The position numbers and the translations under genes are program-made. Positions 1 to 36,318 of a stretch of DNA of 36,318 bases are shown one piece after another. Numbering within the stretch: position 1 is the first letter of the stretch; each line of letters opens with the position of its first letter. Source of the stretch: Candidatus Acidiferrales bacterium (GTDB taxonomy: Bacteria > Acidobacteriota > Terriglobia > Acidiferrales > UBA7541). The notes under the pieces are model-generated. The model was given only the letters and a program-made list of their open reading frames with translations. It made no database searches and was not told the origin of the DNA. Where the stretch lies: positions 1-36,318 of the forward strand of contig JASHRL010000101.1 in NCBI GenBank assembly GCA_030037355.1, read 5' to 3'.

Positions 1-57
1 TTCCTCGCGCCGCGCTTGCAGCTTCTTTTTGTAATAATCCAGTCTCTTCTTGTCCAC
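1..57 (-). CDS. TraR/DksA-like protein, N-terminal fragment
   Basis: Only the first 19 codons lie in the window; the gene runs off the left edge. They start at a GTG (55-57) with a GAGGG-type ribosome site a few bases upstream. The peptide opens MDKKRLDYYKKKL and continues with basic and acidic residues. That opening matches the N-terminal helix of short TraR/DksA-family C4 zinc-finger regulators, which act on RNA polymerase. The zinc finger itself is outside the window, so the family call rests on this opening and is tentative. It points away from the protease gene to its right. Confidence 0.42.
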   Translation of the reverse strand, partial: MDKKRLDYYKKKLQARREE

Positions 58-186
58 AGTACAGGCCCTCAGAGGGCGACTGGCCCCCAACTAAATCAGA
101 CGATTGTAGCGGCGGCTCATCGCGTTGTCAATTCAGTTAGCCAGCCCTACTCAAGCGTTCGTTAGATGATGCGAGGTTAAAATCGG

Positions 187-1164
187 TTACTCGCGAAGAT
201 TGTGATCCGCCGTGGGGGTCAGCGGGACGGCCGGATAGACGAAATGAAAGATGACAAAAAGCAAGCCCATCACGGCGAAACACACCACGCTGGCTTCCGG
301 GCCGACCGTTCCGCCGGTCAGCCATCGTGGACCGTGAAATGTGGAGTTCAGCAATTGGCCAGGCGCGAGGAGGCCGCTATTAGGTACGCCGAAGATAAAT
401 GTCTCTGCGTAATCCCACGCGGCGTGGAGTCCGACGGCGAACCAGATTGTGCCCGTGCGGCGGAGCGTAAAGCAAAAGAAGAAACCAATCGTCGCGGCGG
501 AAAGTGCGCCAACCCAGCCCTCGCCGATGTTGCTCAAATGGCCGGCGCCGAAAAGCAGCGAGAGCAAGATGGCTGCCGGCCAGAACCTGATTCCCTGCGT
601 AAGCGTAAATTGACTGTACCCACGGAACAGGAATTCTTCGCCGAACCCGGTCAAAAGAAACGTAAGCCCCCAGAGCACGGCATAGCTGGCCAATACGCTT
701 CCGGAAAGCGCAATTTTTCCGAAGGAAAATCCGTGAAGCGCAGCAATCAACACCAGGACAGAGGTAATGGCGACGAAGCCCCAAATGACGCCTTCCCAAA
801 AGCGCCGGCCGAATGCGTCGCGAAGCGGCAATCCGTATTGGCCGAGAGGACGACTCTCGATTTTCGACATCAACAGGGCTGCGACAATGAGGCCGATAAC
901 TGTCGCCGCTTCCTCAGCCAACATGTAAGGAGCTGTAAATGGAAGGGTTTTCGGGATCGGGCCGGGATTTTGCCTCATGTACACAACCAGGATGGGGATA
1001 GCGGCGATGGTCATGACGATGAAGAATATGGCGACGAAAATCAGCCATCGCCAGCCCGGGCGGATGCCTTCGCGAGAAACAAAAACCTTTGTGATGCGAT
1101 CTTCGATTCCCGCTGTGCCGTTCGAAGACGGCTCCGATGGCGTTGTCTGTGGGGGCGTGCCCAT
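187..1164 (-). CDS. CPBP family intramembrane metalloprotease (CAAX protease-like)
   Basis: A 325-residue multi-spanning membrane protein. It shows the three CPBP (Abi/CAAX-protease) motifs in order: GEEFLFRGY (about residues 175-183), a second His motif FGAGHLSN (about 205-212) and GLHAAWDY (about 245-252). The EExxxR Glu pair and the two His residues are the expected metal and catalytic residues. An N-terminal hydrophilic stretch of about 40 residues precedes the first membrane helix. The start is supported by GAGGAG about 7 bases upstream of the ATG. In bacteria such proteins act in the cytoplasmic membrane in peptide maturation or bacteriocin self-immunity; the substrate cannot be told here. 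The gene stands alone, divergent from lpdA. Confidence 0.85.
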   Translation of the reverse strand: MGTPPQTTPSEPSSNGTAGIEDRITKVFVSREGIRPGWRWLIFVAIFFIVMTIAAIPILVVYMRQNPGPIPKTLPFTAPYMLAEEAATVIGLIVAALLMSKIESRPLGQYGLPLRDAFGRRFWEGVIWGFVAITSVLVLIAALHGFSFGKIALSGSVLASYAVLWGLTFLLTGFGEEFLFRGYSQFTLTQGIRFWPAAILLSLLFGAGHLSNIGEGWVGALSAATIGFFFCFTLRRTGTIWFAVGLHAAWDYAETFIFGVPNSGLLAPGQLLNSTFHGPRWLTGGTVGPEASVVCFAVMGLLFVIFHFVYPAVPLTPTADHNLRE

Positions 1165-1287
1165 TTGTCACTCCTCGCGGCACGCTGCCTCAACGCCGCG
1201 GAACTTTCTGCAACTGAATTTAGCTCAATTCAAAATCATACGTGAACGGCGCCGAGGCGGCCAGAAAAGAGCGGCGCGCTTGTGCGG

Positions 1288-1316
1288 TTGCGACACTCCC
1301 GCGCGACTGATAGAAT
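1288..1316 (+). promoter_or_regulatory. sigma-70-type promoter for the dehydrogenase cluster
   Basis: TTGCGA (1288-1293), a 17-base spacer and TAGAAT (1311-1316) lie in the gap between the divergent protease gene and lpdA. This gives a leader of about 100 bases. It was found by eye only. Confidence 0.45.
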
Positions 1317-1419
1317 TCCATGTTTGCGCGGGTTGAACGTGGTGCGCTGTGTCCCGCAGCGATGAATCCCCTTCAGCATAACAGCGCGAGCGGGCCGAAC
1401 GCCCGCCAGGAGGAATAGT

Positions 1420-2817
1420 TTGGCCAAATATGATCTCGTCATTATAGGAAGCGGACCCGGAGGTTACGTCGCGGCAATTCGCGCCGGGCAGTGGGGGCTG
1501 AAGACTCTCGTTGTCGAGAAAGATCCGTTCCTCGGTGGCACTTGCCTGCACATCGGTTGTATTCCGACCAAAGTCCTGCTTCATCACGCCGAATTATATG
1601 AAGATTTTCAGCGCGCGTCGGAATTTGGCTTCGAAGTCAAGGAAGTGAAAGTAAATTGGCCGGCGATGATCGCGCGCAAGACCAAGATCGTCAACAAACA
1701 CGCCAAGGGCATCGAGTTTCTCTTCAAGAAAAACAAAGTGGAATCGATGCAGGGGTGGGGCCGAATTGTCGGGCCGGGCCGCGTTTCCGTGGAGAAAGAC
1801 GGGAAGAAAACAGAAATCGAAACTGCCAACATCATGCTCGCTTCGGGGTCTGATTCGCGTTCGCTTCCGGGCATCACCATCGACAACAAAGATATTATGG
1901 ACAATCGCGGCATGCTCGACATGCCTGCGATCCCGAAATCGCTTGTCATCGTCGGCGCGGGCGCTGTAGGCGTGGAGTTCGCTTCGATTTACAAAACATT
2001 CGGCACAGACGTTACCATTCTCGAAAAGCTGCCGCGGATGGTGCCGCTCGAGGACGAAGAAATTTCCGCGGAGCTGGGCAAAGCATTCCGCAAGCGCGGC
2101 ATTCGATTTGAGCTCGAAGCTGGCGTCGAGTCAGTGAAGAAAGACGCAAAAGGCATGACGGTTGCGTTCAAGGACAAAACCGGCAAGTTTCAGGAGATCT
2201 CCGCCGAAAAGGTGTTGATTGCGGTTGGGCGCAGACCGGTGACGGAGAATGTCGGCCTGGAAAAGACGTCAGCGAAAGTCGAACGCGGATTTGTTCACAC
2301 TAATGGCTACATGGAAACCGCCGAGCCGCATCTCTACGCCATCGGCGACATCGTTGCCGGCCAGCCGCAACTGGCGCACGCTGCGTCAATGGAGGGAATC
2401 ATCGCCGTAGGCCGCATCGCAGGAAAACCGATGCAGCCGTTCGACCGCCTGCGCTGTCCAAATTGCACGTTCTGCGATCCACAAATCGGATCGGTTGGTT
2501 TGACGGAGAAGCAGGCGCGCGATGCAGGCTACAAGGTGAGAACGGGGAAATTCCCGTTCATCGGCAATAGCAAGTCGTCAATCCTCGGACGTCACGAAGG
2601 ATTCATCAAAGTCGTGGCGGACGAGAAGTACAATGAGATCTTGGGCGTGCACTCAATCGGCTCGCTCTCGACGGAAATCATCGCCGAGGGCGTGACTGCG
2701 CTGCAGCTCGAAGGCACGGTAGACGACATGATGGCAATGATCCACGCGCATCCGACCGTCTGGGAAGCGATGGGCGACGCGTTCAATTCCGTGATGGGCT
2801 TGACGATCAACGCTTAG
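1420..2817 (+). CDS. lpdA: dihydrolipoyl dehydrogenase (E3)
   Basis: A 465-residue flavoprotein that reoxidises dihydrolipoamide on E2 and passes electrons to NAD+. Residues 9-14 (GSGPGG) form the FAD dinucleotide fold. GGTCLHIGCIP carries the redox disulfide Cys42-Cys47. A second Rossmann motif, GAGAVGVEF, lies near 180. The FAD-contact motif YAIGDI is near 305. The His-Glu dyad is in HAHPTVWEA near 441-450. Length is normal for the family. The start is a TTG at 1420, chosen because AGGAGG lies 5-10 bases upstream and the protein begins MAKYDLVIIG at the usual place. It is the first gene of a five-gene same-strand cluster with lipB and the E1/E2 genes, so it most likely serves that complex. 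Confidence 0.95.
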   Translation: MAKYDLVIIGSGPGGYVAAIRAGQWGLKTLVVEKDPFLGGTCLHIGCIPTKVLLHHAELYEDFQRASEFGFEVKEVKVNWPAMIARKTKIVNKHAKGIEFLFKKNKVESMQGWGRIVGPGRVSVEKDGKKTEIETANIMLASGSDSRSLPGITIDNKDIMDNRGMLDMPAIPKSLVIVGAGAVGVEFASIYKTFGTDVTILEKLPRMVPLEDEEISAELGKAFRKRGIRFELEAGVESVKKDAKGMTVAFKDKTGKFQEISAEKVLIAVGRRPVTENVGLEKTSAKVERGFVHTNGYMETAEPHLYAIGDIVAGQPQLAHAASMEGIIAVGRIAGKPMQPFDRLRCPNCTFCDPQIGSVGLTEKQARDAGYKVRTGKFPFIGNSKSSILGRHEGFIKVVADEKYNEILGVHSIGSLSTEIIAEGVTALQLEGTVDDMMAMIHAHPTVWEAMGDAFNSVMGLTINA

Positions 2818-2871
2818 AATGCTTGCCGTTTCACAACGCGCGGGAGCGCATCGGCAGAGGATAAAAGCGAA

Positions 2872-3627
2872 ATGATGGCGCACGACAAAGCGTGCTGGGT
2901 TGTCGATTTGGGGCTGATTCAATACGGCCCCGCATTCGATTTGCAGCGGAGGCTTGTCGCCGCGCGCAAGGCCGCTGCAGTGCCGGACGTTTTGCTTTTG
3001 TGCGAGCATCCGCATGTCATCACGCTCGGGCGCAACGGGCATCAGGAAAATTTGCTGGCGTCGTCGCATTTGTTGCGGCAGATGGGCGTCGAATTTCATG
3101 CCACGAATCGCGGCGGCGATATCACCTATCACGGTCCCGGCCAGATTGTCGGCTATCCGATTCTGAACCTGGCGGCCATTCGGCGCGACGTTGCATGGTA
3201 TGTGCGGCAGTTGGAAGAGGCGATGATTCGCGCGACGGCGGAATTCGGAATCGAAGCAGGCCGTAAAGCGGGACTGACAGGCGTTTGGGTCGATGTTTCA
3301 TCCGACGGCGTGAATGGTCAGGCGTCAGAAAAACTCGCGGCCATTGGCGTGCATTTGAGCCGGTGGGTCACGTCGCATGGATTCGCTTACAATGTTTCGA
3401 CAGATTTGCGCTACTTCGATTTGATTGTTCCGTGCGGCATTCCGGATAAGCGAGCGACGTCGCTCGAGCGTTTGCTGGGGCATGCAGTTAGCCGCGAAGA
3501 AGTTGCACCGCGCATCGTTGGTCACCTAGGAGAGATTTTCGGACGCGAGATGCAATTTGTGTCGCGCGAAACATTGGAAGAGGTCTTGCAGGAACACGAA
3601 ACGCCCGTAGCGCATGCGGGCGTCTGA
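2872..3627 (+). CDS. lipB: octanoyltransferase LipB
   Basis: A 251-residue lipoyl(octanoyl) transferase that moves octanoate from acyl carrier protein to the lipoyl-domain lysine of E2-type proteins. It carries the family motifs RGGDITYHGPGQ (about 79-90), the catalytic Lys in KLAAIGVHLSRW (about 156) and the catalytic Cys in VPCGIPDK (about residue 188). Either of the two adjacent ATGs (2872 or 2875) could start it; the first is used. It sits 54 bases after lpdA and 93 before the E1 alpha gene. Placing a lipoylation enzyme inside the cluster supplies the cofactor for E2 (inference from neighbourhood). Confidence 0.95.
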   Translation: MMAHDKACWVVDLGLIQYGPAFDLQRRLVAARKAAAVPDVLLLCEHPHVITLGRNGHQENLLASSHLLRQMGVEFHATNRGGDITYHGPGQIVGYPILNLAAIRRDVAWYVRQLEEAMIRATAEFGIEAGRKAGLTGVWVDVSSDGVNGQASEKLAAIGVHLSRWVTSHGFAYNVSTDLRYFDLIVPCGIPDKRATSLERLLGHAVSREEVAPRIVGHLGEIFGREMQFVSRETLEEVLQEHETPVAHAGV

Positions 3628-3720
3628 AAAAAGGCAGCGCCACGGGCCAGAAAAGAGAACTCGGCGGTATCGCGGAGTGATTCGGCGTAGCATAATGGGA
3701 AGTCGCGCAGGGAGCAGACT

Positions 3721-4986
3721 ATGAGCTATCCGCTCACGAGGGATCAGCACCTCGAGCTTTACTACTACATGAAGTTGAACCGCATGCTGGATGAGCAGCT
3801 TGTCCGGCTGTTTCGCCAGAATAAGGTTGTGGGCGGGCTGTATTCGAACCTGGGGCAAGAAGCGACTTCGGTGGGCACGGCGTACGCTCTTGAGAAGCGC
3901 GACTGGATCGCGCCGATGATCCGCAACGTCGGCGGCCTCCTCGTGAAAGGCTACAAACCAGCCGACATTCTAATGCAATACATGGCGCGCTATGATTCGC
4001 CGACGAAGGGCAAAGATGGCACAAGCCACTTCGGAGATCTCAAAGGGCGGCATGTCGTCTCGCCGATCTCTATGCTTGGCGATCTGGTTCCTGTAATGAC
4101 GGGCGTCGCCATCGCGGGGCGTTACCTTGGCCAAAACATTGTGACTATGACGTGGGTCGGCGACGGTGCGACATCCACAGGCGCGTTCCACGAAGGATTG
4201 AATTTCGCTGCGACGCAGCATGCACCGCTTGTTCTCGTCGTGGAAAACAATCAATGGGCTTATTCGACGCCGGTGGCAAAGCAAGTCCCCATTCACGACC
4301 TCGCCGACCGCGCGAAGGCCTATGGCATCCCAAGCGCCATCGTGGACGGCAACGATGTTGTCGCCGTTTACCAGGCCACAAAGGAAGCCGTGGACCGCTG
4401 CCGCGCGGGCAAGGGGCCGGTGCTCATCGAGGCGAAGACCATGCGCATGAAGGGCCATGCACAACACGACCCGGCGGAGTACGTCCCCAAGAAGATGTTC
4501 GAATATTGGGAGGCACGGGATCCCATTGTGCGCTATGAGAAATATCTCACCGAAAATAATCTTTGGGATGAGAAGACGAAGTCCGATTTCGTCGCTCGCA
4601 TTGAGAAGGAATTGAACGATGCTCTCGAGGTTGCTGAGAAATCGCCCTTTCCGCCGCCGGAGCTGGCCGAGCAAGGCGTTTACTGCGATGGCTGCCACAC
4701 GATCGAAGCCGAATGGAAGCGGTCGAAGAAAGAAGCTATGCCGCCGCAATCGAGCGTGAAGCCGGAGTGGGAAGTCACGGACTTCGGCGGATTCGATCTG
4801 GCGTCAACAATGGCGAAGCAGTCCGCAGCGGCAGGCGCAAATGGAGGCAACGGCGCGAAATCAGCGAGAACCGTAGCCGCGGCGCAAAAATCGACGGGCA
4901 AATCGAACGGCCGGCCCGAAAAATTGAAAGTTGCCGCGCGCGTTCCCTTCGGTCGGGGCCCCAAGGGCAAAGAGGGGAGAAAGTAA
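3721..4986 (+). CDS. 2-oxo-acid dehydrogenase E1 component, alpha subunit
   Basis: A 421-residue thiamine-diphosphate enzyme subunit that decarboxylates a 2-oxo acid. GDGATSTGAFHEGLNF (from about residue 147) followed by ENNQWAYS (from about 175) forms the GDG-to-NN cofactor-binding motif. GTSHF (about 101-105) is typical of alpha subunits of pyruvate, acetoin and branched-chain complexes. The catalytic core ends near residue 360; the last 60 residues are a low-complexity Ala/Lys/Gly tail, unusual for the family. AGGGAG precedes the ATG. The stop codon overlaps the start of E1 beta. The substrate (pyruvate or branched-chain 2-oxo acid) is not decided by what can be seen, so no symbol is given. 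Confidence 0.9.
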   Translation: MSYPLTRDQHLELYYYMKLNRMLDEQLVRLFRQNKVVGGLYSNLGQEATSVGTAYALEKRDWIAPMIRNVGGLLVKGYKPADILMQYMARYDSPTKGKDGTSHFGDLKGRHVVSPISMLGDLVPVMTGVAIAGRYLGQNIVTMTWVGDGATSTGAFHEGLNFAATQHAPLVLVVENNQWAYSTPVAKQVPIHDLADRAKAYGIPSAIVDGNDVVAVYQATKEAVDRCRAGKGPVLIEAKTMRMKGHAQHDPAEYVPKKMFEYWEARDPIVRYEKYLTENNLWDEKTKSDFVARIEKELNDALEVAEKSPFPPPELAEQGVYCDGCHTIEAEWKRSKKEAMPPQSSVKPEWEVTDFGGFDLASTMAKQSAAAGANGGNGAKSARTVAAAQKSTGKSNGRPEKLKVAARVPFGRGPKGKEGRK

Positions 4987-5960
4987 TGGCGCCGGTCACA
5001 ATGCTTGAGGCGATTCGCCAGGCAATTTTCGAGGAGATGGAGCGCGATCCTGCCGTCGTGGCCATCGGCGAAGACATCGGCGTTTATGGCGGCGCATTCA
5101 AGGTGACGGCGGGTTTGCTCGAGCGTTTCGGCTGGGAGCGGGTCATCGACACGCCCATCAGCGAAACGGCGATCATTGGCGCGGCTGTGGGCATGAGCTA
5201 TCAGGGTTTGCGGCCGATCGCCGAATTGCAGTTCATCGATTTCATCGCTTGCTGCTTCAATCAGATCACGAATTTCGTGGCCAAGTCACACTACCGCTGG
5301 GGCGCTCCGGTGCCGATGGTGATGCGCGGACCTTCCGGCGGCGGCGTACATGGCGGACCGTTCCACTCCGCGAATCCGGAGATGTATTTCGTCCACACGC
5401 CGGGACTGAAGGTGATTTATCCTTCGACTGCGTACGACGCGAAGGGCTTGCTCAAGTCCGCGATTCGGGACAACAATCCGGTGCTGTTCCTGGAGCACAA
5501 GTTTCTCTACCGCCGGATTAAAGAAGAATTGCCGGAGGACGATTACACGGTGCCCATTGGCAAAGCCATTGTGCGGCGCGAGGGCCGCGATCTGACCATC
5601 GTCACCTATGCAGCCATGATGCATAGCTCGCTCGAAGCTGCGGAGACGCTCGCCAAAGAAGGTGTCGACGTGGAAATCGTCGACCTGCGCACTCTGCTGC
5701 CGCTCGATAAAGAAACGATTTTGCAATCCGTCAAGAAGACGAACAAACTGTTGATCGTTCACGAAGACACGCGCACCGGCGGGATTGCGGGCGAAATCGC
5801 CGCAGTGGCCTGCGAAGGAGCATTTGAGGATTTGGATGGGCCGATTCTCCGCGTGACGGCGAAGGATTCACCCGTGCCCTTCTCGCCTCCACTCGAAGAG
5901 CGCTTTCTGCCCAACGTCAACGATATTCTTTCGGCGGCCCGCGAACTGGCCGCGTATTGA
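4986..5960 (+). CDS. 2-oxo-acid dehydrogenase E1 component, beta subunit
   Basis: A 324-residue partner of E1 alpha. It begins MAPVTMLEAIRQAI and has the typical GEDIGVYGGAFKVT (about 20-33), DTPISE (about 56-61) and a C-terminal transketolase-like domain with DLRTLLPLD and EDTRTGG. The ATG at 4986 shares its A with the TAA of the alpha gene, with a GGGAGAAAG ribosome site just upstream. This implies translational coupling and equal subunit amounts. The reading frame stays open further upstream, but that part only shadows the alpha gene. The next gene encodes E2. Confidence 0.92.
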   Translation: MAPVTMLEAIRQAIFEEMERDPAVVAIGEDIGVYGGAFKVTAGLLERFGWERVIDTPISETAIIGAAVGMSYQGLRPIAELQFIDFIACCFNQITNFVAKSHYRWGAPVPMVMRGPSGGGVHGGPFHSANPEMYFVHTPGLKVIYPSTAYDAKGLLKSAIRDNNPVLFLEHKFLYRRIKEELPEDDYTVPIGKAIVRREGRDLTIVTYAAMMHSSLEAAETLAKEGVDVEIVDLRTLLPLDKETILQSVKKTNKLLIVHEDTRTGGIAGEIAAVACEGAFEDLDGPILRVTAKDSPVPFSPPLEERFLPNVNDILSAARELAAY

Positions 5961-5991
5961 GATCCGGTTTTTTGACTCGAAGGAGAGACTG

Positions 5992-7377
5992 ATGTCAACG
6001 AACGTAATCATGCCCCAGATGGGGGAAAGCATTTTTGAAGGCACAATCACCAAATGGTTGAAGAAGCCCGGCGAAAAGGTCGAGCGCGACGAGCCGCTGT
6101 TCGAGATTTCCACCGACAAGGTGGACGCGGAGATTCCATCGCCCGCAGCCGGCGTGCTCAAGGAGATTAAAGTCTCCGAAGGCCAGACGGTGCCGATCCA
6201 GACGGTCGTCGGGGTGATTGACGCCGATGGCGCCGGCGCTGCAACGGTGGCACCCGCTCCTGCGAAGCCGCAAGCAAAAGAGGAACCTATGCACTTGGGC
6301 GAGCCGACGAAGGCAGAGATGGCGAAGCCCGCGCCGCCGGCTCCTGCACCGCGTCCGGCCCCGGTTGCCGCGGCAGGCGCGTCGGCGCCGCCGCAGCGTC
6401 CCGGCACGGAGAAAGTCCGCAGTTCTCCGCTGGTTCGCCGTCTCGCGCGGGAAAACAGCATCGATTTGACGCAAGTGCCCGGAACGGGCGCGGGCGGCCG
6501 CGTCAGCAAGCGCGACATTTTGTCGGCGATCGAAGGCGGCGGGGCGCGAGGACAACAGGCTCCCGCGTCGGCATCGCGTCCGGCCGCTGTTCCGCCACCG
6601 GCAGCGGGAGCGTCGCAGGCTCGCCTGGGCGAGCAGGCGCACGCGGCATTCGAATCGGCCGTGCCACGCGAGCGCATGTACTTCGGAAATTACAGCGTCG
6701 AGCCCATGTCCGTGATGCGGCAGAAAATCGCCGAGCACATGGTGCTCTCGAAGCGCGTTTCTCCGCACGTCTATTCCATCGACGAGGCGGACGTTACGGG
6801 CCTGGTCAAGTTGCGCAATCAGAAGAAGGACGAATTCGAGCGCACCACCGGCTCGAAGCTGACCTTTATGCCGTTCTTCATTCGCGCAGCTGTGGAAGGT
6901 TTGCGGGCGTTTCCCACTGTGAATTCTTCGGTCGATGGAACGAACATCGTTTACCACCGCGAATGCAACATCGGCATTGCCGTGGCGCTTGATTGGGGAC
7001 TCATTGTTCCCGTGGTGAAGAACGCCGAGGAAAAGAATTTCCTTGGTTTGCAACGCGCCATCAATGACCTGGCCGAGCGTGCCCGTTCGAAGCGCCTGAA
7101 GCCCGAGGAAGTTCAGGAGGGAACTTTCTCGATCACCAATCCGGGCGTCTTCGGAGGTCTCATGGGCCTGCCGGTGATCAGCCAGCCGAACGTGGCGATT
7201 TTGGGCCTCGGAACGATTGAAAAGCGGCCGGTGGTTGTGGACGATGCCATCGCAATCCGCTCGATGGTCTATCTCACGCTGAGCTACGATCACCGCGTGG
7301 TCGATGGCGCCATCGCGCACCAGTTCATGGGGAAGATCAAGCACTTCCTCGAGAACTGGACCGAGAGCATCCTCTAG
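5992..7377 (+). CDS. dihydrolipoamide acyltransferase (E2)
   Basis: A 461-residue E2 core protein. Domains in order: one lipoyl domain (residues 1-77) with the lipoyl lysine in STDKVDAE near 43; an Ala/Pro-rich swinging linker; a peripheral-subunit-binding domain with RSSPLVRRLARE (about 142-175); a second Ala/Pro linker; and the catalytic acyltransferase domain from about 225, ending with SYDHRVVDG, whose His (about 434) and Asp are catalytic. It transfers the acyl group from lipoyl to CoA. AAGGAGAGACTG precedes the ATG. It closes the cluster and is followed by a terminator. With one lipoyl domain the layout resembles branched-chain or succinyl-type E2 more than E. coli pyruvate E2. Confidence 0.93.
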   Translation: MSTNVIMPQMGESIFEGTITKWLKKPGEKVERDEPLFEISTDKVDAEIPSPAAGVLKEIKVSEGQTVPIQTVVGVIDADGAGAATVAPAPAKPQAKEEPMHLGEPTKAEMAKPAPPAPAPRPAPVAAAGASAPPQRPGTEKVRSSPLVRRLARENSIDLTQVPGTGAGGRVSKRDILSAIEGGGARGQQAPASASRPAAVPPPAAGASQARLGEQAHAAFESAVPRERMYFGNYSVEPMSVMRQKIAEHMVLSKRVSPHVYSIDEADVTGLVKLRNQKKDEFERTTGSKLTFMPFFIRAAVEGLRAFPTVNSSVDGTNIVYHRECNIGIAVALDWGLIVPVVKNAEEKNFLGLQRAINDLAERARSKRLKPEEVQEGTFSITNPGVFGGLMGLPVISQPNVAILGLGTIEKRPVVVDDAIAIRSMVYLTLSYDHRVVDGAIAHQFMGKIKHFLENWTESIL

Positions 7378-7399
7378 GGTTCCCCAGCCAGTCTCTCCG

Positions 7400-7432
7400 G
7401 CGGGGCGGGATTCGCGTTCTCGCCCCGCTTTT
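7400..7432 (+). terminator. intrinsic terminator after the E2 gene
   Basis: An 8-bp stem GCGGGGCG / CGCCCCGC (7400-7407 with 7421-7428) has a 13-base loop and is followed by TTTT. It lies 22 bases past the E2 stop and in the convergent gap before the DUF3037 gene. Confidence 0.7.
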
Positions 7433-7464
7433 CATTTGTGCGGACTATTTTGAATTGCCGAGCG

Positions 7465-8286
7465 CTACTGCAGCCGAGCGCGCAGGCGGTCGGCGAAGAT
7501 TTCCGCCTGCGCCAGCGGGACCATCGCGATTTTCTGCTCATCGAAGAGCCGCACGATGAACTGGTGGCGCGGGTTTTCGCGTTCCGGCGTGGCTTCCGTG
7601 ATGGCCGTGAACTCTGGATTTGCCTGCTCGCCTGGACGAGCATGCCGCGCGCGAATACACTCCGCCGTGTATGCGAGGACTTTTGCTTGCGCCGGATCGC
7701 GGCCGAGCGAAAATGCCTGCAGATATCCTCGCGTGCCGTTGTACCGGTAAGCGTAATCGATGCGCAGCGGATCGCCCGGCTGCGTAAACTGCTCGGCCTT
7801 CACGTTCTTTTCCATCTTCGCCAGGATGCGGTGGCGTCGGAAAATGTCGTTGAGGCGCGTGCGAATCCAGGCGCGCGTACTTTCCAGAATGGCCGCGCCC
7901 CGGCTCTGGCGGGGCGGAACAGCAACATGGTCGCGATACAGGCGGTCGAGCTCCGCTTCAAAATCCTCGGCCAGCACGGCCTTGCGCGGGCTGAATTGCA
8001 GCGTGTTCGAAAGCGTTTGTTCCATCTTTTCGATCCACGCCGCGCTCGCTCCGGTGGCCGCGAGCTGCGTATCGAACTCCGAGGGCAAGGCGCGCAGCAG
8101 GTTTTCATCGGCGCTGGGGTGCAGCCTGCGCACACGCGCCAGTTCGGAGGATTCCTCGATCAGCCGCGCGCGGACGCGCTGCTTCTGTGGGTCTTCAAGG
8201 ACAATGCCGATGTTGACCCATTCATCGCGGATCAGGTTCGGCGTGTAGCGCAAAACGCGGTATGTCAGCGTGTTTCGTTCAAGCAT
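7465..8286 (-). CDS. DUF3037 domain-containing protein
   Basis: A 273-residue protein. Its opening NTLTYRVLRYTPNLIRDEW followed by VNIGIVL is the signature of DUF3037, a family of unknown function often seen next to a HipA-like kinase. The remainder is charged and mainly helical, without a signal or membrane segment. It begins 3 bases after the stop of the HipA-like gene, so both are surely one transcript. Whether it is a substrate, inhibitor or partner of the kinase is unknown. Confidence 0.75.
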   Translation of the reverse strand: MLERNTLTYRVLRYTPNLIRDEWVNIGIVLEDPQKQRVRARLIEESSELARVRRLHPSADENLLRALPSEFDTQLAATGASAAWIEKMEQTLSNTLQFSPRKAVLAEDFEAELDRLYRDHVAVPPRQSRGAAILESTRAWIRTRLNDIFRRHRILAKMEKNVKAEQFTQPGDPLRIDYAYRYNGTRGYLQAFSLGRDPAQAKVLAYTAECIRARHARPGEQANPEFTAITEATPERENPRHQFIVRLFDEQKIAMVPLAQAEIFADRLRARLQ

Positions 8287-8289
8287 GAT

Positions 8290-9087
8290 TCACGTCCAGT
8301 TGGGAAAGGGCAGGCGCGTGGAATTCTTCGCGCTCAGAATCAGTTCCCGCACCAGCTTTCGCCGGCGCAAAAGTTGCTCCATCATGCGGTAAAGCGCTTC
8401 CTGGTCAAAATTGTACCACTCGGGTGGAATCTCCCGGGCGATCTCGTCCAGCACATCCTCGGTAATCCGCTGTTCGATGCGCGCGAGCCACGGCTCGAAG
8501 GCGTCCCACCCGCGGACGCCGTCATACACTCTCGCGCGAGCGTAAATTCCCCGCAGGGGCGCGTCGGGAAAATTCCACTCGCCGGCATTGAAGCAGAATC
8601 CGTGGTCGATCATCACCGCGCGGTACCGTTCGCTATCCCGCACGCGCAGAAAAATCGCCTGACGCCCATTCGTGTTGCAAGTCCATTTGTCGAAAGCAAG
8701 CACACCCACAAAATCCGCAAGATTTTCGACCTCGCGCAACTGCTCATCCGGCAGGAAGTCGTAAACGGACGTCGTAGCCGGATCGCCCGGATACTGCGAA
8801 CCGAATTGTAGGCCAGGCGTGCACGGAACGCGCCCGCGACCGAGCTGAACGACCAGATCCTCGGTTAATGTCACCATTTCCGGACGCACTTCAACGACCG
8901 ATGATGCGGCGACTGCCAGCCCAATCCTTGCCGCCAGCCGTGTTCCGAGCAATTCATTCGCCAGAATTCTCGTGCCCTGTGGGTTGTTTTGAAACTTGAC
9001 GACGTAATAGTTCTCGTCCTCGCACCGCATGAGGTGCGATTGTGCGCCGCCGCGCATTCGCCGTATGTGTTCGATCGCCAGCGGCAT
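8290..9087 (-). CDS. HipA-like kinase domain protein
   Basis: A 265-residue protein resembling the short HipA-like kinase family (catalytic region without the HipA N-terminal subdomain). VVKFQNNPQG (near residue 28) holds the candidate ATP-binding Lys. DKWTCNTNGR (near 139) matches the catalytic-loop D-x(n)-N pattern, and IDHGFCF (near 166) matches the metal-binding DFG-like motif. No HipB-type antitoxin is adjacent; instead a DUF3037 gene follows by 3 bases, a recurrent pairing in my memory of these families. HipA kinases phosphorylate aminoacyl-tRNA synthetases; whether this branch does so is unknown. No clear ribosome site precedes the ATG. Confidence 0.75.
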   Translation of the reverse strand: MPLAIEHIRRMRGGAQSHLMRCEDENYYVVKFQNNPQGTRILANELLGTRLAARIGLAVAASSVVEVRPEMVTLTEDLVVQLGRGRVPCTPGLQFGSQYPGDPATTSVYDFLPDEQLREVENLADFVGVLAFDKWTCNTNGRQAIFLRVRDSERYRAVMIDHGFCFNAGEWNFPDAPLRGIYARARVYDGVRGWDAFEPWLARIEQRITEDVLDEIAREIPPEWYNFDQEALYRMMEQLLRRRKLVRELILSAKNSTRLPFPNWT

Positions 9088-9166
9088 GGAGCCGCTATGC
9101 TAGCTAGAGATTTACGTAGCAGCAAGGGAATCATTTGAACGACGTCCGTGGGTTTTTGGCTGCGAT

Positions 9167-10957
9167 TCACACTTTCAGCCCGATCCAGCGCATCAACTCC
9201 AGCGCGTTGCTTTTCGGTACAATGCCATCGCGCAGGACGTAGTCGAAGTTCATTTCTCCATGAGCAATCTGATCCTCAAAATGGGCATTGCGCATTGCGC
9301 CATCCAGTGTCGCGGTAATTGCCGTCAGGGCCAGATCGTGCGTCGTCACCAGACCAATCGCATGCCGCTCAATCAGTTGCCGCAGCAGCGCCTCCGCGCC
9401 GACGCAGCGGTCGTGTGAATTCGTTCCTTCGAGCAATTCATCAAGCAGGAAGAGCAACGGCATCTCGCCCTCGGCGAGGGCAAAGACCTGGCGGATGCGC
9501 AGAATCTCTGCGTAGAAATTCGAGCGCCCCTCCTGCAATGAATCGCTGCTCCGCAGGCGCGTCCCCAGCCGCAGCGGCGAGAGGCACAAGGATTTTCCCC
9601 GGATTGGCGCACCGGCCATGGCCAGCACGGTGTTGATTCCCACCGTGCGCAGCAGCGTGCTCTTGCCCGACATGTTCGATCCGCTCACGAGCAGAACACG
9701 CGTTCCTTCGCCAAGCCGCACGCTGTTGCGCACGCATCGCGCCACGGGAATCAAAGGATGCCCAAGTTCTTCGCCAGCGAAGTGACCTTCCGTTTTCGCA
9801 CCCTCGATAAATTCCGGAAACGGATCATTGGGATGCTCGTAGGAATAGGCCGCGAGCGAAAGAAGCGCTTCGACCTCGCCCACAATTTCGATCCATTCAC
9901 GCATGCGATGACCCCAGCGCTGACGCCATGCCTCTGACGCATATCCGAGCTGCACGGAATAGAGAAGCGGCACCTTAGCGAGCTTCATACCGTAGCTATC
10001 CGCCGCGTCGATCCAATAGATGAGCCTCGCCAGCCGCGCAACGGCGCGCGAAGCAGACCTGTCCAAGTCCTTCAATTTCCCCTGGAGCTCAACCAAGCGC
10101 TTCGAAGCGAAATTCTCGCGCTCGATGCGCGCAAGGATCTGCGAAAATAGAACCACTCCTTCCGCATTGCTGCCCATGCCCCCGATCGTAGCTTTGGTTC
10201 TTTTCCTTAGCCATCCGTAAACTGCGCCATTGATCAACAGCAATGCCATAAGGGGCCAGAAATCTCCATGGACAAACCACAAAACAGCCGACGCAACGGC
10301 AAGGATCGCCAGCGCAATCACAATCCAACGCAGACCAAATTCCGGCAACATCACTGGTTTTTCTGCCCACGGGGCCAATTCCTCGGGTCCCAACCGCGGA
10401 CGCATGTCTTCACCGATCAATGCCAAATCTTCGCGGAGGTCGACTTTGTCACGAAGCTCGCGGACCAGTTCATGCCGCTCCCGAATCGCCGACACCGCCG
10501 ATGGTTCGGCGAGCCAGTGTGCCAGGCATTTCTCTCCCATCGGCGTCCGCGCGGCCGAAAGCAATTGAAACAAGCCTCCGCTCGCAAAAATGTCGATATC
10601 GTCCGTGTAGACATGCTTCGGATCGCGGAAGCGCTCGCCTGTCTCGCCGGTTCCGCTCCAGCGATCTTCGATTCTTGCCAGGCCTCGTTCGTAAAACGCA
10701 GCGGCGACTTCCGCATGCCTCCGAGCGCGAATCACAAATTCGTGCCAGATGGCCAGCGCCGCATACGCAACAACGGGGATAATCACCCAATAGCCGGAAA
10801 TCACATGTTTCCAGAATGCGAGGATCGCCAGCGCCAAAAATGACGCAATCACAATCAGCTTGAAATTCCCAATTCGGATGTGAACGCGTTCTCGTTCCGC
10901 GCGCATGCGCAGACGCGCTTCGTGGCGGCGTTTGTATTCATCCGACGGCGAATTCAC
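9167..10957 (-). CDS. MutS-family ATPase with membrane segments
   Basis: A protein of about 596 residues related to the core and ATPase domains of MutS. The C-terminal ATPase shows Walker A SGSNMSGKST (near 424), LRSSDSLQEGRSNFYAE, Walker B LLFLLDELLEGTNSHD (near 501) and VTTHD. The N-terminal mismatch-recognition domain is absent. Instead there are hydrophobic spans near residues 35-77 and 210-250, predicting membrane anchoring. The GTG at 10957 is preferred because GAGAGG lies 9 bases upstream; an in-frame TTG at 10999 is the alternative and adds 14 residues. The family is widespread in Acidobacteriota and Bacteroidota. Its function is unproven and is unlikely to be classical mismatch repair. 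Confidence 0.82.
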   Translation of the reverse strand: MNSPSDEYKRRHEARLRMRAERERVHIRIGNFKLIVIASFLALAILAFWKHVISGYWVIIPVVAYAALAIWHEFVIRARRHAEVAAAFYERGLARIEDRWSGTGETGERFRDPKHVYTDDIDIFASGGLFQLLSAARTPMGEKCLAHWLAEPSAVSAIRERHELVRELRDKVDLREDLALIGEDMRPRLGPEELAPWAEKPVMLPEFGLRWIVIALAILAVASAVLWFVHGDFWPLMALLLINGAVYGWLRKRTKATIGGMGSNAEGVVLFSQILARIERENFASKRLVELQGKLKDLDRSASRAVARLARLIYWIDAADSYGMKLAKVPLLYSVQLGYASEAWRQRWGHRMREWIEIVGEVEALLSLAAYSYEHPNDPFPEFIEGAKTEGHFAGEELGHPLIPVARCVRNSVRLGEGTRVLLVSGSNMSGKSTLLRTVGINTVLAMAGAPIRGKSLCLSPLRLGTRLRSSDSLQEGRSNFYAEILRIRQVFALAEGEMPLLFLLDELLEGTNSHDRCVGAEALLRQLIERHAIGLVTTHDLALTAITATLDGAMRNAHFEDQIAHGEMNFDYVLRDGIVPKSNALELMRWIGLKV

Positions 10958-11143
10958 TCGATCGCGCCTCTCCGTCCCCAGCAATTCGACGCTTGCCAAC
11001 CCTCAGTCAAACTTCGTTTCACGATTCGCATTGCGAGCGCTATGAGTCTACATCGACTCATAAACTGGCACACGACGAGGAATGCCGCAGTTGCGCATTT
11101 TCCAATGCGTCCGCGTCTCTTTGAGACAACGAACATTCGATGA

Positions 11144-11152
11144 TGCTATACT
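11144..11152 (+). promoter_or_regulatory. extended -10 promoter of the tRNA gene
   Basis: TGCTATACT is an extended -10 element 32 bases before the tRNA. No good -35 lies at the right distance (TTGAGA is 20 bases upstream of the hexamer), as expected for an extended -10 promoter. Confidence 0.45.
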
Positions 11153-11184
11153 CCGAATTCAATCAATTTTGTTTTGCACGATGC

Positions 11185-11277
<93 letters not shown>

Positions 11278-11423
11278 GATTCAAGAAATTCTGCAATTTC
11301 CCCAACAAAACTAAGAAATCCATGATGGAAAGCGGGTTGTGTTACCACGCCTGTTACCACCTTGCGAAAGAAGGTCGCTTGTTTTTCCTGACCACTGAGT
11401 ACTATCTGGAAGGAGAAGCGGGC

Positions 11424-12605
11424 GTGAACACGGTCAAGGTGATGATTCGGACAAAGGTGGGTGGGAGATACCCCTACTTTCCGGCGGCCTTCAACGGCAA
11501 CGGACGCATCAAGCCGGGCGTCGCGTTGATCAAAGGGGCTGAAACAAGAGTACGCGGAAGTTACTATCTCCGGTACGTGGAGGGGAGCACGCGCCGCCTC
11601 TCCCGCGTAGGGACTGATCCTGCAGCTGCAGCCGCAGCAGCAAAGCGAAAGGAACTGGCACTCAAAGCACAGGCGGCGGGAATTCGTACAGTGGAGCCGA
11701 CGTCATCTGTGGTGGATCGCGTCGCCCTCACAGAAACCGTTGAAAAGTACCTCGACCGCTTGCGGCTCGGCAAGCGTCCGCTGAGAAGCATCGCTGGTAA
11801 GAAGCGCAGCCTCGAAATCTTTGCTGCGGTTAGTCCTCGCAAAAAATATCTCGACGAGTTCAATCGCGACGACGTGCTCCTGTTCAAAAGCAAGCTCGAA
11901 GACGACGATTACGCACCCAAGACCGTCGACAACATGATGATGAGCGTAGTGACGTTCTTTAACCAACACGAAGTTCGCTTGAAGCTCAAGAAAGAAGATT
12001 GGCCCAAATACAAGGAGAATCCACCCGAGCCATACACAGATGCTGAGATGAGATCCTTTCTGAAGCACAGTGAGGCAAGCACCAACCTTCTGATCCGCAC
12101 ACTTGTTGCAACAGGTGGGCGCGATCAGGAGATCTCTCACTTGACCAAGGCCGATTTGGACTCCCGACGTAAGGTGGTCAGAGTCCAGCCCAAGCCTTGC
12201 ACGGATTGCCCTGAGTGCCGCCAGCGCGGAAACCTTTGGTACCCAAAGACGGAGGAGAGCGTGCGAGACATCCCCGTGAGCGAGAGACTCCTCGCTGAAC
12301 TTCTCGCGCAGCCGGGCGAGCGCCCGTTTGCTGCGGACAATGGGAGAGTGGATGGACACTTGCTGCGTCAGGTCAAGAAGGTCGCCAAAAAGGCCGGCGT
12401 GTCGAATGCCAAGCTGCATCGTTTTCGTGACACGTTCATTACGAACAAAATCCGGGATGGCGAGGACGTCCGCACTGTCCAAAAGTGGGCTGGCCACACG
12501 GACGTGAACGTCACGATGGGATATGCTGCTTGGCTGGAAGCAGAGTCCGAGCGCGCGCGGGAGTCGGCAAACCGTGAGGATAATCGTTATGCAACTGGAG
12601 ATTAG
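11424..12605 (+). CDS. tyrosine-type site-specific integrase
   Basis: A 393-residue phage-type integrase. An N-terminal DNA-binding half (arm-type and core-binding SAM-like, residues 1-190) is followed by the catalytic domain. Arg I is in GGRDQEI (near 231), the beta-hairpin Lys in PKTEESVRD (near 270), the box II HRFRD (near 332) and GHTDVNVTMGYAAW with the nucleophilic Tyr (near 366). A small Cys cluster (CTDCPEC) is inserted between box I and the hairpin, which is unusual. The GTG at 11424 is chosen because GAAGGAGA lies 7 bases upstream. The frame stays open backward through the tRNA but that part is not coding. It defines the left end of the element. Confidence 0.9.
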   Translation: MNTVKVMIRTKVGGRYPYFPAAFNGNGRIKPGVALIKGAETRVRGSYYLRYVEGSTRRLSRVGTDPAAAAAAAKRKELALKAQAAGIRTVEPTSSVVDRVALTETVEKYLDRLRLGKRPLRSIAGKKRSLEIFAAVSPRKKYLDEFNRDDVLLFKSKLEDDDYAPKTVDNMMMSVVTFFNQHEVRLKLKKEDWPKYKENPPEPYTDAEMRSFLKHSEASTNLLIRTLVATGGRDQEISHLTKADLDSRRKVVRVQPKPCTDCPECRQRGNLWYPKTEESVRDIPVSERLLAELLAQPGERPFAADNGRVDGHLLRQVKKVAKKAGVSNAKLHRFRDTFITNKIRDGEDVRTVQKWAGHTDVNVTMGYAAWLEAESERARESANREDNRYATGD

Positions 12606-12770
12606 TCGGATACGATTTGTAGAGGCTGCGTATTATCTAATTGCGCTGGATGAGCAGGACGTCTATCCAGCGCCGCTCTGACATAGGCCGAGAAACAGAC
12701 GGCTCGCCCGGTTTGTTCCCTCACCGGTAGTGCTTCCTTGAACAGTTGCACATGGGACCTGGAGTGACTC

Positions 12771-12956
12771 ATGTCCGTGTGCACGACCACAAAAAAGCTC
12801 CTTACTGTAAAGCAAGTGGCCGATCGTCTCAGTATCAGTGTCCACACCGTCTATAAGTGGGCTGAGGTTGGCAAGCTCCCTAAAGTCAAGTTCGGTTATG
12901 TGTTGCGCTTCGATCCCGAACGTATCGAGAAGTTTATCAGCGAGGGATCGGCATGA
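12771..12956 (+). CDS. excisionase-like helix-turn-helix protein
   Basis: A 61-residue DNA-binding protein of the MerR/AlpA-like 'helix-turn-helix domain 17' type: LLTVKQVADRLSISVHTVYK (residues 10-29) then a wing ending GYVLRFDPERIEKFI. Proteins of this size next to an integrase usually serve as excisionase or recombination directionality factor, or as a regulator of the element. It lies 166 bases after the integrase stop. A 39-codon open frame overlaps its stop (ATGA at 12953) but does not look convincing. Confidence 0.8.
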   Translation: MSVCTTTKKLLTVKQVADRLSISVHTVYKWAEVGKLPKVKFGYVLRFDPERIEKFISEGSA

Positions 12957-13784
12957 ATCATACCGTGAAATGCCCTGGATCGCTGTCTGGCAGCACAATG
13001 GCCAACTCTCAAACATCGAGGTTCTTTCTCTCCACGATAAAGGCTCTCAGGCTTCCACGGAGGGCAGCTTAGAAAGTAGCACGCACCCATAACGTGCCGC
13101 CGATGCCTTGCCGGCCATTTCACGCGTTGTTTCTCGTCGGGGGTGCCGCCCCGTCACGAACTCTTGGGGATGGGATCGCGGTTTTGGTTCTTGGGAATCA
13201 TGGTGGGTGCATGATGACAATGAATCTAACTGGTTCTTCGATGCACCCAGGCACGATCGGCGCATAAGTACAAGAGGAATCCCGATCTCCGCAGGCGCAG
13301 TCAGATTCGCATCCGTGCCGCGGCGCTAGAGATTTACCTGCGCAAGAGAGCAATCGCGGCTGAGTCGACGAGTGGATGATTCCCTATCCTTGATCAAGGC
13401 TGCGGCCAATTCGCTGACGCCGCGAAGAACGCTGCCGGATTTCCTTGATCGCGTTGGACATTCCAGGGCATCTCAAGTATCCTAGGTAAGTAGAAAGCGG
13501 ACGAAGGCTCACCGAGAGCCAGTAGCAACGTGGGTTTGACTCCCGCCGCCCGCTCTGATGGAACCACATACAAGCCAAGCAGCATGCCTTGCGCCCGGGA
13601 TCGCCAGACCGGCGCACTCGCCGAGGCTATCGTGCCGGAGACCGAGTTGGCACAGTCCCCACGGCGCCATGGCGAACGTGTTGTCGTTCTCATGCGCGGC
13701 CGTCGATTCTCGGGGATCGGGGACTTTGAGTCTCCACTCTCCCTTTCTACCCATACAGGCAATTCCCTGCGAAGGAACCCAACC
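12957..13784 (+). other. stretch without an intact recognised gene
   Basis: No whole gene can be supported between the HTH gene and the coiled-coil gene. It holds a possible frameshifted small gene (listed separately) and a 36-codon frame that overlaps that gene's end (GTG at 13372). A T-arm-like motif near 13540-13557 also lies here. The last 250 bases before 13785 probably contain the leader of the following operon. Confidence 0.4.
13108..13379 (+). pseudogene. possible frameshifted small element gene
   Basis: One frame encodes a Trp-rich stretch with GSWESWWVHDDNESNWFFD followed by AP. Near 13255 the sense appears to move to another frame with KYKRNPDLRRRSQIR and then IRAAALEIYLRKR, ending in a TGA at 13377. 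Each half looks protein-like and the two would join by one small shift. No family was recognised and no ribosome site is evident. It may equally be chance. Confidence 0.25.
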
Positions 13785-14966
13785 ATGAAAAAGAAGACCG
13801 GCAAATTAGGAAAAGACCGCGCGTCATCACCGCTGCGCCCTACCAGCGCGCCGACGGCCGGAAAGAAACAAATCGTTAAAGCAGTGAGCGATCACGATCG
13901 CGAAACCGTGATTGACGGCGATCCCAATTGCCCTGTGGCGAGCCGCGTCGAAGCCAAGAACTGTGTAGCGCTACACAGTTTTGAGGGGCTAGACCTGGAC
14001 CAGATCACCTCAATTACCCCCCGGCAGGACTACAGCGGGATGCACGCCGAGGAGTTGCTTGACTACGGCGTCGCCGCCGTCGAGATCGCAAAGTTGGGCG
14101 GCCGGTTTTCCCGACCGGTGTTCCTGGAACTGGACAAGCGGCTCAAGGCGGGCAAAAAGAGCAAGGACTATTTCCTGGGTTTCAAGTCGATCGAGGCGTT
14201 GTGCAAGCACATCGGAATTTCCCGTAAGCATTTCTACAACGTGATTAACGACAACCGGAGCGGCCGAAAACCACTTTCCCTGGAGGAACAGGCAGCGAAG
14301 GATGCGGCAAAGGAGCAAGCCCGCATCAAGCGGGAAGAAGCGCGAGCAGATCGCGAAGCCAAGCGACGCGCAGAGAAGGAAAGACTCAAGCGAGAGGCCG
14401 AGGAGCTGAAGGCGGCACGCGAAGACAACAAGAAGCTACAGCAGAGCCTCGACAAGAAGGATGACGACGTCGCCAAGGCAAAGCAGGCCGGCGTAGACGA
14501 AGCCATAAGCAAAGCGGCCACTGCCGCCGCGCAGAAGGAAAAGCGGCCACAGGGTTTCTCTCCCGATCCGAAAACTGATCGTGACCTTTACTATTTCACG
14601 ATCGGGGCGCAGTCAGTTAGAGGCGTCAATCTCGGATCACCGAGTTCCGTCGTGAAGATCGTCTTGCAGCTTCTCGACGGCCAGACCGCAGGGCGCCAGC
14701 AGGAAGAGATTCGCGAAATTCTTAGCAGCCTGAGTGTGGGCGTTGAAGACCGCGTGAATAAACTTGGCCCGCCGACTGCTCCTGAACCAATTTCTGTCGA
14801 AAGTCATGAAGAAGAGCAAGCGCGGCTGCGAGCTGAGTACGACGCGCGGTGGGATCAAGCAGGAAAGCCTGACCCAGACAAGCACGAGTCAGCTTTGTTC
14901 GGATCGGAACTCACTGCCAGGAAGACGGAGGAGATCGAAAACAAGAGCCCGGCGTCGAGCAGTTAG
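13785..14966 (+). CDS. element protein with HTH-like segment and long coiled coil
   Basis: A 393-residue protein of unrecognised family. Residues 1-60 are basic and Ser/Pro-rich. About 85-150 is a folded region ending in CKHIGISRKHFYNVINDN, which looks like a helix-turn-helix. About 165-255 is a very charged Lys/Glu/Ala coiled coil. A C-terminal region contains FTIGAQSVRGVNLGSPSSVV. The ATG at 13785 is chosen for the GAAGGA 8 bases upstream. The frame extends further up but lacks support. A perfect 22-bp palindrome lies inside codons 59-66. Position ahead of the replication gene suggests a regulator or a replication or partition accessory protein; this is inference. Confidence 0.7.
   Translation: MKKKTGKLGKDRASSPLRPTSAPTAGKKQIVKAVSDHDRETVIDGDPNCPVASRVEAKNCVALHSFEGLDLDQITSITPRQDYSGMHAEELLDYGVAAVEIAKLGGRFSRPVFLELDKRLKAGKKSKDYFLGFKSIEALCKHIGISRKHFYNVINDNRSGRKPLSLEEQAAKDAAKEQARIKREEARADREAKRRAEKERLKREAEELKAAREDNKKLQQSLDKKDDDVAKAKQAGVDEAISKAATAAAQKEKRPQGFSPDPKTDRDLYYFTIGAQSVRGVNLGSPSSVVKIVLQLLDGQTAGRQQEEIREILSSLSVGVEDRVNKLGPPTAPEPISVESHEEEQARLRAEYDARWDQAGKPDPDKHESALFGSELTARKTEEIENKSPASSS
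13959..13980. repeat. perfect 22-bp palindrome
   Basis: The half-site AACTGTGTAGC is followed directly by its exact reverse complement. It lies in the coding region of the coiled-coil protein (codons 59-66) and could be a binding site for a dimeric protein, such as the HTH protein that contains it, or a cruciform. No second copy was noticed. Confidence 0.85.
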
Positions 14967-15041
14967 TTCGACGACAGGCATCGAGATACACGCGGGCGAT
15001 TTAAGGCGGCCCAGTACTATATCGGTTAAAGGTGAACAAAA

Positions 15042-15641
15042 ATGAATATGAATATATTGAAAGAATCTAAACAGCTCCTGAAAGACCTCCAACGGCTCGA
15101 CTCCGCGCTCCAACTGGACGTGATTGTCGAGCGTGCGGCTGCATTCGGCCGGAGATGCGTCGAAGCAAGCGAGCGCGTCAACTGCCTTGTGGCTCTGTTT
15201 CCGACTGGCTCAGGTTACCGGCAACTCGGGTTTGCTAGTTCACAGGAAAAAGAGGAAGTCTTCGGGCAGGCCGCGAACTACCTGGCACAGCGGAATGCCC
15301 GGCTCGCTGTTCTGATTGTGGACGTGTGGATGGGGGGCGGTCCGAACACGCGCCCGAGCGACGATCCGAAGCGCCACGAGGGTCTCGTCGTTCACGCCGT
15401 GGCGCCAGACGGAAGAGCGGTATACAGCCGGGTAGCCATCTATGAGCGCGTCGGCGGCAAGATCAAATGGCACGCGCCAGAGGCAGGCCCAAACGGCCGG
15501 CAGCACTTGCTGCGTCCGTGGGTCATCACGTTTGACGGGATCACCGCTCCGGTGATCATCCCGACGATCGCGGACGGTCACAACATCAGAATCTTCCCGC
15601 CACTCTATGAGCAAGGGAACCTTCGAGGAGAACAACGATGA
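15042..15641 (+). CDS. hypothetical protein of the element
   Basis: A 199-residue cytoplasmic protein with no signal or membrane segment. The N-terminal third is helical. The middle has VLIVDVWMGGG then RPSDDPKRHEGLVV, a pattern I associate with a conserved phage and element protein family of unknown role that has 'W...RPSxxPxRxE' in this place. The C-terminus is rich in beta structure. AAAGGTGA precedes the ATG; a second ATG follows two codons later. Its stop overlaps the next start by ATGA, so it is translationally coupled within a run of small genes. Confidence 0.65.
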   Translation: MNMNILKESKQLLKDLQRLDSALQLDVIVERAAAFGRRCVEASERVNCLVALFPTGSGYRQLGFASSQEKEEVFGQAANYLAQRNARLAVLIVDVWMGGGPNTRPSDDPKRHEGLVVHAVAPDGRAVYSRVAIYERVGGKIKWHAPEAGPNGRQHLLRPWVITFDGITAPVIIPTIADGHNIRIFPPLYEQGNLRGEQR

Positions 15642-15868
15642 GCTGCACGATCGTGGCCAATGAGCAAACCGGTGAGACATGCGGCAAGCCACACGTCAAG
15701 TCAGCGCCGCTGCCGCTCGATCCCTATGGCGACGATGAGGCGGGTCGCGAGCGCCGAATCACGATCGTTCGGTTCTGCAAGGATCATTGGGAACAACGCC
15801 GGGAGTTCACCTTGAGCGGGCGTGTGCAGTGGTTCCGCGCGTCGGAGGGAGAGCAAGAAAATGACTGA
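15638..15868 (+). CDS. small hypothetical protein with Cys/His pairs
   Basis: A 76-residue protein starting at an ATG that overlaps the previous stop (ATGA). MSCTIV, TCGKPHVKSAPL and RFCKDHW provide Cys and His residues that could bind one zinc, as in small phage proteins. No family recognised. The end overlaps the next gene by 8 bases, supporting one operon. Confidence 0.6.
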   Translation: MSCTIVANEQTGETCGKPHVKSAPLPLDPYGDDEAGRERRITIVRFCKDHWEQRREFTLSGRVQWFRASEGEQEND

Positions 15869-16262
15869 CATGGCCAACAGCGATGGCGAAATAATTCCTA
15901 GCCTTCCCCCCAACTTCAAGATGCGGCGGCGCGAATACCTGCTCTCGGAGGCGCCGCAGTACCTGCGCGATGCCTTCAACGCCAGCTGCATTATTCCGAT
16001 TGAGGCCCTACCCACCAACGGGATGACGCTGAACGGCGTCCGCTATCGGATTTACCGGGACGCGGTCGCAAGAGAAGTGGCAAAGGCGAACGGAATTGAC
16101 ATGCTGGACAAGCTTCGGATGGAGAATCCATCCGACCCTGTTGATCCTACCGATCCGCCCGCTGACGGGCGGCCCGGGGAATTCTACGGCCACGAGATTG
16201 TCCGCGAATTCGCGGCGGATGAAGCTGGACCCGGTGACCTGGTGGCCTCTGCTCTTCTCTGA
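15861..16262 (+). CDS. hypothetical protein of the element
   Basis: A 133-residue acidic protein of unknown family. The ATG at 15861 follows a GGAGGGAGAGCAAG stretch and overlaps the upstream gene by 8 bases; an ATG three codons later is an alternative. It contains RRREYLLSEAPQYLRDAF and a Pro/Asp-rich patch (NPSDPVDPTDPPADGRPG). It overlaps the next small gene by 44 bases. Confidence 0.55.
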   Translation: MTDMANSDGEIIPSLPPNFKMRRREYLLSEAPQYLRDAFNASCIIPIEALPTNGMTLNGVRYRIYRDAVAREVAKANGIDMLDKLRMENPSDPVDPTDPPADGRPGEFYGHEIVREFAADEAGPGDLVASALL

Positions 16263-16434
16263 AGCTCAGGCGCAGACCCTTGAGTACCTGATCGAGCGGC
16301 AGGGAGACTATACCCTGCGGCCCACAGCAGCACAGATCGTGGACGCGGCGCTTGCCCTGGCATACCCCGATGACATGGCAACTGACGAGCAGCTCGACAT
16401 CATGATCGAGGCCTTGCGCAGCAAGCTGCAATAG
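16219..16434 (+). CDS. small helical hypothetical protein
   Basis: A 71-residue protein, MKLDPVTWWPLLFSEAQAQ and onward, rich in Ala, Leu and Glu and probably all-helical. The start is inside the preceding gene (44-base overlap) with a purine-rich GCGGCGG ahead of it. The natural composition of the C-terminal 50 residues, past the overlap, is the main support. No family recognised. Confidence 0.5.
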   Translation: MKLDPVTWWPLLFSEAQAQTLEYLIERQGDYTLRPTAAQIVDAALALAYPDDMATDEQLDIMIEALRSKLQ

Positions 16435-16623
16435 GCCATGCATCGATCACGACGGGCAGCCCGCGGGCTGCGTTCGGGATATGCCGACTACCGGGTTCTC
16501 TAATGTGAGGAATGTCGCTTGGCATTCCGGGGCGCGGATCCCAATCCCGCGCCCCAAGCAGTTGCTCACCGATTGGGGCGCACTCACGGCGCAACTGCTC
16601 GAGAAAGACAAAGGATTGGGATC

Positions 16624-18885
16624 ATGGATTTCAAGCTGATCGGCAAGCTATGCGAGCTGGGCGTAGACTTTGCCCCAACCGCGGCGGGCATGACCCGCTC
16701 GAACGTGCGCGGCTGGCCGTCCATCGCGACCAGCAACAAGGAAACGATGAAGAAGTGGTTCAAGGAAGACGGCGATTGCTCCCTGGTAGCAGTGGCGAAG
16801 CGCGGTCGCACCGCCATCCTCGACATCGACGACAAGGCTGCGTGCCTCGCCACGGGCCTCAAGCAGGAATGGCTCCAAGGCAGTTTCGGTGTGGCAACTC
16901 CGTCAGGCGGCGAACATTGGTATTTTCGGCAGGATGCCTCGCTGGAAGGCCTGCGGTCCGTGGTGAACGTCCACGCGATCAAGGGCGACCGCAGTTCAAA
17001 GAAAATCCTCGAACTGAAGATCGATCGCTGCTCCGTGGCGGCTCCGACTGCGAAGCGTGAGGGACAGCCCTGCAAGGCGGACGGCGCCTACACGCCGATC
17101 ACCCCCTTGAACGGGCAACTGCCGGCCATCCATCCCGACCTGCTGGCGTGGATCCTGGCGCACGCCGAGGCGGCGAAGCAGCACTTCAGCACCGAAGCGG
17201 ATACGCACTGGAAATTCCATCCCTCATTCAGCGTCGAGAGATTTTGCGAGGACAACTACAGCTCCGAATACTTGTCCGGGATGCTCGACGAGCGGACGTT
17301 TGTGATTGTGCCCGAGGAATGCCCGGTGTGCGGACGCGCCAACAACGGTTCCACCCTCGGGGCCGGCGTCACGAAGTTCTTCTTTTCGGGAAATAGCTAC
17401 GGATTCGCGTGCAAGGCCTGCGGCGTGAACGCCCGCTACGAGTACGAGGAGAAGATGGACGAGTTGTACGACGATTTCGACCCCTGGAGCCAATACATGA
17501 TCTACGAACACGAGGACGAGGAACTCATGGCCAAGAAGGACGAGGCGTTCCTGAAGGCCGTCGGGATCGCAACCCAAGAAGGCGGGACGGATACGGCGCC
17601 GGAGGCTGCAAAAGAGCTGGGCCGAGATCCGCTGGAGTTTCCCGAAGCGGGCCTATACGGCGCGCTGGGACGGATGGCGCGCGAGATCAAGATGCCGCTC
17701 GGCCTCGCCTACCCCGCCCTGATCGCGGCGTATTCGGCGAAGGTGATCGAGGACGTCATGGCCGATTGCCGCGTGAACGTCTATCTCTGCCAGGTCGCGC
17801 CCATTGGCGGCGGCAAGAACAAGTCTTGGGAACGCGCCCTCCAAATGCTCGGGATGAGCGAAGGCACCGATTACACCATGGCCACGCCGGCCTCCGACCG
17901 CGGCATTCAGGTACTGCTCGGCGAGCAGCCCCCGGCCAAGAAGGGCCAACCCAAGATTCCCGGGCCGCGCCGCATGCTGCTCGTCACCGAGGAAATCGAG
18001 GAGATCGTCAAGAAAGGCAGCATCGACAAGTCCGGCATGTTCCAGACGCTCTGCACGCTGTGGGACGGCAACATGAAGACGTTCAGCGACCGCAGCGGGA
18101 AGTCCACGGTCAACTGCCGGCTGTCCTGGGTCGGCGGCATTCCGGTCAACGCCAAGACTCCCGAGAAGTTCGCGTCGATCTTCGGCGAGGCATCGACCCA
18201 TGGGCTGTTGTCGCGGTTCCTGCTCGGGTACTCAGGCGTGAAATGGAATTACCGAAAGTGGGAGCCGCGCGCGCCCAAGATGCGGGAAGAAGTCATTGCG
18301 CCCGACCAGCCAATAGAGGAAATGCCGCCTGACACGGGCTGGCAACCACCGACGAGCGTGCGGGGCTTCGAGCCGAACGCTGAAGCGCTCATCGAGTCTT
18401 GGGACGATCCCACCGACGCATCGGGGAGAGCCAAGTACTACCTGCGGAAAGTCGCGATCCTTACCGCGTCGGCGAACGACGAAAGCATGGTCTCCACGGC
18501 CTGCGCCGAAGCCGCCATTGAGTTCACGGATTGGCAGACGGAGTTACGAAAGGTGTTCCGTCCTGGGATCGCGGAGAACAGCCTCGAGGCGAAGTGCACG
18601 GAACGCATCATCGAGACGCTGCGCCGCATGGATGAGCGAGGCAAGACGGGCTCCGAGGGCTACATCAATTGGAAGCGGGTCAGCCATGACAACAAGTGGG
18701 CGGAAACCTACGGCAGCCAGCTAGTTGCTCGAGTCATCAAGGGTCTGATCGACTGCGAACTGCTCGAATCGTACGCGGTGGAAGACGAGTGCGGCAAGAA
18801 AAAGGAGCGCGATACCAAGTGGGTGCGGGTCGTCAAAGGTGGGGAAAAGAGTGGGGATGGGGAAAATGGTGCCACCAAGACTTGA
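16624..18885 (+). CDS. prim-pol / DUF3987-like primase-helicase replication protein
   Basis: A 753-residue replication protein. Residues about 10-190 form a bifunctional primase-polymerase domain with the metal motif ILDIDDKA (near 64-71) and SGGEHWYF (near 93-100). A zinc finger follows (CPVCGRANN near 232 and CKACGVN near 262). The C-terminal part resembles DUF3987-type helicases: LAYPALIAAYSAKVIEDV, a P-loop-like APIGGGKNKSWE (near 391) and a Walker B-like MLLVTEEIEEI (near 450). The P-loop is not canonical. AAAGGA sits 8 bases before the ATG. Such proteins start replication of plasmids, satellites and integrative elements. It is the largest gene here and indicates the element replicates after excision. 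Confidence 0.85.
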   Translation: MDFKLIGKLCELGVDFAPTAAGMTRSNVRGWPSIATSNKETMKKWFKEDGDCSLVAVAKRGRTAILDIDDKAACLATGLKQEWLQGSFGVATPSGGEHWYFRQDASLEGLRSVVNVHAIKGDRSSKKILELKIDRCSVAAPTAKREGQPCKADGAYTPITPLNGQLPAIHPDLLAWILAHAEAAKQHFSTEADTHWKFHPSFSVERFCEDNYSSEYLSGMLDERTFVIVPEECPVCGRANNGSTLGAGVTKFFFSGNSYGFACKACGVNARYEYEEKMDELYDDFDPWSQYMIYEHEDEELMAKKDEAFLKAVGIATQEGGTDTAPEAAKELGRDPLEFPEAGLYGALGRMAREIKMPLGLAYPALIAAYSAKVIEDVMADCRVNVYLCQVAPIGGGKNKSWERALQMLGMSEGTDYTMATPASDRGIQVLLGEQPPAKKGQPKIPGPRRMLLVTEEIEEIVKKGSIDKSGMFQTLCTLWDGNMKTFSDRSGKSTVNCRLSWVGGIPVNAKTPEKFASIFGEASTHGLLSRFLLGYSGVKWNYRKWEPRAPKMREEVIAPDQPIEEMPPDTGWQPPTSVRGFEPNAEALIESWDDPTDASGRAKYYLRKVAILTASANDESMVSTACAEAAIEFTDWQTELRKVFRPGIAENSLEAKCTERIIETLRRMDERGKTGSEGYINWKRVSHDNKWAETYGSQLVARVIKGLIDCELLESYAVEDECGKKKERDTKWVRVVKGGEKSGDGENGATKT

Positions 18886-18911
18886 CTTGGAACGCGCCAA
18901 AGTTGGTGGAT

Positions 18912-18929
18912 GGGGATTCCCCAATCCCC
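18912..18929. terminator. hairpin after the replication gene
   Basis: A stem GGGGATT / AATCCCC with a four-C loop lies 26 bases past the stop. There is no T-run, so it is either a weak terminator or another structure. Confidence 0.3.
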
Positions 18930-19117
18930 AGTTGCGTTAAGTTCTAAGTTAAAGAGAGAAGAAGATTTATTTAATTTTGGGGAAACTGAGGAACCGGTCT
19001 GGAAATGGATAAACCGCGCCTGAATGAATGTTTCACTCTGTTTCATAGAAACGTTCCCCAGTTCAAACAGCGGTCTTCAACGGGGGGAACTTTCGCTTCC
19101 TTTAGCGGAGGAAGAGG

Positions 19118-19324
19118 ATGAAGACCGAAGTCGAAGAGAGATTTTTGCTGCGCATTCTCTATTACCCAGAGGCCAACAGAGTAGTGGCCCACCTTTACGA
19201 TCGATCGGGACACTTCAAGTACCGAGCGTCCGTGGAGGCCTTCGATGGCGGAACTTACCGTGCCATCGTCGCTAGCCTGCTCGCCGCCCTCCGTGCCGCG
19301 GTCGAATCGGACCCCACGTTCTGA
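19118..19324 (+). CDS. small hypothetical protein
   Basis: A 68-residue protein, MKTEVEERFLLRILYYPEAN and onward, with an alpha/beta composition. GGAGGAAGAGG immediately before the ATG is one of the strongest ribosome sites of the element. No family recognised. The frame that follows its TGA (with a further TAG two codons later) encodes the metallopeptidase-like remnant. Confidence 0.55.
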   Translation: MKTEVEERFLLRILYYPEANRVVAHLYDRSGHFKYRASVEAFDGGTYRAIVASLLAALRAAVESDPTF

Positions 19325-19333
19325 GTTGTATAG

Positions 19334-19621
19334 GCCGAGAAATGGCCTTACGTCGGATGCATCCGGGGCAGCTACGGGCGCTGCTACTTTGGCGAGAAAC
19401 TGATCTGGATCGATGGCAGCTACGCGGGCTCGCTCGAACTCGTGGAGGACATCCTTCGGCACGAAGTCGTCCATGCCCTCCTCGGGCGTGGCGCCGAGCA
19501 CGGCTGTGAGTTTCAGCAGATGGCCTCACGCTGTGGCTGGACGCCGGCCGCGAGTCGGGTTGAAATCTACGCTTCATGGCAGCGCGACGGAGCCGGGCTC
19601 GGGTCATCTCGGCAGCGGTGA
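19334..19621 (+). pseudogene. SprT-like zinc metallopeptidase fragment lacking a start
   Basis: An open frame of 95 codons ending in a TGA at 19619. It encodes YGRCYFGEKLIWIDG, then LRHEVVHALLGRGAEHG and CEFQQMASRCGW. HExxH plus a downstream HGxxF is the zinc-site layout of the SprT/Spartan-like family, and phage and element proteins of this kind often carry the preceding YGRCYF-IWID strands. No ATG, GTG or TTG exists between the upstream TAG (19331) and the motif; the first GTG (in LELVED) lies just before HExxH and would truncate the fold. I read it as a start-less remnant of a small gene. An unusual start codon or an unseen frameshift are alternatives. Confidence 0.45.
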
Positions 19622-19783
19622 TCAGGCACTGAGTGTTCCGCGCCCGTACTCGCTTGAGGATTTCTTCTGCGCAAGTAGCAGCCAGATTTTCTGCCGGGCA
19701 TTCGTATTATTGATTGACAAGGAGGAGCTGTGGCGCTCCTACGAATAAGCAAATGAAGTTCGCAAGGCCAGGAGACGAGACAG

Positions 19784-20092
19784 ATGTTCATGATTGAGAA
19801 TGGCACCTTCAAGAAAGCGTGCACGTACTGCCAGCAGCGCATCGACGGCGAGGCGGTCAACGTCCCACACCGGCTCGGGTCGAAGGCGGATCCGACGCAG
19901 CTGAGCCTCGACCACTACCATCCCGAGTGCGCCGCGCGCATCCTGTACGAGTACGAGAACCCGGAGGGCGACCTCGGCGAGGTGCTCGCGCTGCGGAAGC
20001 CGAGCGAGATGCGTCGCGAGGGGCCGCTCCAGCAATTTCTCGATGCACTCGTGCGGAATGAGGACGGCAACACACCGCGAGTCAAACAATGA
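19784..20092 (+). CDS. hypothetical protein with possible zinc site
   Basis: A 102-residue protein with ACTYCQQRIDGE near residue 12 and SLDHYHPECAARIL near 40-53. Two Cys pairs with intervening His could hold a zinc ion. The C-terminal half is charged and helical. AGGAGA lies about 9 bases before the ATG. No family recognised. It overlaps the next gene by ATGA. Confidence 0.6.
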   Translation: MFMIENGTFKKACTYCQQRIDGEAVNVPHRLGSKADPTQLSLDHYHPECAARILYEYENPEGDLGEVLALRKPSEMRREGPLQQFLDALVRNEDGNTPRVKQ

Positions 20093-20310
20093 AGCGGCGT
20101 TTCCTGAACCAAAAACTCGGAAAACGAAATAGCCGCCGGGCCGAGATCATCATGGCGAGGCAACAGTTAAACATGTCTCGGCAGTTACAACCTCGAAAGG
20201 AAGCTGAAGGAAGGCTGGACAGCGCCTCCGGCAGGAGGATCGGGTCGGGACATTCAACCCAGGCTGCTCGGCCGGAACACGAAAGCCCGCGCCGACGGTC
20301 AAGCTGGTGA
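20089..20310 (+). CDS. small basic hypothetical protein
   Basis: A 73-residue very basic protein, MKRRFLNQKLGKRNSRRAE and onward. The ATG overlaps the stop of the preceding gene by four bases, suggesting coupling. The low-complexity C-terminus (RPEHESPRRRSSW) weakens the case. No family recognised. Confidence 0.35.
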   Translation: MKRRFLNQKLGKRNSRRAEIIMARQQLNMSRQLQPRKEAEGRLDSASGRRIGSGHSTQAARPEHESPRRRSSW

Positions 20311-20655
20311 GCGTTGGCGGGCTTTGCAGAGAGCACGAATCGTTTTTATCGTCGGAGCGAAGGTGGGTGAAGTCAAATGCAAGTTGCCCTTGAGTGTCGG
20401 TTCTGCAGCTTACGAAGCAGGAGCTCGTCGAGTTCTCTCGGACGAATCACCTACAGGTCGTCCGCAAGCAGCTCGGGCTATGGAGGGCAGTGGCGAACCG
20501 GGATCGACCCTAAGGGTCTGCTGGGAATCAGCTTTTTGCCATGCAGCTTTTAGATTTGCAGTCGACACAGAAACCCGATCATTTGCCAGTCGCGCCCTTG
20601 GACTGATAGGGAATTCCGTAGGTCCTCCTGCAATATTCTTAAGAAGGCCGATATC
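20311..20655 (+). other. stretch with no convincing gene
   Basis: The only candidate is a 39-codon frame starting at a GTG (20394-20513) with a natural-looking LQLTKQELVEFSRTNHLQV and onward, but without a ribosome site. No RNA or repeat was seen. Confidence 0.3.
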
Positions 20656-20859
20656 ATGCCCGCGACCCCGATCGGCTAGCTGGCGGCCATTTTTCACCTG
20701 GCAAAGGAATTGATTGTCGCGACGACGAAACATCCGCTCGAATGGCCTTCGGATCCGATTCGCTCGCACCAACATGAAAATGTGGACAAACGGCCTAAGG
20801 CAAGGACCAGGGGATCGGGATTAGATCGCGATTCCCCAATACGGCGAGGACGGCCGTAA
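20656..20859 (+). pseudogene. small gene interrupted by an in-frame amber codon
   Basis: An ATG at 20656 preceded by AAGAAGG opens seven codons (MPATPIG). A TAG follows at 20677-20679, then 59 further codons in the same frame to a TAA at 20857. The part after the TAG is protein-like: LAAIFHLAKELIVATTKHP, then LEWPSDPIRSHQHENVDKRP. A single C-to-T change of a CAG (Gln) would explain it. No family recognised. It is most likely a decayed element gene. Confidence 0.45.
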
Positions 20860-20885
20860 ACCAAGTGTCGTCGCGGGCTTGAGGA

Positions 20886-21323
20886 TTAGAGATTGTGGCG
20901 GTGAATTTGTGGCGAATCTACTTTTATTTCCCAGCGTTTAAAGATACTAAGTATGAAGGAAGTTATTTTGCCCAGGGCTTCCCGTAATCCCAGGGACCGT
21001 CTCAAGTTCTTGTTCTCGTAGAAGTAGACCTCGCCGTCGCTGACGGAGATTACGACACTCTCTTGTTCCTTTTTTTTGTGGCCCTCTTTGAGCTCGCAAA
21101 TCGCCTGGGCGACTCTTTCCGCCGTCTTCTTTGACACACCTACGAGGATGACTGCAGCGGAATCTTCCCGTTCATTTTTGTAACAGCCTTTGTTTGAAGG
21201 CGAGTAGCGAAAGTCGTAGCCGACAAGCAGGTTTTCTTCAACGAGCTTGTATAGCAACGGTTCTATGCTCGGTTGGTATTCGGTGGTTAGTTCGTATCTC
21301 TTAAGCACAGGTGCTTTGTCCAC
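20886..21323 (-). CDS. hypothetical protein
   Basis: A 145-residue protein with natural composition: KRYELTTEYQPSIEPLLY, then VEENLLVGYDF, DSAAVILVGVSKKTAERVA and a Lys-rich helix. The C-terminus has an amphipathic LREALGKITSFILSIFKRWE. It starts at a GTG (21323) without a clear ribosome site. A small hairpin (GCCCT / AGGGC) lies about 30 bases upstream on the same strand. No family recognised. It is the last gene of the minus-strand group, 215 bases from its neighbour. Confidence 0.5.
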   Translation of the reverse strand: MDKAPVLKRYELTTEYQPSIEPLLYKLVEENLLVGYDFRYSPSNKGCYKNEREDSAAVILVGVSKKTAERVAQAICELKEGHKKKEQESVVISVSDGEVYFYENKNLRRSLGLREALGKITSFILSIFKRWEIKVDSPQIHRHNL

Positions 21324-21538
21324 GGGATCTTGTCCCGATAAACAAAGCGCCCTGATGGGTAGGGCTACTTCGGGGTACTGTCGTTGCCGGCGGGCGAGTG
21401 CTCCATCTTAGTTATCCTCACCAGAACGTTGCTTCCGGTGAACTCACGAAAAGACTGACTCTGGCTCGCTTCTCTGACCCGACCGATCATTAACCAGTAT
21501 ACCATCAAGACGGGCCCGAGTCCAACGCGCGAATGGAC

Positions 21539-21844
21539 CTAAGCTCCGCTCAATGTCCGTACGCACAGCCTCTCGCCGAAAGTTTGCCGATCCCTCGTGC
21601 CACTTTGCGCGAGACAGCTCTTGGCGTGGGCCTCCCTCCTCAGTTTCTCTGACAGTTTCGTGATCTCCTCCCAGCTTCGGTCCAAGGTCTCCAACACCAT
21701 GCAATAGAGCTGATCGCAACTTTCGAGGAAGGCATGCTGGCCGTAGCTGTTGACATTTCGGACCACGTCGCGGAGCTGCTTGACCAGTGTTTCCAGTTCG
21801 TCGCAGGTGTCCTCTTCAATTCTCCTGGCAAGCAAGTCGCTCAC
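21539..21844 (-). CDS. small helical hypothetical protein
   Basis: A 101-residue protein, probably all-helical (DELETLVKQLRDVVRNVNSY and onward). Its GTG start shares GTGA with the stop of the upstream gene, so it is translated by coupling from that message. No family recognised. The gene order integrase, 71 aa, this gene is one operon. Confidence 0.5.
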   Translation of the reverse strand: MSDLLARRIEEDTCDELETLVKQLRDVVRNVNSYGQHAFLESCDQLYCMVLETLDRSWEEITKLSEKLRREAHAKSCLAQSGTRDRQTFGERLCVRTLSGA

Positions 21845-22056
21845 CGCTGCAGCTTCCGCAGGCGATGATTACGACCGAATTCGGTGCTCACAGGATGAGG
21901 TTGCCGACAAAACGGGCACCGGAGCGGCGGTCCAAAACTGCGGACTGTCGTTGTGGGGTTCGTGTCGCAGTAAAAACTCACGATCCCTCGCTCGAAATCG
22001 AACCCCTCCGCGACGTGCAAGGGGCCTGAGTTGCGGTCTGTCCTTCTCGACTCCAT
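21841..22056 (-). CDS. small Cys-containing hypothetical protein
   Basis: A 71-residue protein with PLRCPFCRQPHPV (near residue 48), a knuckle that may bind zinc with other Cys/His residues. AAAGGAAAG lies about 6 bases before the ATG; the frame is open further up but that part overlaps the recombinase. It begins 26 bases after the recombinase stop and its TGA overlaps the next GTG. No family recognised. Confidence 0.5.
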   Translation of the reverse strand: MESRRTDRNSGPLHVAEGFDFERGIVSFYCDTNPTTTVRSFGPPLRCPFCRQPHPVSTEFGRNHRLRKLQR

Positions 22057-22082
22057 GTCATTCTTTCCTTTCCTGGTCACAT

Positions 22083-22736
22083 TCAAGAAAACGTCTCGAC
22101 CGAAACTCTCTGGGCCTCCTGGCAAGCGAGTTTTTGGGAGCCGTGCGCATACCGGAGCGTGCTCCCGATGGCCGCGTGTCCCGCAAGCAACTTGACCAGA
22201 TACAAATCCATCTTGCCTATGACCGACGTTACCCGGCTGTGCTTCAGCGCGTGGATATGCCGGCACGATTCCGCGATGGGTCGCTCTCCTCTCGCCACGC
22301 GAGCCTCGGACGCCACCCTGCAGTACTTCGCAAACATCCGGTTGACCGTGTTTCGATCGAACTTACCCTTTTTCGAGAGAAAGAGAAGGTCTGAACCCGA
22401 GTCCCGCGGGCGCTCCTTCAGCCAGGACCGCAGCGCGTGGACTTCGTCCATGCACGGTCGCCCGCGCATGCGAAATAGAGGCTGCGTGGTCTTGAGTGAG
22501 CCCTTGAGGCGCTGGACGGTGATCTCCATGTTGCGCCAGTCGATCTGGGAAAGCCTGAGTGCGACGAGCTCGCTGGCTCGAAGCGCGTGCTGGAAGCAGA
22601 CGAGCAGCATCGCGTGGTCACGGACACTCCGGCGCCGAACCTCCTCGAAGACGTCCAGCAGTTCGTCTTCGGTGAGGTGCTTTAGGGAATTCGACTGGTG
22701 TACTTGGCTACTCTCAGAGCGGGTGTCTGTCACCAA
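22083..22736 (-). CDS. short tyrosine recombinase (catalytic domain only)
   Basis: A 217-residue XerD/FimB-like recombinase without the usual N-terminal core-binding domain. Arg I is in HALRASELVALRLSQID (near residue 52). The hairpin Lys is in QRLKGSLKT. Box II reads HALKHSR, with Lys in place of the usual Arg of HxxR, and LAGHAAIGSTLRYAHG holds the last His and the nucleophilic Tyr (near 198). The start is TTG 22736 or GTG 22733; a TATAAT ends only 4 bases upstream of the TTG, so the message may begin at the start codon. FimB-type inverters have a similar size. It heads a three-gene operon. Confidence 0.75.
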   Translation of the reverse strand: MVTDTRSESSQVHQSNSLKHLTEDELLDVFEEVRRRSVRDHAMLLVCFQHALRASELVALRLSQIDWRNMEITVQRLKGSLKTTQPLFRMRGRPCMDEVHALRSWLKERPRDSGSDLLFLSKKGKFDRNTVNRMFAKYCRVASEARVARGERPIAESCRHIHALKHSRVTSVIGKMDLYLVKLLAGHAAIGSTLRYAHGSQKLACQEAQRVSVETFS

Positions 22737-22740
22737 CGCA

Positions 22741-22770
22741 ATTATACCGCCAAAGCGGCTTTGATTCTAA
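22741..22770 (-). promoter_or_regulatory. promoter of the recombinase operon with operator in the spacer
   Basis: On the minus strand TTAGAA, an 18-base spacer and TATAAT. The spacer contains a perfect palindrome CAAAGC-G-GCTTTG (22751-22763 on the plus strand), placed where a bound repressor would block RNA polymerase. A second copy of its core lies at 22834-22846. Confidence 0.5.
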
Positions 22771-22825
22771 GGGGCCAGACTTTGCGAGGAATGATTTCGG
22801 CTTGACCCGGTGTGGCCCAGTACGC

Positions 22826-22846
22826 TTGACTATGAAAGCGGCTTTC
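22826..22846 (+). promoter_or_regulatory. second palindrome downstream of a TTGACT box
   Basis: TTGACT (22826-22831) is followed two bases later by the palindrome GAAAGC-G-GCTTTC (22834-22846), sharing the 11-base core AAAGCGGCTTT with the site in the divergent promoter. No good -10 follows (CACTCT at the right distance), so promoter activity is doubtful; the shared operator core is certain. Confidence 0.4.
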
Positions 22847-22861
22847 TTCACTCTTGAAATC

Positions 22862-23128
22862 GTGGTCTCCGAGATCAGCAGGTATTTGGCACGGATCGGC
22901 CGCAAGGGCGGGCGATCGAGGTCGCCGGCAAAGCTCGCCGCCGTCAAAGCGAACCTCAAGAGGGCCATTTCGCTCGACGCAAGTACCCGCCTTGCCCCCG
23001 CTACAAGAACAGAAGCCATCGGTTTTCGTCGGTTACAGGACGGTGTGCTTGTGGGTATTTTAGGCGCCGTGTGTGAAGCCATGCTTCGAGCCGGTCAGCG
23101 ATCGAAGGACTGGAATATGAAATCCTAA
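22862..23128 (+). CDS. small KGGRSRS-motif hypothetical protein
   Basis: About 88 residues from a GTG at 22862; in-frame ATG at 22832 is the alternative. It contains ISRYLARIGRKGGRSRSP then AKLAAVKANLKRA, a basic 'IGRKGG+S' helix-turn segment that recurs in small DNA-binding-like proteins of soil bacteria. The C-terminal half looks less conserved. It is divergent from the recombinase and shares its palindromic operator. Function unknown. Confidence 0.42.
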   Translation: MVSEISRYLARIGRKGGRSRSPAKLAAVKANLKRAISLDASTRLAPATRTEAIGFRRLQDGVLVGILGAVCEAMLRAGQRSKDWNMKS

Positions 23129-23475
23129 GTGACGTTGATGGTGTCACTCAAGAGCGGACGCATTACTAGCGCTTTCATTGAGGGCACGTGCTTTGCAAGC
23201 CGCCGAGACCTGTCTAAACCTGCCGTTGCTTCCTTCACTTTTCGTTTCTTTACAATAACTTGGGTCATCTGCTCTTCGCTCGAAAGCTAAGCCCAACGAC
23301 CAAAACAGATAGGGTTTTGACACAATCCTGACACAGCCAGAGCACCTGCTTTCGGCACATGCTTTAGACGCACGGCTCTGGAGGGCTAACACCCCAGGGA
23401 CGAATGAAGATAAAATCAACTGGCAGCTCGCTTCCGTGATGTGACGGGCAAATCCATCTGGAAGGAGAGACTGCC
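23129..23475. other. stretch with no recognised gene
   Basis: It contains a short hairpin directly after the preceding stop (AGTGAC / GTCACT at 23128-23148). A TTTTGACACAATCCTGACACAG stretch from about 23313 may belong to a promoter for the SEC-C gene. No coding signal was seen. Confidence 0.35.
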
Positions 23476-23702
23476 GTGAAAACCAACTTCTTTTCACGAA
23501 CGAAGCAGCAAGCGCCGCAAAGGGTTCCCGTCAGAGACTAAAGTCAAACGCGGTTTGCGCGTGGTCAATGGCGATAAGGAACTTTTTGAGAAGCTCGGCA
23601 GGAACGACCTCTGCCCCTGCGGCTCAGGACGTACCTTTCAAGAAGTGTTGTATGCGGACTGGTCGGTATGACGGTACGCGACGAAACTACTACGAGCGAT
23701 AG
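23476..23702 (+). pseudogene. SEC-C motif small protein, broken by two frameshifts
   Basis: A strong ribosome site (AAGGAGA, 7 bases upstream) precedes a GTG that opens [12 protein letters not shown]. The sense then moves to a second frame reading [18 protein letters not shown] then [20 protein letters not shown], the start of a SEC-C metal-binding motif. After GSGRTF it moves again to [20 protein letters not shown] and a stop at 23702. Together these restore a protein of about 73 residues with the full CPCGSG...KKCC zinc motif and the downstream GRYDG...RNYY segment of a known small family. Both junctions need a one-base change (near 23500-23510 and at 23639). Confidence 0.65.
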
Positions 23703-23708
23703 ATTGCC

Positions 23709-23736
23709 AAAGGGCACGGTCACAGCCGTGCCCTTT
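23709..23736. terminator. strong hairpin between convergent genes
   Basis: A perfect 11-bp stem AAAGGGCACGG / CCGTGCCCTTT has a 6-base loop (23709-23719 with 23726-23736) and sits between the SEC-C remnant and the converging unknown gene. The A and T ends of the stem suit termination in both directions. Confidence 0.7.
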
Positions 23737-23774
23737 CCATTTTCAGGTCGGCCGGGTCACGATAAGCCACTTGC

Positions 23775-25072
23775 CTAACCGCCCTTAGATGTTGCGGCTT
23801 CCGACTTTTGTTTTTCGCTTTCCGCAACTCGCCGGATTTGCTCTTCCGAGAAGCGAAGCCACCGGCCCTTTTTGGGGTAGACCATTCGGCGGATCGTGGC
23901 GTAATCCATTTTGTCGATGTCTTGTTCGTCGCACGGCTGAAGCTCCGGAGAGTCGGTTTGACGGTTGATTTCTTCGACGAGCCGTTTTTCTTCTTCGGGG
24001 TCACGCGGCGGTTTAGGAAGGTCTTTTAGCTCACGCCAGCGCGGCAAATATTTATCCCACAGGCGAGTCGCAAGAAAGGCGGTATCTTCTGGCGGGTACG
24101 CAGCAAAGTGAATTAGCCCGGTCTTCAACACTTCTTCGGGTAGAGACTCGTAGTGCGCGACGAGTTTTGCCAAATCATTTTTGAGTTCTGTCCCGTTGAC
24201 AAATGTTTGCTCTGATGTAAGGAACAGCGGGACGATCTCGGCGTGAAAATTGTCCTTGGATGTAAAAACGGAACAAAATGGCAGGTAATAGAGATAAGCG
24301 AGATCAATCTTGTGACTTGGCTTCACGTTGCGGAGCAACTGCGTCGGCAGTACAAGGCAAAAGAATATGTTTATCGTGAGCATGAATACAAAATACGGCA
24401 GGTGTTCACGAATCGGCGGCCTGCGTCTCTGTATCCAGCCGCTCAGAACGTATTGAGCGGTTTCAGGAGCACCCAAAAGATCTAGCCCAAAGGCGATTAG
24501 CCACTCCGGTTCCATATTGTCGATAATCGTATCGGCCATTTGTTTTGCGTCTGCCAGCGACTTCGGCTTCCGCCAACGACCTAGTTCGCTCATCACCTCG
24601 CTTGCCATCGCGTCCAGGTCTATTGCCGTAAGCGCGCGGCGCCACTGTTTCGCGATATTGCGCTCCAGATCGAGAAACTCCCTCTTTTCCCATCGGCTTA
24701 CCGCCTCTGCTTCAGGACTCCGCTCGAAAACAACGCCTTTTTATCACCGAGCTGAACGTGCTTCCCGCCAGCGAGCATTACCCGTCCACGTACGGTGCTT
24801 AGGTGGAACCGTCCTGCCAACTCACCTCGCAAGATAGTCGAATGGTGAACGTTGGGATAAGACTGCGATTCAGGTGTGCGGGTCGCAAGGGAGCCAACCA
24901 ATTGCTCCGGTGTGCTCTTACTGCGGATTGCCTTTTCCAGATCGGCGAGACACTCTACGAAAAACAACGGAGTGATGTTCGACATATAAAAATTGTCGAG
25001 CATCACGGCCTCGTCGAGATTGAGACTTTCGAGCGAGGATTTGTCAAATATCAGAAATGGACCCTGAGGCAT
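23775..25072 (-). pseudogene. conserved hypothetical gene split by a one-base frameshift
   Basis: Two adjacent frames join into one protein of about 430 residues. The first begins MPQGPFLIFDKSSLESLNLD and has MLDNFYMSNITPLFFVECLA, then RTPESQSYPNVHHSTILRGE. It reads to an A-run (24738-24742) and would stop at 24698. The second, open from 24741 but without a start codon until 24608, continues GVVFERSPEAEAVSRWEKRE and FLDLERNIAKQWRRAL down to the stop at 23775. One extra A in the run joins them as LGDKKGVVFERSPEAEA. The family is a conserved unknown with SSL-SL-DEA and NITPLF-VE-LADLEK patterns. It may be truly broken, a sequencing indel, or read by slippage. It lies 60 bases after rsr on the same strand. 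Confidence 0.6.
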
Positions 25073-25132
25073 GGCCCAATTTTACGCCTCATTCGCGGAC
25101 TGCTCACAGGTGCATGCCCGGTACAAGCATCA

Positions 25133-26485
25133 TCATGTCTTGTGACGCATTGAAGACGCCTCTTCGGACGGCAAGGAAAGTGGTATTCCCTCTAATGCAC
25201 GGATGTACTCCACCACGGCCTCACTCCAGCCATCGATATGAGTCCAGGCACCGTAGCCGACGCCGTTCTTGGCGCTGGCGACATTGATCACGTAGCCGCG
25301 CCCTCGGGGACCGGGCACGCGATCATGCGCCTGCTCGTCAGTGATGACGATGATTCGGTCGTATTTCTGGTCGATTTTCTCAAGTGCCCGACCGAGATAA
25401 GTTCCATTGTGCGGCTGGCTCGAATCAAGAGCGTCGCGCAATGCGAATCCACGACGCGGGGGCACTTCCACTAGGTCATTCGAGAATGTGAAGACAGTCG
25501 CTTTCTCGCAGATTTCGCGGAGTAGGACCGCGAGCCCGTACGCAGCATCAGTGCGGAGCATTTCGGAGCGACGGGATAGCAGCGCCGTCATACTGCCGGA
25601 AATGTCCACGAGCAGCACGGTTCGACCGGATAGCTTTTCCTGTTCGCCGAGTGACGAAAGCATCGCGCGTTCGAGCGCCTCTTCCCACTGCGGCGCGTAG
25701 CGTCCCGCAGCGAGGAATCTAAAGGGCAAAACACGCGCCGAATTCATCGAGGCGATGCTTGCCAAGACCACGGCCTCGTCCACCCCGGCTTCTTTCATGT
25801 TGCGCAAGTTCCGCAGCAGCGCAAGCCCGCCCAGCTTTTTCTCGCGAAGCAGACGCTCCCACGCTACTTTCTTATCTGCCCCCGAAGAAAGAGCTACTTC
25901 CCAAGTGTCTGGCGTCTTCAATTCTCCCTCGATGAGCCGCTTCCAGATCTGGGTTTGCTCACCGTCTCGTGGCTTCGCGTGGCAGAGAAATAGAACGTCG
26001 CGCAGACGCACTGGTCCGGTTCGGTCATACTTCGCGAGTTGGTACTCGTCAAATTTCCGAAAGGCTTGCGCGAGTCCTTTCTTCACTTGCGCGGAAAGAG
26101 GTGCTTTGCCGTCCTTCCAATAGATAGCGACGAATTCTGCCAACTCATCGGCGCGCTGAATCACTTGTCCAAGCGTTTGCGAGACCAGAGCGCGGTGGTC
26201 CTTCTGGCGTGCCATCTCCCGCACGAGCAAAAGCGGAGCGTGACGCAGTTTCATCTTGCCGCGTGCCTCAGTAGCCAGAGACGCAACGGCGTCCGGCTTT
26301 ACTTTGGGCACGAGTTCGCGAATCCGTCCGGCGATTTCAACGCCGTCCTCATAGAACTGATCTTCCCAAAGCAGGGTAGCCAGGACCGAGCGTCGTAGCG
26401 CGAGTTCCGGTGAAATGTCGCGCGCCGGACCTCCCTCGTGTGTTCGCGGGCCCCACGGAAGTTTCATCAGATTTAGCCGGGCCAT
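25133..26485 (-). CDS. rsr: TROVE-domain Ro60 homologue (Rsr)
   Basis: A 450-residue Ro-type RNA-binding protein. The N-terminal about 275 residues form the TROVE helical-repeat ring (ISPELALRRSVLATLLWED, then LATEARGKMKLRHAPLLLV and VLFLCHAKP). The C-terminal vWFA domain has the MIDAS motif VDISGSMTALLS (near 293-298), the Thr in PHNGTYLGRAL and IVITDEQ. Ro proteins bind Y RNAs on the outside of the ring and misfolded RNA ends in its cavity; in bacteria they work with exonucleases in RNA decay and stress survival. AAAGGAAG precedes the ATG. It is the last gene after rtcB, rtcA and four Y-like RNAs, an arrangement known from other bacteria. Confidence 0.92.
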   Translation of the reverse strand: MARLNLMKLPWGPRTHEGGPARDISPELALRRSVLATLLWEDQFYEDGVEIAGRIRELVPKVKPDAVASLATEARGKMKLRHAPLLLVREMARQKDHRALVSQTLGQVIQRADELAEFVAIYWKDGKAPLSAQVKKGLAQAFRKFDEYQLAKYDRTGPVRLRDVLFLCHAKPRDGEQTQIWKRLIEGELKTPDTWEVALSSGADKKVAWERLLREKKLGGLALLRNLRNMKEAGVDEAVVLASIASMNSARVLPFRFLAAGRYAPQWEEALERAMLSSLGEQEKLSGRTVLLVDISGSMTALLSRRSEMLRTDAAYGLAVLLREICEKATVFTFSNDLVEVPPRRGFALRDALDSSQPHNGTYLGRALEKIDQKYDRIIVITDEQAHDRVPGPRGRGYVINVASAKNGVGYGAWTHIDGWSEAVVEYIRALEGIPLSLPSEEASSMRHKT

Positions 26486-26511
26486 TGTCGTTCTTCCTTT
26501 CGTTGTAATGC

Positions 26512-26655
26512 TTCGCCGGGGAACAAGCGGCTGCGCTTATGGCTTGCGCCGTTTTCTGAGCTATCCCGATCGTTCGGGAACAGGAATCGAACCTGCGCCT
26601 CTCGCCCAAAGGCGAGCGCTCTACCGAAGTAAGCGCCTCCTACGCCACCGGCGAA
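26512..26655 (-). ncRNA. Y-RNA-like element 4, tRNA body permuted at the D-loop
   Basis: About 144 bases, ending 26 bases before rsr. Outer stem TTCGCCGG / CCGGCGAA (26648-26655 with 26512-26519). Internal loop TGGCGTA opposite GCTTGTTCC. Second stem GCGCTTA / TAAGCGC. Inside, in 5'-3' order: D-arm 3' half GGTAGAGC, an anticodon-like arm CTCGC-CTTTGG-GCGAG, T-arm GCAGG-TTCGATT-CCTGT, an acceptor stem closed as a hairpin (TCCCGA-ACGA-TCGGGA), TA, then D-arm 5' half GCTCAG. The D-stem GCTC/GAGC therefore closes around the Y stem. A GGC-GCAA-GCC hairpin sits in that joint. This is a circularly permuted tRNA without a free CCA end. Known bacterial YrlA-type RNAs are tRNA mimics; the D-loop opening is my reading. 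Confidence 0.72.
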
Positions 26656-26678
26656 CTTCTTCCGGTAATCCGAATGTC

Positions 26679-26813
26679 TGCCGGGGAATCATTGGCTACG
26701 GCTCCAGCTTGCGCTGGCGGCTGCTCTTCCGCTGAGCTATCCCACTTTCGCGGGAGCAGGAGTCGAACCTGCGACCAACCGATCCGAAGTAACCGTTGCC
26801 CTCGCCACCGGCA
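26679..26813 (-). ncRNA. Y-RNA-like element 3, tRNA body permuted at the anticodon loop
   Basis: About 135 bases. Outer stem TGCCGG / CCGGCA (26808-26813 with 26679-26684). Internal loop TGGCGAG opposite AATGATTCC. Second stem GGC-A-ACGGTT / AGCCGT-A-GCC. Then, in order: anticodon-stem 3' strand CGGT, five-base variable loop TGGTC, T-arm GCAGG-TTCGACT-CCTGC (26756-26772), acceptor hairpin TCCCGC-GAAA-GTGGGA (26740-26755), linker TA, complete D-arm GCTC-AGCGGAA-GAGC (26723-26737), anticodon-stem 5' strand GCCG, and a CCAGC-GCAA-GCTGG hairpin. The order and linker lengths match a canonical tRNA cut in its anticodon loop with the acceptor end sealed by a tetraloop. That is the known design of YrlA-type Y RNAs bound by Rsr. 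Confidence 0.8.
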
Positions 26814-26820
26814 AGAACTA

Positions 26821-26927
26821 GGCCAGGGTAAATCAGGCACGGCGTTGTGGGGGATCGAACCCCTTGCTCTCCACTCGCGTGAGGAGCAGCTTCGCTAGAG
26901 AAGTATCCGTACCCTGCGCCACGGGCC
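26821..26927 (-). ncRNA. Y-RNA-like element 2 with a T-arm
   Basis: About 107 bases. Outer stem GGCC-C-G / C-T-GGCC with one mismatch (26922-26927 with 26821-26826). Internal loop TGGCGCAG opposite TGATTTACC. Second stem GGTACGG / CCGTGCC (26907-26913 with 26836-26842). Inside are a CTTC-TCTAGC-GAAG hairpin, a longer hairpin GCTCCTCAC-GCGA-GTGGAGAGC and a T-arm GGGG-TTCGATC-CCCC. No sealed acceptor stem or D-arm is seen, so it mimics only part of a tRNA. It is placed with the others on the shared stem/internal-loop pattern. Confidence 0.6.
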
Positions 26928-26934
26928 ATTTACT

Positions 26935-27006
26935 CCTGGGGGAATAATCGTTCACGGCCTTTTGTTCGATTGACAGTCGATGGAACCGTGAACTACGCCA
27001 CCCAAG
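26935..27006 (-). ncRNA. Y-RNA-like element 1, minimal form
   Basis: About 72 bases, starting 1 base after the rtcA stop codon. Outer stem CTTGGG / CCCAGG (27001-27006 with 26935-26940), internal loop TGGCGTAG opposite CGATTATTCC, second stem TTCACGG / CCGTGAA (26986-26992 with 26951-26957) and a simple apical loop with a TCGA / TCGA pairing. It lacks any tRNA-like body. It could also act as a processing or termination structure after rtcA; the conserved internal loop argues for a Ro-binding RNA. Confidence 0.6.
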
Positions 27007-27007
27007 G

Positions 27008-28033
27008 TTACGACTTCCTCTTCACTTCAATTCGAACGCACGCGTTTTCCTGCGCGGTTTCGAATTCGACAGGCAAGAAGCTTGAAATCACTTCCATGTT
27101 GGTTCTCGCGTGACGATTCAACCGGACTGCAGTAAACGCGCCGGCTCCCGCCAAAGCAAATGGCAGCAAGAGCTGGTCTGCCAGGTGTTCACCTGCCACT
27201 GCGTTAGACGCCAGGTAGCCTCGCGCCTCCTTCGCTGCCTCCGTCGCAACGCTTTCGGCTGCCGTTCCGACACGACCAAAGCCACAAAAGACCTCTGTCA
27301 CTCCAGCCGACGTTCCAATTTCGATCAAGACGATGTTTCCCGGTCCGACCGACTTCTTGGTTTCGATAATTTCGAGCTGGCCTGCTTCCCAGTTCAGCAT
27401 CTTTGCGACTGTGTTGATCTCACGCTGTGCGATTCTTCGTGGGAGATTGGCGACAATGGCGACTGCTTTCCGATGCACGATGTCTCCGCGCTCGACAAGC
27501 TGAACCGGCGACAACACGGCGCAAGGTTCGATCGTGACGGTAAATGAGCCGCCTCCCGCCGGATAAAAGCCGTACCGTTCGAGCTTGAGTGCGACTCTCG
27601 GGCCCAACTTGCCGATAGCTGGCAAGAAGCATCTCTCCAGAAAGTCGAAAGGGGGCGCTTGCAGATTGTGCGTGCCTCCTTCAATCGTGATAGAGCTCAC
27701 TCCCGATGTCGTCATCAACGCCGGCAGAATTGTCTGAAGCACCAGAGTTCCGCTGCCAGCCGTTCCGATCACAAATCGATGATTCCCTGACTTCACTATC
27801 CCTGGCTCGAATGCCAGCGCCTGGGAACCCAAATTCGCACCCTCGACCTGAGCTCCGCCGATCTCCGCCGCAGCGAGAACGGCCGTAAGGTGCTGTCGCA
27901 GCAGTCCTGGCCGCTCTCGCTTGGCGCGGATGTTCTCGATGCGGAATGCCTTTCCGGTTGCGAGCGACAGGCTCAAAGATGAGCGCAGAATCTGCCCGCC
28001 GCCCTCTCCCGACGATCCATCGATTCGAATCAT
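27008..28033 (-). CDS. rtcA: RNA 3'-terminal phosphate cyclase
   Basis: A 341-residue enzyme that uses ATP to convert an RNA 3'-phosphate to a 2',3'-cyclic phosphate through an AMP intermediate. It begins MIRIDGSSGEGGGQILRSSL, the family opening, followed by RAKRERPGLLRQHLTAV. PRRIAQREI and, near the C-terminus, EHLADQLLLPFALAG carry the site of the catalytic His (E. coli His309 equivalent). Length is normal. It begins 13 bases after rtcB and is followed at once by the Y-like RNAs, so all are probably one transcript from the sigma-54 promoter. Confidence 0.95.
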   Translation of the reverse strand: MIRIDGSSGEGGGQILRSSLSLSLATGKAFRIENIRAKRERPGLLRQHLTAVLAAAEIGGAQVEGANLGSQALAFEPGIVKSGNHRFVIGTAGSGTLVLQTILPALMTTSGVSSITIEGGTHNLQAPPFDFLERCFLPAIGKLGPRVALKLERYGFYPAGGGSFTVTIEPCAVLSPVQLVERGDIVHRKAVAIVANLPRRIAQREINTVAKMLNWEAGQLEIIETKKSVGPGNIVLIEIGTSAGVTEVFCGFGRVGTAAESVATEAAKEARGYLASNAVAGEHLADQLLLPFALAGAGAFTAVRLNRHARTNMEVISSFLPVEFETAQENACVRIEVKRKS

Positions 28034-28046
28034 GGATGCACTACGT

Positions 28047-29276
28047 TTATCCCTTCACGCAAACCACCTGATGCAGTGTGTGAACGATCTCCACCAGGTC
28101 GGCCTGAGCCGCCATCACAGCCTCTATGGGCTTGTAGGCGGCCGGCGTTTCGTCGATCACGTCCGCATCCTTGCGGCATTCGATGCCCGCCGTCATGCGA
28201 GCGTGATCGGCCAGTGAGAAGCGGCGCTTCGCTTCAGTACGCGACATCGCTCGGCCTGCTCCGTGGCTGCAACTGTGGAAGCTTTCCGGATTTCCCTTCC
28301 CGCGCACGATATAAGAACGCGCTCCCATACTGCCGGGGATAATTCCCATATCGCCTTCGCGGGCACGGACGGCTCCCTTACGCGTCACAAGCACGTTTTC
28401 GCCGTAATGCGATTCGCGCGCCACGTAATTGTGGTGGCAATTGATTGCCTTCAACTCTGCCGTGAACGGACGCACTTCTCCGCACGCACGGACAGCGCCG
28501 ACAATCTGCTCCATCATCATGTCGCGATTCAAACGCGCGAAATCCTGCGCCCAGTGGACCGCTTCGACATAATCATCGAAATGCTCGCTGCCTTCCGGGA
28601 AGTAGCCAAGATCCCGGTCAGGCAGATGAATGAACATTCGCTCCATGTCCTTTCGAGCGACCTCGATGAAGTAGCTGCCCATTCGATTGCCCACACCGCG
28701 GGAACCGCTGTGGAGCATGAACCACACCGAATCGGACTCGTCGAGGCACACTTCTATGAAGTGATTGCCGGTGCCAAGCGTACCCAAATGGTTCGCGTGG
28801 TTGCCGCGATCGAGCTTTGGATGCTTCTCAAGGATCGCATCGTAGCGCGGCTTGAGCGTCTGCCAGGTTTCCATGGTGCGTACGGGGATTTCGTGCCACG
28901 CACCGCGGTCACCCTTGCCTCCATGATTTGTGCGACCGTGCGGCACCGCTTTCTCAATGGCTGAACGAATCCCTTTCAAATTTTCAGGAAGATCGCGGGC
29001 ATTCAAGTCCGTTTGGATGGCCATCATGCCGCAGCCAATATCCACGCCAACGGCCGCGGGAATGATCGCGCCTTTTGTCGGAATAACGCTTCCCACTGTC
29101 GCGCCGACACCCCAGTGCACGTCCGGCATGGCTGCGACCCACTTGAAAATGAACGGCAACTGAGCGACGTTCAGGAGCTGCTTACGCGCTTCATCTTCGA
29201 GCGAAACGCCTTTTGTCCACGCCTTGATGGGTGCACCTTTCTCGGGAACGATCACGTTGTATGCCGTGTCTGCCAT
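28047..29276 (-). CDS. rtcB: RNA-splicing ligase RtcB
   Basis: A 409-residue GTP- and Mn-dependent ligase that joins 2',3'-cyclic-phosphate or 3'-phosphate RNA ends to 5'-OH ends. It aligns by eye along its full length with E. coli RtcB (408 residues): KAWTKGV, MPDVHWGVGATVGSVIPTKG, AAVGVDIGCGM with the metal-binding Cys, LGTLGTGNHFIEVCLDESD, LHSGSRGVGN, INCHHNYV and HSCSHGAGRAMSR with the guanylated His. The ATG at 29276 with GGGAGA ahead fits the family start. A GTG at 29333 with AGGAGG 9 bases upstream would add 19 residues and cannot be excluded. First gene under the -24/-12 promoter. Confidence 0.97.
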   Translation of the reverse strand: MADTAYNVIVPEKGAPIKAWTKGVSLEDEARKQLLNVAQLPFIFKWVAAMPDVHWGVGATVGSVIPTKGAIIPAAVGVDIGCGMMAIQTDLNARDLPENLKGIRSAIEKAVPHGRTNHGGKGDRGAWHEIPVRTMETWQTLKPRYDAILEKHPKLDRGNHANHLGTLGTGNHFIEVCLDESDSVWFMLHSGSRGVGNRMGSYFIEVARKDMERMFIHLPDRDLGYFPEGSEHFDDYVEAVHWAQDFARLNRDMMMEQIVGAVRACGEVRPFTAELKAINCHHNYVARESHYGENVLVTRKGAVRAREGDMGIIPGSMGARSYIVRGKGNPESFHSCSHGAGRAMSRTEAKRRFSLADHARMTAGIECRKDADVIDETPAAYKPIEAVMAAQADLVEIVHTLHQVVCVKG

Positions 29277-29382
29277 TTGAGTCTCCCTTCGGTGCTTGAT
29301 TCCGTCCGACTTCGAGGCGCGGGCGCCAACCACGCCCCGCGCCTCCTATGTTTCTCTCTTCATCGCTTGCAACCTGTTACTC

Positions 29383-29397
29383 GCAGGAAGCGTGCCA
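29383..29397 (-). promoter_or_regulatory. sigma-54 (-24/-12) promoter of rtcB
   Basis: On the minus strand TTGGCACGCTTCCTGC matches the RpoN consensus, with GG and GC exactly ten bases apart. The predicted start is near 29371, about 95 bases before the rtcB ATG. rtcR, a sigma-54 activator, is divergent, as in E. coli. Confidence 0.85.
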
Positions 29398-29417
29398 ATC
29401 GACCCTGCTTTCTAACC

Positions 29418-29442
29418 CTTTGTAAACCAGCCAAATACAAAG
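29418..29442. promoter_or_regulatory. inverted repeat upstream of the sigma-54 promoter
   Basis: CTTTGTA and TACAAAG form a perfect 7-bp repeat with an 11-base gap, centred about 60 bp upstream of the predicted rtcB start. It may be a second activator or an architectural-protein site. Confidence 0.4.
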
Positions 29443-29471
29443 AGTCTGACATCCTTGCGTATCCACAGCCA

Positions 29472-29503
29472 ATCTTATAGGATACGAGTTTATACTTTAA
29501 GAT
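29472..29503. promoter_or_regulatory. inverted repeat, likely RtcR upstream activating site
   Basis: ATCTTATAGGATA and TATACTTTAAGAT (13 bp each, 11 of 13 matching as inverted repeats, 6-base gap) end at the rtcR ATG. The centre lies about 115 bp upstream of the rtcB start, the usual place for a sigma-54 activator site. The right arm contains TATACT, the best -10 for rtcR, implying autoregulation. Confidence 0.55.
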
Positions 29504-31117
29504 ATGCCGAATGAACATAATGTCGTAATCGGTTTGCTCGGAACCACGCTCGACTCCGGGCGGACTCACGACCGATGGCAGAGTTGGCGCCCGACGGTAG
29601 CGATTTGTCGGCAGCCAGACTTCGTAGTAAAGCGATTGGAACTTCTGCACGGGTTGCGCGACAAGGCCTTGGCACACCGTGTGGCGGAAGACATTTCAGC
29701 GGTTTCACCAGAAACCGCTGTACGACAGCACGAAATCGAATTCGGCGATCCGTGGGATTTTGAGCGTGTTTATGAAACGCTTTTTAACTTTGCCCGTGCC
29801 TACCCGTTCGAACCGGAGAAGGAGGAATACCTCGTCCACATCACTACGGGCACGCACGTAGCCCAGATATGTCTCTTCCTCCTGACAGAGTCCCGATATC
29901 TTCCGGGAAAGCTACTTCAATCCTCACCGGAACGAGACCGAAGCGCACCAGGAACAATCAAAATCATAGACCTAGATTTATCCAGATATGATCGAATTGC
30001 TTCGCGTTTTCGTCAGGAGAGCAACGATGCGATTTCCTATCTGAAAGGAGGCATCGACACCAGAAACTCGGCTTTCAACCAACTGATCGACCGAATCGAA
30101 CAGGTTGCTATAGCCACACGCGATCCCCTCCTCTTTATGGGTCCGACTGGTGCCGGCAAGTCCAGGCTGGCGCGCCGAATCTACGAACTAAAGAAAATGC
30201 GGCGCACCCTCGTCGGTGATTTCATCGAAGTCAATTGTGCGACTCTTCGGGGCGATGGGGCCATGTCCACGCTTTTCGGACATACCAAGGGGGCTTTCAC
30301 CGGCGCTCTGCGTGACCGCCCAGGTGTCCTGCGTGCGGCCAACGGAGGAATCCTTTTCCTCGATGAGATTGGCGAGCTTGGCAGAGACGAACAGGCCATG
30401 CTTTTGCGTGCGCTGGAAGAAAAGACCTTCCTCCCCCTCGGATCAGACCGCGAAGCTCACAGCGACTTTCAACTGATCGCGGGAACCAATCGCGATTTAC
30501 TCGCCGCTGTCCGGGAAGGTCGTTTTCGTGAAGACTTGCTGGCTCGAATCAACCTGTGGACATTCACACTTCCGGGCCTCCGGTCCCGCCCAGAGGACAT
30601 TGAGCCGAACCTTCAGTTCGAGCTGGATGAATTCGCCAGGCGGACAGGACACCACGTAACGTTCAACAAAGAGGCTCGTGAGAGATTTCTGGGGTTTGCC
30701 CTTACTCCATCGTCGCGATGGGCAGGAAACTTCCGTGATCTGAACGCGGCAGTAGTACGAATGGCTACTTTGGCTCAGGGCGGTAGAATTTCTATCGATA
30801 TTGTAGACGAAGAAATCGAACGTCTGAGCGCTTCTTGGGTAAGGCTCCAGTCTGACGAATCAGATGAGCTTCTCTCTCAGATCTTAAGCACGGATGCGCT
30901 CGACCAACTCGATCAGTTTGACCGTGTCCAGCTTGCGCACGTCGTTCAAGTCTGCCGCGCCTCACGTTCACTTTCAGAGGCCGGCCGTGGCCTCTTCAGT
31001 GCTTCGCGGACTCGTAAAGCGAGCACCAACGACGCAGATCGTCTGCGGAAGTACCTCAGTCGGTTCGGAGTCACATGGTCGCAGGTGATCGGCGAAGAAT
31101 CATCGCGACCTGCATAG
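29504..31117 (+). CDS. rtcR: sigma-54-dependent regulator RtcR
   Basis: A 537-residue activator of rtcBA (E. coli RtcR has 532). Residues 1-180 form the CARF-like Rossmann sensor (VVIGLLGTTLDSG, EYLVHITTGTHVAQICLFLL), thought to sense RNA ends or fragments. The AAA+ domain has Walker A GPTGAGKS (near 212), GAFTGA for sigma-54 contact (near 264), Walker B GGILFLDEIGEL (near 284) and RWAGNFRDL. A C-terminal HTH-like region holds SLSEAGRGLFSASRTRK. The ATG has no ribosome site and a TATACT only 8-13 bases upstream, so the message may be leaderless. It diverges from rtcB. Confidence 0.95.
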   Translation: MPNEHNVVIGLLGTTLDSGRTHDRWQSWRPTVAICRQPDFVVKRLELLHGLRDKALAHRVAEDISAVSPETAVRQHEIEFGDPWDFERVYETLFNFARAYPFEPEKEEYLVHITTGTHVAQICLFLLTESRYLPGKLLQSSPERDRSAPGTIKIIDLDLSRYDRIASRFRQESNDAISYLKGGIDTRNSAFNQLIDRIEQVAIATRDPLLFMGPTGAGKSRLARRIYELKKMRRTLVGDFIEVNCATLRGDGAMSTLFGHTKGAFTGALRDRPGVLRAANGGILFLDEIGELGRDEQAMLLRALEEKTFLPLGSDREAHSDFQLIAGTNRDLLAAVREGRFREDLLARINLWTFTLPGLRSRPEDIEPNLQFELDEFARRTGHHVTFNKEARERFLGFALTPSSRWAGNFRDLNAAVVRMATLAQGGRISIDIVDEEIERLSASWVRLQSDESDELLSQILSTDALDQLDQFDRVQLAHVVQVCRASRSLSEAGRGLFSASRTRKASTNDADRLRKYLSRFGVTWSQVIGEESSRPA

Positions 31118-31151
31118 CGAGCGCCTCATACCCACAAGATTCGCCGGGCAA

Positions 31152-32291
31152 TCACCATCCCCAGCGAACAGAATGAAGACGCTTGAGGACTTCATCTTTG
31201 TCGTCCACTATCGACTTTGGGGGTTCTTTCAGGGGATCGAGACGGTCGGCTTGGCTTTCGGCCCACGCAATCCACTCGGTGTCCTTCAATGAACTATCGC
31301 GAGCCGCCGCGATGTACCTCCGAAGCCGCTCGGCTCGGTGCCAGGCGACGGCGTCGCGTCGGAGAGCTTTTATCCTCTTCTCCTCGTTCTGAATCTTTCT
31401 AAGTTCCGACTCGACCTCTTCGATTTTTTTCTGTTTTGCGAGGTGCTCTTCGTACTGTGCCTTTGCCTCAGCGCGCTCCTTGAGGGCGATCCGCATCATT
31501 CCTGCAACGCAACCAGGTAGCTGTTCCTCCAGTTTTGCGCCTTCGCGATCACGCCAGACTTTCTGTGGGCCGCCCGAGTAGTGATTCCAGACCTCCACCG
31601 ACAAAATGCCGGTCGATTCCAGCGTCACAGGATTGTACGAGTAGGCGGAGCCGGTGGGTTTCGGCGTCGGTTTTACTTGTTTAAACCTCTCAATTAGCCC
31701 GAAGCGAATCTTTTCGCCATAGACGACAACACTTGTGGATTCTGTGGCCTTTTTCTCCACTACCACCTTGAAACCTTCCTCGTCCAGCATGTGAATCAGC
31801 GCGGCCATAATGCGTAACGCGCGCGGCAAACAGTTCTTCGTGACGCGCAGATCAAGCCACTCAAGTTCGTGGCTCGCATACAGCTTCTCCTTATCCTTGC
31901 TTGGAGCGTTGTTCAAGACCTGCCTAGTCTTTTCGATGAGGGGGTGTGCCAACATTGCCTTCGTTACGATGGGAGTTGTACTAAGCGCAGCTCGCTTGAT
32001 CCTTTCAAGTTCGGGTGTGTCCTCTGGGAGAACGGCAATCTCCGGTCTGCGGATCTGACGCGCTAGGACCGGAACGTTTTCCAACGCTGGCAGCGGTGGG
32101 CGCGGAATGGAATGACCGCAGGCAATCTTTGTCCAATGCCCGAGGCCCGGAAGTGGAATTTCAAGCTTGCGGCACACTTTGGCCAGGCCGACATCGGAAA
32201 TGCCGTATTCGGCCGCTAGTTTTCGAAGCGGGAATTGCCAGACTTTTTCGTACAGTTCATGACGGTCCCACGTCGAATTCTGATTAGACAC
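31152..32291 (-). CDS. conserved hypothetical protein with N-terminal HTH-like segment
   Basis: A 379-residue protein. Its N-terminus, WDRHELYEKVWQFPLRKLA then AEYGISDVGLAKVCRKLEIP followed by LPGLGHW, is a conserved opening I know from uncharacterised proteins in accessory regions; GISDVGLAKVCRKL reads as a helix-turn-helix. The middle is mixed, and residues about 270-330 form a charged coiled coil (AKAQYEEHLAKQKKIEEVES and onward). No catalytic motif was seen. It converges on rtcR with a 34-base gap and no visible terminator. Function unknown. Confidence 0.7.
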   Translation of the reverse strand: MSNQNSTWDRHELYEKVWQFPLRKLAAEYGISDVGLAKVCRKLEIPLPGLGHWTKIACGHSIPRPPLPALENVPVLARQIRRPEIAVLPEDTPELERIKRAALSTTPIVTKAMLAHPLIEKTRQVLNNAPSKDKEKLYASHELEWLDLRVTKNCLPRALRIMAALIHMLDEEGFKVVVEKKATESTSVVVYGEKIRFGLIERFKQVKPTPKPTGSAYSYNPVTLESTGILSVEVWNHYSGGPQKVWRDREGAKLEEQLPGCVAGMMRIALKERAEAKAQYEEHLAKQKKIEEVESELRKIQNEEKRIKALRRDAVAWHRAERLRRYIAAARDSSLKDTEWIAWAESQADRLDPLKEPPKSIVDDKDEVLKRLHSVRWGW

Positions 32292-32444
32292 GGAATACTC
32301 CTAAGCGCAGCGATTTTTGTCCGCTCGTTTATTCCCGCACATCTACTCCGATCGGTCAAAGAGAGGGGCGTAACTTACCAGGGCGGAGCAAGTTGATTGC
32401 GAGCTAGGTGCTTTCAGGGACGTGAGGGAAAGTGCTGAGGGTTA

Positions 32445-32453
32445 TGCTACAAT
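32445..32453 (+). promoter_or_regulatory. extended -10 element before abiE
   Basis: TGCTACAAT is 58 bases before the abiEi ATG. A short TAGT-AC-ACTA palindrome lies downstream near 32488-32497, where an autorepressor might bind. Confidence 0.33.
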
Positions 32454-32511
32454 TGCTAGGCACTTATTTACATCTGCCGAGGACTTAGTACACTAGAGTC
32501 GAGGCGCCCTC

Positions 32512-33111
32512 ATGTCCAAATCCAAAGCTGACAAACTCCGTAATCTGGCCACCAAACGTCAGATCATTACTGCCGCCGATGCCGCGAAGCTCGGCGTCCC
32601 GCGGACCTATCTGTCCCGGCTGGCTCGCCAGGGGCAGCTCGAAAAAATCGCACGTGGCCTATACACGTCACCAGCATTTTCTCCCAACGAACACGCATCG
32701 CTCGTTGAGGTGTCCTATCAGGTCCCCAAAGGCGTTATTTGCCTGCTCTCCGCACTCCGCTTTCACAACCTCACCACCCAATCTCCGCGCGAAGTATGGA
32801 TAGCCATCGGCCACAAGGCCTGGGCCCCCAAAATTTCGTCTCTGCCAGTTCGATTCGTTCGCATGTCCGGCCCGGCGCTTCAGTTCGGAGCGTCCGAACA
32901 TCACGTATCTGGCCGGGTCATCCGCGTTTTTACGGCCGCCAAGACCGTTGCTGACTGTTTTAAGTTCCGCTACAAGATCGGACTCGACGTCGCTATCGAG
33001 GCACTGAAAGAATCTCGACGGCTCAAGAAGGCTTCCATCGATGAACTTTGGGCCGCTGCGAAAGTCTGCCGCGTTGCGAAAGTGATTCGCCCCTACCTGG
33101 AGTCGCTCTAG
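32512..33111 (+). CDS. AbiEi-family antitoxin / transcriptional regulator
   Basis: A 199-residue type IV antitoxin. The N-terminal winged helix reads ITAADAAKLGVPRTYLSRLA then GQLEKIARGLYTSP (residues 20-60). The AbiEi C-terminal domain shows VPKGVICLLSALRFHNLTTQ and RVFTAAKTVADCFKFR. AbiEi represses its own operon and neutralises AbiEii. The stop TAG overlaps the GTG start of the toxin by one base, the usual pairing. No strong ribosome site precedes the ATG. Confidence 0.85.
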   Translation: MSKSKADKLRNLATKRQIITAADAAKLGVPRTYLSRLARQGQLEKIARGLYTSPAFSPNEHASLVEVSYQVPKGVICLLSALRFHNLTTQSPREVWIAIGHKAWAPKISSLPVRFVRMSGPALQFGASEHHVSGRVIRVFTAAKTVADCFKFRYKIGLDVAIEALKESRRLKKASIDELWAAAKVCRVAKVIRPYLESL

Positions 33112-34028
33112 TGACGCATGAGCCCAAAAGCCTTGCGGCCTCTGTGCGCCAGAAATTGCTCGACTTGGCTCGTTCACGGAACGAAGACTTCGGGTTGATT
33201 CTCGTGAAGTATGGCCTTGAGAGAATTCTGTATCGCCTCAGCCGCTCAAAGCACCGCGATACGTTCGTCCTAAAAGGCGCGTTGCTCTTCGAACTCTGGA
33301 CAAAACATACCTACCGTGCCACAAGAGACGCGGATTTCCTTGCACGCGGCGACAATTCCCCCGAACGTTTCGCGGGGATCTTCAAAGAACTCTGCGTCAT
33401 TGAAGTTGAACCCGATGGCTTAACCTTCGACGCTGATTCTGTGAAAGCCGAGCGGATTACTGAGGATGCCGATTACGAAGGCGTGCGCGTGACGTTCACG
33501 GCGCGCCTTGAGCGCGCGCGTATTCCGATTCAGATCGATATCGGATTCGGAGATGCTATCACTCCCGCGCCCCTCGAAACTCAATATCCCACGCTACTAC
33601 CGGCACCCAATCCCCGCCTTCTCACCTATCCCAAAGAAACGGTTGTCGCGGAGAAATTCGAGGCCATGGTCAAGCTCGGGATCGCCAACAGTCGAATGAA
33701 GGACTTCTATGATCTTGAAGCTCTTTCGCGGAACCTCGATTTCGACGGCAAAATGCTTGGCGAAGCGATCCGCAAAACATTTGAGCGACGCGGAACTGAG
33801 CTACCGGCCGGCGGCACCCCGGTCGCTTTCACACCCGAGTTCTACGACGATGGGGATAAGAAGAAGCAGTGGAGCGGATTCTGTGCCAGAAACGCGCCCT
33901 ACATCACAAAGACCGAACTGAAAGAAGTAATCGAGAACATACAGCGTTTCCTCACCCCGGTCGCCACGGCTTCGCTCGACAGCAGTCCATTCACTAAACG
34001 CTGGGAACCGGGGGGACCTTGGCATTAG
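33111..34028 (+). CDS. AbiEii-family nucleotidyltransferase toxin
   Basis: A 305-residue nucleotidyltransferase-fold toxin. The motif FVLKGALLFELWTKHTYRATRDADFLARG carries the glycine-hydroxyl position and the metal-binding DxD (near residue 73); YPKETVVAEKFEAMVKLG and SRMKDFYDLEAL (near 182-205) are the later conserved motifs. Related enzymes add nucleotides to tRNA 3' ends and stop growth. The GTG start overlaps the antitoxin stop, with GGAG 8 bases upstream. The pair gives phage defence or element stability; lying 1.4 kb from an RNA-repair locus is notable but may be chance. Confidence 0.87.
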   Translation: MTHEPKSLAASVRQKLLDLARSRNEDFGLILVKYGLERILYRLSRSKHRDTFVLKGALLFELWTKHTYRATRDADFLARGDNSPERFAGIFKELCVIEVEPDGLTFDADSVKAERITEDADYEGVRVTFTARLERARIPIQIDIGFGDAITPAPLETQYPTLLPAPNPRLLTYPKETVVAEKFEAMVKLGIANSRMKDFYDLEALSRNLDFDGKMLGEAIRKTFERRGTELPAGGTPVAFTPEFYDDGDKKKQWSGFCARNAPYITKTELKEVIENIQRFLTPVATASLDSSPFTKRWEPGGPWH

Positions 34029-34162
34029 CTTTTCTTAGAGGGTTCCCCATCCAGTCCGTCCACGCCGGTCGACTGGGCTCCCGACACACCGTCCGAAGCG
34101 TCACGAACTATTCGAAGTGACTCGCCCCGAACCTCGTTGGCTCCCGGAGCATAACCTTACTG

Positions 34163-34191
34163 TTGACTTGCCAAAAACAGAACTGTAGAGT
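34163..34191 (+). promoter_or_regulatory. promoter of the DUF5675 gene
   Basis: TTGACT (34163-34168), a 17-base spacer and TAGAGT (34186-34191), 33 bases before the ATG. Confidence 0.45.
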
Positions 34192-34223
34192 TCGCGTCAC
34201 GCGTTGGCCAAGAGGGAGGTTTT

Positions 34224-34754
34224 ATGAGATGTAGCCGACTGCTTTTTAGTTTGGTCGCCCTAGTTGTGTTCAGTACAGCGCTGGCAGCCGATTCGTTCAA
34301 GGTTACGATTTATCGGGAATATCCAGGCAACAAATGCACCTCGGGATATCTCGCTGTAAATGGGCAAATCATCGCTTATACGCTCGAGCGCCCTTGGGCT
34401 GACAACAACCAAAACATTAGCTCGATCCCCGCAGGAACTTACCCAGCAACCCTTCGGTACGACCACGCTGACGCGTGGCGTATCGAATTACAAAACGTAC
34501 CGGGGAGGACCAATGTTCAAATTCACATAGGGAACGAGCCCGATCAGACTAAAGGCTGCATACTCGTCGGACTGCAGCTAGGTTCCGATTTGTGTTCCAT
34601 TGTCGGGGGCACTAGTGCGCGTGCATATGCCGCTCTAAAAAGGGCCTTTTATGGGACCGATAATCCTGTATCAACTCCTGACAAATCGATTACGGTTCAG
34701 GTTCTTGATCCGGGCCCAGCGGGAACGTTGCGCCACGCGAGAATAAAGAACTGA
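34224..34754 (+). CDS. secreted DUF5675 family protein
   Basis: A 176-residue protein with an N-terminal signal peptide (MRCSRLLFSLVALVVFSTAL, cleavage probably after ALA at 20-22). The mature part shows the DUF5675 pattern: TLERPW, SIPAGTYPA, VPGRTNVQIHIGNEPDQT and GCILVGLQ. The motif set, with a conserved His then GC, recalls small periplasmic peptidoglycan-linked folds, but no activity is known. GGGAGG sits about 7 bases before the ATG, with its own promoter. Confidence 0.8.
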   Translation: MRCSRLLFSLVALVVFSTALAADSFKVTIYREYPGNKCTSGYLAVNGQIIAYTLERPWADNNQNISSIPAGTYPATLRYDHADAWRIELQNVPGRTNVQIHIGNEPDQTKGCILVGLQLGSDLCSIVGGTSARAYAALKRAFYGTDNPVSTPDKSITVQVLDPGPAGTLRHARIKN

Positions 34755-34864
34755 TACTTGCGATGCCAAAACGAGACTACAGCGAACTTCAAATGCCTCG
34801 TACACGGCAGAGAGCTGTATCGCTGTAACTACGGTCGACTTCAGGTCGTATGTTTGGAGGTGCG

Positions 34865-36318
34865 ATGATCGTCGGTGACCTCGACATCAAGGCCCTGCGA
34901 GCACTATCCAGGAAAGACTCGAACAACTCTCCTCCGACATCCTTTGTCAAAAGCATTCTCGAAACTCCGTTATCTCGTCGGCAGTTATTCAGAGTTAGTG
35001 CGGCGAGCAGCTTCGCCGCCGTGCCGACAATTAAGGCTTTGGTCGGTCTCGATGGCCAGTTTCATACCAGCTATGAATCGGGTGAATTCGTAGTTTGCCG
35101 TAATGGTGTCGAAGTATTTGCCATCCGACCTACCCACTTCTGTGGGCGTCCTCGCCTCTCCGTATCTCGCACAAACGCTGCAGTCGCTGCAATCCTCCAA
35201 GGCGCTCGCCTGCCCGGCACTTTGCTTCCTTGCGACATGGAGTTGGAGCTTTGGAAGACGACCCTTGGTTGGAGAGTCCGCGTGGCTTTTCCATGCCTAA
35301 ATTTCGTAAGCCACGGTTATCTCGAAGATTGGTTCAGCGGTGCCCCCTTGATCGGAAGATGTTCGTCGGCTGGCGTTGTGTTGGACGAGCCCCACGCTCG
35401 CGTCGAGATTGCAAGCCGGAATGCGGAGTTTCGTCCCGATTGGAGCTTCACTTTTCCATCGCCAACCGCTGGGAGGCTGCTTCTTGAAGGCAAGACATTT
35501 ATCACTGACCGCTTGGTCTTGACGCCAGTCGCCGACAGGAAGGGCGGCGCGTTTCTCAACGCAGCGACACGGCGCACAAACCTTGAGGCCATTCGAGGCA
35601 ATCACGAGTGGGCACTCGATCCACCCCTCTCGGGGTCCGATTGGGCAGTACGTCCCGAGCCCGACTTTTTCGACTATCTTCGAGTTGAAACGAGCGAAAA
35701 CGCCCACGGTCGCAAGCGGGTTGCGCTATTGGCACGACGCCGCGATGACAGACCGAATCCACAGATCGTTTCCGAGGTACTCCCAAGCCATTTGGACTTA
35801 CGGATTGCTAACAGTCGATTTGCTCTGGTACCCGGCCAGAATGCAAGCTCATTCATGGCAGACCTTGCTCCCGGCAGTGTGCCGTTGCAGTTCGGCTCCC
35901 TCAGTCTCTTCCTGACGAATCCAGATGATAAACCGGCAGTCTCTATCAACTCCGACGGTAAAACCACCTCGGCAACGCTTGCCCCGTCGTGCGCTGTCCA
36001 AGCATCATTTCCCGGGGCGACCATTTCTTCCGAAACAATTCCTTCTTTCGCCTCAATCCCCATGGGATTTCGAAAATTCATATACAAGTCGCGAGACGTC
36101 CTGGCTACCGCGGGAAAGGATTTCCTTGAGTTTTGGCCTCAAGGTGCCTGCCTCAAAGGCGCCTTCACGATTGCGATAACCCGTCCTCAAGACTTTGTGG
36201 ACATCACTCTCGAATTTAGGAACACGAGAGTTAAGTGTGATTGGGCCGGATACGCACATCTTGAGGTTGATGACCCCAAACGCGCTGGCCTGATGATTGC
36301 CCACTTTCCTCCGCAAGC
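34865..36318 (+). CDS. large Tat-signal protein, 3' end outside the window
   Basis: A frame of 484 codons that stays open from an ATG at 34865 to the window edge. GGAGG lies 4 bases before the ATG. After a 36-residue N-terminal tail comes LSRRQLFRVSAASSFAAVP, a twin-arginine export signal (SRRxLF then a weakly hydrophobic stretch), about residues 36-54. The exported part looks beta-rich with sugar- or lectin-like texture (DMELELWKTTLGWRVRVAF, then LEDWFSGAPLIGRCSSAGVV) but no family was recognised. The end is missing, so size and C-terminal domains are unknown. It follows the DUF5675 gene by 110 bases on the same strand. Confidence 0.75.
   Translation, partial: MIVGDLDIKALRALSRKDSNNSPPTSFVKSILETPLSRRQLFRVSAASSFAAVPTIKALVGLDGQFHTSYESGEFVVCRNGVEVFAIRPTHFCGRPRLSVSRTNAAVAAILQGARLPGTLLPCDMELELWKTTLGWRVRVAFPCLNFVSHGYLEDWFSGAPLIGRCSSAGVVLDEPHARVEIASRNAEFRPDWSFTFPSPTAGRLLLEGKTFITDRLVLTPVADRKGGAFLNAATRRTNLEAIRGNHEWALDPPLSGSDWAVRPEPDFFDYLRVETSENAHGRKRVALLARRRDDRPNPQIVSEVLPSHLDLRIANSRFALVPGQNASSFMADLAPGSVPLQFGSLSLFLTNPDDKPAVSINSDGKTTSATLAPSCAVQASFPGATISSETIPSFASIPMGFRKFIYKSRDVLATAGKDFLEFWPQGACLKGAFTIAITRPQDFVDITLEFRNTRVKCDWAGYAHLEVDDPKRAGLMIAHFPPQ

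What the first reader, a model, noticed from the sequence alone, without database searches (positions are those of the whole stretch)
26512..27006. Four tandem Y-RNA-like elements between rtcA and rsr built on one shared core
Every element has an outer stem, then an internal loop with TGGCG(T/C/-)A(G) on the 5' side and a T-rich 3' strand ending ATTCC, TTTACC or GTTCC, then a second stem. The pairings differ in sequence but keep the shape, which indicates covariation inside one locus. Gaps between elements are only 7, 7 and 23 bases. Known bacterial operons have one or two Y RNAs; four of different complexity, all in front of a Ro protein and behind RtcA, is unusual. The shared internal loop is the natural candidate for the Rsr-binding site.
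Basis: partly seen in the sequence, partly recalled or inferred. Interest (0 to 1): 0.9.

Follow-up and report, generated by a model that had tools for sequence, protein, structure and literature searches.

The report
Array of four bacterial Y RNAs
Four small structured RNAs sit between an RNA-repair gene and the gene for the ring protein that should bind them; such sets of three to eight are normal in this bacterial group, but the last RNA appears to carry a transfer-RNA look-alike joined at an unusual place (its D-loop).

Summary
On the minus strand, between rtcA and a TROVE/Ro (rsr) gene, lie four RNA elements: E1 27006-26935, E2 26927-26821, E3 26814-26678, E4 26655-26512. All share one core: an outer stem, a bulged U, GG/CC pairs, CGNAG, a second stem, and a U-rich strand ending UUCC or UUACC. 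Alignments of the homologues of each element show strong covariation. In 399 genomes of the class, the model built on E4 finds strong matches in 35 genomes, all with rsr, and in none of the 355 without rsr. They are bacterial Y RNAs in an RtcR/sigma54-type RNA-repair operon. The claim that four is unusual fails: sampled rsr loci carry 3-8 and one phage has eight. E2 has a T arm. E3 is the classic YrlA permutation, joined at the anticodon. E4 looks like a nearly complete tRNA joined at its D-loop, its D stem split across the Y stem. Rfam's YrlA model misses all four at threshold. The D-loop permutation rests on sequence order and conservation; its D stem does not covary and is unproven. New variant of a known kind.

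The parts
26935..27006 (-). E1: minimal Y RNA (about 72 nt), core plus a small UCGA-closed apical hairpin; class I, first in the array
   Evidence: R2 78.6 bits, only hit in the whole genome; covariation in 21 homologues, 93.9% of cells paired; z -3.08
26821..26927 (-). E2: Y RNA carrying a T-arm (26863-26850) and two extra hairpins, no acceptor or D arm; class II
   Evidence: descriptor; R1 31.7 bits, E 2.7e-4; covariation in 12 homologues; weak folding z -1.34
26678..26814 (-). E3: classic YrlA-type Y RNA: T arm 26772-26756, closed acceptor hairpin 26755-26740, whole D arm 26739-26723
   Evidence: Rfam YrlA 44.7 bits, below its gathering score of 69; ARAGORN calls a tRNA on the circularised interior (W_4); covariation in 19 homologues, 97.7% paired
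26512..26655 (-). E4: Y RNA whose tRNA-like module appears opened in the D-loop: GGUAGAGC 26625-26618, anticodon-position hairpin 26616-26601, T arm 26596-26580, acceptor hairpin 26579-26564, UAGCUCAG 26563-26556; class V
   Evidence: R1 100.3 bits (a seed member); covariation of acceptor, T arm, stem B and AC-position hairpin in 12 homologues; RNAalifold recovers the split D stem on that set but not on the broader set
26640..26647 (-). 5' strand of the shared core in E4 (UGGCGUAG), candidate Rsr contact; equivalents lie in E1-E3
   Evidence: U G G. G conserved across A3, A5, A6, A7
25133..26485 (-). rsr: TROVE/Ro60-like protein, 450 aa, vWA DxSGS motif
   Evidence: Pfam TROVE 3e-16; full-length match to solved TROVE protein 9l5y, E 7.5e-32
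27008..28033 (-). rtcA, RNA 3'-terminal phosphate cyclase
   Evidence: Pfam RTC 2.6e-73
28047..29333 (-). rtcB, RNA ligase
   Evidence: Pfam RtcB 6.8e-131
29383..29397 (-). sigma54-type -24/-12 promoter TGGCACGcttcCTGC upstream of rtcB
   Evidence: only exact match in the window; no sigma70-like site or terminator inside the Y array
29504..31117 (+). rtcR, CARF/sigma54 activator, divergent
   Evidence: Pfam RtcR 5.4e-83 and Sigma54_activat 6.4e-47

Best explanation
The interval encodes four Y RNAs that are partners of the Rsr protein encoded just downstream, transcribed with rtcB-rtcA from a sigma54 promoter under RtcR and then released from the polycistronic RNA (the processing step is inferred). 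Rsr most likely grips the shared core, that is the outer stem with a bulged U, GG/CC, CGNAG and the U-rich strand. Each RNA then mounts a different module on the ring: E1 almost nothing (occupies or gates the ring), E2 a T arm, E3 a tRNA joined at the anticodon side that exposes elbow and acceptor, and E4 a tRNA joined through its D-loop that exposes acceptor and anticodon-position arm. The modules would dock tRNA-binding enzymes (PNPase, tRNA modifiers, RtcB) on Rsr during tRNA damage. Shown here: the elements, core, covariation, association with rsr, operon context and order of tRNA parts. Inferred: Rsr binding, processing, docking role, and the split D stem of E4.
For: Operon genes and promoter. 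Descriptor with strand and position controls. Covariation per class. Co-occurrence: R1 at E of 1e-6 or better in 35 genomes, all among the 44 with rsr, 0 of 355 without. A model built on Acidobacteria E1-type elements finds a Y element before rsr in Deinococcus gobiensis, from the genus where bacterial Y RNA was first shown experimentally (genus fact from PMC4726728). tRNA parts: 60 of 287 circularised interiors are called tRNA against 0 of 995 shuffled. E4 type: GAGC on the 5' side in 17 of 21 elements chosen essentially by T-arm offset, against 12 of 85 classic ones; a closed 3' D arm in 69 of 85 classic ones; strict classifier splits 8 D-loop-opened and 85 classic with no overlap.
Against: No expression or binding data. 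The D stem GAGC/GCUC of E4 is nearly invariant, so it has no covariation support; its pairing probability in E4 is only 0.32; the 12-member seed was chosen partly for having both halves; RNAalifold on the 21 less selected elements did not return it, though that alignment is poor on the 3' side. The shuffled false rate of the strict split test is 2%. E2 folds little better than shuffles. Some E4 homologues have lost D halves or the T-loop.
Confidence: 0.82

Rival explanations
1. E4 is an ordinary YrlA-type RNA whose D arm has decayed: T arm and acceptor hairpin remain, and the GGUAGAGC and UAGCUCAG pieces are leftovers that do not form a long-range D stem.
For: D stem does not covary and has low predicted probability; some homologues lack one or both halves; RNAalifold misses it on the broad alignment.
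Against: Both halves stand in tRNA order around a covarying anticodon-position hairpin, an AGGUC-like variable region, T arm and acceptor; classic elements rarely have GAGC on the 5' side (12 of 85); GAGC on the 5' side persists in 17 of 21 divergent elements.
Confidence: 0.25
2. The interval is a structured mRNA spacer, a cis-acting leader or stability element for rsr rather than trans-acting RNAs.
For: The elements lie inside an operon with no promoter or terminator of their own found.
Against: The same elements precede rsr whatever the upstream gene, with or without rtcBA, in Acidobacteria, Bradyrhizobium, Deinococcus and phages; each carries the same core, as expected for separate ligands of one protein.
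Confidence: 0.1
3. E4 (26571-26656) is a functional tRNA-Arg(UCG) gene, as ARAGORN calls it.
For: ARAGORN call; Rfam tRNA 31.7 bits, covering only positions 10-63.
Against: No acceptor-stem match to the tRNA model; many homologues have tetraloops such as GAAA, GCAA or GUAA instead of a seven-base anticodon loop; the called acceptor uses the Y outer stem; the strong same-type homologues sit in rsr arrays.
Confidence: 0.02

Closest known systems
Salmonella rsr-yrlBA-rtcBA RNA-repair operon (PMC7790460, PMC4987338)
   Same: rtcB, rtcA, rsr and Y RNAs in one RtcR/sigma54 operon; rtcR divergent
   Different: Two Y RNAs there, four here; gene order rsr-Y-rtcBA there, rtcBA-Y-rsr here
YrlA (Rfam RF02553; structure 6CU1 as cited in PMC8394870)
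   Same: E3 has the same order T arm, acceptor hairpin, D arm on a Y stem
   Different: E3 scores 44.7 and E4 22.7 against a gathering score of 69; E4 has its D halves on opposite sides of the module plus a hairpin in the anticodon position
Deinococcus Y RNA / RYPER (Rsr-Y RNA-PNPase; PMC8394870, PMC4726728)
   Same: Rsr partner RNA with a lower stem for Rsr; D. gobiensis has an E1-type and a YrlA-type element before rsr
   Different: PNPase tethering not testable here; more element classes in this locus
Circularly permuted tRNA genes (PMC3978253)
   Same: tRNA parts encoded in permuted order
   Different: Those are processed to real tRNAs (own knowledge); here the permuted module stays grafted on a Y stem and lacks an anticodon loop

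Membership tests
Bacterial Y RNA (Rsr/Ro60 partner) | Encoded next to a Ro60/TROVE orthologue | tested here: met
   Rsr starts 26 nt downstream of E4; co-occurrence 35 with rsr against 0 of 355 without
Bacterial Y RNA (Rsr/Ro60 partner) | 5' and 3' ends pair into a stem with a bulge and a conserved lower-stem motif | tested here: met
   Shared core with covarying stems A and B
Bacterial Y RNA (Rsr/Ro60 partner) | Physically bound by Rsr | not testable with these tools
   Needs pull-down or gel shift
YrlA (Rfam RF02553) | Reaches the curated gathering score (69 bits) | tested here: not met
   E3 44.7, E4 22.7 bits, E1 and E2 none; the D. gobiensis YrlA-type element also only 49.6
YrlA (Rfam RF02553) | Order T arm, acceptor hairpin, closed D arm | tested here: met
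   Met by E3 only; not met by E1, E2, E4
tRNA | Open acceptor stem and 7-nt anticodon loop | tested here: not met
   Acceptor strands closed in a hairpin; short loop in the anticodon position in E4 and most homologues
RtcR-regulated RNA-repair operon | rtcB, rtcA and a divergent rtcR with a sigma54 promoter | tested here: met
   Pfam hits and exact -24/-12 match

The most novel reading that the evidence does not exclude
One Ro/Rsr protein is served by a set of Y RNAs in which the same tRNA fold is grafted on a common Rsr-binding core at different permutation points (anticodon loop in E3, D-loop in E4), so that the ring presents different faces of a tRNA to tRNA enzymes during RNA repair.
Probability: 0.5. 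Interest if true: 0.75.

Novelty: new variant of a known kind. Interest (0 to 1): 0.58.

Why it matters
Bacterial Y RNAs are known mainly as one or two RNAs with one tRNA-like design. Here and in related genomes they come as ordered sets of distinct classes, including one that looks like a second, D-loop-based permutation of a tRNA not captured by Rfam. If it holds, it gives a direct way to ask what the tRNA mimic is for: the two permutations expose opposite parts of the same fold on the same protein. It also explains false tRNA annotations beside TROVE genes, in phages among others.

Tried and rejected
Four as an unusual number: rejected by counts in relatives and phages. E4 as a tRNA-Arg gene: rejected. 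E4's anticodon-position arm as a decoy for anticodon nucleases: considered, disfavoured because the loops are mostly tetraloops without an anticodon. ARAGORN on the circularised E4 interior gave no tRNA call, probably because its split D-loop is long; E3 was called. RNAalifold on the 21 E4-type candidates did not give the D stem. Key papers on bacterial Y RNAs (Chen 2014, Sim and Wolin 2018, Wang 2018) were not held, so what they say on the number of Y RNAs per operon and on other permutations could not be checked.

Full report
WHAT IS THERE. The window lies in a 3.75 Mb draft genome; named relatives of the locus are mostly Acidobacteriota of the class Terriglobia. On the minus strand the order is rtcB (28047-29333), rtcA (27008-28033), a 522-nt spacer, rsr (25133-26485); rtcR is divergent at 29504-31117. 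An exact sigma54-type promoter, TGGCACGcttcCTGC, lies at 29397-29383 on the rtcB strand, the only exact match in the window. The spacer has no sigma70-like promoter or terminator-like site of its own. Rsr matches the TROVE domain and, over almost its whole length, a solved TROVE protein.

THE FOUR ELEMENTS. It also gave one marginal hit at 27160 reaching into the end of rtcA, taken as false. In the core, a U bulges after stem A and is followed by GG pairing with the CC of the UUCC or UACC strand. This resembles, but is not the same as, the vertebrate Ro60 site described in PMC4726728 (a seven-pair helix, one bulged C, a three-nucleotide bulge opposite).

IS IT MORE THAN CHANCE. Shuffled 1-kb sequences scored at most 11.5, against 13-18 for the four. 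With the final scoring and a threshold of 14.5, 67 rsr loci with at least 2 kb upstream gave 174 sense hits, 1 antisense hit in the same DNA and 2 hits on both strands downstream. Homologues of each element were aligned and pairs counted. E1-type: 21 sequences, 93.9% of cells paired, 12 of 18 pairs with two-sided change, slid controls 41-55%. E3-type: 19 sequences, 97.7%, 18 of 28, slid 38-50%. E2-type: 12 sequences, 87.8%, 14 of 24, slid 35-56%. E4-type: 12 sequences, 91.2%, 21 of 35, slid 36-47%. The elements were collected with a descriptor that asks for stems A and B, so the inner helices (T arm, acceptor hairpin, anticodon-position hairpin) are the freest evidence; they also covary, apart from the weak extra hairpin of E2-type and the D stems.

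LINK TO RSR. In the same 399 genomes of the class, 44 have rsr. The E4-type model R1 has a match at E of 1e-6 or better in 35 genomes, all of them among the 44; none of the 355 genomes without rsr reaches that level (best 1.8e-6, 44 bits; weak matches there may be ordinary tRNAs). The E1 model R2 has a single hit in the own genome, at E1. R2, built only from Acidobacteria-type elements, finds Y elements directly before rsr in Deinococcus gobiensis; these read as one E1-type and one YrlA-type RNA.

HOW MANY IS USUAL. Counting R1, R2 and descriptor hits together, 20 sampled rsr loci hold 3-8 elements, median 5 (the sample was picked by hand, not at random). The conservative descriptor alone gives 4 or more in 22 of 67 loci. 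The Bradyrhizobium loci in the sample have four. Phage CcrColossus has eight R1 hits before its TROVE gene, Brevundimonas phage Gurke five, Xanthomonas phage 10KY502B three. Four is therefore ordinary in this Rsr clade. The order is also conserved in many Terriglobia: E1-type first, YrlA-type later, E4-type or a related form last.

THE tRNA PARTS. E1 has none. E2-type elements carry a T arm but no acceptor or D arm. E3 has T arm, acceptor strands closed in a hairpin, and a whole D arm: the known YrlA design (Rfam alignment; YrlA as described in PMC8394870). In several E3-type homologues the 5' side also keeps pieces resembling an anticodon loop and the 3' side of an anticodon stem, so the Y stem enters at the anticodon (my reading). 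E4 is different. From 5' to 3' it reads GGUAGAGC, a hairpin, AGGC, T arm, acceptor hairpin, UAGCUCAG (coordinates). Read around the circle from the acceptor this is the normal tRNA order, opened in the D-loop, where the Y stem is inserted. Twelve similar elements, nearly all from Terriglobia, align well, and RNAalifold recovers the D stem on them. In 21 elements chosen by T-arm position (plus one with a lost T-loop), GAGC occurs on the 5' side in 17; in 85 classic elements in 12; a closed 3' D arm occurs in 69 of those 85. A strict classifier puts 8 elements in the D-loop-opened class and 85 in the classic class with no overlap; its false rate on shuffled 5' segments is 2% (118 of 5900), which over the 118 testable elements predicts about 2.4. 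Circularising the interiors lets ARAGORN call a tRNA in 60 of 287 elements against 0 of 995 shuffles.

LIMITS OF THE D-LOOP CLAIM. The D stem does not vary, so it cannot covary. Its pairing probability is 0.32 in E4 and 0.01-0.88 in homologues. The 12-member seed was picked partly because both halves were visible. On the 21-member alignment RNAalifold did not return the stem; that alignment is visibly poor on the 3' side. ARAGORN did not call E4's circularised interior. The claim rests on sequence order and conservation of tRNA consensus pieces, and I give about 0.7 that the split D stem is real.

NOT A tRNA. ARAGORN names 26571-26656 a tRNA-Arg, but Rfam's tRNA model matches only its middle, the acceptor strands are closed on each other, and the anticodon-position hairpin ends in a small loop that is a tetraloop in many homologues. 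Three phage records carry tRNA annotations inside Y elements before TROVE genes (with 67), evidently the same error.

HOW IT LIKELY WORKS. In Salmonella the related operon is switched on by tRNA fragments ending in 2',3'-cyclic phosphate that bind RtcR (PMC7790460), and in Deinococcus Y RNA tethers Rsr to PNPase (PMC8394870). By analogy the four RNAs are co-transcribed with rtcBA and rsr when tRNAs are cut, freed by processing, and bound by Rsr through the shared core. Their modules then decide what else joins the complex. E3 and E4 hold a tRNA fold from opposite sides, so E3 leaves elbow and acceptor free while E4 leaves acceptor and the anticodon-position arm free. Expression, processing, binding and docking are inferences.

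NOVELTY. Y RNAs in rtc/rsr operons and tRNA mimicry by YrlA are known. The D-loop-opened form (E4) and the T-arm-only form (E2) are missed by Rfam's YrlA model, which in relatives L105, L112 and L114 picks up only some other elements of the arrays. I know of no description of a D-loop-opened Y RNA, but the main papers were not available to check. I file this as a new variant of a known kind.

Noticed in passing
L150:2792-2859, L151:2778-2852, L152:2149-2216: Phage tRNA annotations (Thr, Ser, Gln) directly upstream of TROVE genes lie on Y RNA hits; these tRNA genes are probably misannotated Y RNAs.
   Followed up: partly
L152:1739-2930: Caulobacter phage CcrColossus has eight Y-element hits in a row before its TROVE gene, with E1-, T-arm- and YrlA-type members.
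   Followed up: partly
L080, L096, L099, L112 and others, about -540 to -200 from rsr: A conserved small protein (about 110 aa, no Pfam family) is encoded between the YrlA-type element and the last Y element in most Acidobacteriaceae rsr loci; it is absent from the window.
   Followed up: partly
L012:5812-13213: A distant TROVE gene sits inside an array of about 30 predicted tRNAs; nearby tRNA-like elements show yet another order (D arm, anticodon arm, T arm, closed acceptor hairpin).
   Followed up: no
window:25133-26485: Rsr is up to 77% identical to proteins of other families of the class but only 55-59% to those of its own family, and four same-genus genomes lack it: probable horizontal transfer.
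   Followed up: partly
L080, L096, L103, L124 and others, 155-172 nt elements: A further Y class of about 160 nt without a T arm is common in Terriglobia arrays and missing here.
   Followed up: no
window:32512-33111: AbiEi-type antitoxin gene beyond rtcR, and a phage-type integrase at 22083-22736: signs of a mobile or defence-rich region.
   Followed up: no
L119, L121, L123, L125, L127, L128: In Alphaproteobacteria related rsr loci have rtcB downstream of rsr instead of upstream, while most Acidobacteriaceae loci have no rtcB within 6 kb upstream.
   Followed up: partly
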